Shown: positions 1 to 64,000 of the stretch, piece after piece
How positions within the stretch are numbered: position 1 is the stretch's first letter
Layout: each line of letters starts with the position of its first letter
NCBI GenBank assembly: GCA_003415625.1
Contig: PYIU01000004.1
Span: 1,364,001 to 1,428,000, forward strand
Origin: Aquanectria penicillioides
Taxonomy: Eukaryota; Ascomycota; Sordariomycetes; Hypocreales; Nectriaceae
Direction: 5' to 3'
DNA: 64,000 bases
Position numbers and translations under genes: made by a program
Notes under the pieces: generated by a model
Database searches by the model: none
Seen by the model: only the letters and a program-made list of their open reading frames with translations
Told to the model about the DNA's origin: nothing

Positions 1-1311
1 TTTAGGAAAGTCTCATGCGGCATCAACTTTACCAACCCGATGTCCGTGTGGGAGACTTCGTAGATAATCTCACCAATCTTTCTTCCATTTGTAGGGAGAG
101 CATGGTTGACGTCAGTCCCACATTCACCAAGGAATCCGTGCGCAGCGACAGTCATAAACTCGTTTCCAACACTATCCTTGACAAGAACTCCAGCTGTTGT
201 GGCTTGAAACATCCCGGGTCTTCCGGGTATGTACGACGATGTGACTCTTATGCCGGGCTGCAAGGCGGTGTATTGGCTTTGATCAGGATTTCCAGGAGTA
301 GGGTCAGTCTGTCGCCGAGCTTGAGGCAAGCGTGGTCTCCCCATATCATCATCGAAAAGGTACTGGCATGGAATCCGACCTGCTCTCCAGGGGAGTCTGG
401 TTTTATCAATGCCACGATGCTCCAGAATGATGATGAGGAAGTTGCCCCAGTATATGACTTGTGTGATGGAGACCCCAAGGGCAACGAAATGGTCACGAAC
501 GGCGTGAAAAAGGGGTGCCCAGGGCTGTAGGTCGCGCCCGTTAATATGATCAGCGATGGTGCCATTTTTTCTATGGACAGGCCACCCAGTGGGCATGGGA
601 CAATACTTGGGACCGGGGCGGGGAGCCAAATATAGCGGAAGGCCAGCGATAGTCTTTGGCCACGGTTTGGGGGCATCTCGGATACGTAGATGTAGAGAAA
701 GATACCGTCGGAACCAACGCCAATCGTGCCCGGGAAGATTTGTGCCAAGATCTCCCTGTGCTCGGACTTAGAAAGAGCATCTGAGTCATCTCGAAGATCA
801 AATGAAAGGGTGATCTGCCGTGCTTTTAGCATCAGCTGCGACCATGGGAGCTGTGGAACAGAGTGAGAAACGGGGTGGAGAGGCTGACGTGCACCTGTTA
901 TGATGGCCATGAGCTCTTCTGTTTCTCTGGATGGCGCTGAGAACTCACCAAAGTGAGTTTGGGACGCCCTCAGAGGATTAGGCAGGAAGGGCTGTCTTGC
1001 AACTAGAACCATGTCTGTGTGAGTATCACTTTCATCTGAGGGTAAATGCACTTACCAATGATGGCCTCTTGCGCTGTAGCAGGCCATCTCAGAGGAGTGA
1101 TTCCGGACGGACGGTGGATCCTGTTATGGAGAGGATTGCAATCTCCCGAACGAAAAATCACAGCAATTCTTTTCGGAGATAAGGCTTCATGTGAAGGAGT
1201 AACCTGACGTTTTCGAGACAGTGAGCGAGAGGCGCTCCTGACGAGAGGAGAGACGAGCAGCAACTCAGCAGAGGGCGAGCGGTCAGGCGTAGAGGGAGTA
1301 TCCGTCTCCAT
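1..1311 (-). CDS. Partial gene with trypsin-like motifs; frame break; runs off left edge
   Basis: Not recognised with certainty. Exon 1 is 1311-1056 and exon 2 starts at 1002, joined across a 53-nt GT-AG intron (1003-1055, donor GTAAGT, acceptor TTCTAG). The reading frame of exon 2 stays plausible to about position 620, and then the sensible protein continues in a different frame down to base 1. One extra C in the run 615-618 would join the two. The C-terminal part contains TVAAHGF and, about 38 residues on, HTDIGLVKL. These resemble the His and Asp regions of trypsin-fold peptidases; the Ser region would lie outside the window. A start at 1311 is the first Met giving a compositionally normal protein, but the Met at 1419 is also possible. 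The frame break may be a sequencing error, as in other genes here, or true decay. Confidence 0.5.
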
Positions 1312-2306
1312 CGCGGCGAAGGGTGTCAGAGACAAGTTTGTAAAAGCAAAGGAAGTAGAACCAGATTCGAGTTTGTAAGCTGCGAACCATGGTGGGAGGA
1401 GGGAGGGTGGTAAGCTCAAACGGTGGGCGTGAAGCTAAAACTTGGACCCCACAACCCCCAAGGGTAGTCGGTAGTTCCATAGCGGGGGTTAAACAGTTGG
1501 GTTAACAGCGATTCATTGACCCGTGGTACAGACTTATTAGAGGGCTTGATCAGGGTTCTCCTTAGTGTCCTGACATGAAAAGCACCTACACACCGAGCAC
1601 GCACATCTCTAGCGTATACAGGCTCACTACCAAAAGCTACGGCGACCTTACCCTCTCCAGCGGATTTATGCAGAGACACAAGGCGTGTCGCGCAAATGAC
1701 GAACGACGTCCCTTGCGGGACCAGTAAGGTGCTCTTATATCTCGTGACAAGGCGCTAACGTTCGACCCTTGATGAAATCTCGCATCACCGGCTGGGATGT
1801 CAGGGCATCTGATGCCCCATAAGGTACAGGCCAAAAGGGTTAGAAATGTTAGCTCGGCGAAATATCTGTGGATAGCTGATGGGTATTGGCTATTAGGCTC
1901 ACTGAGCTGGTCAAAACAACGATTGGTAGTTGTAAGAAAAAGTCCCCGTATCTCTACTTTGCAACCGACAAGTTGAGAGCAATTACTCAAGTATCAGTTC
2001 AAGGACGAGTATGCAACACCTTTGGAGCTGACTTTCTAACGCTTGTGGCCTGTAGGGCTGATGGGGGCGCTGATGCGCCTCCAGGCTTGGTCAGCCAATC
2101 GCTTGCGTGCCAGTTGAAACCTGGTCTGCTATGCTTGGTGCTAGGTGTTCGCATCGCCCTTAATGGGATTTGCAATTGACACCCTCTGAGAAACTCAGAC
2201 CTGTGCTTCTCGGACAGCCGCAGATGCCTCGATGCGCCTGAGCCTTTAGACACCCTAGAAATAATAAAGTAGAGGCTGCTCGCTGCTCGGTCCCGACTCT
2301 GTCGCC
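1312..2306. other. Intergenic region, divergent promoters
   Basis: About 1 kb between the divergent peptidase-like gene (-) and the GH125 gene (+). Short open frames occur on both strands but none has domain character, splice structure or coding composition. The last 60 bases before the GH125 start hold an AATAATAAAG stretch that could serve as its TATA-like element. Confidence 0.5.
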
Positions 2307-4088
2307 ATGTCCCAGCTCCGAACCCTGCTGCTGGTCTCCGCCGCCGCTGCTGCAGTCTCAGCCGAATGCCCCAACTACGAGAAGTACGCCCGCGATCGTC
2401 ACGAACCCTTCTCCAAGGGTCGTTACGCGTTTCCCTACCAGCGTCCCAACGACCAATGCCGCACCTACGCCGTCCCCGCCGTCGAGCACACCATCTACAA
2501 TGAGATGACGGGCGCAATTGGCGATCCCGACCTCTTCCAGCTCTTTCAGAACACATGGCCCAACACCGTGGATACCACCATCCGCTGGACGGGAGTCTCC
2601 GCCGACAATCCAGATGAGGAGGTGCGTTGTGACCCGGCATATATCATAACTTTGCGGCCTCCATTTATCGTAACATCGCAATATTTTTGGTCGCTAACAG
2701 CATGTGCGCCGGCACTTATTACAGCTTGCCTTCATCACCACCGGCGACATCGATGCCATGTGGCTCCGCGACAGCGCAAACCAGCTGCAATCCTACAAGT
2801 CCGTCGTCTCGCAAACCGCCACCATCGACAAAGAAAACGACATAGCCTCGCTCTTCCGCGGCGCAATCAATCTCCAGGCTCGCTACATTCGCAAGGAGCC
2901 CTACTGCAACGCCTTTCACCCTCCCCCCGAGGCCAAGCACAAACTCACGCGCAGCAACTTCCAGCCCCGCGACATAGTCTTTCCCGAATACGATCCCGCC
3001 ATTGTCTTCGAGTGCAAGTACGAGCTCGACTCTCTCGCCGCATTCCTCCAGCTGTCATGGGACTACTACGAAGAGAGCCATGACGCAGACTTCTTTGGCA
3101 AGTTCGGTTGGGTCGACGCCGTCAAGACGATTCTCCGTGTCGCAAAGGACATGCAGCAAGGCACCTACGCTGAGGATGGACGAGTCAACAAATCGCCATA
3201 CACCTGGCTGCGCGATTCGGATAGCGCTACCGAGACCGTGACCAACCATGGCAGCGGCAACCCCGTCAAGGGCAACATCGGGCTCGTGCGTAGCTTCTTC
3301 CGGCCCTCCGATGATGCCTGCATATACCAGTACTTTATCCCCGCCAACATGATGTTCTCGCGCTACCTGAACTCTTGCTCCAAGATCATGTACAAGCTGG
3401 ATAAGGAGCTGGCAAGTGAGATGGAGGATATGGCAGCGGAAATCGAGATCAGCATCAACAAGAATGCCATCATTCCCCACCCCACGTTTGGCAACATGTA
3501 TGCCTACGAAATTGACGGCTTCGGCTCATATAGTCTCATGGTAATGACTGAACATTCCCCTTATGAGCCTAAAATACTAACCTTTCAACTTTTCTCAGGA
3601 CGATGCTAATCTCCCATCGCTCCTGAGCATCCCTCACATGGGCTATCAACCAGCCTCCCAATACGTCTACGATAACACCCGAGCCTTCGTGCTCAGCTCC
3701 TCAAACCCTTATTACGCCCGAGGCCCTGTCCTCAACGCCACTGGAGGACCGCATCTTGGACCCGGTATGGCTTGGCCGATGGGGCTCATCATCCAGATCA
3801 TGACAAGCGACGACGATGACGAGATTGTAGACGGAATGAGACAGCTCATCGGATCCACGAGCGGGCTCGGATTGATCCATGAAACAGTAAACAGCCATAA
3901 TGACAAACACTGGACGAGATCATGGTAAGATTGCGATTCTTATGGGCCCCAAAGGATAGCCTCGACTGATACTTTGAATTCACAGGTTTGCATGGGCAAA
4001 CGGCTTATTTGGCCAGATGGTTATAGATCTCAAGAAACGGAAACCACATATAGTAGCCAGGAGCTATCAAGATAATGTAAAACCATAA
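2307..4088 (+). CDS. Secreted GH125 exo-alpha-1,6-mannosidase
   Basis: Predicted glycoside hydrolase family 125 enzyme, which removes alpha-1,6-linked mannose from glycans (family also annotated as DUF1237 / Mug157-like). Four exons: 2307-2621, 2725-3540, 3599-3924, 3986-4088, with introns of 103, 58 and 61 nt, all GT-AG. They give 519 residues. A signal peptide is visible: a hydrophobic stretch of about residues 5-18 ending VSA before ECPNY. The family hallmark [15 protein letters not shown] lies just after intron 1, and [12 protein letters not shown] and [12 protein letters not shown] further on. An alternative first acceptor at 2700 would add eight residues (HVRRHLLQ), but it breaks the usual spacing to TGDID. 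The 3' end is convergent with HUL5, with only about 160 bases between stops. Confidence 0.92.
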
Positions 4089-4250
4089 GTAATGTACTCT
4101 TAGTGTATTGAAAAAAAAAAGCGAGTCTTAATTCAGAAAAAACCATGTACAATCAAAAAAGCAACCAAACGTTCCGGCCCCATCGCTAATGCTGATCATG
4201 CCCTACCTAAACCTATGCAATCCATCCTAAACAAATCACCACCCCGACCA

Positions 4251-7200
4251 CTAGCTAAGATCAAATCCTGCGCCAGAGCTGATGGCGTAAAGCAGCTTTT
4301 CCCGTAGCGTTTCCTCGGATGTATACCTCGGTAGCTTCAACAGATTGACGCACGTGCTGGTGCTTGGTAGTCGATCCTCGTCGGTCCCGCCATCACGGAT
4401 GCTGAACTTGGGCTTGAGTTGCGAGAAGCCCAGTAGCGGGGCACGAGGCGTTGAGCTGACATACTTTAGCACGTCGCGGCGTTGAGCATCGGTGAAACTC
4501 TGCATGACCTTCCAAAAAAGCTTGATAGTGTCATGCTCCTGCCCGTCATCACCAATCTCGTAGAGGCCACTATAGATGGTGTTGCGGCGAAGGTCTTCAA
4601 TGTCAATCTCCAGTGAGTCTCCGCCTACGAGGCGCTGAAGTTCAGACTGATTGAACATGGAAAGCCATGACGGGCGGATGATGGCGCGAAGACCACGAAG
4701 GAAGGCAGCGGTTTGCAGGGAAGGTTGGACAACAAGACGGTGGCGTGCGATGTATGATATGTACAGGAGCCTGTTATCGTTGATGACCTGCACCTGATCC
4801 CCATTCGAGATGAGCTTCCTCGTGATGGTCTTCACCGGCTCTCCAGGCTGTGAAATTTGGTCCGTGACTGTAAAGTCAATCCCTAGTTCGGATATGTCTC
4901 CAGGGTAGTTTTTCAACCGTAGCATTCCCTTATACAGTTCCTCGTCCATGTCGCGCAAGTCGTTGACACTGCCTTTGTAGCTGTTCTCGTCGTTTGGACC
5001 CGCCGATGCCCATTTCAAGAGGAAGAAGCCCGCAAAGGCTAAATCCACAAGGATTCCTTCGTACATGCACTTGCCAACGATTCGACCCAGAAACTCAAAG
5101 CGTTTGAGGAGACTGGTCATGTGCCCCTTCCACTCTGGGTCTGATTCTGTTATTCTCCCTTCTCGCAGAGACTCGCGCAACACATCGGCAGCCGTCGGAT
5201 CGGGGTAAAGAAGACCTTTCTCATTCGAAGTGAACATTCCGGGCCCTTTGTCTTGGTTTCCAAATGCTTCCGAAGTAACGCTGATGAGAAACTCCTTGGT
5301 GACTCCACCTCCATCAATGCCAGCCTCAGGAGCACCAAATTGATCCACGAAAGTGATTTGAATTGGGTCTTTCAGCCCTTCTCCCAGTTTGTAGAATTGC
5401 TTGTACGCATCCTCGAAAAGGCGTTGTCGGCGAATTTGGGCGTGATGCCGGGCAAAAGGCTGAGGGGGAAAGGGATTGTCTCCATCCCGACGAAGCCGAT
5501 CAAGATTGATAAACTGTCGAAATATCATGACTCGGGTTTCAAAGGGAACAACAAAAGGCATGTGCTTGAGAATCTCCAACTTTGGGCCCATCTCCGCTAG
5601 TCGTCGTTCTCGCTGTAACCGTGTTTGCTGAGACTTGAGTCTCTCCAACCGCGCATGGCGTGAGAGACGTTGTCCAGCAATGGTGGAGTAGAACCCGATA
5701 TCTTCACCAAGGTTAGCCTCAACATCGGAATCGCCGTCCTCGTCACTATCTTCGTCGCCCTCTTGATTTTGTCGTTGCTCCTCCGCAATAACAGCACTGA
5801 TGAAATCTTCCTTGTCCAATTTGTCCGTCATGAGCCAGTGGTGTTGAGGAAGGAATTGCTTTCGGGAATCTCTTTCGTATAGCATCTTCATAGCCACAGT
5901 TACAATACCTCGGAGACTGTCGAGATCCAATCTCGTTGTTGACCTCGAGGAACTAGAGCTTGAAGTTTGTCTCGTAGACCCACTAGATCCAAAGTATGAG
6001 TCAATTCGAAAGTCGTTACCAGCTTCAACGGCTTCTCGTGACTTTGACAGCTCCTGAGCTTTGTAATGAAGGGTGAATGCGGTGTTTTTCAAGAAGACCG
6101 TCAGAGCTTTGATATCGTCCAGTGATAAACTACAGGAACGTAGGCGTGAGGTAGTCGCGTTTGTTTGCCCGAATTGGGGATAGATACCGCTGAAAAAGTC
6201 TTCGTCGTCGCTCAACCGGAGGATGAAGATGTACAGTTCCAGGAAGAGTAGGATGACTCGCCATTCTTGTTCTTCCAGATTACCGTGCTGGCTTCCAGAA
6301 GCGATGTGTAAATATCTGTTTAGGACAGCGACAGGCCGCTCTGATTCTGTTCTTAATTTGTGGAATGCTGTGGTCTGTTTCATGATTTGCCATAGAAATT
6401 TGATGGTAGGAACATTTTCGGATCCGGTCGGTATTTGCTCCAAGAACAACCGCATTCTAATGTCATCTCCGTTTCCAGGAAAACATTGTAGAAGAGTCAG
6501 GATGTAACCTGCGAGGAGACTCGTGCCCCGGAACTCCTGGGTTGATGACTCTGCGAGGTTGATTGAAAAGTCCTCCAGGAGCTTCGAGATACCGTCACTT
6601 TCCACTAGAGACAGTAATCTGCTAGAGATATAGGGATCTAAAGGTTGCAATAAATGTTCATCTTGTGATTCATCGGATCCAAAGCCATCTGAGACCGATA
6701 ACGATTTGATGCCGATTCGAACACTGATATCTGGTGTGAGGGCCGCAAGTTGGACGTATAGCGATTCCAAGTAATTAAATCTATGCGATGAGTCCAACGC
6801 AAGGCGGCCTAGATCGATAAAGTGCGCGAGGAGCCATAGCAGGCCATCTTTCGAATGGCTGCCGATCGATGCTGATGACAACTCATCTAGGACAGCGGTT
6901 GCGAGTTTAGGTGCTGAAACTGCCTGCGAGAATACACTGATGTTTTCCTCAAAGAGGCACAAGGAGTGGCCGGTCAAGAAAGAAAATGCGTAGGCACGAT
7001 AAATTATAGGTTCTGTAGAGGATTTGGATTGATTAACTCGAGGTGCATGACGATAGGCTTCAACGTGCGACTTACCACCCTCAGACTGAGCTGTCAAGGG
7101 GGCAGATAGGGCCTTGAGGAGAAGGTTCGTCCAATCACGAGCCACTTCCGGAGTCTGACACAACTTGGTCAAAACGTTGTAATATCGATCGATCGAGGGG

Positions 7201-7853
7201 AGTATCGTTTGAGGAGAGGAAGATATTATTCGGGTGATAAGCTTCAACAGAAGCTGGATCTCAGTAGAGGTATCGCTGGAAATACTAGTTAGCATGTGCC
7301 AAGGCATGACAGGGACCCTGTATGGTATCCCAAAACACTTGTCTTGAACCCACCCATCATGAATGCTCCTCTCTACCGCTTCAACAAGTATTCCTATGAG
7401 TTGTTGGATTCTGGATTGATGGGTGCCGGCAGGGGCAATGGCAACGAGGTCAACGGATTCGGAATCACGAGCGTAAAGAGTAAGTCGTTGAATATCGTCG
7501 TTCCTTCGGCTCGTAAAAAAGGACAGAAGAAGTATGAAAGCTTGCGGTAGCCTTTGAGAGGGTTGTTTTGTAGATCCCGGACTGTAAATCTCGTCGAATG
7601 TAGCTCGGCGAGATTCACGTAGTGTTGTCCTGGCTCTGTGACCCCTCCATGTTCGCTGGATCTTGCCCGCGGCCTTCAATCTTTGCCGCTCCACATGTCG
7701 CTTCTCGCGATCGGCCTGGGCATTGGACACTGTCTTTGTAGCATTCGAAACGACGGAGGGGCTCCATGCGGTGTTGGCGAAGGGATTCCCGGCTTGACCG
7801 CTGAGGTTGACGTTGCGTGGCCGCCTAGAGTTGCCCGTGAACGTAGAGAACAT
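4251..7853 (-). CDS. HUL5: HECT-type E3 ubiquitin ligase, HUL5/UBE3C family
   Basis: Single uninterrupted frame of 1200 residues. An IQ-type motif (GKIQRTWRGHRAR) lies near residues 60-75, a position typical of the UBE3C/Hul5 branch. The last ~350 residues form a HECT domain, including GIDGGGVTKEFL, FEFLGRIVGKCMYEG and the C-terminal LPSTSTCVNLLKLP, in which Cys1168 is the predicted thioester cysteine. An acidic linker (DEDSDEDGDSDVE) precedes the HECT domain. Yeast Hul5 (about 910 residues) works with the proteasome to extend ubiquitin chains on misfolded proteins; the same role is inferred here. It is the longest frame in the window and shows no frame break, in contrast to several neighbours. 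Confidence 0.93.
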   Translation of the reverse strand: MFSTFTGNSRRPRNVNLSGQAGNPFANTAWSPSVVSNATKTVSNAQADREKRHVERQRLKAAGKIQRTWRGHRARTTLRESRRATFDEIYSPGSTKQPSQRLPQAFILLLSFFTSRRNDDIQRLTLYARDSESVDLVAIAPAGTHQSRIQQLIGILVEAVERSIHDGWVQDKCFGIPYRVPVMPWHMLTSISSDTSTEIQLLLKLITRIISSSPQTILPSIDRYYNVLTKLCQTPEVARDWTNLLLKALSAPLTAQSEGGKSHVEAYRHAPRVNQSKSSTEPIIYRAYAFSFLTGHSLCLFEENISVFSQAVSAPKLATAVLDELSSASIGSHSKDGLLWLLAHFIDLGRLALDSSHRFNYLESLYVQLAALTPDISVRIGIKSLSVSDGFGSDESQDEHLLQPLDPYISSRLLSLVESDGISKLLEDFSINLAESSTQEFRGTSLLAGYILTLLQCFPGNGDDIRMRLFLEQIPTGSENVPTIKFLWQIMKQTTAFHKLRTESERPVAVLNRYLHIASGSQHGNLEEQEWRVILLFLELYIFILRLSDDEDFFSGIYPQFGQTNATTSRLRSCSLSLDDIKALTVFLKNTAFTLHYKAQELSKSREAVEAGNDFRIDSYFGSSGSTRQTSSSSSSRSTTRLDLDSLRGIVTVAMKMLYERDSRKQFLPQHHWLMTDKLDKEDFISAVIAEEQRQNQEGDEDSDEDGDSDVEANLGEDIGFYSTIAGQRLSRHARLERLKSQQTRLQRERRLAEMGPKLEILKHMPFVVPFETRVMIFRQFINLDRLRRDGDNPFPPQPFARHHAQIRRQRLFEDAYKQFYKLGEGLKDPIQITFVDQFGAPEAGIDGGGVTKEFLISVTSEAFGNQDKGPGMFTSNEKGLLYPDPTAADVLRESLREGRITESDPEWKGHMTSLLKRFEFLGRIVGKCMYEGILVDLAFAGFFLLKWASAGPNDENSYKGSVNDLRDMDEELYKGMLRLKNYPGDISELGIDFTVTDQISQPGEPVKTITRKLISNGDQVQVINDNRLLYISYIARHRLVVQPSLQTAAFLRGLRAIIRPSWLSMFNQSELQRLVGGDSLEIDIEDLRRNTIYSGLYEIGDDGQEHDTIKLFWKVMQSFTDAQRRDVLKYVSSTPRAPLLGFSQLKPKFSIRDGGTDEDRLPSTSTCVNLLKLPRYTSEETLREKLLYAISSGAGFDLS

Positions 7854-9400
7854 GGTGGCGGCGAGGGATGGGACCTTGATGAAGGGCTAACGGGAGACCA
7901 AAGGCATCCTATAGCTGCAGCCAGCCGAGCAATCTACTGTGGTCCGTTTTCTAGAAGATTCAGCCTCAAGCTCAGTCAGCGATGGCCGGGGGACGGGGAC
8001 GATGCTATTCGTCGGGATGCTCTTGTCGGCTAGTGGGGATTCAGAGGTGAGGTCACTGAGCGGCCAGGGTACCGCACATCCACGTCTTACGCGGTGGGAG
8101 GCTGGCGATAAGATAAGCGCAGCCAAGGATGAGAAAGCAAGGAGGAGGTACGTACCGAGGCTCTCGATGTCAGCGCGTCAGTAGCCCCTGCCAACGCCAG
8201 GTCTGCCAGGGCACGAGTTCAGAAGGAATGCAAGGAAAGTGGGCGGAAGGCCCGTGCTCTAGTGGTCTGTGCGCGAAGATTGTAGACCCTGAAGGAGCAG
8301 GTGAGAGTTTGCTTTGGGGTTTTGGGGGCGGGAAACAGTGTGAGACATTGAGGCGTAACACTGTGCCACCGCCCCATCGACAATCGGCATCGGCGCACCC
8401 GCATCCACGCCCACGGCCGGCGCATTTGGTTCGGGAGCCACCACCAAAAAGCTACCGCCGGGAGACAAGTGCCATCCGCCTCGTTGCGGTGTAGGGATAT
8501 CAATGTTACCCTACCCAAAAGGCCAACCCGGGAGGATGGCTCAATTTTGTCACATGCGAGGTTCCTTTTTCTGAAGTCATTTGAAAGAGGTGTTTGGCTC
8601 CCCGCACTTCTTGCCGTGTTCGCAGAGAAGCTTGCATCATTGATATGCTGTAGTTGGGGCCTGGTGTGAGACAACTTGGGGCGCGTAATGGCCACAAGGC
8701 CGCCTAGTGGTCATCGTCATAACTGGATTTAAAATTGGGCATGGAATTTTTTTTCAATTTTTTTTTTCTTATCAGGGAACGAAACGGGTGGGTGAAGAAC
8801 CGTTGTGGCCTGTCATTCCGGTCCCATCCCCATCTGGGAATTTTTTTTTTGGCCTTGGTCTTGTTTGGACACACGAGTTTGTGGACAAAATTTCACACAA
8901 GGCCCACTCGCTGGGCTCCAAGTATCGTGGGCACCTGGCCGATGGTGGAGAGGGAGCACGTGCCGGAGTCGCTATCGTACGGAAGCGCTGTTTATGTGAT
9001 GAACTGTTAGTTGTGAAGTCTTGAAGCGTGTCACCCTTAACAGAACCCGCCGACCGGTACATGGGCTCGGCGTGTGCCGCGGCCAGCCCAACACTACCAC
9101 GCTACCAGGAACAAAATACATGCAGTGTGGACAGTGATTGCTGGTGGCTGCGGCGGCGTCGCAGCAGCACAGTGGCAGACCCAGTGGCAGACCGGGCAGG
9201 CTCACTCCACCAGCGCTGGGTTAGTAGCCACCCACCACTCATAGCGGCCCTCCACCGCATGGCTAGGTCAAGCAAAAAAAATATCACCTCGACGAAATTT
9301 CTCTTTTTCCCTCCTCAACCGCAACACCAACCTTATCAAACCAACCCCCAAACCCATATAAGTCGAGTCAGTTCAGAGGTACGGTCTTCGTACTAGTTCT
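7854..9400. other. Intergenic region between divergent HUL5 and PAB1
   Basis: GC-rich and without a supportable gene. Open frames on both strands are short, of low complexity and lack domains. Short T runs occur at about 8746-8768 and 8841-8850. The first part probably holds the HUL5 promoter and 5' leader, the last part the PAB1 promoter. Confidence 0.5.
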
Positions 9401-9409
9401 CTGTTTCTG

Positions 9410-9490
9410 CTCACTTCTTTCCAACAAACAAAATCACAAAAAAAACTTGAAAACTCCCCAAAAAACCACCCTCCACCCACAACCACCCCT
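9410..9490 (+). promoter_or_regulatory. A-rich leader segment upstream of PAB1
   Basis: This stretch contains repeated short A tracts (CAAACAAAATCACAAAAAA, then ACTTGAAAACTCCCCAAAA) followed by a C/A-rich stretch. Poly(A)-binding proteins in several eukaryotes bind A-rich tracts in their own 5' leader and repress translation. The position here, about 450 bases before the start codon, fits such autoregulation. The transcript start is not known, so whether the tract is transcribed is inferred. Confidence 0.35.
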
Positions 9491-9707
9491 CCCCCATCCG
9501 ACTTCCCTCCTCGTCTCTCTCGCGACACCGCCCGAGTGACAGATCCCCCTCGCCGACAAACTCCCAACATCCCTTTGAGCCAGCCCGTTCCCGCTACTCA
9601 AGGCATCTTTAACCACCCCGGGCTCGCTTCGCTTTGTTTGCCGCTCGTCTTTGTTCGCAACGGTCCCTCCAACCCCGCGAACTTGCTCTGCCATAGTCCT
9701 TTGAAAG

Positions 9708-9876
9708 GTGCGTTCCCACGCGGCCCCCCTCCTCTCTATCCATCTCCACCTCCCCTCCCACCCCTTCCCCTCAACCACCACTACAACGAGAAGCCCTTGT
9801 CTTCGCATCTTTCAAAGCACTCCTTTCGATTATAAAAGCCCGTCTCCGATCCCTTCTGACGCGCTGTCCGCCACAG
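9708..9876 (+). other. Probable 5'-UTR intron of PAB1
   Basis: Donor GTGCGT follows TTGAAAG, and acceptor CCACAG lies 33 bases before the PAB1 start codon, with a CTGAC-type branch candidate near the 3' end. The 169-nt segment is C/T-rich. Leader introns are common in highly expressed fungal housekeeping genes. It is predicted from sequence only. Confidence 0.4.
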
Positions 9877-9909
9877 GTTTATCGATATCTCGAAATCCCC
9901 GACATCACA

Positions 9910-12263
9910 ATGGCCTCCAACCCTGCTTCCGGCGCTGTTGATCAGCTCGCCAACGACCTCAGCAACACCTCCCTCAACGGCCAGGCCGACAAGGCTCCTG
10001 CCATTGATACTGCTGTTGCTGGCAGCGCCTCTGAGGATGCTGCCGCTCCTACCCCCAACTCTGCTGCCCCTCACCCCCAGAACTCTGCCTCTCTCTATGT
10101 CGGCGAGCTCGACCCTTCCGTTACCGAGGCCATGCTCTTCGAGCTCTTCTCTCAAATTGGCGCCGTGGCTTCCATCCGTGTTTGCCGTGATGCCGTCACC
10201 CGCCGCTCCCTCGGTTACGCCTATGTCAACTACAACTCCACCTCCGACGGCGAGAAGGCTCTCGAGGAGCTCAACTACACCCTCATCAAGGGCCGCCCCT
10301 GCCGTATCATGTGGTCCCAGCGTGATCCCGCCCTTCGCAAGAACGGACAGGGTAATGTGTTCATCAAGAACCTGGATGTTGCCATTGACAACAAGGCTCT
10401 TCACGACACCTTTGCCGCCTTCGGTAACATCCTAAGCTGCAAGGTCGCCCAGGACGAGAATGGCAACTCCAAGGGTTATGGATTCGTTCACTACGAGACT
10501 GACGAGGCCGCTGCTCAGGCTATCAAGCATGTTAACGGCATGCTTCTCAACGAGAAGAAGGTCTATGTCGGCCACCACATCGCCAAGAAGGACCGCCAGA
10601 GCAAGTTTGAGGAGATGAAGGCCAACTTCACCAACGTCTACGTCAAGAACATCAGCCCCGATGTCACTGAGGATGAGTTCCGTGACCTTTTTGAGAAGTT
10701 TGGCGAGGTCACTTCCTCTTCCCTGGCTCGTGACCAGGAGGGCAAGGCTCGCGGTTTCGGCTTCGTCAACTTCACCACCCATACCAGCGCCGCCAAGGCC
10801 GTCGATGACCTCAACGGCAAGGACTTCCGTGGTCAGGATCTCTATGTTGGCCGTGCCCAGAAGAAGCATGAGCGTGAGGAGGAGCTCCGCAAGTCTTATG
10901 AGGCTGCTCGTCTGGAGAAGGCCAACAAGTACCAGGGTGTCAACCTTTACATCAAGAACCTCGATGATGATGTCGATGATGAGAAGCTCCGCCAGATGTT
11001 CACCGAGTTTGGTCCCATTACCTCCGCTAAGGTGATGCGAGACACTCCCACCGATGGCTCTGATGATGAGGAGGGCAAGGAGGAGGAGATCAAGGATGAG
11101 AAGGAGACTCAGCCCGAGGAGGAGACCAAGGAGCCTGAGGCCGATGCTGATTCTGAGGAGGACGCTGACAAGAAGGGTGACAAGAAGGGCGACAAGAAGC
11201 TTGGTAAGAGCAAGGGCTTCGGCTTTGTCTGCTTCAGCAACCCCGACGATGCCACCAAGGCTGTTGCCGAGATGAACCAGCGCATGGTCAACAACAAGCC
11301 CCTCTACGTCGCTCTTGCCCAGCGCAAGGACGTCCGCAAAAGCCAGCTTGAGGCTAGCATCCAGGCTCGCAACCAGCTCCGCATGCAGCAGGCCGCCGCC
11401 GCCGCCGGTATGCCCCAGCAGTACATGCAGCCCCCTGTCTTCTACGCTCCCGGCCAACAGCCCGGCTTCATGCCCCAGGGCGGACGCGGTATGCCCTTCC
11501 CCCAGCCCGGCATGGGAATGCCCGGCGTCCAGGGTGGCCGTCCCGGTCAGTTCCCCGGCTACCCTCAGCAGGGCGGCCGCGGCGGCATCCCCAGCAGATG
11601 CCTCCCAACATGTACGGCATGCCCGGCCAGTTCCCTCCCCAGTACGGCCAGCCCGGTACTCCTCAGTTCATGGCTGCCATGCAGCAGGCTCAGCAGGCTG
11701 CCCTCTCTGGTGGTGGTCGTGGTGCTCCTCAGGGCGGCCGTGGCGGCCCCCAGGGCATGCCCGTTCCTCCCAACATGGCTGGTGCCCAGGGCTCCATGCC
11801 CGGATTCCCTCCCAACAACCGACAGCAGGGTGCTGGTCGTGGTGGCCCCAGCGCTGGTCGTAACGGCAATGCCAACGCTGCCCAGGCCGGCCGCGGTGCT
11901 GAGGGCGTGAACCCCTCTAGCATGCTCCAGGCTCAGCTTGCTGGTGCTCAGCCCGCTCAGCAGAAGCAGATCCTGGGTGAGTTGATCTTCCCCAAGATCC
12001 AGGCCATCAACGCCGAGCTTGCTGGCAAGATCACCGGTATGCTTCTGGAGATGGACAACACTGAGCTTGTCAACTTGTAAGTTTTCCCCTGTTTCGTGTA
12101 TTCTGCATTTCCCCCCACAGCATCTAACAAACTGTATAGGATTGAGGACGAGGCTGCTCTCAAGGCCAAGGTCGATGAGGCACTTGCCGTCTACGATGAG
12201 TACGTCAAGGCTCAGGGCGGTGAGGGTGAGACTAAGAAGGAGGAGGAGGAGACCAAGGCTTAA
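9910..12263 (+). CDS. PAB1: Polyadenylate-binding protein (Pab1), with one apparent 1-nt deletion
   Basis: Cytoplasmic poly(A)-binding protein acting in translation initiation and mRNA stability. RRM1 starts near residue 61 ([10 protein letters not shown]), RRM2 near 148 (GNVFIKNLD), RRM3 near 240 (TNVYVKNIS) and RRM4 near 344 (VNLYIKNLD). A Met/Gly/Gln/Pro-rich linker follows, then a C-terminal MLLE/PABC domain containing [18 protein letters not shown] 63-nt intron (12077-12139) splits the MLLE domain. RRM4 carries an acidic/lysine-rich insert of about 54 residues (about 379-432). In the linker the frame changes at the CCCC run 11589-11592: one added C turns the sequence into the expected [18 protein letters not shown]. 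With that base the coding length is 2292 nt (763 residues) and the frame is open to the TAA at 12261. An intron cannot explain the shift. A sequencing error is likely because the gene is normally essential. Confidence 0.93.
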
Positions 12264-13188
12264 GCCTGGACTTGGACTCTTCTGGTCTCGAATTTCCTTT
12301 GTCACGGTGATATGACTGATCGACCCCTCACCCTGGAGCAACGCACGCCTCGATGGCGTTTATGGTACCGGTTAGGCAACATCATTGACTACTTCGTGCC
12401 ACCGATCGAAGTGGTGCTTTATGTACAGATAGACTTGGTTGCTATTTCTTCTCAGGAAGGGAGAAACAAAAGTTTAAGGGGGTTTTACTTACGGTGGTTG
12501 GTTTTTTTTTACCGCCAGCTGTTGTGTTTTACCATCGACAGCTGCGGCGGCATATGATTGAGAGAACCCACCAGGAAGGCGTTGAAGGTTTTCTGATACT
12601 CTGCCTGTTGGCCTATACCCCACCAATGGTCTTCGTTTTACAGGCATGATCAACACAGAGGTTTTATGCGAATTGGACGTCTAATGAAGAGATATGTTCA
12701 AAGAATAACACTTTTTTTTTTTCTTATTGCTTTTTTGGCGCCTGCGTGACTTGATAAGATATCGTGATATGCCCTGCTAGGCATGACTTTTACTCCGTGA
12801 AATGTCCCATTTCAAATAGGAAAAAAGGGGCATGGATGATGACGCATGGAATTAATGCCGATATTTGATATTCTATAACCTAAAACTGTGCTAACCTGGA
12901 AATGATGCTACATACCTACCTACCCACCCATGCAAATGGAGAAAGACAAAACGCCGAAACGTGCAACCAAAAAGTGCCTTGCGGAGGCATACCATCAACC
13001 CATTTCTAACCAACACCGCCTCATCCCGCATATATACGAACGTTGATACATGGTAATATTTGAATATCCCTGGCGACTCGTCCTGGGCTAGTTCTTGTGC
13101 AAAGCGTGGGACTGGTTCCTGGCTTTCTTTGTTGTTTGTTTGTTGTTTGTTTGTATGCTTTGCTTTTTGCTTTTTGCTTGCTTCGGAA
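12264..13188. other. Intergenic, convergent 3' ends of PAB1 and the next gene
   Basis: About 0.9 kb with T-rich and A-rich patches (for example T runs near 12507-12515 and 12711-12721) and a CTACCTACC-type repeat near 12911-12926. The first 400 bases probably form the PAB1 3' UTR. I see no gene. Confidence 0.5.
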
Positions 13189-15801
13189 TTAAAAAGTACC
13201 ACCATAGATGGTGTCATGGCCCTCGTCAATCATGTACTTCTTGCCGGGGACGCTCGCGAAGAGAGTCTCCATGACCTTGCCCTTTTGCTGTTTCCGCACG
13301 CTGCCCAGGTACTCGCTCACGTCGCTTAGTCCACGGATCTGGTCGTCGAGGGTGAGGGTGGTCGAGTTGACGCCTCGCACAAGCGGGGAGACGAGCTTGC
13401 TGCGGAGGGTCTCGAGTGAGGCTTTGAGAGTCAGGAGCTTGCCGTTGTGCTCGACGAGGATGCCCTTGTTGCGGACCGTCTTGTCGCGGACGTTTCGGAG
13501 GAGCAGGCGGTTCTGCTCAAACTTGCGCAGCTCGGCGGCGCGGGTGCCCAGGAGCCGGGTCCAGAGGCTGGCGAGGAGGTCGGCGTGTAGCTCTTCCTGA
13601 GCCGAGGATTCGCGGACGACAGTGCGGGCGAGGTTGAGGAAGTGGAAGTCGACGGCTTCGAAGAGGGCGAAGAGGGTCATGCTGTGCTGCAGCTCGGCCT
13701 GGATGCTGTCCTCGAGGACGGCGATGAACTCGGTGAAGAGCAGCTGCACCATGCGCTGCTCGCGCTGCGGGTTGCTGAGGCCGAAGATGTGCGTCGTGAG
13801 GCGGCCCAGGGGCGTCGGCGAGCCGGCAGCGTCCTCGAGGACGTGCGCTTGCGAGAAGAGGTTGTGCAGGTTGTCATAGGCGGAGGAGAGAGTGGAGGGG
13901 GCGGGGGAGGAGTTGAGGCGGTGGAGGTGCATCTTGGCCCAGTCCATGACGTTGAGGATACTGAAAGCGAGAGCGAAAAAGCACGTGTGAGACTCTGGGT
14001 TTTTGAGAAAAGAGATGAGGGGGAGTGGAGTGGAAAGGGGAGGAGGAGATGGATGTATGTTGTAGAAAACGGCGCATCTCATATATGTGGGTGGGTGCGT
14101 GCTTGTGTGCGTGCTTGTGTGCATGTATGAGTTGACTTACCCATCAATGTCACCATCGACTCTCGCAAAGAACTTGGTCATCTCGATTGCCAGCGTCTTC
14201 ATCGTTTCGCTCAGGGCATCCAGGTCGGCGACGATGCTCGGCGCATCGCGCATATCGCTCGTGCGCACGCTCTCGCCGAGGTCCCAGACGGCGACGCTGG
14301 TGGCCTGGAGGTCGTGGACCTGAGCGACGGCGTGCTCCGAGTAGTAGATGAGGGGCTCGAACGACCGGGCGAGCCCCGCGACCTTGACGAGGTCGCCGGT
14401 TGGACGGGTTGCGGCGGGCTGCAGCAGCGACTTGAAGGCTGAGATGGAGAAGAAGGCGATGAGGATCGTGGTCAGCGTCGAGGCCCACGTGCGCGTGAGC
14501 GACGAGTAGTGGAAGCGGAGGTAGTTGATGGCGGCCTCGATGGGCTCGGTGCGGTGTTGTACTTCGGCGCGGACGGCGAAGCGGATATCTGCGTGGTTCC
14601 AAGTCAGCTATGCTACACTATGCTATGACATACCATGGACCATATCCCATATGGCATGTAGTCGAACAAGAAGCGGGGAGGAGGTTTGCCGCAAGAAAGC
14701 GCAGGCTCACAATTATCTGGCGGCGCATCTCGAACGTGGACAACTCCGGCGGATGTGCTTGTTCGGTCGTGCATCTTGACCTGTATCGTCTGGTCTTCGG
14801 TCCTGTCCGGGCTGGGACTCCTCGCCTTGTCGGGGCTCAAGCTTCCCTGGGGGAGCCTCGTGCGGATGGCTCGCTCTAGAACCAGGTCGTCTTCGCTATC
14901 GTCGTCAAAGTCCGGGGAGCTCTCGCACAACGGCGGCAGCGCGGCGAGGACATCGTGCGGTCCCCTCCAAAAGCCGCTACTCCGGTCGCCGTTGCCGAGC
15001 CTCCGCCACGCCGGCGGGGAGTACCCACCGACGGAGGCGATTTCCGAATCCTCGAGATCCCCTTCCGTCGTGGCTGCTTCGCTGCGAAGGGCTGAGTGCC
15101 GGAGCGACGGACTTAGTGGGTGTTCGAAGTCCTGCAGGGACGCGTCGAGAAGACCGTCGTGGGGATCCGTCATTGTGGCCATGGGACTTGCTGCTGCTGT
15201 TGCTGATGCCGTTGCCACTGCTATGTTTCTTGTCTGGGGTGCGAGGGAGCTCTCGGTCGAGCTTGATTGGCGATTTCCGGGGCGAAGGTGAGGCAGAAGA
15301 CGAGGCGGCCTTTACGGCAAACTCGATAGCTGGGCGAACTGGTTCGTGCCGACGATAATGACGTCGTTGGCGTTCTTGCTGTGCGAGGAGGAGCTCTAAC
15401 TCTCGGTCCTCTTCTCGTTCCTGCTGTTGCCGGAGCAGCGCCTGTTGCTTCAGCTGATGGCGGCGACGGGCGAGGACAATGTCCTGTCCAGCTATGACGA
15501 GCTGGTGCTGGTCCTCTAGGACGAGCTGGCTTATCTTGAGGGGAGGTTCGGGGAGAGCCTTGTCAATGCGGCCGGGCGGCAAGGCGGCCTGGTGGTCTGT
15601 GGCCTTTGCCGTGAATGGGCGAAAAAGCGAGGAGATGGAGGGTATAGGTAGGCCGAATCGCGGGAGGCCAAGCGAATAGAGACGGGGGATGTAGAAGGCG
15701 AGGAAGATGAAGAAGATGACGACAGAGAAGAGGAAGGTGGTGGGGGCGATTGTGACGCTGATGAGGGAAACGTTGTTATTGACGGTCAAAAACGAATTCA
15801 T
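13189..15801 (-). CDS. Two-TM membrane protein of unknown function
   Basis: Not assigned to a family. The N-terminus holds one strong membrane segment (about residues 18-38), then a Gln/Arg/Glu-rich coiled-coil region (HQLKQQALLRQQQEREED) and a Ser/Pro-rich acidic middle. A conserved-looking C-terminal half has a second membrane segment (STLTTILIAFFSISAF, about 425-445). Exons 15801-14634, 14588-14141 and 13960-13189 are joined by a 45-nt intron and a 180-nt intron (13961-14140); the latter contains a CA/GT microsatellite. Within exon 1 the coding frame changes twice: near the GGGG run 15161-15164 (two bases missing or one extra) and near GGGG 14675-14678 (one base missing). After these corrections exon 1 joins smoothly to the DIRFAVRAEVQHRTEP region. 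The exon lengths sum to 2388 nt as they stand, so the corrections must total 0 or 3 bases. Confidence 0.7.
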
Positions 15802-15811
15802 GGCCCTTGGC

Positions 15812-15850
15812 GAGAGAGAGAGAGAGAGAGAGGAAGAGGAAGAGGAAGAG
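15812..15850. repeat. (GA)n / (GGAAGA)n microsatellite
   Basis: Starts with about 20 bases of alternating GA and continues as GGAAGA-type units. It lies immediately upstream of the start codon of the two-TM gene at 15801, so it is probably in that gene's leader or core promoter, where it reads as a CT-rich tract on the coding strand. Confidence 0.85.
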
Positions 15851-16106
15851 GGGGGGTAGAGGGGGGTAAGGGTGAAGAGAGAAAGAAGAGACAGATAGAG
15901 ACCAGGAGCGAAGCGAGGACGAGTCGAGGCAGACGTCTAGACAGCCAGCCCTCTTTCACTTGTCTCCTGTTGTTGCGTCAACTACCAGATAGGCGGGGGT
16001 GGGAAGACACACGCTAGGGGAGGTATTTTTGCGCTCACGGAAGAGAGATGGGATCTGGAACACAGGAGGGAATGAAAGGTAGGAAAGGCTAACGTTGTAG
16101 CGTAAG

Positions 16107-16109
16107 TAT

Positions 16110-16142
<33 letters not shown>

Positions 16143-16206
16143 CGAGTGCGAGTGTGTTTGCTTGTGAGTGTGTGTGTGTGTGTGTGTGTATGTGTGTGTA
16201 TGTATG
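16107..16206. repeat. Compound (GT)n / (GC)n microsatellite
   Basis: Two blocks of alternating TG (about 16109-16132 and 16168-16206) are separated by a CGCGCG and GAGTGCGAGT segment. Alternating purine-pyrimidine DNA of this type can adopt Z-DNA, which is established knowledge; no function is visible here. Confidence 0.9.
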
Positions 16207-17921
16207 AGACTGAGACAAGAGACAGAACAAGAAGAACTGTCTGTATCAAGGGTTCGTCTGGCTGGCTGCAGCTAACGCAGGTTCAGGCAAGTTTCCTGCC
16301 AGGCACAAGAGAGAAGAGGACAGAGGGATACAAAGTTACAAGGAGAGCAAAAAGTAAGGCAAGATGGAGAAGGGGGGAGAAGGAGATGAAACATTCGTTG
16401 CATTATCATTTCCTACGGAAAGCCTGCCTTAAAGCGATAAATAAGAGAAGTGCTTTGGCTGTATGTCTCTCGCTCACTCACTCACACTCTCTCTCTCTTT
16501 TGCCGTTTCCCACCCCCCCCTTCATCCCGCCGAATTCAAGAGGTTGGGAGCCCACCGGCCGCCCATCAGGGCCCGAGGACGGCCGCCAATCACGGCCCGC
16601 CAACTGCCAGAAACAGACCGTTTCGGAGACCCGGCGCTAGTCCTCTTTGGGGGCCCATGCATCCACTTTACACGCTGGTTGGGCGCGCGTCGCTCCCGTG
16701 CGTGTCGGACTCGCGGTGGCCTGATGCGCAAGGCATCCCCGCTTGAGTCGAGGATGCGATGCGCTGGTCTGGTCAGAGTCACATGAGAAGGTTTGTTGAG
16801 GGTCAGAGCGAGCGACTGAGCAGTAGCTGGAGAGGATGTGGATGTGATGGGGATGTGATGGGACGGGATGGGATGGCACTGGGGTGTGGAGTAGGAGGGG
16901 TACGGTGAAGGGCCAAGGACCATGGACCACGGACCATAGTGGCAGTGGGTAGTTAGTTAGGAGAGAGGAGCGGGGGAAAACGAAGACAGGGCCATGTCTC
17001 GTTACTTTTGACTGCTTTTACTACATCTCGCTCTTCTGTATGGCTCCCGATAGACCATGTCATGCCACTCCGCTCGCCATCCGTCCGCTGTCTCTCGTGT
17101 GTCCTTTTTCGTCCGACTCTCCTCTCTCCTCTCTCCTCTTCAGCCCGCAAAAAAAAGAAAGGGCCAATACGCGAACCAGGCTGGCGTGGAGGGCTCGGAC
17201 GTGTTGTTGTTGTCATGTGTTGTTTTTTGTTGTTATTGTTCGCGAGAGCCACCGCCGTTGATACGCTGTAAACGATGCGTCAACTGTGGGTTATTCACGA
17301 CGGCATTGGCTGCTCTCCAGCGCGGCCCGGCTCCGATTGGGGCGTCCCCGCTCCACCACGATCCTATCCCGCCCACCTCGTCTCTCATTGCCTCCTCTGC
17401 TTCCTGTTCGTTCCTGTCCTCGTTCTCGCCCTCGCCCTCGCCCTCGACCTTTTTGCTCTCTCCGTCTTCCCTGCCCGCCCTCTCTCACCGGCTCTCAATC
17501 GCATACATCCTTACCTCCCTAACTACTACGGTACCCACGTAAGTTACGGTGCAACTTGGGACAATCTGTATGGCCCGCCAGGAAAAAGAAAGAAAGCCCA
17601 GCCCCCTCCATCTCTCTATCGACACGTCCTTACATCCACACACACATCTGCCGCCCCAAGCCCTTCTTGTCTGGGGAATCCCACATCGCATGAACTCGTC
17701 TTAGCGGCCCGCTGATAAGACCTGAACCCCCCTCCTTTCCCCCAGTAGCACTTCTCAAAGCAACTACTGGACAGCAAGATTGTATAAAAAACCAAAACGA
17801 CCAAATGAGAGGATAAAAAAAAAAAAAAAGACAAAGTTGTACATACATAGAAGCACATGTGCATCATCTGTCTATATGGATATAGATTACACCACCACAA
17901 CCATAGATTAACTACCTGCAA

Positions 17922-19946
17922 TCATTTTTCTGCCACTTCCACTTCCATCTCACACGCAAGCCGGTCCAGAAACTCGGCTCGCTTCATCGTCGCCGTCACC
18001 TTGACTCCGCCGCACATGGTCTCAAAGACCGGCCGAGCACGCTGCATAAAAAGCCCAATTACCACGCTCGAGATCATCGGCCGCCCGCCCGGCGAAGGCG
18101 GCCCCAGGTCCAGCCCATCGTCCACGTCCACCACGTTTGGTGCCGATCCCGTCAGCCACGGGAGACGGATCTCCTCGTTTAAAATTTCCACGGCCAATTG
18201 CTCCGCCTGCTCCGGGTGGAATTCCATCGAGCCCGTGAGGTTCGACCACGCCTGGATGAAGCACACGGGGATGCTGTTGTCCCAGAGCCGGGGCGCCCCA
18301 CGATCGTCATGCATCAGGGACATGGCTGTGCCCAGCTCGACCAGGCCCCACCAAATCAGAAACTCCCTTCCCGGACCCGCGCTGAGAAATGTCACTCCGT
18401 AGATGGGGTTGTCTATCGACATGAATGCAATGTGCTCCGAGCTGATGTATCTCCGGGATCCGGTGTATGCTGCCCGCTGCTGGATCATCGAGTTCTTCGG
18501 TGGTAGTGTGAGCCTGAAGGGAAACACTCCTCGAGCCCCTGGCCCGTCTGGTGCGCTTTCAATCAAAATCGCCTCCTTTTTCAGATCACCTGGATCATAT
18601 TCAACCGACTGGATCTCTGTTCCAATCCTGCCGTGTTAGCATTGACTTGACTTGTGCATTTGATCGACTTGTCGACCTGGAAGAGGAGAAAACGAAAGAA
18701 AACGAAAGAAAGTAAAATAAAAGAAGGACAAAAAGTTGCTTTACTCCAACTCAAAGCACTTACTATTGCGATGGCCTGGCATGTCACCATCCACCATGAG
18801 GAATCCAGATCGCTTGGGCTCGATAATCATTATCACATTTGGATGCAGCCGCCTGAATGCGACGCCTCCACTGGCACTGGCTTCCAGCAGGATGGCTGCC
18901 CGCGCCAGCGTGTCCGCAGACAAGCTGCAGTCTAGAACAGCAAGCCATTGGCGATCCTCTTCACCCTTCTCGGTCCCGCCGGTCCGGGTAGAGTAGGTGA
19001 TGCGGCAGGGACACTTCCAGACGCGCACCTCCAGCCCGCTACCCAGCAGCTTCATCTCGAACCGTGCCGGGTTCTCCTGGCCTCCAAAGGTCCGCAGGTT
19101 GAAGTGCTTTGGCGAGTCGGCGAAGAAGTGCATCCGGCGCTGCGACTCTGCGGCATCGGCGGCCAGCGGCGTCCGCCATATCAGTATCGAGTGATCCTGC
19201 GAGGTCTTGAGGATCTCCTCCTGCAGGCGCAGGAAGGCTTTGTCCCCTTCGCCGTACAGGATGGGCATGCTGACGCCGAAGATGCCCATCATCGAGTAGG
19301 CCATGTCCTCGCGGCGAGCGGTCTCCCGGTGGGCGGCCCAGCCCATGCGAGTGGCAATGTTCTCCTGGTGCAGCAGCTGCGACACATTGCGCTTGCGACG
19401 CCGCGAGGGATCACGCCCCTTGAGAAGAGCCTCGCTGATGCCAGTGATGCGGCTGATGCGCGGGGACAGGTTACCCCGCGTCCCCAGCGACGCCCAGTCG
19501 CGGCTAAAGAATTCGACCTCGTCAGGGGCGATGAGCTCCTGCAGCGTCCACCCTCGCGAAAACCAGCGGCTTGTCTCGAAGCCCTCGGCGGTGCCGTCGG
19601 GGCGGATCGTCACGTCGGACAGGTGCACGTAGCAGACGGCGGCGTCCTTGTACCACCGAAACATGGAATTGATGGCCTCGGAAAGCTCAGCGCTGCTGGT
19701 CTTGTCGATGCAGCAGGTGTCGACCCAGAGGTGCGCGAAGCCCTGCTTCAGCGCCGTCTCGCACGCCTTTGCCACCTTGCGATACCCGTGCGTGTTCTTC
19801 CAGCGGATATCTCGCAGCGTCTCTTGGTTGCGCACGTCGTCAATGCCCAGCTCGTCTTGACCCCACGTGTGCGACAGGATGGCGTAGCTGCCGGGCTCCT
19901 CCCCCACGTTCTCCAGCTCCAGCGTCCTGGTGTTGAGCAGTCTCAT
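17922..19946 (-). CDS. HET-domain (heterokaryon incompatibility) protein
   Basis: Starts MRLLNTRTLELENV, the usual opening of HET-domain proteins, followed by YAILSHTWG (about residue 20), LWVDTCCIDK and SRGWTLQELIAP, which define the domain. Later EDMAYSMMGIFGVSMPILYGEG is also typical. HET proteins act in non-self recognition and can trigger cell death on fusion. The upstream Met at 20051 adds 35 unlikely residues. Exon 1 is 19946-18764 and exon 2 is 18627-17922. The intron has donor GTAAGT and branch GCTAAC before acceptor CAG. The two coding frames are one base out of register across this junction; one extra G at the acceptor (GGG for GG) would give an open frame of 629 residues. Either a base is missing from the sequence, the splice model is wrong, or the gene is decaying. 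No partner domain such as NACHT is present. Confidence 0.83.
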
Positions 19947-20869
19947 GGCGCCGAGGTGGAAGGCGATGACAGACTCGGGCGCAGGCGCAGGCGTGGAGCG
20001 CGTTCGCAATTCAAAGACAGGAGGAGAGGTATTCGTACAGTAGAAGGACAAGTTGTTTCATCGCCTGTGTTTCAGCTAGGTGGTGGTCACGGTGACATCT
20101 TGCCCAGTTAGGCCGAACTCGCTTGGCCGCCAGCACCTCAGCCAGCCCGCCGCCGCTTTAAATGGTACCAATTGATTTTAAAAATAAAAATAAAAATAAA
20201 ATGTGATCGACATCAGCGGGAAGCCCATAAAACATGCCTGCGCCAAACTTATAAATAGATCTGTCACACCCATGATCCTTATCCTGATCCTGCTCCCCAG
20301 AGGCTAAAAACTCCATCAACCCATGCTCGTGCTCCTCTCCCCCGCTTGGCCAAACGCCAACGCAATGCGTACGTAGCCTTGGTTGGTCCTTCATAGCGCA
20401 TCTAGTTGAAATAAAGGATCTCAAGAGGGGACCGACACGTGATGTACACGAAACCAGGAGCAGGCCCCATGCCCGACTACAGTTGCAGAATCGTCTCTTC
20501 ATTTGCTCGTTCGTTACTCCTCGTCCAGAGTCGAGTCATTTCAAGATACCCATAATGAAGTCAAAAAAAAAAAAAAAAAAGGTCCTAATGAGCGATGTCT
20601 CTACCAACGCGATCCCTCCCCCCCATTCTTCCCCACCAGCCGCGCGTCTCAAGGCAAAAATCATGGTGCTCCATTGTCCAACCCAATCCAAGGTGCTGCG
20701 CCGCGTACGACAGAAACAAGACGACGGAAGATCCTCTCAACTCCCTTTATCGTTTACTTGTAACCATTCCCCTCAGAGCCACCGCCAAAAAAAATCTTAT
20801 TCGTTCCCCCCATCCACATTCATTTCACATGAAAAAGTCGACCGATTTTGTCTTCTCAAGGCCGGATTT
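19947..20869. other. Intergenic region with A-rich simple repeats
   Basis: Holds a (AAAAT)n-like patch at about 20175-20201 and an 18-base A run at 20563-20580. It lies between the HET gene start and the 3' end of the universal-stress gene, both on the minus strand. I see no gene or RNA gene here. Confidence 0.5.
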
Positions 20870-23121
20870 CTAGTCGATCTTTGCATTTGCCAAACTCTTG
20901 GCCGTGGGGTTGCTCAAGTTGTTGACCTGCTTGACGTCGGCTCTCTTATACTTGCCCTGTTTCCGTAGCCTCTTCCTCGCCACCATGACGGGAACCGAGC
21001 TCTTGGTAACCAGGTAGTTCGAGAATGATCCAAGGATGACGCTGTCTCATCGTTAGCAATGCCTATATATTTAAACTCTGGCGGCTCAATACGTACCCCT
21101 TCAATGCGCTTCGTCCGCGACTTCCAATGACCACCAACGTCGGGTTGACCAGATCAATAACCTCAGTAATCAGATGTTTGGGGTTCTTGCAATGCAACAC
21201 TTCCACAATGACCCGCACCTGCAAACTCGTCTTTCTCAGGAGGCGTGTAACACGATCCGTGATGTCCTTGACAGCTCGGCGGCGCTCTTCGTCAGCTTTG
21301 CTACGATCTGCTCGGCTAGATGGTGCAGGCGACGTGTTGGGAGTACCCGACCTAGAATCTCCACGGAACGAAGTGCGCACAAAGTCCGGCACAGCAGTCA
21401 TGGCCGGAGCTGGCGTCTTTGCGTTTGTGACGTTGTTGAGCGCGACTGCCTGCTCCTTCATGGCTTTGGGGTCATCTGGCACCAGCGCACTATCACCTCC
21501 AATACCAGCCTCCTCGTCCACACAGTAGATTGCAAGCAGCGTGTCGCCGTCTCGTAGCACTGTGCCGATTGCCCATTCAAGAGCGTGGGTTGACTCGTCG
21601 CTGAGGTCCGTCGCCACAAGATACTTTCGCAGTCTATGGTGTTCGTCCTCGGCAGCCTGTGCAATCTTGGCGTACTCTCCTCGGTAGATGATGCGAATAG
21701 CACGGTGGTTTTCAGGGTAGGTGAGAACATTAGTCATGGAGAAGCCAAGTTTCTGGGCTCTCTTGATGTCATCCATATCCGCCTCCTCGTCAGAATCGAT
21801 CATGGATGCAGTTGTAGAACCAGGCTCTCGGTCATAACTGGTGTGGGGATGAACCGATGTCTTGGAAGGCTTTACATTGTCGCCAGCAGGGTTAGTGACT
21901 TTAATTTCGGGCTCCGACAACAAAGATCTATAAGTGTATTTAGGTTGCTTAGATGCAACTTTAGTCCCTGAATAAATAGTAAGTAAGTATTTTTCAACCC
22001 GATCAGCCAAGATAAACTTACGCTCTTCCTCCGCAGCGGCGAGTAGACTCATAGTCTTCTTCTCGCCCTTGTTTGACGACGAACTTGCCTCATTATCAGC
22101 AGGCTCGCCATCTCCTTCACCCGTGGCGTCGGGGTTCAAGGACCGCGGGGCCTTCTTGCGTCCTCGATCTTCGTCATCAGATGAGAATGGCTCATCGTCC
22201 TCGCTAGATCCAAGATGCTCGCCATCCGGTCCCATGTAGTCTTTGACAAGCCTGCCTTCGCCTCCTGAGTCTCCTCGCTTACGCGTTGGGAGCTGAGACA
22301 AGCTTCCTCCAGAAAAGGCAAGCCTGGCATCGGATAGCCGACGATATGCGTTGCTGAGGTCAACAATTTGGCCATCATCAAGCATGGCCGTGCCAGGTGT
22401 CAGCATCAATGCCGGGGACCTCGACCGGGAGGATATTCGGTTGTGGGGGATTTGGACTTCTGGCCACTGAGACCACCAAAGGACTTTTGTCGGCCACGAT
22501 CTCCGGGGATCTGAAGACCGCTCAGATCCGCCCCTCGGAGGGCCTCGGCCAAGGCACCGGCGGATTGCTTCTTGCCGCCCTGGGTGTTTCTCTTGGGCAG
22601 CTGCTGGCCATGCTTGTGAGTGATGATTCCGGAGAACTGATAATCCGAAGTGATATCGTTGCGTGCGCCAGCTCGAGGGCCGAACTCGACGGGTTTTTGC
22701 GACGCATCAGAAAAGCTCCGCGGGTGCGAGCCGCTGCCAAAACTGGGGGCTTTGCCAGTTCGGCTTTGTGGGAAATGGGAGAGTTGGGAGTTGTGTTGGT
22801 GCCAGAGGGCCTCGAGGGTCCAGCTGGGGGCGTGTCCGGGTCTAGCATGCTTCTCACGCTAGGGGGAGGTGGAGAGCTCGTATCAAGCATACTCCGCACC
22901 GGCCGCTGCTGCGGGGAGTTGGATTTGGGAGGGGGGTCATCAATATCCAGCATGCTTCGCACTGGCGATCGGGGAGTTGTGTACGGCGAGGCAGACCGCA
23001 TACGGCTTGGGGAGGCGCTGGGGTTGGGGTTGGGCCTAGGCCTGTTCTCCAGTAAGGCGAGGACCTCCTTGCGCTCCATGTCGAGCATGGCCTCAATGCT
23101 CATAGGTTGATTGTGCGACAT
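20870..23121 (-). CDS. Universal stress protein (UspA-fold) domain protein
   Basis: About 714 residues. A long disordered N-terminus carries repeated RSMLD motifs (SPVRSMLD, RPVRSMLD, PSVRSMLD); the C-terminal USP domain is at about 484-700, with KYLVATDLSDESTHALEWA and the nucleotide-binding-type VVIGSRGRSALKG, continuing GVILGSFSNYLVTKSSVPVMV. UspA-fold proteins bind ATP or act in stress responses; the role here is unknown. Exons: 23121-22022, 21967-21097 and 21041-20870. The first intron (21968-22021, 54 nt) is in frame and stop-free; the second (21042-21096) interrupts the SRGRSALKG loop. Two apparent one-base deletions in the disordered region, at GGGGG 22745-22749 and GGGG 22414-22417, split the frame. 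With both restored the length is a multiple of three. The start MSHNQPMS is preferred over MDIKSAI at 23142. Confidence 0.85.
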
Positions 23122-23142
23122 GATTGCGGATTTGATGTCCAA

Positions 23143-25571
23143 TGGCTCCTAGCGGCAAGGTGTTTGTAGTTGTGGGAGAGGAGTTGAGGAGCAGAGGAGA
23201 GGAATGCGGGGAGAGGGGAGGACAAATCGCAGTCCCGGGTTGATAGGCGGTCGGATTTTGCGTAACAAGAGGCGGAGGGGTGCAAAGAGGTCGTCGGATG
23301 CGCACGGGACGGAAGATATCGAGCGCTTGGGTATCAGGAGGGCTACGATAGCATCCTATATCCGACGGAAGTGGGCGACTCGCGGGGACTAGGCGGCAGC
23401 GCTCCTTAGATCATGGCGCAAACGAGCAAGCGCACAGTCGAATGGAGGGGGGATATAGAGGTGCCAGAGGTGCCAGAGGTGCCAGAGGCGGCGGGCGAGG
23501 GGTCGGATGCTGGCGAGGGTTGAGGCTGCAGAGAGCACACGAGGCACACGAAGGGGGGAGGATCGGTCGGTTCAGCGGTTGTGCGGCGGTGATGGCAGAC
23601 AAGAGATCGGGTGACTGTGACGAGGTCCGAAGAGAGTTTGGGATGGAGAAGAATGCGGCCTCGACGTGGGCGGCGTGGGCGTGGACGTGGGCGTGGGACG
23701 TGGGACGTGGGGAGGCTGGGCGCCGGAGTGGAGAGGAGGGGTCTCTGTGGTTTGGACGCTCCGCCGCTGACACCAGGGCCTGGTTGACTCTTTTTCAGAG
23801 GCGATGCGCCCGCCTCAGCTCTCACCTTAACCGTAAGCTAAATGCGGCGAGGGTCACCGAGAAATCTGGACATGTACAGCCTATGTACTCCAGCTAGGCC
23901 GCGCCCTTGTCCTCTGTTTAACCTGAAGGAACTTGGGACCGAGGGGCATGACAACACGAAACCAAAGCCCGTATAGATAAAGATTTCGTCTTGTTATATT
24001 TACTTTTCTCCTTATGCAATTCTTGCCATCTCCTTTCCTTTCCTTGGGCCGAATTTTTGCTTGTTGGCCGGTTTCATCCAGAGGCTTGTCGCAACTTTGC
24101 CCACTATGTACTCGCCAGTCGCCACTAGCCCACCACCACACCACACCACTTTAGCACCGTTGGAGCCTTGACCTAAACCCGACTTCAACCTTACCGAGGA
24201 GCGAAAACCCCCGAGGGAAAGCATACGAATACCTACATACACAGCAATATCATTGTGCGCCTTTAATGTCTCGGTTTCGTGTCCACTCGGAGTCCTGAAA
24301 CAGCCTCCCCACAATTTGAACTTCCCATTCCCCGCCCCGGAGAGGAAATATTGACCGTCAAGTCCATAACGTAGCCATTCCGGGGCGAGAAACACGAGAC
24401 CGCGAGACTCGTAACTCCACCGCCATCTAGCGGACCATGCTGACCCAATACCCGAGGCATTAGATGTAGGAAAGTCTAGGTCGATATGATCAAGAATTTG
24501 AAAATAAGTGGCGTCCTCGTAGAGGTTTTATTATTGTCCTTTACAATGAGATTTATTTCCCCGTTCAAGCCTCTTTCCTCCTCTCCTCGCCTCTCCTCTC
24601 GCCAGACGCATGTTCCTCTCAGGTATCGCAGTTTTTCGCACCCCCACTACCACCGATACTTGCTTTGGTACATACCAGGTAAGTAGGGTTGGAGGACAGG
24701 CATCGTCATGTGAAAACCCATGAGGGTTTAATTGTGAATTCGCCATTGGGCAATTCTGTCCTGTCCCCATCTATATCTCATTTAGTTCAGATCCTAGACC
24801 CCGGTTTCTTGTGTGTCGCATTCTGCTATTTGCTAGTGGTTAAAGATGCTTTTTTTTTTTTTTTTTTTTTTTTTGCTTCGCTGCAAATTTGTCGTCCCAT
24901 GACTCTAACTTTGCCATCATCGGCCAAGGCCAGAACAACCAACATCCCACTAGACCTGCACTAGTACCTGCGCTGCAGACACTGGGACGCAGCCACCGAA
25001 GACGGTTATTTGACTACTTTAAACAGGCTAAATATTTGTGACTGAAATGTCAGACTCGCTTGTCAGCCCTCCCGAGCTTCACGGCGACTAATCTCTGGGG
25101 TCGTTTGTTCCCGTAGCTAAATGTCAACATCACAAATAAGTCAACAGCCACCACAGACCCCCAAAGTCTACATCGCTGCAACATCGGGAACATCACACCA
25201 CCTCTTATGTCACCGGACTAAGTCTCTCTCACCTTGCCCTACCCTACCCCCTACGAATGCGCCCAGTGCATGAACGCATCCCTTCAGCTTACCAACAACT
25301 GCACGACTCGGTGAGGCGCGCCAGCTGACCGTTTTACTCGGTGGAGCCCGTTACAATTGTGCCGTTTTCTGCCGACTATTTCCATTATGTGACTCAAGTC
25401 TTCACGGAGGGGCAAAAGCAGTTCCGGAGATGATGTCTTCAGAGTCGTACCAAGCAAACAACGTGCACAAGATATGAGGTAGAAACTCATCGTTCTATCA
25501 AAGGCTGGTATAGTTACACATTTTTTTTAACACATCTAATGTACAACTAAGACGTAGAGAATTCATCCCGT
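23143..25571. other. Intergenic region, no supported gene
   Basis: About 2.4 kb. The first 700 bases, upstream of the USP gene, contain a tandem GTGCCAGAG-type repeat (about 23460-23489) and GTGGGCGTGGGACGTGGG-type repeats (about 23668-23712). A 25-base T run occupies 24850-24874. The frames present (up to about 150 residues) are of low complexity or without recognisable domains. It includes the 3' UTR of the uS7m gene at its right end. Confidence 0.5.
24850..24874. repeat. T25 homopolymer
   Basis: Uninterrupted T run. It could be the A-tail scar of a reverse-transcribed insertion on the minus strand, but no adjoining element or target-site duplication was recognised. Confidence 0.9.
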
Positions 25572-26730
25572 TTACATCTTCTTCTTCATCTTGAGCTTGT
25601 TTGATCCAACGTTAGCTCGGGCCGCAGTACCCAGCTTGTGAACCTGCTTGCGCTTCTCCCAGACACCAGACCGTCCTTCCACCACGGCAATAATCTCCTC
25701 AGCTATCCTAATAGGGAACTGCTTGCGACCGCTGCCTTTCGAGGGCTTCTTGTTGACCACGTCGAGGATCCACTGGAAAGCGACACGACGACGCTGGCGA
25801 ACAGCGAGAGGTATGGGCAGTTCCAGGGCACGACCACCACCACCGGCGCCTGCCACGTTGCGGATCTTAAGGAGGGAGCCACCGAGTCAATGGCGACGGT
25901 TATGTACAGGATAGGGTTGAGAGGGAGATACGGAGCCGGGGGAGTTCCGGGTAGGAGGGGGAATTTTGGGCTGTAGATTGGCGCCGGAGCAGTTCGGAGA
26001 AAGTTCATGACAGCAGCCATATTCTAGTTCCCAAGTTAGTCACTTGGGTAGCATGTCTTTGAACAATTGCACTTACTCGCTGGGCAACGCTCAGCTTTCC
26101 ATCCCGCATCAGCAGTCGCGTGATCTGCTCTAGGACAGGATGGTATCGCTTCTTATGGTTAAAGCCCTGAGGCCATGGTCCCTTGGGAAGACCAAACTTA
26201 TGCCCGACGGGTTGCACTCCGGTTTCCGCTTCCACCTCAGCTAGCTCGGCGGTTTCCGCTGCGGCATTGAGAGCCTCCGCAACATCGGGAGAAGGGATCA
26301 TGCCCTCACGGTAGAGAACCTCCTCTTGAGCGGGCGTTAACTGGCCTTCGCCCCCGCTCGTCACTGTGCGGCCGCCGAAAAATAGTTGCTCGAGTGTCGC
26401 ATCGTCCAGAGTATCGGTGTTGGAGTCAATATCAGATGAGGTCACCTGCAAGGCACAGCGTTGTTAGTCCCATGCCAATTGCCATTTCCACGTGTCAATT
26501 CGTACCTCAGAAACTTCCTGGGGAGCAGCATCTTTCGACACGGCCTGCGATTGAGGCTCCTTGGTGTTGTTGGAGTTTTCAATCGGCTTCGGGGGTTGTT
26601 TGTCTCCTTCACTGGAGTACCATCGGGTCCGGGGAAGGGCGTTCACAAACGGCCCGGCTCGGGGGGCGGCAGGTCTCGATCGAATTGCGAGAGCTCTGCA
26701 TGCTCCCCAGATCCTCAATCTCGGAGACAT
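25572..26730 (-). CDS. Mitochondrial small-subunit ribosomal protein uS7m
   Basis: Homologue of bacterial S7 and yeast Rsm7, a primary 16S-type rRNA-binding protein of the mitoribosome head. The N-terminus (MSPRLRIWGACRALAIRSRP) is Arg-rich and lacks acidic residues, as in a mitochondrial presequence. The S7 domain fills the C-terminal two thirds and ends with the family signature RRRVAFQWILDVVNKKP and a basic tail. Exons: 26730-26506, 26445-26077 and 26023-25572; introns 60 and 53 nt, both GT-AG. The frame breaks at 25869-25872: one extra base (CCC or TTT on the coding strand) restores APSLKIRNVAGAG and gives 348 residues. Because the protein is needed for respiration and the rest is intact, a sequence error is the best explanation. 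Confidence 0.9.
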
Positions 26731-28447
26731 GGCTGAGCTCCGCGTCGCTGGCAACGTCTTGGAGCAGGGTCTTTTACAGCCTCGTGGCTTCGCGTGGTCA
26801 ACGGGCAAATCCGTGATGAAAATTCCCAGTCAGTCGAGCTGGAGCGGAATAGCAATGTTCCGGCCGGCCTCCTCTTGTACGCAGATAAAGCTTTAGCAGG
26901 ACCAACTGGCTTACATAACCAGCCCAAGAGCCATCCCCACCATCGGCCCCATCCGGCTGGCGGAGCCTCCCACACACCCACACTGACCTCATCATGTACA
27001 GTGCCCAAAGCTATGGAGTATCAAACGGTTTGGAACATTTCGATAAAAATCCGTTTCAGCACCGAGGCTGGGGTTACATTGCAGAGGCTCTCTGTGCATC
27101 ATTGAAACCCATCTCCGAAATTTTATGCGTCTTTCGGACGTGCCTCGGCAGTTGCCGTCCTGATCTTCCCCGAATTCCATTCTCCTCGGGAGCAATCAGC
27201 GCCAACGGCACAGCAACTCCAATTGTCATCACCATCACTACATACCGCTCCCAGGTCTGGACAGCAGCATGGTGAGGCTGCATGCGTTTGCAAGCCCAAC
27301 ACCGAGACCGGGGTACTTTAGTTCGGCACTCCCCACGCGGGCATGCCGGCCCCTCTTCTCCCAACACTGGGGGACGTTGTTGAATTCACCGCATCCGCGC
27401 CTCTGCCGTGGCTTTCTAAGCATCGGTGCTTTTTTCTTACACACCCACAAAACCTTGGCTATTTCTAGGCTGGGGGACTAGGACACAGGCCTGCCAGGCC
27501 GGTGGCGGACGCAAGCACCAATTGCTATCTCGGTCCAGTTGATTCTAAAGCTGCGATCGCCCGTGCTCACTTCCACCACACTGGACCGTGGCTGCTTTCA
27601 GGGTGGGGGTCGACAGCCATCCAAAGGCAAAGACAAAGGAGATCATCCAGAGCCTCCTCTCGTCAAAGCGGCCGTGCTTGCATGGGACGGGAACTCGCTG
27701 ACGGAGCATGTGACACCCAGGTTGCTCTCTGGGGCGAAACTCCTCACCGGCTGTCCAGCCTAATACATGACAGGGGTGCTCTCGTGATTACCCTGAATGT
27801 GATTTGTCCCTTGTAGGAAACCCCCCCATCCCAGTTCGTTGTCTCGGATGCAGACATTGTAGACATTCACGCATAGCCAAGATAGTGCCGTTGTGTTCTG
27901 AACAGCTGAAACCAAGGTTCTCAGACCTCTTTTCTCTGTATTTCTTGATTCTGTTTAGATTCTCACAGGTCCCATCTTCCCCGCCCCCAACCCAGTAAAT
28001 AAGACACACTTGTTAGCCAAGCTGGCTCTTTGAGCCGAAGAAGAGTGATAAAAAAAATAAAAATGTTGAAAAAAAAAAAGCATTGATGTCCAGCAGACAT
28101 CGCCATGTCCCAGACCAATGTCTCAAGCTCGGTACCGTGAGGCACTTCTTCTTCTCTGTTCTTTGTTTTCAGAATTGTGCTCCAGAGCAAACGTCCATGA
28201 AACGTAGCTCCCAGACTGTTAGTCGAAGCAATGCGCCCTTTTTGGTTTTGCCCTTGTCCCTTGCCCAACTCCAGATGTGAAACTCGCCAACGCAAAAAGA
28301 AACGCGCAAAAAGAAATCCAAAAAGTAATAACTCCATCCGTAGACCAAGAGAGAAACAGAAAGACTCAAAAAATGCCTTAAAAAATTTCGGCCATCAGAA
28401 CGGGGTGCTGCAATGTGTCAAATGGGTCGTGTGCCGAGTAATCGCGC
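26731..28447. other. Intergenic region, no supported gene
   Basis: About 1.7 kb upstream of the uS7m gene and downstream of the small dsRBD-like gene. Only short frames without domain character are present. An A-rich patch lies at 28049-28080. Confidence 0.5.
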
Positions 28448-28862
28448 CTACCAGCCCCAAGACTGAGTTGGGGAGCTTGACTGGGATCCGGTCAACCAAT
28501 TGACGGCACATTCGGCGGCATCCTCTCTGGCGTTGTTGAGATTCTTGCCGTCATACCAGTAACGGGCGGAGAGGGTCTTGCCGTGAACCGTCACACGACT
28601 TGACCACGCGGTACGTCCACCTGATTGATAATTCGGTTAGAAAGACATTGCTCAGTCATGAGCGGGAGAGCATGGATGGTTGGAACATACCTCGACGATC
28701 AGATACTATTTGGAAGACGGGAGGACGCAATTGAGCATCGCGACATACGACTGCATGACAATTAGCTCTCGTTGATACATAAAATCAATGTCGATGGAGA
28801 AAAATCTCACCTTCAAGTCGCTCCTGCCAGGGACCGACTGGGGCAAGGGACTGCAGATCCAT
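28448..28862 (-). CDS. Small double-stranded-RNA-binding-like protein
   Basis: A three-exon gene of 94 residues assembled by reading splice sites: exons 28862-28811, 28750-28691 and 28620-28448; introns 28751-28810 (GTGAGA...ATGCAG) and 28621-28690 (GTATGT...ATCAG with CTAAC). All junctions keep frame (phase 1 both times) and the total is exactly 285 nt. The protein MDLQSLAPVGPWQERLE... contains a pattern like a dsRNA-binding domain: an N-terminal helix (WQERLEVVCR), PPVFQIVSD, then strands SSRVTVHGKTLSARYWYDG, and a C-terminal helix EDAAECAVNWL. Such single-domain proteins occur in ascomycetes; their role is unknown to me. Assignment as a dsRBD rests on pattern only, and conserved lysines of canonical domains are largely missing. 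Confidence 0.72.
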
Positions 28863-31800
28863 GATAATGAAGGTTGGCGCAGACGGTGGTGAAGTGGAAT
28901 TGATTTGATGAAAAGCCGAAGTAATGCGTGCGGAGAAGGTCGTGGTCAAGGTCGGTGAGAAAGTTGGAGTGGAAGTGAACCAAAGTCGGCGTCAATGGGT
29001 GCAGACTCTGGACTTATAAGCCGAAGGGAAGCTCGAGGCGGCCGTGGGTGAGAGGCGCGCCTTGGGAACGACTGGGCGTGCGTGGGGTGTGGCAGGATGA
29101 CAACGGCAGCAGAACCCCGGATGGAATGACGGCGGCCAGCGTTTGATTGCCAGGTGGTCGTGTGTCTATCCGGACGGGCCTCAAGTAGTAGGACAAAACG
29201 GCAAGCAAATAGAACGGCTCGGGAAGATTGGGCGCGTGTGATGTGGCAGAAAAGGATTAGGTACCGGGAATCGGGGATGGTGTAGGCGGTTTTACGCAGG
29301 CCTCGAAATGTTCGCCCCAAATTGCAGGACGGCTACCCTTTAAGAATTCCAGGGCGGCTGATTGCATCAATGGATAGGAATCAAAGGGGAAGAAATAGGA
29401 ATCGCGGGAGAGAGTTGGAGGAGGAGAGTCAAGAGAAGAAAGGAAAAAAAAAAAAGGAGACTATAAGCCACACGACGGCGAGTCTCGACGTGGGAGGGAC
29501 AGACGAAACGGATTCTCAAAAGAAGGAACGAAGCCTTGACTAGCAAGCAACTACGGCGTAACGAGGGTACAGTTAGGTAGGCTGGGCCAGGGCTTGTAGT
29601 TGCTTTTTTCTTCGTGCCCCTTGAGGGGAGAGGGTGGGATTTGGCACATCGGGTAAAGCTCGACGACGTGCGGAAATCGACTTGGGCGTGAGAGCGAGAG
29701 GCGTGTATGGAGTCACCAAAGGAAAAAGGGCCGGGCTGCAGGGGCCGGTCGCTCGGGAGCGGGTACGGTACGGGCGATTGCCGTTGTGTTAGGGGGAGTT
29801 TGATTTTGGGCGTTGACGAGGCTCGCTGAAGCTGGCTTCCATGGGTGATGGTTGGCAGAGGAAGGCGGAAGGCCTGGGACGGGGTTGGTTTGCTGCCGTT
29901 GGGCTACGACGGACGGGGATGTATGGGATGGGATGTGACGAGACGAAAACACGGAGACGACGACGACACAATGACTGCCAGCCCGCCCGCCAGCCAGCGG
30001 GCCGGAAGAGCTGGGGGCGTGCATGGCTTCCACTGCCTGTGCTCTTCGGTCGCGGAGCGGCGCAGGGAAAGCTGCACCAAGTGCAAGGGGACGGCGGCGA
30101 CGGGGCAAGGATGTGCTCCGTACGGTACGAGCGTCCATGCGCGGCCATGCGGTAATGAGGAGCTAAGGCATTGTTTGGGAAAGGTTGGTCGCCGCTGGCG
30201 TCTGCTCCATCAGATACAAAAAAGCAACGTGTATTGGACCTGGGGGCCGGGATAGACCAGGTTTTGCGCACGAGGGGGGCCATACAAAAACACCAGGAGA
30301 ATGCAAAAGCAAAGTGAGGCGGAAGAATTGGGAGGGCGCGTGAGCATCATTGGAAGACGAGGAAAAAAAGAGAAAAGAGTGGCGAGAGGGAACGGGACCA
30401 GCAAGGAGAGACAGGCTGACAAGCACCCAACCAAAAGGGCCAATTGCCGTGGCCCTGGGTTGGGCACGATGATGATGTGCAGAATGTGTCTTTTTGGGGG
30501 TTCAGGTTCAGGTTCGGGTCGTACAAGTCCTACACACGCAACCCGGCGACCGCAGGCTGACGCAGGCACCACCACCGCAGCGAGATAGAGAGCGAGATCG
30601 AGCCAGCGAGCGAGTGGGAGATTGGGAGATTTGGGAGAGGGAGGCTATGACGAGTGTGGGAGGTGAGGGTTGGCGGAGGCGGGGACAGCGGAGTGAGTGT
30701 GGCATCCATCTCGAGCTAGCCAAACCGATCCTCATCAATCAATCCACCGGACCAGCTCGCCAGCCCAGCCAGCTGAGGTTGAGATGAACGACGGCCACGT
30801 CAAGCCTGGAAAGGCAAGGGTACGGCGCAGCGAGGCGAGCTGGGTACCTGGTCAAGATGATGCCAACGCAATTTTGGGATGGCCAACCGAGCCAGATAGT
30901 CTTCCTTTTTTTTTTTTTTTTTTCCCTCGATCCTTACTTGCTGCGCGCTTCGCTCCCACGCTACGCTAGTTCTCTTTGCGAGCAACTCGTCGTTGGGATG
31001 GGGGGATGGAGGGAATTGCCGTCTTTTCTTATTTCTTGGCCGAGGGTGGAGTGGAGGAGCAGCGATCACCAGGGCCCATCTCACCCATCTCACCCATTGC
31101 CGGACGCTACCAGGATCTTTCATCAATGTGGGGGAGGAGCATTGACCATTACTTTTGCAGCGGGCGTCCTAAGACCCTAAGCCCGGACAACGGAGAGGGC
31201 TTTGACTGACTGAGCCTTACGTATCAGCTCTTCGGCCGGTTCCCTGTTCTTCTCATGCGGCGTGAGGCGAAGGCCTGGCGTTCTGTGGTAGCATTTTGCC
31301 GTTTTGACGGTTTGACCCTCATACCGAGAAGCAGGAACTTGTTGGCTCGGCATGGCAAGGACCGGGCAGAGATGTACTGTTGGCGTCGCCCATGCCTTCG
31401 ATCATGCACTGCAGCGTCAGAGTCAATATCTGGAGCCATTGACGTCTCTCCCTCCCCCACGGGTCATCTATCTACCTGCCTACCTATCTACTACTGACCT
31501 ACTTAAGGTGCCGTGCTAGGCATGTATATATATATGTACCTGCTGTAGGTACTGAATGTGTATAGGTAGGTTGGTACGTCTGGCACAATGCAATGGACCT
31601 AGGCAAGTCGGCAACAAAAATTCTTTTGTGATTTCATCCTCGTATACACAATGTACAGCACCCTACGTACTTTTCTCCAATCGCAAAACGAGGACCAGGG
31701 CTCTCTTCATACCATCTCGCCTAAGCGCGTCTCGCGACAACCATTTTCCTCCGAGGCGCTCCCCATGGCAAGGCCCCTCCAAAAAAGCGGCGGCGCAGGG

Positions 31801-34800
31801 ATGGCTAGGACTCCCTCCTCCGATGCGTGATGGACGGGGGAGGCCTGCACTGGCCCCCCCCTCAGGGCTCACAGCAAAGATTGAAAATTCGTCTCCTAGG
31901 AACCTTCCGGCAAGCTGCCGGTTTGACTGTTGGTTTCTCACCGCAGGTTGCTTTTCCCGGATCGTGTCTCATCTTCTTCCGGTGGGCCAACCGACTATGC
32001 CGAGCGAGAGAGCGTTCCCTGAAAATACGTACGCTCCTCTGGCCTGGACGGCGCTCGCTCTCCTTCTCTCCCCAAGGCAGAATCAGAGACAAGCCATGGC
32101 TGTCGCCTGTGGGCAAACGGCTAATTACAATACCGGTACGTGCGTCGTGCAGTAAAGTTGGGATATCCCAACTGTCGGATCCCCCAGACCCGCCGCCCTT
32201 TTTCGACGAGCCAGCCAAACTGCGCATCATTGCTCGGGGGTTGCATTTTTTGGACCTACCCCCGGGCCCTTGGGGAAAACTCTCCTCCTGGTGATAGGTC
32301 GAACCCTGCAGGCTTGAATGGTTTGTCTTTGGCGTTTGCACCGGCATCCCTCCCACCTCACAGTCTTTTTTTCGTTCTGGAATTCGCAAGTTGAGAGGCG
32401 GCCCCTAAACAACCTGCAGACGGTTTGTCTCTCGTCACGCTATCCGTCCTTTCGTCTGAAGCCACGTTATCTCACCCTGCGTGTCCGTGGCGACAGGTCA
32501 ATGGCTGGCGGTGGGTTGTCCGACATCAAACGCGCGACTCTTTCCCTCTCTCTCAACACCACCTTTCGGTTCGGGATGCCCTGCTTTTGGACCATGACAT
32601 AGGCGACGGCCCAGGCCGAGCTGAAGCTGCAAGGCATCAATACATGATAATTTATCCTGCAGGCCGCTGGGATTCACGTCATCAACAGTATGCGTTGTTC
32701 GATGCGACAAGACCATCGTAACTGTGCGTGTGTGTATGCGTATGTGTGTATGTATGCGTGTGTGTGTGTGTGGCCTTCCATGACCTTACCTAGCGCTCTC
32801 GTCAGCTCAGGACACGCAAACAGCAAAGACAGACGAGATGAGATTAACAGAGTTGCACTGGTCGGCAGCCTACATCAGCGCGTTTTCGCTTGGGCTTGGA
32901 TGCAGTCAATTGAGTTGTCACCGGCCTTGACCGGTCTGTTTCTGTCAATTGCGACTGTTCAAAGCCCCCCCCCCCCCCCCCCCGACCGACACCCACTCCA
33001 GGGCGCCTAGCTCCATCACAATTCACCATCGGCATGGCAGGCATCATGGCGCCCTGATCCACCAGATCACCTCTGCAGGACCAGGGATGCCTGATGAAAC
33101 CCGAGCGGCGCAGCTGCCGAAGTCTTTTCATTCCCCCAGATAATACCTCCAAGTTTCCCAATCCGACCGTCGGGCTCGCGGCCCACCCTATCACCGTGCA
33201 TATCTGCTCCCGTCGGGCCCAGAGAGCTTGCTGACCTTTACTCAGCTGCCCTCGTGGACTTTGTCAAGCCCAGACCCTGCTTCACCGGTCTGGGAGTGGC
33301 GTAGATCCTAGGCGTCAGAGCTCGGGTGATCCGACCCTCTATTTCCTGTCTCCTTGCGTGCCCTGAGTCGCCTGTGCTAATGAGAATGTTCGACCTGTGC
33401 GACATATCATCTAGTCAAGCACCACGCGAGCTGGTGCGACTTGGCATCGGGAACTGTGCGCCCTCCCGGCCAAGTTGGATCCGATCTCTTGCACCATATT
33501 TGTACTCCGTGTTCCATCTTCTTCTTGTCTCCTCAAGCCCACTCCTCGTGTTGGCGTTTACATGAGGCGGGAACTAATTGTTGCCTTCCCGCGCGCCCTC
33601 GTCACCGTTGCTGCTAATCGGGCCCTAACCAACAAACCACGGCGAACCACCCCGTCTGCAAGTTTCCAACTGGCCAAGGACGGCTAAGGATGCCTCGGCG
33701 GAGACAAAACACGGGTACTGCACGGGGTTTGGGGGCCATCGACATGCCGAGACACTCCGGTAACCTGTTATTGCTGCCGCTGCCTGCTGCAACTCACCGG
33801 GATTTGTTGGGATTGTCGATTGTGCTGCATGCTTTCGATTTGATATCGTAATCCCGATATCGCTCCCTGGATTGGTGCGGGTTGGCGCAGAACAAAGCAA
33901 TGAGCCTCGACTCTGTATTCGGGCCAACTGAACTGCACTTATCCGTCGAAACCCGGTTCCATCCGGAATTGCTAAGAGTCGGTCTGCGATTGCCAATGAA
34001 CCTCGCCACAGGACATGGGTATAGGGCTGCTAAAATAAGCATTTTATCTGACATTTGGAATCCCCAAACGCTCTAAGGCCTCCCCGTGAATGCAAGATGC
34101 CCCATAGGTGCGCCCAAGGACGCAAGAAACATCCCTGGCGCCCCGTCCACTATCTTCGATAAATGATCCTAGATCCTTGACTGCAGCGACCCCAGCTTCA
34201 TTGAAGGCCTTGCATTACCGACCTCACAACCTGCAGAGATGCTTTACCTAAGACTACGAAAGTACAGTAGTCCATGTGCGAAAGCCGTGCTTCTTGCTGT
34301 CCCGCTCAATCGGAATTTGGATCGAACTTCGCGTATCTCCGACCCACAAGCTCGCCGCTCAAACCTTCGTACCCTGCAAAATCCCAACCGGGCAAAACGC
34401 CTCGAGATGTCTGTTATTCTAGACGCTTCGCAGGTCTTTAGAGTGGGCCACTTGTAACTAAATGGCAATGACAAACTCTCGTGGTTGGCTTTCGATATGA
34501 TGTCCATAGAACGGTCGTGAACCCGTTCGGCAATGTGCCACCTGAACAACATGGCCTGACAACTATGGGCATTGAGGCTCAAGGTTGAGACAAACCAATT
34601 CCACCTTGGCAATTGGCTAAATTTCAGTCCGGGCTGAGTCTCATTGGCCAGTACACAATCCCATGCTGTGGTTTGAGGGCGAATTACAGCTCATCTCAGC
34701 TCAGCAAGTGCGCTCCACACAACATAACACATACATGCACGACCAACAACTGAATCAGTAAGATGGATGCAAAGAAAATAGGTAGCGACAGACAATGTTT

Positions 34801-35224
34801 CATCTGAGATCGAGATCGCTAAATCGCTACGTCATCTGGAAAAGGGCCAGATCTGAGGCGTAGGCGTTGGTAGCATTGAAACTGTTAAGCAGCGCACGTG
34901 GAACTAGGCAGCGTAAAAAAGCCTTATCGTTGTGCATAGATTAATAAACGTGCCGCTCATGCAGTCTCAGACACCACCACCTGACCACGTCTTACGGAAA
35001 TAACTATATTGATACAATGAACCCTATCCTTAGTGCTGGGCGAATGGTGGTTTCTGGACCAAAAGAAAAGGGCTCCAGCAAAAGAAAACACCGAAGCACC
35101 TAAAAATCCGGAATTTGATGCTATGTCTTAACCCTTGCAGAATAACAACGGGCGGTTGTTAACTCACAAAATTTATGCGAATCTAACTTCGGTAGCTGAA
35201 ACATGACGTTGATTGTTCCGCCAC
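28863..35224. other. Long region without a supported gene
   Basis: About 6.4 kb, by far the longest gene-free stretch here. I read both strands for splice-linked exons and protein motifs and found none. Frames up to about 200 residues (for example around 31.6-32.3 kb) lack domain character and codon regularity. It contains T18 at 30906-30923, a short (AT)n and TAGGTA/TACCTA-rich patch around 31470-31575, GT-type repeats near 32710-32770 and C19 at 32965-32983. The right part (from about 33.8 kb) is AT-richer. It could hold non-coding RNA, long leaders or degraded repeats. Confidence 0.45.
32965..32983. repeat. C19 homopolymer
   Basis: Uninterrupted run of 19 C after CAAAG. Its length in the true genome is uncertain because such runs are read poorly. 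Confidence 0.9.
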
Positions 35225-35997
35225 TCAGACACGGGCTCTGGTGTTGAGGATTAGGGCAACAATAAGCCTGTTCTCAAATTAGCGCCATGCAGAGGCTGAA
35301 GGGATACTCGGACGAACCCGTAAAGGCCCAGAACCTCAGAGAAGATGAGGATCAAGACCATGCCGACGAAGACTTTTGACTGCTGCATGTATGCTCGAAC
35401 ACCGCCATCGCCAACAATTCCGATGCAATACCCAGCCACAAGACCTGTGATGCCAACTGTGATGCCACATCCGAGATGACAGAACGCCCTAGTCTCGTTA
35501 TTGAATGCATTCTGACCTCCTACGATTGATTGGAAACGTACGAGAATAAGCTATAGCTGCCTTGATATGGCGGGGGGATGTCATCTGCAATTAGAACTGA
35601 AATCACCAATGAATAGACCGATACGATCCCCGCCATCACCACCGGAATCAGACTCTGATCCACTCATTAGACCATGCATAGCTTTTGGGAGGTGGGGGAA
35701 TCGGAAGGGCTATAGATACAGTCATGACGAGGTCTGGGCGAAACGTCCCCACACTCGCGATCGCGATACCGGACTTCATTGTGCCGTATGCTGCGCCCAT
35801 CGCTGCAAGGTTTGTCAGTTTGGCTCAAGAAAAGCAGTTCGATGAGGGACCAGTACATCCGAAAACCATCGCAAAGGCAACTCCGGCCTAAACAGTGATA
35901 CATCAACGCCCCTGTTCTTACAGCAGATGCAGAGTGAACCTTTGCTTACCATCCCAATGAAAGGAGCAAACTTCGGTGCCAGTTCAGAGTCGGTCAT
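35225..35997 (-). CDS. V-ATPase proteolipid subunit c-like protein (divergent paralogue)
   Basis: Proton-channel ring subunit of the vacuolar H+-ATPase. Five exons: 35997-35950, 35887-35857, 35802-35720, 35654-35318 and 35267-35225; introns of 62, 54, 65 and 50 nt, all GT-AG. The product opens [16 protein letters not shown], then [46 protein letters not shown] and [18 protein letters not shown], ending [13 protein letters not shown]. Four membrane helices are present and the proton-carrying Glu of helix 4 (LIFSEVLG) is kept. Substitutions such as SEV for the usual AEV, and FRPDLVMT, suggest a diverged copy rather than the main VMA3 gene. Between helices 2 and 3 (about 35521-35545) the frame is one base short and no intron of usable size fits. 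Length would be about 180 residues, against about 160 for Vma3, so it is an error or a pseudogene. Confidence 0.82.
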
Positions 35998-36467
35998 GAT
36001 GAACAAATCGCAGTCTTCAACTTAGAAATGCAGCTAAGATAAAGGTTGGAGGAAATGAAGATGATTCCAATCACAAATATTTTGGGAATCCGAATGTAGA
36101 GATAAAAGGCTGGTTGGACTATTCATCTTCAATTGATTGATGCCTGGGTAAGGCAGCAGTTTAACTTGCCTCCATGCCAAGGCCATGCGCGGTCACGAGG
36201 GTGCATTTCTTCATTGAGATTCCAACCAAACAAATTGCATTGTGATTTAAGCCCAGTCTTAGTCGCTGAAAACACGTGAGAATACTCTGGTAGGTGAAAG
36301 GGGTTTTTGTTGCACGCCATTCGGCTCGCATTACTTTCGGGGACTTTCTCGTGAGAGCGTCGGAGAAATCCGAGGCCAGCCCCTACAGCAGCATGTCCAT
36401 GATTAACAGGTCTGGTGTTTGCATAGGATAATTCATAATTTCTCAATGAGGGTATCAAATATTGCGC
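35998..36467. other. Intergenic region
   Basis: About 470 bases upstream of the V-ATPase paralogue and downstream of the Zn2Cys6 gene (both minus strand). A 110-residue frame at 36129-36458 (-) lacks any recognisable feature and is not called. Confidence 0.5.
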
Positions 36468-38554
36468 CTAAAAACTATTCCAATCTATGATACTCATCCA
36501 ATCCTCAATATGGTTTGGTTGTTTCGATTGAACCTCAGTTCCCGTAAACAGGTCACACCAATCCGGTGAGCTCTCTGGGACCTTGACACCTTTTCCTTGG
36601 AGAAACTCTGTGATATATCCCTCGTACTCTTCGTGGAGGTCCCTAAAAACAGTGTGAACCGACTCCGCATTAAGCCAATACTCGGCCAATTCCTTGGCAG
36701 ATCGCAGCAGCCGATCAAGCCTTTTCAGAGCATCGATCGCCACAGAATGAGTTCCAGTGACTATAGCAGTGCGTATTTCCGTTACTATCTGGATTCCTGC
36801 TGCTATGATAGCGCTGACCGCGGTGAAGTGACACTGTTTCAGACTATCGAATGCAATTAGCTGCTCGAAGAGACCAACGATGGTCTGAGCAGCCACAGAG
36901 CACACTGATTTGCTACCGACATCGTCCGAGTTGTTGCGGTGCAGGTAAAGAAGCAAAAGGTTATAATGAATCCTCAGCTGACAATCCCACGGGTCATTGT
37001 CTGTATCAGAGAATATCCCTGATCGAACAGACCATAGCCCAAGCTGTGCGTCAATGTCTTGGATACTGACTTCCTTTGTGCGCGAAGGAGCGTTTGCCGC
37101 TATAATGTCAATCCCTATGTAAGCAAGGTCTACCATAGCCTTGAGGAATTTGAGATGTGAGCCGTCATAATGGGATGTTTCAGAGCCAGGAGTGTCTGAC
37201 GTCGGTATGTCCGAGTTGGCATCCAAAGCAATTGGCAATTGATCGATTTCCTCGGGCCGAATGGAGTTTGGCCGGCCAGTATCCAATGAAGAGAAGACGT
37301 CGCAAACAAAAGCTGACCACCAGGACAACTTGAAATATAAGTTATCCTGGGCCAGCAGCGTTGTACCGCGCCTATGCGCACCCAGTCCACACCCGATTCT
37401 CGATGCCACGCCCGCCCAGTAATAAGGGCCGCTAGTTACCGTGTCGCCATCGCCAGTATACCAGGTGAACAGAATAGCCGCCTGCATGAGGTGTGTACGG
37501 TCGGTTTCGTGCCGAATATGAACCAGCATACTAGCTCGACGAAAGAGGATGTTTTTGATCCAGTGTCGGTTTTTTGCAACCACGGGATGGGTACATGCGT
37601 GCGCTCCAGCCATCAAAACGGCCTGATATAACACCAGAGGAGGCTGTTTTCCCGATTCCGTGTCAAAATCGTCCTTGTTGAGAAACGGCAGGAAGGGGTG
37701 GATGTGCTCAAAGTACGCAGCGACGAGGGCGTCTCGGATTTCTGGTTCAGGGACTGAGGACACATCGGATAGGATGTTCTGCGTGGAAGTTATGCCAGAT
37801 ATGTCCGTGCCAGGTCCCCATGCCTTGCTCTGCCGGATGGGAGGGTAGGGGTAGTGCAAAGGCTTCTCGCCCTCTTCCTGTTTGCCAGGGGTGGCAACGT
37901 TGAGCAGTGATTCTAATAGCTCTGCCTCGGATTCTGGTCCGTTCGATGTCGACCAGAGTGTAGAGGGCCTATGTGAAGATCTATGGAGTTCCACAAGTTG
38001 CGATATATTTGAGAGAGATGTTCCAACATAGGCAATACGGAGCTTGTCTAGAGAGTCAAACACCCCCCAGTTCTGAGGCGAGGGCTCCATCGATGTAAGT
38101 CTTGTTTCCATAGACGTATTCCTGCGTTTGGCATCATCAGAGACGCCGTACTTGAGAAAAAGAGCCAGGCCAATTCGAGCCAACTTCTCTTGCTCGGAGT
38201 TGCCGGGTGTTTCATCAGCATCCTGTGGTAGTAAGTGCTCTTCTCTAGGAGAACTCGTCTGGTCATTTTCGTCATGAGACTGGGGCCGTGATGGACCGGG
38301 GGCATCCTGTTCGCTCCCCCGACGCATATCCGTCCCTATCCGTCTTGAGGGAGCCCATTTTGTTGTAGATCTACATTGGGGTCAGCTCTACAACGAGGAC
38401 TCTCACAAACGGCGCCTTCATACCGACACTCCGTTCCGCTCCGGCGACATGCCGAGCAGGGCCCAGTAGATTGAAAGGCGACATCACATCTCACTTTTCG
38501 ACGCCTGCAAATGTCGCAGGCAGTCCTCTGCTTCCGTCTTGGGATATTGTCCAT
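36468..38554 (-). CDS. Zn2Cys6 transcription factor with fungal-specific middle homology region
   Basis: Nuclear DNA-binding regulator. The zinc cluster has six cysteines at residues 13, 16, 23, 33, 36 and 43 (ACDICRRRKVRC, then GPCSACRRSGTEC). Immediately after the last Cys a 53-nt intron (38371-38423, GTATGA...TGTAG) interrupts codon 44; splicing joins it in frame to STTKWAPSRR and then the long second exon. The total is 677 residues from the Met at 38554. The Met at 38665 would add 37 residues before the cluster. The region around EIRDALVAAYFEHIHPFLPF to SGPYYWAGVASRIG is the fungal_trans domain. Its target is not known. The neighbours (V-ATPase paralogue, tRNA) give no hint of a cluster-specific role. 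Confidence 0.88.
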
Positions 38555-39628
38555 TCGCGATGCACGGGTACGTAAGTAGTTGATCAATTTGGTAGAATCG
38601 GTGAGCAAGTCAATTTCGGTCAACCATGCGCGCGTTCTCTCTAGTAGTATATTTGACAGCTCCATCCGGGGAAAAGGGAGGGTGGAGAACCAGTGTGTAA
38701 ATGGGTCAGATTAAATATTCACTGTCAAGATTGTTCGCAGTCACTTTCCCGATATGATGGTGTGTCTCTCTCACGCCCCATTACAAGGGTCCAAAGAAAA
38801 CGACTACAAAAGCCTCACCCCGCAAATTGATTGTAAGACCGTCGGTAGCCTTTGGATCCCGGGATCCACTTGCCTAAAAAGTTGCCAGTTCAGTCGATGG
38901 TGGATTGAGCAATCGGCGACTAGCTTAGCCCACCGAGACTTGTACATAATAAAATCGGCTAAGACATCTCTGAGCCCGCAAACATGCTGGTTTTGAGCGC
39001 AATTGAAGTGTAGGGTAGCAGACTGAGTGGCATGCCCAAACTCATGATCTCTGGATCCTTTGTCAATTGACCATCCCCGGTTCACTGGTGTAAGCTCAAC
39101 TTGTATAGTTTCTGGGGGTTGATGGGTAAATGAATTGGCAAGGTCGTTTATTAGTCTTCTTCAGCCGTCACTTCAAAGCCAAACTCGAATTACAACTGAT
39201 GGAGAAAACTATAGCAAGGACACTCCCAAGTGAGTCAGTTGGCATTCTCTAGATTGGTCTAGGCGGTAAACGGCAGAGGAAGGAGAAAAAAAAAAAAGAA
39301 AATGAAGAAAAGTCACTGCCAAAGTCCATTTGTACCAACATATATCTAGATTTGGCGCCAGAAGCTATCGAATCCCCTGACGTTGGCTTGTTGAATGCTG
39401 GTAGCAATAAGCGCGGAACCCTACGAAATGCCACCCTGACGTCATTTCCAACCCCTCAGCCAATTAGCAATTGAATCGGCTCTAATTGAGGCCCTAAACA
39501 GCTCTAAGCGACTACCACGACGCACAATTTGAACAGGCATACCGCTCAATCATCAAATCCCCACTATGGACCCAAGTCCAATCTCCGACTGATACTACAG
39601 GCAATATATCAGAGGCTCTTTCACCGGC
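38555..39628. other. Intergenic region upstream of the Zn2Cys6 gene and tRNA-Phe
   Basis: About 1.1 kb, with an A-rich run at 39287-39298. No gene is supported. Confidence 0.5.
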
Positions 39629-39756
39629 GCGGGTTTAGCTCAGTTGGGGTATGTTACAACATTAATCCCTCACTTGAAGCAAATCACTAACCTTCACTGA
39701 CAGAGAGCGTCAGACTGAAGATCTGAAGGTCATGTGTTCGATCCACATAAACCGCA
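39629..39756 (+). tRNA. tRNA-Phe(GAA) interrupted in the D-loop
   Basis: After removal of a 55-nt insert (39649-39703) the remaining 73 nt form a complete tRNA-Phe. The acceptor stem is GCGGGTT/AAACCGC with one mismatch. The D arm is GCTC-AGTTGGGA-GAGC, the anticodon arm TCAGA-CTGAAGA-TCTGA (anticodon GAA), and the T arm ATGTG-TTCGATC-CACAT; discriminator A. The internal promoter A box (TAGCTCAGTTGG) lies before the insert and the B box (GTTCGATCC) after it, and a T run follows within 15 bases. The insert lies between G20 and A21 of the D-loop, not at the standard position 37/38. The gene is otherwise intact, so it is either functional with unusual processing or a recently interrupted copy. 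Confidence 0.88.
39649..39703 (+). other. Spliceosomal-type intron-like insert in the tRNA D-loop
   Basis: Begins GTATGT, carries ACTAAC about 13 bases before its end, and ends TGACAG. These are the consensus 5' splice site, branch site and 3' splice site of short fungal mRNA introns. Length (55 nt) matches the mRNA introns of neighbouring genes (50-65 nt). Removing exactly these bases restores the canonical TTGGG-AGAGC sequence. Confidence 0.75.
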
Positions 39757-39761
39757 AACTC

Positions 39762-39770
39762 TTCTTTTTT
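39762..39770 (+). terminator. RNA polymerase III terminator of tRNA-Phe
   Basis: A run of six T (preceded by CTTC) starts about 8 bases after the tRNA discriminator base, the usual Pol III stop signal. Confidence 0.75.
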
Positions 39771-40202
39771 GCCGAGGTTTTCTACACCTGTCTGTAACAG
39801 AGCTTGGCAGTTTCTTCCTTTTTGGTGCAAAGCAGCCCCCATACGGTGACAATGGAAGAAGTGACATGCAGCACCATCTCACCCTTATTCTAGCTGATGA
39901 CCCCGACGTGTGACCAGCGCAGACCTAGCGTCTGCTAATGGTACAATGGAACAGGAGGCGTGAGGGTTGTCATATGGTAGAACAAGGCATGGGAATTGAT
40001 GCAAATCACAAAACACTGGCTTAGCTAGGTAGGTGATACGGGATGGTCTATATCTATGTATCAATATCGCCGAAAAGAATACCCAGGCTATTTCAATACC
40101 CATTTTTCATCAACATGTATCCTTTACGCTCTGACAAAGCAATTTATGTCCACCTAAACATTTCCCGGATCTGTTCCAACGCCAACAGTAAATAAGTTCC
40201 CA
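39771..40202. other. Intergenic region
   Basis: About 430 bases between the tRNA terminator and the 3' end of the P450 reductase gene, probably including its 3' UTR. I see nothing else in it. Confidence 0.5.
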
Positions 40203-42386
40203 TCAACCCCACACATCCTCAAGCCACTTGCCGCCCTTCTTCGCCGACTCAGCCCAGCTTCGAGCATCAGCATCGCCCCAGTTGTTGTGCTCTTTCATAG
40301 AAGCTTCCACAACCTTGCCCACTTCCCTGGCCATTGACGCTCGGCCGCAAATGTAAACGTTGGCTCCGTTTTGGAGGAGATCACAAACGTCGCGCTTGAA
40401 CTCTCCTACGCGATCCTGCACGTAGGTCTTGGGGGTCTCCTCGGCTCTAGAGAATGCTGGAACGATTTCGAGGAGGCCATCAAGAGTAGCAGCAGTCTCA
40501 GTAAGCTCCTGACGGTAGAGGTAGTCTTCATCAGGGTGTCTGCAACCAAAGAAGAGAATCATTCGTCCAACGGGCTTTCCAATGGCCTTGAGACGAGCCC
40601 TCTCGAGGACAAAACCTCTAAAAGGAGCCATACCCGTGCCGGCACCGATCATAATGAGAGGAGTAGTACCAAGGGAGGGGAGCTTGAACTGCGACCGACG
40701 GATGCAAGCATATACCTTGCCACCTTGTAGAGAGTCTCCAGGCCCAGAAAGTGCATATGTGGGCAAGCTCGCTGGCGGGGTTGTGATGCCGTTGAGGTTG
40801 TTGGAAAGAGCATAGAGATAATTGGTAGTCACACCCCGGACTTCAGTCGGAGGATCGGCGGCCAGTGGAGTGTTATCAACACCAACGGTGATGGCAATCT
40901 TTCGAGCAGAGACGGCACTGGAGGACGAGATGGAGTAGTAGCGAGGTTGAAGGGTAGGGAGGGTCTCAACGATGTAAGACAATGGCAAGTCTTTCCAGAC
41001 AGCCTTAGGGGCTGCCAGGGTAAGTAGACGACCGAAAGTAATGTGGTTTTTCGCAATGAAGTCTGCGTATCGGTTCTTGTCTTTTCCTAGTGATGAAAGC
41101 AAGTTTGCAGCATCCTGATTTGGAGCGAAGCGAGCTAGCTGTCCCACAATCTCACGGGAGACTGGGGCACAGACCTCAAGATAATGACGGAAAAGAGCGA
41201 GCAGTGTGGTAGGACTGGGGATCTTGACAGTTTCTCCTTCTTCCAAGGGCTGAACCAGAAGTGGAATCTCGGCCCTGTCTTCAAGACCAATTGCTCTCAA
41301 CAGGACCTGCACCTCGTGATGAGGATTGATGGGGTACACTGCCAAGTGATCGCCTGTTCCATATCGGAGCTCGGGCGTATTTGAGATGTCGAGTTCCATA
41401 TGCAGGCAGTTTCGGTTGGGGGAGGTGTACAGCTCGTGAGAGGTCTGAACACGCAAGGGGCGGATCGGAGAATACGCCTTGAGAACCTTTGCCGGGCCAT
41501 GGCGATTCTCGAGTGGCTCTCCGAGATTGAGGTCGATAAAAGTAAGAGATTCGTCCTCCACAAGCTTAATGCTAGGGGTATAGGGATGTCCTGCTCCTTA
41601 AAGCCAAGCTGGTTGAGAAAAACCTCGTAGAGGTCGTCCTTCCAAGCCAGAAAGTCCTCCTCAGTACCACCATTGGCGTCATTGGCCCTGCCCACAGGCA
41701 TTAAACGCTGAGCACCGGCTTTGTCAAGTGTCTCAGTGACAACGTCAATGACTCGGTTATAATATCTGTAGCTGGTATTGCCTAGACCAAAGGCCATGTA
41801 GCGCAAGTGGGGAAGCTTAATGTCGAAGGGGCGCTTGTGAAGCCATTCCCAGAATCCCTGGGTGTTGTCACTCGGATCGCCCTCGCCGTAGGTGGAGATG
41901 ATAAAAATGGCAAGTTTTGTTTGGGGAATGAGCGCAATGGTTTCTGAATCGTAGTCGCAGAGGTCTGCACACAAGGTCTGCAGGCCAAACCGAAGATGGC
42001 ATTCCTTGGCCAATCGGCCGGCGAATGTCTCTGCTGTGCCAGACTGGGAACCCCAGAATATGACGACATCCTTGCCCTAACGCCGACGTGTAAGCTAAAA
42101 ACCTCAAAGGGACGAGCCACCGGTGTTTATGACTTACAGACTCCTCGAGCTTCTGGGCAATGTTGCGGGTTGCCTTCGCTCCTGCACCACCGGCACCACC
42201 TCTGGGCTCCATTCGCTGATACCAGACGTGATCATAAGGATCAGGTCTGTTCCAGGCAATGCCGTTTAGCATATAGGCCGCTGAGGCGACACCGACCGCA
42301 GCGAGAGCTACGACATCGGCAGCCGTCTGAGGGGGGCCCAGCTGGGACATTTTGGACACAGCCTGCGCAGCAATAGTGTTGGCCAT
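40203..42386 (-). CDS. NADPH-cytochrome P450 reductase
   Basis: Transfers electrons from NADPH through FAD and FMN to microsomal P450s at the ER. An N-terminal membrane anchor (about residues 22-42) is followed by the FMN domain (IFWGSQSGTAETFAGRLA, STYGEGDPSDNTQGFW). The FAD domain has RYYSISSSS, the NADPH site GAGTGMAPFRGF, and the C-terminus ends EDVWG with the conserved Trp. Exons 42386-42138 and 42076-40203 flank a 61-nt intron. The frame breaks at 41583-41585 (GGG): one extra base restores DIPYTPSIKLVEDES and gives 2124 nt (707 residues). The start MANTIAAQ is preferred; MSQLGPP 12 codons on is possible. It is divergent from a CYP53-type P450 starting 0.9 kb away, which suggests joint regulation. 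Whether it is the only reductase of the genome or a second, dedicated copy cannot be told here. Confidence 0.92.
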
Positions 42387-43299
42387 TTTTGCAAAGAGAG
42401 CAGTTTCAGCACCGCAGAGAAAATTGAGAAAGCTGCTATGGTCTGGCTCGACAACGGGCAAAACAAGGGCATCGGGAACCTTGATATTTCATCTTCTCCG
42501 ACGCAGCACCAACCCACAGTCATGATAATGAGGCACCCTACCCACTGCCCCCACGGGGATGACCGCAGCTCCAAAGACGGAAAGTCGCCAATCTTGCGCT
42601 GGTCAGCCGAACTCCGTTGGCTGGAGGCAATCTAGATTTTCGATAGATCAAATGCGCCCCTCGGCGTTGCCCATGGTCGGGGGGCCTGGCAATCGGCCGG
42701 AATTCCCGTCCTGGGCGTTCTCAAAAGGGACATTGCCTGTTTTGGATGTCCAGGAGAGGAAACTACCCAATCTAGACAGAGCTTCCCCACCCGTGCACCA
42801 GATGAACCAGCATCGGCTTTGGATCGCACTTGGCTCCAAAAGACGCACAAGTTTCTGCAAAGATCTGGGGAACGTGGGGTAAGGGGAAAAGGGAATGCGG
42901 CAAGAGGTTTCGCCATGCTCTCCACCACGCTTCGCCCCTCCGCCATCTCGTGGCCGTCAGCCTGTCACATCGCGAAGCCAGCTGACCATCTTCTCCCCAG
43001 ATTTAGTGGTGTTTAGATCGCTTTGGACACTTGCCCAAACAGACCCAATGCGATCGTGGCTCTGCTTTTGGGAAATTGCCAAAACGAAAGTGTCAAGAAT
43101 GCTCGCCGTGTTAGTGGCGATTGGTGCCAACGGTTCCGACCCCTCCGCACTCCATCCTCTCTTTTCTCATGCGCACAATATTATTGCGACATCTTTGAGT
43201 TGGAAAAAACATTGAGATGCGCGAATATAATTACAGACTTCTTGGCCATCCATCTTTCCCTCTCCCATCAGCAACTCGCATCACTACAGCCTGCCCACC
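42387..43299. promoter_or_regulatory. Shared divergent promoter region of the P450 reductase and CYP53-type gene
   Basis: 913 bases between the two start codons. An AATATAATT stretch at about 43223-43231 is a TATA candidate for the P450, some 70 bases before its ATG. No binding site for a known regulator was recognised. Confidence 0.45.
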
Positions 43300-44877
43300 A
43301 TGTACGCAGAGATTGTAGCTGCCGTTACGGCCACAGCCTTGATTGGCTTCTTCATCATCTATCCTGTTCTTGTCTACCTCCGAGATGCCAAGGGTTTACG
43401 GAAATATCCCAACTTTCACCCGCTGGCGGGCATCACCAATGTGCCATTCATGCTTGAGGCTCGCAAGGGTTTCCGATCGAAGACTTTGTACGAGATGCAC
43501 AAGACGCACCCTGTCATCCGTACTGGCCCCAACTCCCTCTCCTACGGCTCTCTTGATGCCATCAAGGACATCTACGGTCACGGAACCAAGTGCACCAAGG
43601 GAGAGTTTTATGAGACTCTAGCTGGTTCTCACTTCCACCTTGCTGATGTTGTCGACAAACTTGACCATCAACGCAAACGTCGTGCTCTTTCTGCTGCCTA
43701 TGCCCTCAAGAACCTCGAGAACTGGGAGTTCAAGGTCGCCGACAAGACCGAGCGCTTCATCACTGCGGCTGACAAGGCGTGCACTCTCCCTCTCAAAAAG
43801 GGATTCCGCCCCGAGCCTGCTGATCTCAACTTCGACTACCGTGCCTTTACCAACTTCTTCACGCTCGATGCTATCGCCGATATTGGCTTGAGTGAACGCC
43901 TGGGTTTCCTTGATCAAGGCCACGACCTAGTCAAGGCTGAACGCATGGACGGCACCATTCACTATGTCAACTACCGCGAATGCCTTCATGCTACTGCCCG
44001 AGCTCAGTCTATTCTTGCCTGGTCCGAGAAATGGTACAACTTTAGCGTCGAAGTCTCCAAGTGGGTCTCTCCCGACTTCCGAAAATGGTGGAAGCTCAAC
44101 GAGGGCTGGAACGACATCGTCTACCACCGCGCGACTCAAAGACTTAAGCGATACGAGGCTGGCGAGCGTCTCCCTGACTTCTTCCAGGCTATTATGGATC
44201 ACAACGATGCCAACGATTCTGGAATTGAGTGGGGCGAAGTCGTTGCCGAGGTCTCCATCATGATGAACGCCGGCTCTGATACCACTGCTATTGCAATGAA
44301 CAACGTCATGTACTGGCTGTTGAAGAACCCTTCTTGTCTCGCCAAGCTTCGAGAGGAAGTCGACGCCGTCCTTGATGCCGATGAGGTTATTGCTCCTTAT
44401 GATAAAGTCAAGCATCTCCCTTATCTGCGCGCCTGTCTTGACGAGTCGCTTCGAGTCACTCCCCCCACCACTTTCGGTCTGCCTCGCCGAACACCTGCCG
44501 AGGGCTCCAATGTCCTTGGAGACTTTATTCCCGGTGACACCACCGTCTCCATCTCCGCTTACGTCGCCCACCGAGACCCCAAGGTCTTCCCCGACCCCGA
44601 ATCTTACATCCCGGAGCGATGGTTGGGTGAGAAGGGCAAAGACCTGCAGCCATACTTCATCAGCTTCAGCGCCGGTGCCCGAGGCTGCATCGGCCGCAAT
44701 ATCAGCTACCTGGAGCAGACTGTTCTGCTTGCTAGTGTTGTGCACCGCTACGAGCTGGCTCTTCCTCACCCTGGCTGGGAACCTGAGAGGAGAGAGGCGA
44801 TGAACCTTGCTCCAGGTCCCATGCCATTGAAACTTTGGCGGAGGGACTTGGGTATTTCAGAGTTTAATGAAAAGTAG
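43300..44877 (+). CDS. Cytochrome P450, CYP53 type (benzoate 4-hydroxylase)
   Basis: Single exon of 525 residues with an N-terminal membrane anchor (about residues 5-27). The I-helix motif is MNAGSDTTAIA, ExxR is ESLR, the PERW-type motif is PERWLG, and the heme loop is FSAGARGCIG with Cys463. The N-terminal part (KTLYEMHKTHPVIRTGPNSL) and overall length resemble CYP53, the ascomycete benzoate para-hydroxylase family that feeds the protocatechuate branch of the beta-ketoadipate pathway and detoxifies plant benzoates. The head-to-head reductase supports an active monooxygenase system. Family assignment is from memory of the motif style; CYP57- or CYP65-like enzymes are less likely. Confidence 0.85.
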   Translation: MYAEIVAAVTATALIGFFIIYPVLVYLRDAKGLRKYPNFHPLAGITNVPFMLEARKGFRSKTLYEMHKTHPVIRTGPNSLSYGSLDAIKDIYGHGTKCTKGEFYETLAGSHFHLADVVDKLDHQRKRRALSAAYALKNLENWEFKVADKTERFITAADKACTLPLKKGFRPEPADLNFDYRAFTNFFTLDAIADIGLSERLGFLDQGHDLVKAERMDGTIHYVNYRECLHATARAQSILAWSEKWYNFSVEVSKWVSPDFRKWWKLNEGWNDIVYHRATQRLKRYEAGERLPDFFQAIMDHNDANDSGIEWGEVVAEVSIMMNAGSDTTAIAMNNVMYWLLKNPSCLAKLREEVDAVLDADEVIAPYDKVKHLPYLRACLDESLRVTPPTTFGLPRRTPAEGSNVLGDFIPGDTTVSISAYVAHRDPKVFPDPESYIPERWLGEKGKDLQPYFISFSAGARGCIGRNISYLEQTVLLASVVHRYELALPHPGWEPERREAMNLAPGPMPLKLWRRDLGISEFNEK

Positions 44878-45552
44878 TGATAGATAAATGACGAGAATAT
44901 GAGTAACAAATTTTGTTTTAATTTGAAAAAGCGTACAGGACCTTAAGAAGAGTTCGAGTCTGGGTATGCTTGGAGGAGCGTCCGATTGGAAGAACGCCAC
45001 ATTTCACTGCTAAGAGCTGGCAATGAGAAGATGACTACATAGTACAGATATACAAGTCTGCTAGAAAACTTCTTTGATTCGCAAATTTCGCGTGTATTGA
45101 TGTTGCCTTGTTTTCTGGAATTTCATAAAAAGTCAGTTGATTGATAGCCAACCGAGCTGGATGATTCCCTTGAAAACATTGACTAAGCCATTTGCAGTGA
45201 TGTAATATTCCTGAAACTTATACCAAACTGATATGCTTGTATTCATAAATAACTATTGCCAATGCAATTCCATAATCAAGACTAAGCGCCATTAACTCCA
45301 CAGGCAAGCATTATTCATTCATACAACTCGCCGCCGCCCAGCCTGTCTATGCCCGGTCTGCGCCCCTGAGAGCACTCGTTTACGCCCCCCGAAATTTACC
45401 ACAGCATTTATAGTGGACCTTTGAAATAAAATAGCATTATGGCCCTTTTAGATTTTCAATATTACTCCTAAGCCACCTGCGCACTAGTATTGAGCATACG
45501 TGCGATCGACATAGAGGGATTTGGTGGTGACTCCGGCCACCCCAAGCTTCCT
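44878..45552. other. Intergenic, convergent 3' ends
   Basis: About 0.7 kb of AT-rich sequence between the convergent P450 and Zn2Cys6 genes. It probably holds both 3' UTRs. No gene is seen. Confidence 0.5.
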
Positions 45553-47672
45553 TCAAGTACTGCTGTCTTGAGGCATGTTAGACCAAACGTCTTGCATACA
45601 TATGAAGTGTAAGAAACTTACGTCGAGCCCGTCGGCCAGGCATATTGTGTATCCGCCTTGATAAGAATGTTCAAAATCGCCTCTTGTTCCTGGGGGTCGG
45701 TGAACCGATCCCCGGCCATCGTTATCGCAAGACACACATATCTGTTCATGGCACTATTAGTGACGTGTTTTTGAAGGGTGGATCATGATAAAAGAACACA
45801 TACGCGTAGCATGCCACAGTACGGGAATTTGACTACAGGAATATCTGTTAGTGATGATGATGCTGTTGAAGGTGAGTGAAATTACCTCGGCGACCCCACA
45901 AACCATCCGTACATTCTTTTTTATCTCCTCGTTCGTTTCCCTGAAAGCTTTCGCCTGACCCGGGCCCAACTTTGGAGCTCGAGGATTATGAGCGGCAAGG
46001 AGAACCTGGACCAGATAGTAGTGAAGCACTCCGGTGACCACTGCGTCGTTGAGATATACGACTTCCGGAAATATCCCATTATTCTCATTGATGTACATGG
46101 GATGAAAGAACCACGGCCGCTCAACCCACCAACGTTCTTGGGTTGCTTTTAGTCTTTGCCATGTGCTGATACTTTGCTCTTCTTCACCATAGCAATAACG
46201 AACGCAGGCGGCACAGTGCAGGATGGTTAGGTTCGCGAAACTGCACCCAGTATCATCAGGTACCACAAGGCGCGATATAGTCTCCAAATCAAAATTAGGA
46301 TGAACAGGGCGAGTTTGTATGAATGCCATATGGATTTCTTGGCGAAGAGCCACCAAAAACGCCGCACGACGGAGACTGGTGAAGTCACGCAACTTCTCTT
46401 GCGCCGCAATGAAAACCCGTGTTCCCACAAGATGAGACTCAGATGCTATGTCTGCGGACATACTAGGAACATCTAGTTCCTCCATAAACCGTAGGATAAC
46501 AATGGCGGTCAACAAGTTCTCGTCCATAACGGCAGCCGTACTTGAGAGCGCAGGAATAAGTGCATCGAGACAATTTTGGTGATATTTATCGCCCACCAAA
46601 GGATCGAATTCGCTAATCCTGCTGAGGCGTTTTGCAGAGGCAGCAAGAACGGCATTCATCAATGGTGGACACATAACTGCTCGCCGAGGCACAACGGTGG
46701 CGAAGTGTCGATCACTATCGCATAAATCAAAAAGAGGGGCTAAGGTTTGGACGTAGTTTTGAAATAGCATGGCCTCCATTGGATCTTCAAGTGGCCATCT
46801 TGGAGATTCAATGTAAATACCAGATATCGCCTCGGCAACACAGTCCCCAAGCGGCGAGCGTGCTGACGATACCCGAGGGCTATCTATCCCAGGGGTAGCA
46901 GGGTCACTTGGGAGGCTGAAAAGGAGGTTGTAACCAAGATCAGAAGAGTTTAAAAAAGGATTGAAGGTGCCTCCTTCTTCAGGCATGCTCTGGGAGCCTC
47001 GGCTTGGGGTTCGACCCTGGCTTGGATCGGATCGGGGTGTTGCCCTCCATGATGTAATTGCAGAATGGCTCAGGGCACGTTTTTTGTGAGGCCGTTCAAT
47101 TTCCCTAACCAGAGGGGACGACCCCTCAAGGCTTCCTCTCCCAGGTTCTGAACGTTGTTTTTCGAGGGGTGGTGATGGTGAATGTTGCTTTGGTGACGAG
47201 GCTTGACTGGCTACCTCGTTATCAAGGGGTATATCCGTGTTGTCGATGGAGTCGAAATTGTTAGTGCCAGTACCGGAGTCGAGAAAGTGGATGACGTCTG
47301 GGGTCTCATCAACAAAGCTCAAGGTTCGGTTGGTCCTGACCCAGGGCTGATCTTGGGCGAACTGATAGTCACCCCGTTTTGCGGTCTCCAAGGCCTTACC
47401 AGACCGAATGCTGTTGCGAAGTTAAAATGACTGTGGGTACGACTGAGATGAAATTGAAGACCAACCTTGGGTTCAGGCCATGTCTAAACCGTACACTATA
47501 GCCGCGGACACATTCCGAATTATTTTTGCGGCAGTTTGAACAAGGACGGTCAGAATCGCCTGTCTCGGGCACCGGTCAGCAAGCCGAAGCACCCAAGAGG
47601 TAGGATGGACGACCTTGGCAGTGGTTGGCCAAGATGATGATTCTGATGGGGAAATTAGAAGAGGGCCTTACA
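45553..47672 (-). CDS. Zn2Cys6 transcription factor, 5' end unresolved
   Basis: Exons read from the sequence: one ending ...RYRHLKC at 47672, then 47559-47466, 47410-45886, 45832-45804, 45741-45622 and a short last exon near 45553. Introns of 112, 55, 53 and 62 nt keep frame. Splicing the first two builds RHLKCDSDRPCSNCRKNNSEC, the last four cysteines of a zinc cluster; VRFRHGLNPS and FVDETPDV follow as in ARCA-like regulators. The first CxxC pair is not found in a credible place: the first exon as read gives MSLRYRHLKC, with Leu where the second Cys is expected. Either an upstream exon supplies it or the cluster is damaged. The C-terminal region (AYVCLAITMAGDRFTDPQEQ) is typical of the fungal_trans_2 type. 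At the last junction the expected LKEAWG tail is one base out of frame. Confidence 0.75.
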
Positions 47673-48996
47673 TTTCAGGTGTCTATAACGCAATGACATC
47701 TAAGTCAGACCGGAGAGGCTTCGGGATGGAGCAAGGACCAGCGGGCAATATTGCCCTGGTGAGCGGCTTGGATCTGGAACTCACCTCTGTTTGCAGACCT
47801 GCAGCGCCAAAGGCGAAAAATCAGAAACAGTTCATTCCATTGAGCCGGGACAGACGATATCTGGAAAGATAAGGAGAGTGGACCTGCTTACCGTACAGGG
47901 ATTGAGCGGCTTGACTGTCGAGGTCGAGGTCGCCTGCATGGTTCATGGACGAGACAGGGGGCTTCAGGCAAGCGTCATGCCATGTAGTTCTGCACTGTAC
48001 CAAAGAGTGCCGGGGCGAATCGACGGCAGACTGGGGACGGGAGACTGGAGACTGGGGAACTGGAGACGGCAGGCTGGAGACGAACGGGCTGGTTCTCCAA
48101 GTCGGAGCTGGATATGAAGAGGATGTTGTTGACAACAGAGGTCAGATGGGAAAGAAGGTCCGATGGGGAAGTTACTCTTTTCAATCCGTTCGGGCAGGTG
48201 CAAACCCCGCACCTACCCACTCGCATGACCCCTAGTACCCCCGTATGGGGTCACTCTCTGGGGATGCTGGACTCCACATCTACTGTGGCTAGTGTAGCTT
48301 AGCGGTCTCTCCACCGCATCGAATCTCTTCTCCAGTTCCCCATGGGGGAGCCATTGCTTCTCGGGAAGCACCCATTAACCTTCTGGGGGCGGGTCCGAGG
48401 CATAGGCATGGCCTGGATCCTCCCCCGGACCAATCAAATTGCCCAAATTGCCATACTTGCCGGGCCAGCGTTGCCCTCAGCTTTGTGGTTGGCACTTTTT
48501 GGCTCGAGATTGGAGTAGTGACATGAGTAATGTCGCCAGAGGGCTTGCAAGCGTCCCTAGAGGCCCTAGACTCCCTCGTTCGACCCCCTTCCCCTCAGCG
48601 GCGCCGACCCGGAAATCGCTTCCTCCAGCCTGGGTTCCCCTCTTGCACCACGCGGTCCTGTCTCCAATACCTGGGCTCCCTGCTCTTCTCTCCGAGTCCA
48701 GCGCGCAAGTCCCTTGTCAATCTAGAACCTGGTACTTGTCGTCTAACGTCTTCGACGCTTCCTTGCTCCTTCTCAGCTCATATCGACGAGGGGGACGTGC
48801 TTCAGCCTTGGAGAAGCTTATAAAGGAGGCCTTGGAACGTTGATCCTGGGGTTCTGATCCACCATCACTCTCCTTCTCGCAGCATCATCATCCTTCCTTC
48901 TCTCCTCCATAAGTTCCTGCACTTCATCAACATCCCCACGCCTGAAAAGGGCTACATCTCTTTCCTTAAAACCTCTGCATCCTTCACGTCGATATC
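47673..48996. other. Intergenic region, divergent promoters
   Basis: About 1.3 kb. Its left part may hold the undetected first exon(s) of the Zn2Cys6 gene; a Ser/Pro-rich minus-strand frame from 48135 to about 47890 with a following GTAAGC donor is a candidate but could not be joined convincingly. The right part is the promoter of the transporter gene. Confidence 0.45.
48819..48826 (+). promoter_or_regulatory. TATA box of the transporter gene
   Basis: TTATAAAG lies 170 bases before the start codon at 48997, followed by a C/T-rich stretch (about 48867-48910) typical of fungal transcription start regions. Confidence 0.5.
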
Positions 48997-50662
48997 ATGT
49001 CGCACGACGATCTGAAGGACGACATCAAGCACTTGGAGAACCCCACATCTGGGGGCTCTACCCAAGACCTTGACTTGGATGAGCTTGATACTATCGAGCT
49101 CACCAAGACTGGCAAGTTCTCCTGGCTTGTTTCCATTACTGCTGCCATTGGTGGTATGCTCTTCGGTTACGATACCGGCATCATTTCCGCCGTGTTGGTC
49201 TATATCAGCAATGACCTTGGTCACGAACTCAACTCGAAGGAGAAGGAGCTCATTACCTCCATTACCTCTGGTGGAGCTTTTATCGGTGCCATCTTTGCTG
49301 GTGCCACTGCGGATCGCTATGGTCGAAAGGTTGCCATCTATGTTGGCTGCACCCTCTTCACCATTGGTGCTATTCTCCAAGCTGCCGCCTTCTCCCTCGC
49401 CCAAATGACTGTTGGTCGTCTCGTTGTCGGTTTTGGTGTCGGTTCCGCTGCCATGATTGTTCCTTTGTAAGTTCGGTGCCTCTTTGTCCTGGGCGTTCCA
49501 GGCCGCTCCCATTGAAATGCCCAGTTTTGAGTGCTAACACAGGAAAAGGTATATCGCCGAAGTCTCTCCTGCCAAATACCGCGGTCGAATGATTGGTCTT
49601 GATAACTGCTCAATCACTGGAGGCCAGCTCATCAGCTACGGAATCGGCGCCGGTTTCGCGTATATTGCTGGTGGTTGGAGATACATGGTGGGAGGCGGCG
49701 CAATCCCTGCTCTTGTCTTGGGTGCTTTGCTTCCGTTCTGCCCCGAATCCCCTCGACAGCTCGTGTATCTTGGCAAGCACGAAGAGGCCGCTCAGGTTAT
49801 TCGCAGAATCTATCCCAACGGCACTGAAGAGCAGGTCCAGAACAAGATGAGGCTTCTGACCTACCATGTCGAGCAGTCCAAGGCCATCAACGCTGGAAAG
49901 TCTGGATGGTGGGTGTTCAAGCAGATGTACACCGTGCCCGCGAACCTGCGCGCCCTGTTTGCGGCTTGTGGACTGATGGCCATCTCCCAACTTACTGGAT
50001 TCAACGCACTCATGTACTACTCTCCGGTCCTGTTCTCGCTTGTCGGCTTCTCCAACCCCGTGGCTGTTGGAACCGTTATCGCTGGAACCAACTTCATCTT
50101 CACGCTGGTTAACCTGTTGCTCGTTGACCGTGCTGGACGACGCAGAATCTTACTCTGCACTGTTCAATTCATGAGCCTGGCCCTTGTTGTCGCCGCCATC
50201 TGCTTCAAGTGGATCCCCATCAACAAGGACCTTACCTTGGCTGATGATGCTTCGGTTGGTTGGGCAGCTATTGTCGTCCTTATCAGCATGGTCTTCTTCG
50301 TCGGCTTCTACTCCTCTGGTATCGGTAACACCGCCTGGCTCTCTTCTGAGTTCTTCCCCATGGAAATCAGAGCTATGGGTACGATGATGCTCACAATGAC
50401 TTGCTGGGGCTCCAACATCATCGTTGCGTCTACCTTCCTCACTCAGATGGAGAGCATGACTCCTTCAGGTACATTTGGCTTCTATGCAGCAATTTGCATG
50501 ATTGGTTATGTCCTAATCTACTTCTGCTACCCAGAAGTCAAGGGAATGACTCTGGAGGATATTCGCGAAGTGTTCCAGTATGGCTTCGGTGTTGCGAAGG
50601 CTCGGGAAATGCAGAAGCGAATGAAGGAGGCCCAATCAGGCGGAGTGTCCTCTAAGGCCTAA
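48997..50662 (+). CDS. MFS sugar/polyol transporter, probably myo-inositol (ITR type)
   Basis: 527 residues in two exons (48997-49466 and 49549-50662) around an 82-nt intron that splits VPL|YIAEVSP. It is a twelve-TM sugar porter with the usual signatures: GGMLFGYDTGIISAVL in TM1, ADRYGRK, YIAEVSPAKYRGR, PESPRQL before the central loop, and VDRAGRRR. The acidic N-terminus, the GGMLFGYDTG form and the TEEQVQNK-type central loop resemble myo-inositol/proton symporters such as yeast Itr1, but substrate cannot be fixed from sequence. A co-directional Gfo/Idh/MocA dehydrogenase 1.6 kb downstream supports polyol import plus oxidation. It acts in the plasma membrane. Confidence 0.9.
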
Positions 50663-52299
50663 ATGAGAAATGGACGAGTACAAGTGTCCGTGATAACCAC
50701 AACAACACAGCGGTAACCACAGCGTGATATGTTGGTAGATGGCAACGGGCAAGACGGAATCTATAGGCCCCAGGTTAGCACTTAACGCTCTCGATAAATT
50801 CAGCCTGTATGTAGCAAATCCCAATTTCATTCGTTGAAGATATTTTGGAGACTGGAATCTCAACTCTTGTGACACTGGCCCGGCCGAAAGGCTCAGGCAC
50901 ACGAAACAGAAGTCAAAACCCCACCAATGAGTTACCAGGCTGCTGCTAGCCTGGCCGATAGGTGGTCTCAAGCTTGACTAGTGGGTTGGAGTAGTCTGAA
51001 TATGACGTCAAGTACGAAATTCGTTGTGTGGATTCGGAGTAAAAAGATGGAGGGAACGTCTGTTCGTAGCTATCATGGTTTAGTCGTTCTTTATAAGTTC
51101 AATGACGTTGAGTTGCGAATCCTAGGATGCCGGCAATACGATGTTGAAGACACCCCTGCGACAGATCTTTAGAGCAAACATTCCCACGTGTGCGAGACTG
51201 ACTGCAAAACAATGCAATGCTGAGGCACATGAAGGTTAGATTTTGCGCATAAAACGTCTACGCGAGGGGAGAGCCTGTCTTTCTGTGGCTGATATGTCGT
51301 GCAGGACCAGCCACGAGTTCTTGAGACAGGGGAAGGGGAGTACCATCACAAGCCAGAGCCAGAGAATTCCAGACGAGGAAATTACCCAAATGGAGAGACG
51401 GACGTTGGGAGAAGGGACCTTGGCCCAATCTGAAAGTTCAACCGAGAAGTAAACTAGGGCTCGGGCTTGAGGCTCGCGTGGGCAAGTTTGGGGGAACATG
51501 TCAAGCGAAAAGCCCCTCACCAAGCGCGACTAACCCCAACCCCCAGTCGTCCCCGCCTCGCTCAAGTGTCCGAGTCGGCCATTCTTTCCCAATCTCGACG
51601 TAAGGATCGCTCCGTGGTGTAATCGCGAGGCAAGACCGTCGCATATCGAGTCATGGGGCAAGGCCGAGCCGCCTCCGCACCAGGCTAGCCAATTTGCGGG
51701 GAGGTGTGGCAGGAGGTGCACAGAATGTGGGGCAGGTGTGCTTGGTCGAAATTACCAAAATGGGAAATGTGAAAAAATGACGACCCGGCGGTTCTTGCTT
51801 TGTGTGGAAGACCCCACGCACGCCGACTCCACCATCAACCAGGCTCGAGTACTCACAACCGCACACCGTCCGGCTGTTGAGATGAATTTCACGAACCTGC
51901 AGTGCTGAAATACATTTTCTGCGTTATCTATTGGCTGGAAGTACCCCCGGTATCGAACATAGTGCCGATCTTGTGACTGCGGCGACAGCACTAGATGCAT
52001 CGTCAACTGGCTGAGGCCGCTTTAGCGCGGTCCTACGGGGTGGGAATTCCGATCCACGCCTGTGGGGGAACAAGAGTGAGCTTCCCGAAGGCCGGCTGTC
52101 AAGGTATAAGATTCTGGAGCTCGCTCGCAACCGATTGTGAAGTTTCTGTATTCTCCAGACACTCAATTGACTCCTGAGACACTCTCACCCTCTTGCTGCC
52201 AGCTCTAACTTTGTCTCGGCATAAAAAAAAAGCATCCCTGAGTGAACCATCTGTCTGCCCGCGCCAGAACTTACATATCCTCTCAATCTCATTTTCATC
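50663..52299. other. Intergenic region, no supported gene
   Basis: About 1.6 kb between the transporter and the dehydrogenase. Only short frames without domains. A weak tRNA-like 5' segment at about 51609-51640 lacks arms and a B box and is not called. Confidence 0.5.
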
Positions 52300-53415
52300 A
52301 TGTCCAAGAAGCTTCAGGTTGCCATTGCCGGTCTCGGCCGCATGGGCGCTCGTCATGCCCTCAACTTCCACAACCGTACTCCCCGTGCTGAGCTCGTTGC
52401 TGCCTTCACTCCCGTCCAAAAGGAGGCCGACTGGGCTCGCGTTCACCTTGAGGGCGTCACTGTTTACAGCAACTACGATGAGATGTTGAAGCATCCCGGC
52501 CTCGAGGCCGTTATTGTTGCTACCGTCACTACTGCCCACGCCGAGGAGGCCATTAAGGCCATTGAGGCCGACAAGCACGTTCTTTGCGAGAAGCCCCTCA
52601 GCACCAGCGTTGAGATTGTAAGCTTCACTAACTCCAACCAATTTTCAACCATGTTTCTAACATAGTGGTCCTAGTCGCAATCCGTCGTCGATGCCGCTTC
52701 CAAGAAGCCTAACCTCAAGGTCATGTGCGGCTTCTCCCGCCGTTTCGACGCTTCCTACCGAGATGCCTTCAACCGCCTGGACAACGGTTCCATCGGACGT
52801 CCCTCCGTCTTCCGCTCTCAGACTTGCGATCGACTCGACCCTTCGGGCTTCTTTGTCGCCTACGCTGAGTTCAGCGGCGGCATCTTTGTCGACTGCAACA
52901 TTCACGATATCGATCTTGCTCTCTGGTTCTTCGGCCAGGATTCCATCGTCAAGAGCGTCGTCGCTGCTGGTATCACTGCCGTCCAGCCTGAGCTCCGCAA
53001 GCACAAGGATGTTGACAACGGTGTCGGCATCGTCGAGTTCTGGGGTGGCAAGATTGCCTACTTCTACTCTTCTCGTATGATGGCTGCTGGCCAGCACGAT
53101 ATGACTGAGATCGTCGGCACTGATGGCAAGCTGGCCATCAACGCCAACCCTAGCGGTACTCTCGTCGAGATGCACGAGCCCGCTGGTGTCCGTCGTGAGA
53201 TCCCCCATGACTACTACGGCCGCTTCGAGCACGCCTTTGTCACTGAGGCCAACGAGTTCACCGCCGCTTGCCTCGACAACAACAAGCTGCCCTTCAAGCT
53301 TTCCGGAGCCGTCCAGGCTGTCAAGATTGGCTGTGCCCTCCAGGAGAGTTTGAACTCTGGTCAGAAGATCAACTTCGATGAGACTGGCCGTCGCATCGAG
53401 AACGCCAAGCTGTAA
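52300..53415 (+). CDS. Gfo/Idh/MocA oxidoreductase, inositol 2-dehydrogenase-like
   Basis: 352 residues in two exons (52300-52617 and 52675-53415; 57-nt intron). It has an N-terminal Rossmann fold with AIAGLGRMGARHA, the Lys-bearing CEKPLS motif near residue 98, and the catalytic-region DCNIHDIDLALWFFG. Family members oxidise inositols, sugars or related polyols with NAD(P). The HDIDLALWF form is common in myo-inositol 2-dehydrogenases. With the ITR-type transporter upstream, inositol use is a reasonable inference, although no further inositol-catabolic gene lies in the window. Confidence 0.9.
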
Positions 53416-56007
53416 AACAAAAAACAATCGGATCATGTACAGGACTATAGAGCTTAGAGCTAAAACTACCCTAAAGTTTTCAATGAATTAATGTTATCAC
53501 ATGTCAACAGACTACCTTCTTTTTTCCCTTTTCAACTCCGACCGTACCCATGCTTTCTGAATGTCAAGCCGTTGAGTTGTTACTGATCAACTGTATGAGT
53601 GGAGACATCTCCACAACCGCTCTCCACCTGTCACCTCTATCGGTTTTGGATTCCCGAAAGTCCCACTCGATGGAGCGGTGGCAGCTGCGGTCATACCTCG
53701 GGCAATCGCCGAGAACTACTGAATTCCGAACAAAAGCGGTGACGTCTGCATCCGGCAGTGGCATCTTATGAGTACACTTTGGGTGGGTTATCTCGCGAAC
53801 AACGTTGCTTTTTCCACACATTCAGGTATTCACTTAAACAGAAATCACCTTCGTTTTCCGGTTCATATATGCCGGGCATATGCACCTGGAAGCTCCACTC
53901 GTTAGTTTAATAAACAATTTCCTGCTACAGAACAACAGGCGTAGGCGACCGTCACTCAACTGCTACCAGGATGAGAAATGAACGAACGAGCACATTGGCC
54001 ATCTTATTTCACTGACGGTATTTGAAGATTTTTGTTTTCCCAACTTAATCATATTTATTGCTCGGGGTGCTGGCCTGGTGCGGAGCAACAGCTCGTCTCG
54101 ATCGGATCTTGTTGTGGATTTGAGTGGAGTTGCTGTGACCCAATTACAGAAGTCTTTCAGATTAGACATTTGGAAGTTGACTTCTCCATATGCTAGATTA
54201 GGTGTATGGAGCTGAATCCGCGAATCAATTGTAGTTTGCCAATTGTAATCCCATCTCCTTAATTCACGAGAGTCTACGTACTACCGTATTCCCACAATGA
54301 GGAAGATATTCACCTGGAACACAGTTGAATTTCTCTATTAAACTTGAGGGATATTACTGACTTCGAGGTTGATTGATAATGAGAAAGTTCTATGGTCGTT
54401 ATGCTGAACCGCAACCAGATCATCTGCTAACGCAACCGCCTCAACAACAATTCATTGAGAAGGTGAAGACAAGGTTTGGCATTGAGTCCCAGAGTAAATT
54501 GAAAGTTTACTGAAAACGGGTCTTCCCATCTTTTTACTTAGTTTTCCTCTGAAACCGTAGAGATAACTCATCGCACAAGTTTGATATAGTCTACTGCCAC
54601 AACATCATAAACACACCTTCCAACAACTTTGTTATCTACTTGATCGGGGAGAACCGAGATTTTATTTACCTGACAACTACAAATTTATGAAGTGAAGCCA
54701 AGTCTCTTTTACAGCTATGCATAACTTCAACAATAAGCTATGACGGGGCGGCCCCTAGGCTCCAGTTAGTGACCATTCGTTCTTACTCTAGCCCACCCCC
54801 TTCATCCATGCAACGCCACCTTCGAACTAACCAGGAAGGATTTGCGATGAAATCCAAGGTTCTTCGGAGCCTGCCGAGATTCTTGATTAGTGGTGCGAGG
54901 GGATTCCTTGACTTCAATCAGACAATAGTCAGCTGAATGCATGTCGCAGCTGAGGGCCATGATGGTATGGATGTGTCACAATTTAGCGTAGGCCAATGCG
55001 CAAGCCACCAAGTGGTTACATTTCCAACGGAACGTAATTGAGAAAACATCGAAGGTCTTGATCATCCCATAAATGAGACTCTCTTCTTCACGGTGCATAG
55101 AAATGTCAAATTCGACTGGTTGACCAAGTGAGATGACACTGTCAACATCTATAGATCCACTCCTTGACGAGCCCAATTGACGGAAGAGAAGAAGGAATTT
55201 TCTATTTGAAAATTTTCCAGGCACATTTTCAGTATTAATTTGAATACCTGCCAAAGTACCAAGCTTGTTCTCTCTCTCGTATTCTCTCTTCCCCGCGTTC
55301 GCCTTGGTCGCTTTACCCCAATCCGTCAAGCTTTATCTCCACATTCACAATGCAAGCCAGATAATTGGCCGCCAATAAATAAAGACTCACCAGTAATTAA
55401 CTACCTAGAGCTTTCTAACGAGCTAGTTTAACAGTGGTACCATCCAGTTGATTGTGGGATGAGCAGGCTTGAAGGTGGCGATGATCCCCATGCCCCTGCC
55501 CCTGCCTTCACCCATAGCCGTGATAGCCGAAGGTATCTGTGCGTATTCATCGACACGGGACCAACGAAGATGTCATTGTGACACACTAATCAAACAAGGG
55601 CCCATGAGCTGCAATCCCGAGCAAGCTTGGCAGATTTGTGGCGTCCAGCTAACCTGGGGAGGTCAGCTCAGGTAGTGGGCGACTAGTAGCGTTGTCCCCC
55701 CGCACTGACAAGTATCCTAGCCAACTCTTTACATCGCGGTAAAATACTGGTGCTGCTATTCCGTCAATGGTAAAGCATTGACTGCGCATGCCCATGGATA
55801 CACGTAATGGGATAAATGATCAGATGTTATGACGCAACGGGTTTGCTGGGTTAGTGAAAAGACCAGCGACCGGGACTCGAGCATGACCGACTCCTCCCCT
55901 CCCGTTGGAGGATTTCTTGGAGAAAATTAAAGCAACCGTTGTATCAATTACGCACTTTTAATATACACTATAATGTCTATGCCGTACCCGTCAGATTCCC
56001 CAGTCTA
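53416..56007. other. AT-rich intergenic region, no supported gene
   Basis: About 2.6 kb, visibly AT-richer than the neighbours. A 117-residue minus-strand frame (54976-55329) has no recognisable motif or splice partner and is not called. It could contain degraded repeats. Confidence 0.45.
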
Positions 56008-57523
56008 CTACACATCCAAGGTTGATTTTCCAGGGCTAACTTCATAAGTTCTCGTAACCATTATACCATCTTGGTGCCCACTTCCATCACTGTTAGTACT
56101 TGCAGCTCGAATGTCATTTTTAAACCCATTGAAGTCGGCCTTCTGCACAATATGCTCTTCGCTCGAGTTGTCTCCAAGATCCGTCATCATTTTTCGATGG
56201 CGGTTAGCACTCGCGCTTGGTCCCGCAGCAGAACTACCCCCAATGGTAGCTAGTTGGTGCCCGTATCTGCTGGCGTAACCACTAGACTTGTAATTGCCGC
56301 TGCTTTCTTTGCTGGACCCAAGCCAGCGAGATGCGGAGAAGAGGGGCTTGATTGCGGCGGCATTAACGGCGAGTATACCCACGAACTGTTTCAATAAGTC
56401 AGAAGATGAAACGTGAAAAGTCAAGGGATGGGAAAATGTTAAGAGAAGGGACGTATAGGGGCCTATACCGTTTCTCGAATGGCCCAGATAGTGCTGGTGT
56501 TGATGCCTTGGATGTCTCTAAGCGACAAGACACAACGCAGGATCGTAGCCACCATGATGAACACTCCAGAACACAGGAGAACGCCAATTATGAGTTTTCT
56601 CTGAATGCTGAGTTTGACTTTCCACAAGAGAGGAACCGGTATGGAGACGATAATAAAGTCGGTGCTAAAGATGGATTAGTATGCATTGCTCCATAAGCCA
56701 ATCCCTCTGCGGGAGGAGGCTGAGACATCTCACCAAATATTAAGAACCACCAGGGTGAGATAGTTTGCAACTGCCAGAGTGCATTGATCTGCGTGGCGTT
56801 AACGGCTTTCTTCAATTGTACTTGCTTTTTCTTTGTGCTACTTGACTTACCACCAGGGTATGGAACGACTTGCCAGTTCTTCTGGACCGGAGTGCAGTGG
56901 CCCCAGATGACTGCAATTACACCAAAATATGCCAATATGGTTCCGACTTGGGTCCATTTGACGAGTTTCTGTTGCTTCAATCCGAGTCTGCGCAATTTGT
57001 TAGCTTGTTGCACGGCGAGGTCACAGTGGTCTGCGAAAGGAGCAGCTTACGTCATTCGACTGTAAAAGCAGAGCATGGTTGCCTTGAGGCACCAGATCAA
57101 GGTGACGTATAGATTCCATCCTGCAAAGAGGCATTTGGACCCATAGATTCTCATCTCGATCTCCTTGTCTGTCAAGGTTTCCGCAACATCTGCCGTGACA
57201 CCGATATTGGTACCGTTTTGACCTGGCAAGAAAGAGTCAGCGTGACGACACAACCAACATCGCGGGGAAGCCCTTACCGATGAGCTCCAACATGACTAGC
57301 TCGGACTGCATTGAACAGGATTTGTCAGTGGCGTCCAGCGGTTGGCTCGGCGCAAGAGAAGACGTACGGTCCAGAATACCAGGGAAAGGATTGCGAAGAG
57401 ATCGTCGCCCTGCCAGCCCTTGAACCCGACCGTTTTCCATCGTGCAAAGTATCGGAGCAGGAGAATCAAGGTCCCAATGCCATACTCGGTCCAAGCCTCT
57501 GTCTGAAATGGCGTCGCAGACAT
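56008..57523 (-). CDS. Seven-TM rhodopsin-domain (PTH11-like) membrane protein
   Basis: Seven exons with six GT-AG introns of 62, 55, 63, 62, 69 and 83 nt: 57523-57368, 57305-57278, 57222-57051, 56987-56851, 56788-56734, 56664-56469 and 56385-56008. All phases agree and the total is 373 residues. The fungal rhodopsin domain is recognisable from FKGWQGDDLFAILSLVFWT, ATMLCFYSRMT, WGHCTPVQKNW, STDFIIVSIPVPLLWKVKL and RCVLSLRD. The C-terminal ~110 residues are hydrophilic. This large fungal family includes Pth11-related receptors and proteins found with secondary-metabolite genes. It lacks the CFEM domain of true Pth11. Ligand and function are unknown. Confidence 0.88.
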
Positions 57524-59105
57524 GGTTTTGGTGGCGGGCGGTAACCCGTGGGTGCTGGCGTGCTGCGATGCAGAGGACGTTCGGTGTGCCCGACTGCTTG
57601 GCGGCTGCTGGGCGAGGAAGGGAAGGACGAGGATATTATGTGTTGCGTGCCCAGAGGGACCGCCAGCTGAAGAAGAGGCTTGATCAATCAGGTAAGTCTA
57701 CCGTGGACCATTGGAGGAATCTTGATGTTGGTGTCTCTAGTCCATGAGCCGTGCGGCGCGGTGAGGTGGGTCGGGGCTTGGATACAGATGCGGAGGAGAT
57801 GCAGGTCGAAGGACGGTTGCCATAGAGCCAGGTGAGGCAAATTCAGAATGTCCCTTACGCCATCTATTTGTCTCCCAACCTAGCGTTGCATTCTCCCCTG
57901 GGCAGCCTGCGCGCCGTGGATTCTGGAACATGTTCATGCTGGCAAGGATGCGATGTCTCTGTCACCCATCGGCGATAGAAGATAGATTGACTAACAGACA
58001 AGGGTCTTGACTCAGACCATTCTCTGCAGCGTTCCATTCCGGATTGGCCCCGGCCGGGGAACATCAGGGGTCTTTTGGGGGGGAGGGGGGGGAAGGGATT
58101 TGGAGGTGCCCTGGTTGTGCTCTGTTGTGCCCTGTCGCGCCCTGGTCTTGGTCTGTGGGACTGGGGATCTCGGCATATGAAGTTTCCAACCTGGGGTTAT
58201 GTCGCCTGTGCAGTACTCGAGAGCGCTTTGAACGAGCAGCCGAGCGGGGGCCGATGGGACCCGAGGATACGCTCTGTGTCGATGCAAATGGCTCGATGCT
58301 ACTATTACAGCGCCTAAGTGGTCCAAAGCCGCCGCCCAATGGGCCTTCGTTCGGCCGCCAGGTCGCAGTCCGCATGTGTCATGGCTGAACGAGGCGACTC
58401 GAGTGTGGGAACTTGGCACCGAACTAAACGATCGCGCCCGTGTTTTGGCGCATGTTTAGTTCCCTAGGCGAATATCGCCGGCCTATTCTAGGGCCGCTAA
58501 ACTGCAAAGAACAGCCCCCCTGCCCTCTTAGGGCGCGGTCTGCCGCCCAAAATGCATCAGCAAGGGGGCATTCGGCCTCAACCCTAGTTAACACTTGTTG
58601 GTTATAGTGTTGGTGGCGTATCCAGGGATTGACCAGACCAGCGCGAGCTTCCTCTTGCGACGTTGATGGTGAAGAGGCCGATGGGGGTTTTTGTTCCGAT
58701 TGGATCCTTCTGCCAAGAGAGCATTGTTTGCGTGTCGAGGTCTGCACGTTGGCCAGAGCTCCGCCCATCTTTACTGTAGATTCTCGAACCGTCCCCAGCA
58801 TGCGTGTCCAACCCGTAGGACCGACTGGGACCATTCGCCGTGTTACAGGTGTAACAGAATCGTTACGGTTACAGCAGCTAAGACCGTTGTAGATCTTAAT
58901 CTAAAAGTGGCTTGATGTATGGCCTGAAGCTAGATATGCGAGAGAAACGGGCAGTGCCATGCATCTCCAACTTCCGGATGCTATAAAGATGCGCCTACGC
59001 GGCCGAAGTAGACATAAACGTCAGGAAATTACACCATCATATCATCATCATTAGTGAAGTCTTATTCCTTCCCTGACCTTGTTCATAAAATAGAAAACAC
59101 CAGTG
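57524..59105. other. Intergenic region, divergent promoters
   Basis: About 1.6 kb. It contains a G-rich run at about 58076-58094. A TATA candidate for the GMC gene is listed separately. No gene is seen. Confidence 0.5.
58981..58988 (+). promoter_or_regulatory. TATA box candidate of the GMC oxidoreductase gene
   Basis: CTATAAAG lies about 125 bases before the start codon at 59106, a normal fungal spacing. Confidence 0.45.
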
Positions 59106-61224
59106 ATGGCTGCCCTAGATTCATACGACTTCATTGTCTGCGGGTGAGTTTTCAATCTGCCGCCCCGTATGCTCAGATGGGATCGGCAAACCCCAATGCA
59201 CGCCATCCCATGTTCTAACAATCTTCTCCTATAGTGGCGGCACCACCGGTTGCGTCGTCGCATCGCGGCTCGCTGAGAACCCAGAACACAAAGTCCTTGT
59301 TATTGAGGCTGGTCAACATAATGAGCACCTCGAAAACGTACACATGGTTGGAGGGTGAGTTCTTTTCAACTCAATTGATGACTGATAATCCTTTCTAACC
59401 AGTTCCATCAGCTGGTCCCAGAACTTTGACAAGGAGACGGATTGGAACGTCGTCTCCGAGAAGCGTTCCGCTGTGAACGATCGTCAGGTTAAGCTGAGCC
59501 GAGGTAAGTTCCTCGGTGGATGCTCTGGATGCAACGGTACGCTCTGCGTCCGCGGCGTTAAGCAAGACTACGACGATTGGGGCCTACCTGGCTGGAGCGG
59601 TGAGGAGTTCTTTGGCTACATCAACAAGGTAAATTGACCCCCACACTTTTAGTTGACGGTCTCGATACTTTCCAAGGATGAGGTCACTGCCGTCTTTCGT
59701 GTCGTTCCAAAATCTCTCCTTCGATTTGATGCTAACTTAGTCTCAAGGCAGAGACCTTCCACGGTAAACCATGGTTCGAGGAGTCAAAGGAGCACGGTCA
59801 CAGCGGCCACCTCCACACCGAGCCTCATGACCTGGCGCCCATCTCCAACCTCATCAGAAACTCCATGGTGTCAAAGGGTCTTCCATTAGATCACGACATG
59901 TTCTCTCATGGAAACAACCCACACGGGTGTGGTCATGCAGTTAGAACCGTCTACCAGGGTCTCCGCACCACTGGCGCAGACTTTGTCACCAAGGCACCCC
60001 CCAAGGACAACCTGCACCTTATGGTCGAAACCCACGTGGACAGGGTAAATATTGAGAAGGATGAGAACGGAGATCTCAGGGCCACTAGCGTTCGAGCCAT
60101 CAAGGCCGATGGCACCGCGGTTGAAGTGAAGGCCCGAAAGGAAGTTATTGTCTCAGGCGGAGCTTACTGCAGCCCCAATATCCTGAACCGCTCTGGTGTC
60201 GGTGCCAAAGATGAGCTCGAGAAGCACGGCATCACCACTCTCGTCAATCTGCCTGCCGTTGGTAAAAATCTGCAGGACCATCTTGTAGGTTGACTCTGCC
60301 GGGACGATAACCCCACCTGCTAACATAGCGCTACTCAGATTGTCTTCATGTTTTACGAAACGGAAAAGGCCGGGTTGACCACAGACCACCTTGTGTACCA
60401 CGGTGACGCGTTCGCCAAGTCTTATGCACTCTGGAAAGAGCAGAAGGCTGGCTTCTTGTCCACGTTCCCCTTCGGCATCTTTGCTTTTGCTCGTCTCGAT
60501 GAGCGACTAGCCGACTCGGAGATCTGGAAGTCGGCCCCACGAGAGGAAGGCCGTGACCCAATGGGATTGACTCCTAAGCAACCCAACATTGAGTTCTTCA
60601 CCACCGAATGCTACGGCGGGCCAAAGCAATTTGACCAGTTCCCCGTAGATAACAAGCATGCGTTTAGCATTATTGCCGAGCTCTTTGCGCCTAAGTCGCG
60701 TGGCACCGTGACCCTCCGCGATGCAGATGCAACCTCGGTCCCCGTGGTCGACTGCAACTACCTCTCCGACCCTCTGGATGTCGAGGTGCTGGCTGAGGCC
60801 TGCAGATTCGGCAACGAAATTGTCATGGAGGGCGCTGGAACTAAGAGCATCGTCAAGGGTGCCTGGCCTGCGGATCGTACTCACCACCAGTACAAGACTC
60901 GAGAGGACTGGATCCCATACGTGAGGGACCAAGCAACAACATGTGAGTACCCTTGCGTGTCCCGCTTCTGCCAAGTTCGTGTCCGGAGGACGAGCGTGAT
61001 GCTAACCAGGTTACACAGGCTACCACGCGGCCGGCACCTGCGCCATGGGCAAGGCGTCCAGCCCCAAGGCTGTGGTGGACGAAGAGCTACGTGTCAAGGG
61101 CGTCAAGGGCCTTCGAGTGGCGGACTGCAGTATCATGCCTGTGCTGAACAGCGGCCACACGCAGATGCCTGCTTACGGAATTGGCGAGAAGGCAGCTGAT
61201 ATGATCAAAGCGGCCTGGGCTTGA
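59106..61224 (+). CDS. GMC family FAD-dependent oxidoreductase
   Basis: 573 residues in six exons: 59106-59143, 59235-59354, 59412-59628, 59748-60284, 60339-60942 and 61019-61224, all phases consistent. The N-terminal FAD site FIVCGGGTTGCVVASRLAE and VLVIEAGQ, the GMC signature KFLGGCSGCNGTLCVRG, the second signature SGGAYCSPNILNRSGVG, and the C-terminal YHAAGTCAMG and NSGHTQMPAYG (catalytic His) are all present. No signal peptide is visible, so an intracellular alcohol- or choline-oxidase-like enzyme is more likely than a secreted aryl-alcohol or glucose oxidase. Intron 2 has two acceptors nine bases apart (after 59402 or 59411), which would add Ser-Ile-Ser or not. The substrate is not predictable. 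Confidence 0.92.
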
Positions 61225-62152
61225 AGAGGTAGATGGCCAACCCGTGTGTCTAAGTGTTTAAGCGTTTGAGCGTTAGAGTGCAAGGGGGGGGGGGGGGCGG
61301 GGGGTGATGTGTGGAACCGATGAGCCGCCGATCACGATCCAAGTTGGAGAAAAGGGGCGGGACCAGAATCAAACAAAGTCTGTGCAAAACGGTCCACCAG
61401 TGCGAGGCTGAACAGCTTCATGTGCATCCAATTGTTCATAACTGCATGCAAAGAAAGGAGATTTGCGCATTCGATCACCGTGCAGGCACATTACATGCTC
61501 CTCCTGTCGGTTAGTTGCCGATGAAACGGAGCGTGATGCAGTGGAGATGAGAAGTGCAAATAACGCTTACAGACCAGGGTCCCATAAAAACCTCCGCGGG
61601 GCTGGCCAGTTCAGAATTACTTGAAGAAAGATCCAATGGATTAGAGCAGCAGGGGCTTCAGATGTGATCCGCCATCCCCAGCCTCCATTGGGCAGCTCGC
61701 CCGTGCCTCCCGTTGCGGTCCACCGCGGCCCACTGTGGTCCACTGTGGGTGGTCCGCTGCGAGACACTCCAGCGACCGCTAACCTCCATCTGACCCGGCC
61801 CACTATCTCCAGCGACGACAGGGCTAAGAAGCCAGAAATCCACAATGGAAGCCCTTTTGCCTGTTCAGCACAAAGGTCTGAGGGTAACTTAGGTCCTGAG
61901 GTCTAAGCCCTACGGTAGACAATCCGTCCCCCATCGCCCCGCTCCCCCTTGTCCGTGGCCGTTGTTGTAGGGGCACAGCTTGTAGCTTGGAGGGGACAGA
62001 GACACACAAAAAGTGGGCACGACGATCCCGGCTCAACGCAGGTCATCAGAGGCAGTCATCCTCAGCGCATACAATGTATTATGCATTACAGAATATCTAG
62101 GTATGTACGTGTACGCGCACGCCGCAGGATTTGATGACGGTCGCTGGCGGCC
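61225..62152. other. Intergenic, convergent 3' ends
   Basis: About 0.9 kb between the GMC and ceramidase genes. A G14 run with a following G cluster lies at 61284-61304. No gene is seen. Confidence 0.5.
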
Positions 62153-64000
62153 TCAACTCAGCGTAAACTCCTGACTTGTCCCCTCAAAGGCCGAGATGGA
62201 CCCCAGGATGTTCCTTGAATCGCCATAATATTTGACGCGGTATGTGCCCTTCTCGGCATTGCCGCCTGTCTCCCAAGTGATATCCACCTCGCTATACCCC
62301 AAGAGCCAATTTGTACGTCGCCAGGAATAGACCAGGAACCAATCCGCGTCGTCTCGGATCCGTGTCCAGGCCCCGTCGATCTTCTGCTCAATCGCCGCAA
62401 AAGTGCCCTCTAAGCGAAGATTGTTCCGTGGGTTTGCGCCCTGGAAGGTTACATTCACCAAGCTCCCCAGGGCGGCAGAAACAGGTTGTTCCAGGACCTT
62501 GCCGAAGGAAGACCCGATCGGCGCAGTGTCATACACGACTCCTGTGATGAATGAAAGGGAATCGTCGCGGTTGTCCGGAGGCAAGGTTCCCTGGTCGGGG
62601 TGCTTGCTGGAGCCTGGAGCGAGGTATCCCAGGTTCGTCACCGTCAGGTTAATGTACGCATCCAGTTCATGTGGACCGTAGAGCGTCGATGCGCCCTCGT
62701 AGCGCTGGACCAAGTATTCTTCGGGGGTTGCAACGTAGTGCGCGTACGTGTTGGCCGGGCCGCCCAGCACCACAATTGGGTCGTCGTCCAGGAAGCTCGT
62801 TGCCTCTTCAGCAACTGCATTCCTCCATCTGCGCCCGCTCATCGTTGTAGCTTCACTAGGGCTGATGATGATGAGAAATTGGCCGACGCGAAGCACTTGG
62901 ATGTCTACAATGTTTGGCGTCCAAGCATACGGTTGTGTGATCTCGCCCACGTCCAGCAGGATTGGCTTGGTGCCCTGGCATGCCTTCTGCGCAGCCGAAG
63001 GAGTCTTGAGGAAGCCCGACGCAACTGCCCACAGCGGATTCGCATCTGCTTCACCCGAGTCGCCCTGAGTAAAGTCAAAGAATCCAGGCCAGTCGCTGGT
63101 ACCGGCGGCGAAGGAGTAACCGAATGCAGCAGGGCATGTTTTCGCCTTTGTTCCGTTTGGCAGGAGGAACTCCCAAAACGTCATGTTATGGAAGAAATGG
63201 AAACTCTTGACGGTTGATCCTACAACCGGCGTGGTAGACGATTCCAGAGAATCCTGTTGTTTTTTTTTCTCTTGGTCAGCTAACATCCTCGAATGAATGA
63301 ATACCACCAAACTTACGTAGGCTGCTCGAGCTCCAACATACTGCCGACGCCCAATCTCGTAACAACTTGAAACGCCAAGGTCAAGCTTCCGAAACTCGGG
63401 TCCTCTGCCGTGACAGTTTTCTGCCTTTCCGTCCGCACACGTGCTATTTTCGTAGCTACACTGATCGCCCGTACCATCGTCGCAATAAGCGCCAAGTGTG
63501 TTGGGCGTTGTATCCCCGACATTGGCCTGGCTGAAGCCAGCCACGAATCCGTCTGCAGCGGAATCGTCACTCTCCATTGCACTCTCAAACATCCATGCTG
63601 CAACTCCTTTGTTGTCTCCTGCGACATGGGTATTGTTTCCAAGGAGAGAAGTTCCGTGAACGGGAAGCCATGTCAGGACACCGATGTTCTTGCTATCGGA
63701 TGCTCTCTGGAAACGGAGAAGAGTGAGGGTGGTATCGATTTGGGCACTATACTTGGCTCGCTCCGATGCCGGGTTTTGCGAGTACGACCAGGGGGATCTA
63801 TTGATTGCAGCATCAGTAACTTCTGCTGTTGCCACGTCAATGTAGCCCTTGAAAATTGTCAGTAACTTTTGTTCTTGTCAACAAAAAATGTTTTTTTTTG
63901 GAATAAATGCTGACTTCTGTGAGGTTTCCATGAGCCCGTTTGATAGATAGCACTGCGCCATCAACAATAGCTTGGTAACTCTCTTTGCTGAAACCTAAAG
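62153..64000 (-). CDS. Neutral ceramidase, N-terminus beyond right edge
   Basis: Hydrolyses ceramide to sphingosine and fatty acid, usually secreted or at the cell surface. Three exons are visible: 64000-63915 (open at the edge), 63847-63317 and 63253-62153; introns 67 nt (unusual donor GTCAGC) and 63 nt. The first gives GFSKESYQAIVDGAVLSI and the second GYIDVATAEVTDAAINRSP, both hallmarks of the family. The active-site block reads ANVGDTTPNTLGAYC. The C-terminal immunoglobulin-like domain ends TSQEFTLS. In characterised family members the block is NxGDVSPNxxGxxC with Ser as nucleophile; here Thr (codon 63506-63508) takes that place. About 570 residues are present and perhaps 150-200 are missing. 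Confidence 0.9.

Follow-up and report, generated by a model that had tools for sequence, protein, structure and literature searches.

The window analysed here, 64,000 nucleotides of the Aquanectria penicillioides genome (G000:C8:1364001-1428000), very probably contains a functional gene for tRNA-Phe(GAA), which belongs to a set of nine that we found, every one of them broken at 20/21 by an intron of the U2 spliceosomal type that, judging from the sequence, would be removed by the spliceosome from a Pol III transcript. The gene occupies window positions 39629-39756 in two pieces, a 20-base exon 1 and a 53-base exon 2, separated by a 55-base intron. The break (20/21 in the usual numbering) lies immediately 3′ of what we take, from the consensus, to be the A box (positions 8-19), and the B box was assigned in the same way. 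Exon 1 terminates in TTGGG, the intron reads GTATGT...CTAACCTTCACTGACAG and exon 2 starts with AGAGC. The features, in window coordinates, are:

39629..39648, + strand: tRNA-Phe exon 1, positions 1-20; same sequence in all nine copies
39636..39647, + strand: presumed A box, internal Pol III promoter, TAGCTCAGTTGG, positions 8-19; intact, precedes the intron
39649..39703, + strand: spliceosomal-type intron, 55 nt, between positions 20 and 21
39649..39654, + strand: 5′ splice site GTATGT; GTANGT in all nine copies
39687..39691, + strand: branch site CTAAC, its putative branch A being 39690, 13 nt from where the intron ends; CTAAC in all nine copies
39701..39703, + strand: 3′ splice site CAG; YAG in all nine copies
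39704..39756, + strand: tRNA-Phe exon 2, positions 21-73, anticodon GAA; 37/38 uninterrupted
39736..39744, + strand: presumed B box core GTTCGATCC, 88 nt from the A box end
39765..39770, + strand: T6 run, Pol III terminator-like

An earlier note, made from the sequence of the window, had described a tRNA-Phe(GAA) with a 55-base insert at 20/21 and had proposed running a tRNA finder with and without those 55 bases. Its sequence and coordinates were right. With the exons joined, ARAGORN recognised a tRNA-Phe(gaa) of 73 nt; in the unspliced stretch it recognised none, even with anticodon-loop introns allowed. Run on the window, ARAGORN called no tRNA, and Rfam gave no match at gathering score on the unspliced window. 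The acceptor stem carries a G5-A68 mismatch in the ARAGORN drawing, and the other eight copies share it in their exons.

The 53.76-Mb genome (13 contigs) yielded nine tRNA-Phe loci, all split at the same nucleotide. A search with the joined 73 bases returned nine places, each matching only positions 20-73, and the DNA extracted around them contained an identical 20-base exon 1 upstream of each exon 2, with 54-56 bases between. Six loci are on contig C1, one on C2 and two on C8; four of those on C1 form a tandem array (G000:C1:2020577-2021280) with a spacing of 216-217 bp. The many intact copies that the earlier note had named as evidence against a functional gene were searched for in the assembly and none was found: the uninterrupted junction, as a 31-base intronless form with up to three mismatches, had no match there. 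An intron-independent 15-base pattern spanning the D-stem and anticodon arm, allowed up to one mismatch and hence blind to Phe genes with two or more changes in those bases, found the nine loci and one other place (reversed control, 1), which we judged from its sequence not to be a tRNA. Rfam returned at least 62 tRNA matches in the genome (63 of 2343 candidates scored), and among the 48 of 62 typed by ARAGORN, whose isotype labels are partly unreliable (an Ile-like gene was labelled Thr, for example), there was no further tRNA-Phe, 14 being untyped. These tRNA counts are lower bounds.

The exons of the nine genes average 0.99 identity and vary at only two of 73 positions, 49 and 65, which covary: the pair is A-U in three copies (L001-L003 of L001 to L009) and G-C in six. 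Within the introns, the branch site is identical in all nine, and identity is 0.89 at the 5′ splice site, 0.93 at the 3′ splice site and 0.81 in the stretch between branch and 3′ site, while the intron middles average 0.56 and the flanks of the loci 0.51 upstream and 0.57 downstream. Two intron families can be distinguished, six introns ending in CTAACCTTCACTGNCAG (family 1: L001, L003, L004, L005, L006, L009) and three ending in CTAACCATCTCTAYAG (family 2: L002, L007, L008), both of them mixed in the tandem array. Intron middles are 0.63 and 0.80 identical within the two families but only 0.46 between them, compared to 0.49 (sd 0.06) for shuffles. Such a combination of kept exons with introns that have decayed except near their signals is the pattern of a functioning, old intron. 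Since exon type does not follow intron family (L002 combines a family 2 intron with the A-U exon), exchange between copies is suggested. The intron was probably gained once at 20/21, reached all copies by spread or by inheritance and then diverged save at the signals, and the families are so diverged that we expect the intron in relatives. To test for introner behaviour, for which many near-identical copies would be expected in other genes, we searched with the last 17 nt of the family 1 introns, allowing two mismatches, and found six tRNA-Phe genes and one other place (7 matches; reversed control, 5); with this single 17-base piece of family 1, no introner spread was seen.

The excision test asked every candidate intron of the form GTRNGN...CTRAY...HAG, 40-110 nt long, to yield a tRNA in ARAGORN once its flanks were joined. 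Nine of 661 distinct candidates gave a junction-spanning tRNA, every one a tRNA-Phe(gaa), in 661,786 nt of DNA over both strands, a total that counts overlapping loci repeatedly and includes the loci retrieved by tRNA-Phe match; in the window alone one of 142 candidates did so. A chance match to intron motifs was rejected on the nine loci together with this test, and a fresh insertion, an assembly artefact and a pseudogene on the existence of nine separate loci with conserved exons. The earlier note had left it at either a functional intron or an element that had just inserted; its reading of the layout is supported by the sequence tests, but recent insertion is rejected, because the intron is in all nine loci, its families have diverged beyond recognition except near the signals and no intact copy was found.

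If the nine loci were dead or dying, a working tRNA-Phe gene would have to lie elsewhere, unassembled or missed, and we regard this as very unlikely. The tRNA searches do give lower bounds, and the 53.8-Mb, 13-contig assembly may be incomplete; moreover, according to a 2014 review, a eukaryotic gene with an insertion in the D or T arm is mostly one among many synonymous genes and is taken for a pseudogene, the true exceptions being in nucleomorphs and Cyanidioschyzon merolae (PMC4090602). Dead copies are, however, hard to reconcile with nine loci whose exons are undecayed and whose sole variable base pair is compensated while their introns have diverged, with promoter boxes and terminator-like runs in all nine, or with the zero count of intact junctions.

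The nine introns carry the signals of the spliceosomal class. Their 5′ splice sites are GTATGT (five), GTAAGT (three) and GTACGT (one), and so all conform to GTRNGT; CTAAC, which conforms to CTRAY, is present in every one and puts the branch A 12-13 nt from the 3′ end; and the 3′ splice sites, CAG in eight and TAG in one, are all YAG. The mRNA-type layout reported in the earlier note (GTATGT, branch site, CAG) is hence confirmed and recurs in all nine copies. For comparison, we took nine host mRNA introns, eight from tubulin genes and one from the P450 reductase gene of the window (42077-42137): these have GTRNGN starts, YAG ends and, in six of nine, CTAAC, an agreement that is partly built in because a motif-favouring expression was used to select the eight from tubulin. 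Applied to six of eight tubulin loci (L172-L177, without L178 and L179), the expression gave 16 distinct candidates, of which eight were kept, where the joined frame gave tubulin by its known motifs, and eight dropped. The tRNA introns, at 54-56 nt against 55-94 nt, are at or slightly below the short end of the mRNA range.

The P450 reductase gene adjoining the tRNA encodes an NADPH-cytochrome P450 reductase with 85% identity to a Cylindrodendrum protein (best 120 of 1993 matches listed); among the matches listed, identity is 80-82% to Neonectria, Ilyonectria, Thelonectria and Dactylonectria, 76% to Clonostachys and at most 75% to Cosmosporella and Fusarium. By this one gene the fungus is close to Nectriaceae of this kind. 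At 41537-41591 of the window (- strand) the reading frame shifts relative to homologues, and no gap of intron size accompanies the shift, so the gene may be damaged in this copy or an indel may be present in the assembly. The reductase is grouped at 40206-47421 with a cytochrome P450 and a fungal transcription factor, perhaps as a small metabolic cluster.

The Pol III signals are retained as well. The A and B boxes are present in all nine genes, 87-89 nt apart, a run of four to seven Ts begins 4-9 bases beyond each gene, and each folds as a cloverleaf after excision. TTTT occurs in none of the nine tRNA introns and in four of nine mRNA introns, a contrast that is weak because the nine tRNA introns are related and TTTT is missing from five of the nine mRNA introns too. 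Splicing by the spliceosome normally goes with Pol II transcription, and one could accordingly suppose that Pol II reads these loci as parts of longer RNAs that are spliced as such, the tRNA being cut out later. We consider such a route extremely unlikely, given the intact boxes at their 87-89-nt spacing, the T-runs behind every copy and the unrelated flanks of the nine loci (upstream identity, 0.51); besides, U6 of fission yeast is an example of a Pol III RNA that undergoes splicing.

Canonical tRNA introns at 37/38, including that of fungal tRNA-Phe, likewise interrupt a nuclear tRNA gene, but here the break is at 20/21, bears spliceosomal signals and leaves 37/38 uninterrupted. The tRNA-Phe of Neurospora has a 37/38 intron of roughly 16 nt, about one third the length of the introns described here, and comparison with that gene suggests that an ancestral 37/38 intron may have been replaced. 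No intron of the TSEN type, one base 3′ of the anticodon, is present in the nine genes, CTGAAGATCTGA being uninterrupted in all of them.

Could the tRNA splicing endonuclease instead cut the insert at a non-canonical place, through a bulge-helix-bulge (BHB) motif as in archaea and C. merolae? Position 20/21 is among the known non-canonical archaeal sites, and introns outside 37/38 also occur in nucleomorph and red algal tRNAs, those of nucleomorphs in the D arm as well, as the same review describes (PMC4090602). Furthermore, six of the nine copies have a complete 4-bp central pairing at the junction, with two or three of its four pairs G-U. In the other three, however, this central helix is broken, the inner and outer 3-bp flanking helices occur in none of the nine, nor does the alternative orientation, and no copy has the full arrangement of 3-nt bulge, 4-bp helix, 3-nt bulge and flanking helices at the junctions. 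A BHB motif, moreover, needs no GTANGT, CTAAC or YAG, yet these are the conserved parts, and other tRNAs of the genome keep their 37/38 introns: long Rfam matches correspond to Ile, Asn and Arg genes with introns beside the anticodon, so endonuclease-type introns are present in the same genome. Cleavage of the tRNA-Phe insert by the endonuclease is therefore highly improbable, and removal by the spliceosome is the reading we favour. The archaeal and C. merolae introns differ from the present ones in depending on BHB motifs, for which tRNA-Phe failed the test here; for nucleomorph tRNA introns the mode of splicing is stated as unknown in the review (PMC4090602), and a study of nucleomorph small RNAs, in the sections consulted, mentions no spliceosomal tRNA intron (PMC6461891).

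To look for other cases, we searched with TAGCNNAG, TGGCNNAG and TGGTNNAG as the A box, each with GTANGT and CTAAC behind it; these matched 11, 10 and 10 places (6, 11 and 14 in the reversed controls). On excision only the nine tRNA-Phe genes among these 31 pattern places gave tRNAs, in a search confined to those three A-box patterns, to CTAAC as the branch site and to introns just behind the A box. The intron-bearing D-loop pattern had no match in viral contigs. The uninterrupted D-stem/anticodon-arm pattern found one viral locus and 60 loci of a prokaryote collection, with uninterrupted D-loops in all 61, most of archaeal type; these loci say nothing about relatives among the fungi. One of the contigs, binned as a Flavobacteriales genome (L106), has a eukaryote-like uninterrupted tRNA-Phe, perhaps through contamination. 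Searches of open-access literature found no nuclear tRNA gene described as having a spliceosomal intron; subscription papers were mostly outside these searches, so such a description may exist.

Among known systems, the nuclear rDNA of lichen ascomycetes also has mRNA-type introns in a gene other than an mRNA gene, but those lie at many positions of a Pol I rRNA, unlike the tRNA introns here. Two fungal RNAs, U6 and U3, come nearest. U6 snRNA of S. pombe and other fungi has an mRNA-type intron within a short structured Pol III RNA. The usual explanation of the U6 intron is insertion through the spliceosome, of which U6 is part, whereas the present intron sits in a tRNA and interrupts each of the nine copies found. 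Fungal U3 also has a spliceosomal intron with a branch site in a small structured RNA, with a mean distance from branch to acceptor of 15 nt (PMC5832005), compared to 12-13 nt in the tRNA-Phe introns, but it is a snoRNA and not a tRNA. According to that paper, frequent interruption by an intron is known for no small structured RNAs other than U3 and U6 (PMC5832005). In the present genome, two diverged U6-like loci, L148 (G000:C7:1730381) and L149 (C1:3831993), are without intron and are followed by T-runs (47 of 2978 candidates scored), and two U3 snoRNA loci, L170 (G000:C13:744404) and L171 (C10:3783662), match the full fungal U3 model in 271 and 267 bases.

The intron may also influence how the precursor folds. 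The predicted probability of the anticodon stem is 0.00-0.04 in the nine precursors against means of 0.54-0.68 for shuffles (300 per intron, signals kept), although the mature tRNA itself reaches only 0.21 in the same program. For L001 to L009, respectively, 10, 2, 15, 18, 4, 4, 3, 11 and 33 of 300 shuffles were at or below the native value, in a test devised after the fold was seen and on copies that are related. In family 1, ACCUUCACUGAC is predicted to pair with GUCAG and UGAAGGU of exon 2, and in family 2 GUCU or AGUCU reaches the same arm by pairing with AGAC or AGACU. Total folding energy is ordinary in several copies, with 23, 4, 44, 66, 9, 3, 34, 5 and 27 of 300 shuffles as stable as the native form. 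Misfolding of the anticodon arm by the intron is hence a hypothesis and a lead. A broader scenario, which we put forward tentatively and consider rather unlikely as a whole, is that an essential isoacceptor passed from the tRNA endonuclease to the spliceosome, and that the 3′ part of the intron, by pairing with the anticodon arm in both families, acts as a folding switch that would hold the pre-tRNA open and nuclear until the spliceosome acts; splicing would then be nuclear and G37 modified before export, without yeast-style cytoplasmic splicing and re-import. In yeast, as the review describes, it is in the cytoplasm that tRNA-Phe is first seen in spliced form, and it has to re-enter the nucleus for methylation of G37 (PMC4090602). 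A nuclear spliceosomal route would remove the need for this return.

The gene anatomy points to the following course. Pol III would transcribe from the A and B boxes and stop at the T-run; the spliceosome would recognise GTANGT, CTAAC and YAG, the 54-56 nt would leave as a lariat and TTGGG would be joined to AGAGC; and RNase P, RNase Z and CCA addition, the general finishing steps of tRNAs, would complete the molecule. No nuclear tRNA other than tRNA-Phe(GAA) is known to decode Phe codons, and some of the nine copies must therefore be processed. Because no intact copies were found and given the anatomy of the genes, tRNA-Phe production appears to depend on the spliceosome and not on the tRNA-cutting enzyme.

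Gene finders can miss such tRNAs, and the silence of ARAGORN and Rfam here implies that isotypes missing from annotated fungal genomes may be disguised cases. The finding would add another kind of Pol III RNA handled by the spliceosome, and the nine natural copies offer material on intron gain outside mRNA genes and on whether splicing needs Pol II. The introns of tRNAs and of mRNAs are taught as separate worlds with separate enzymes, yet this essential tRNA family seems to have passed entirely to the spliceosome, and, if our reading is true, the translation of Phe codons in this fungus would depend on splicing.
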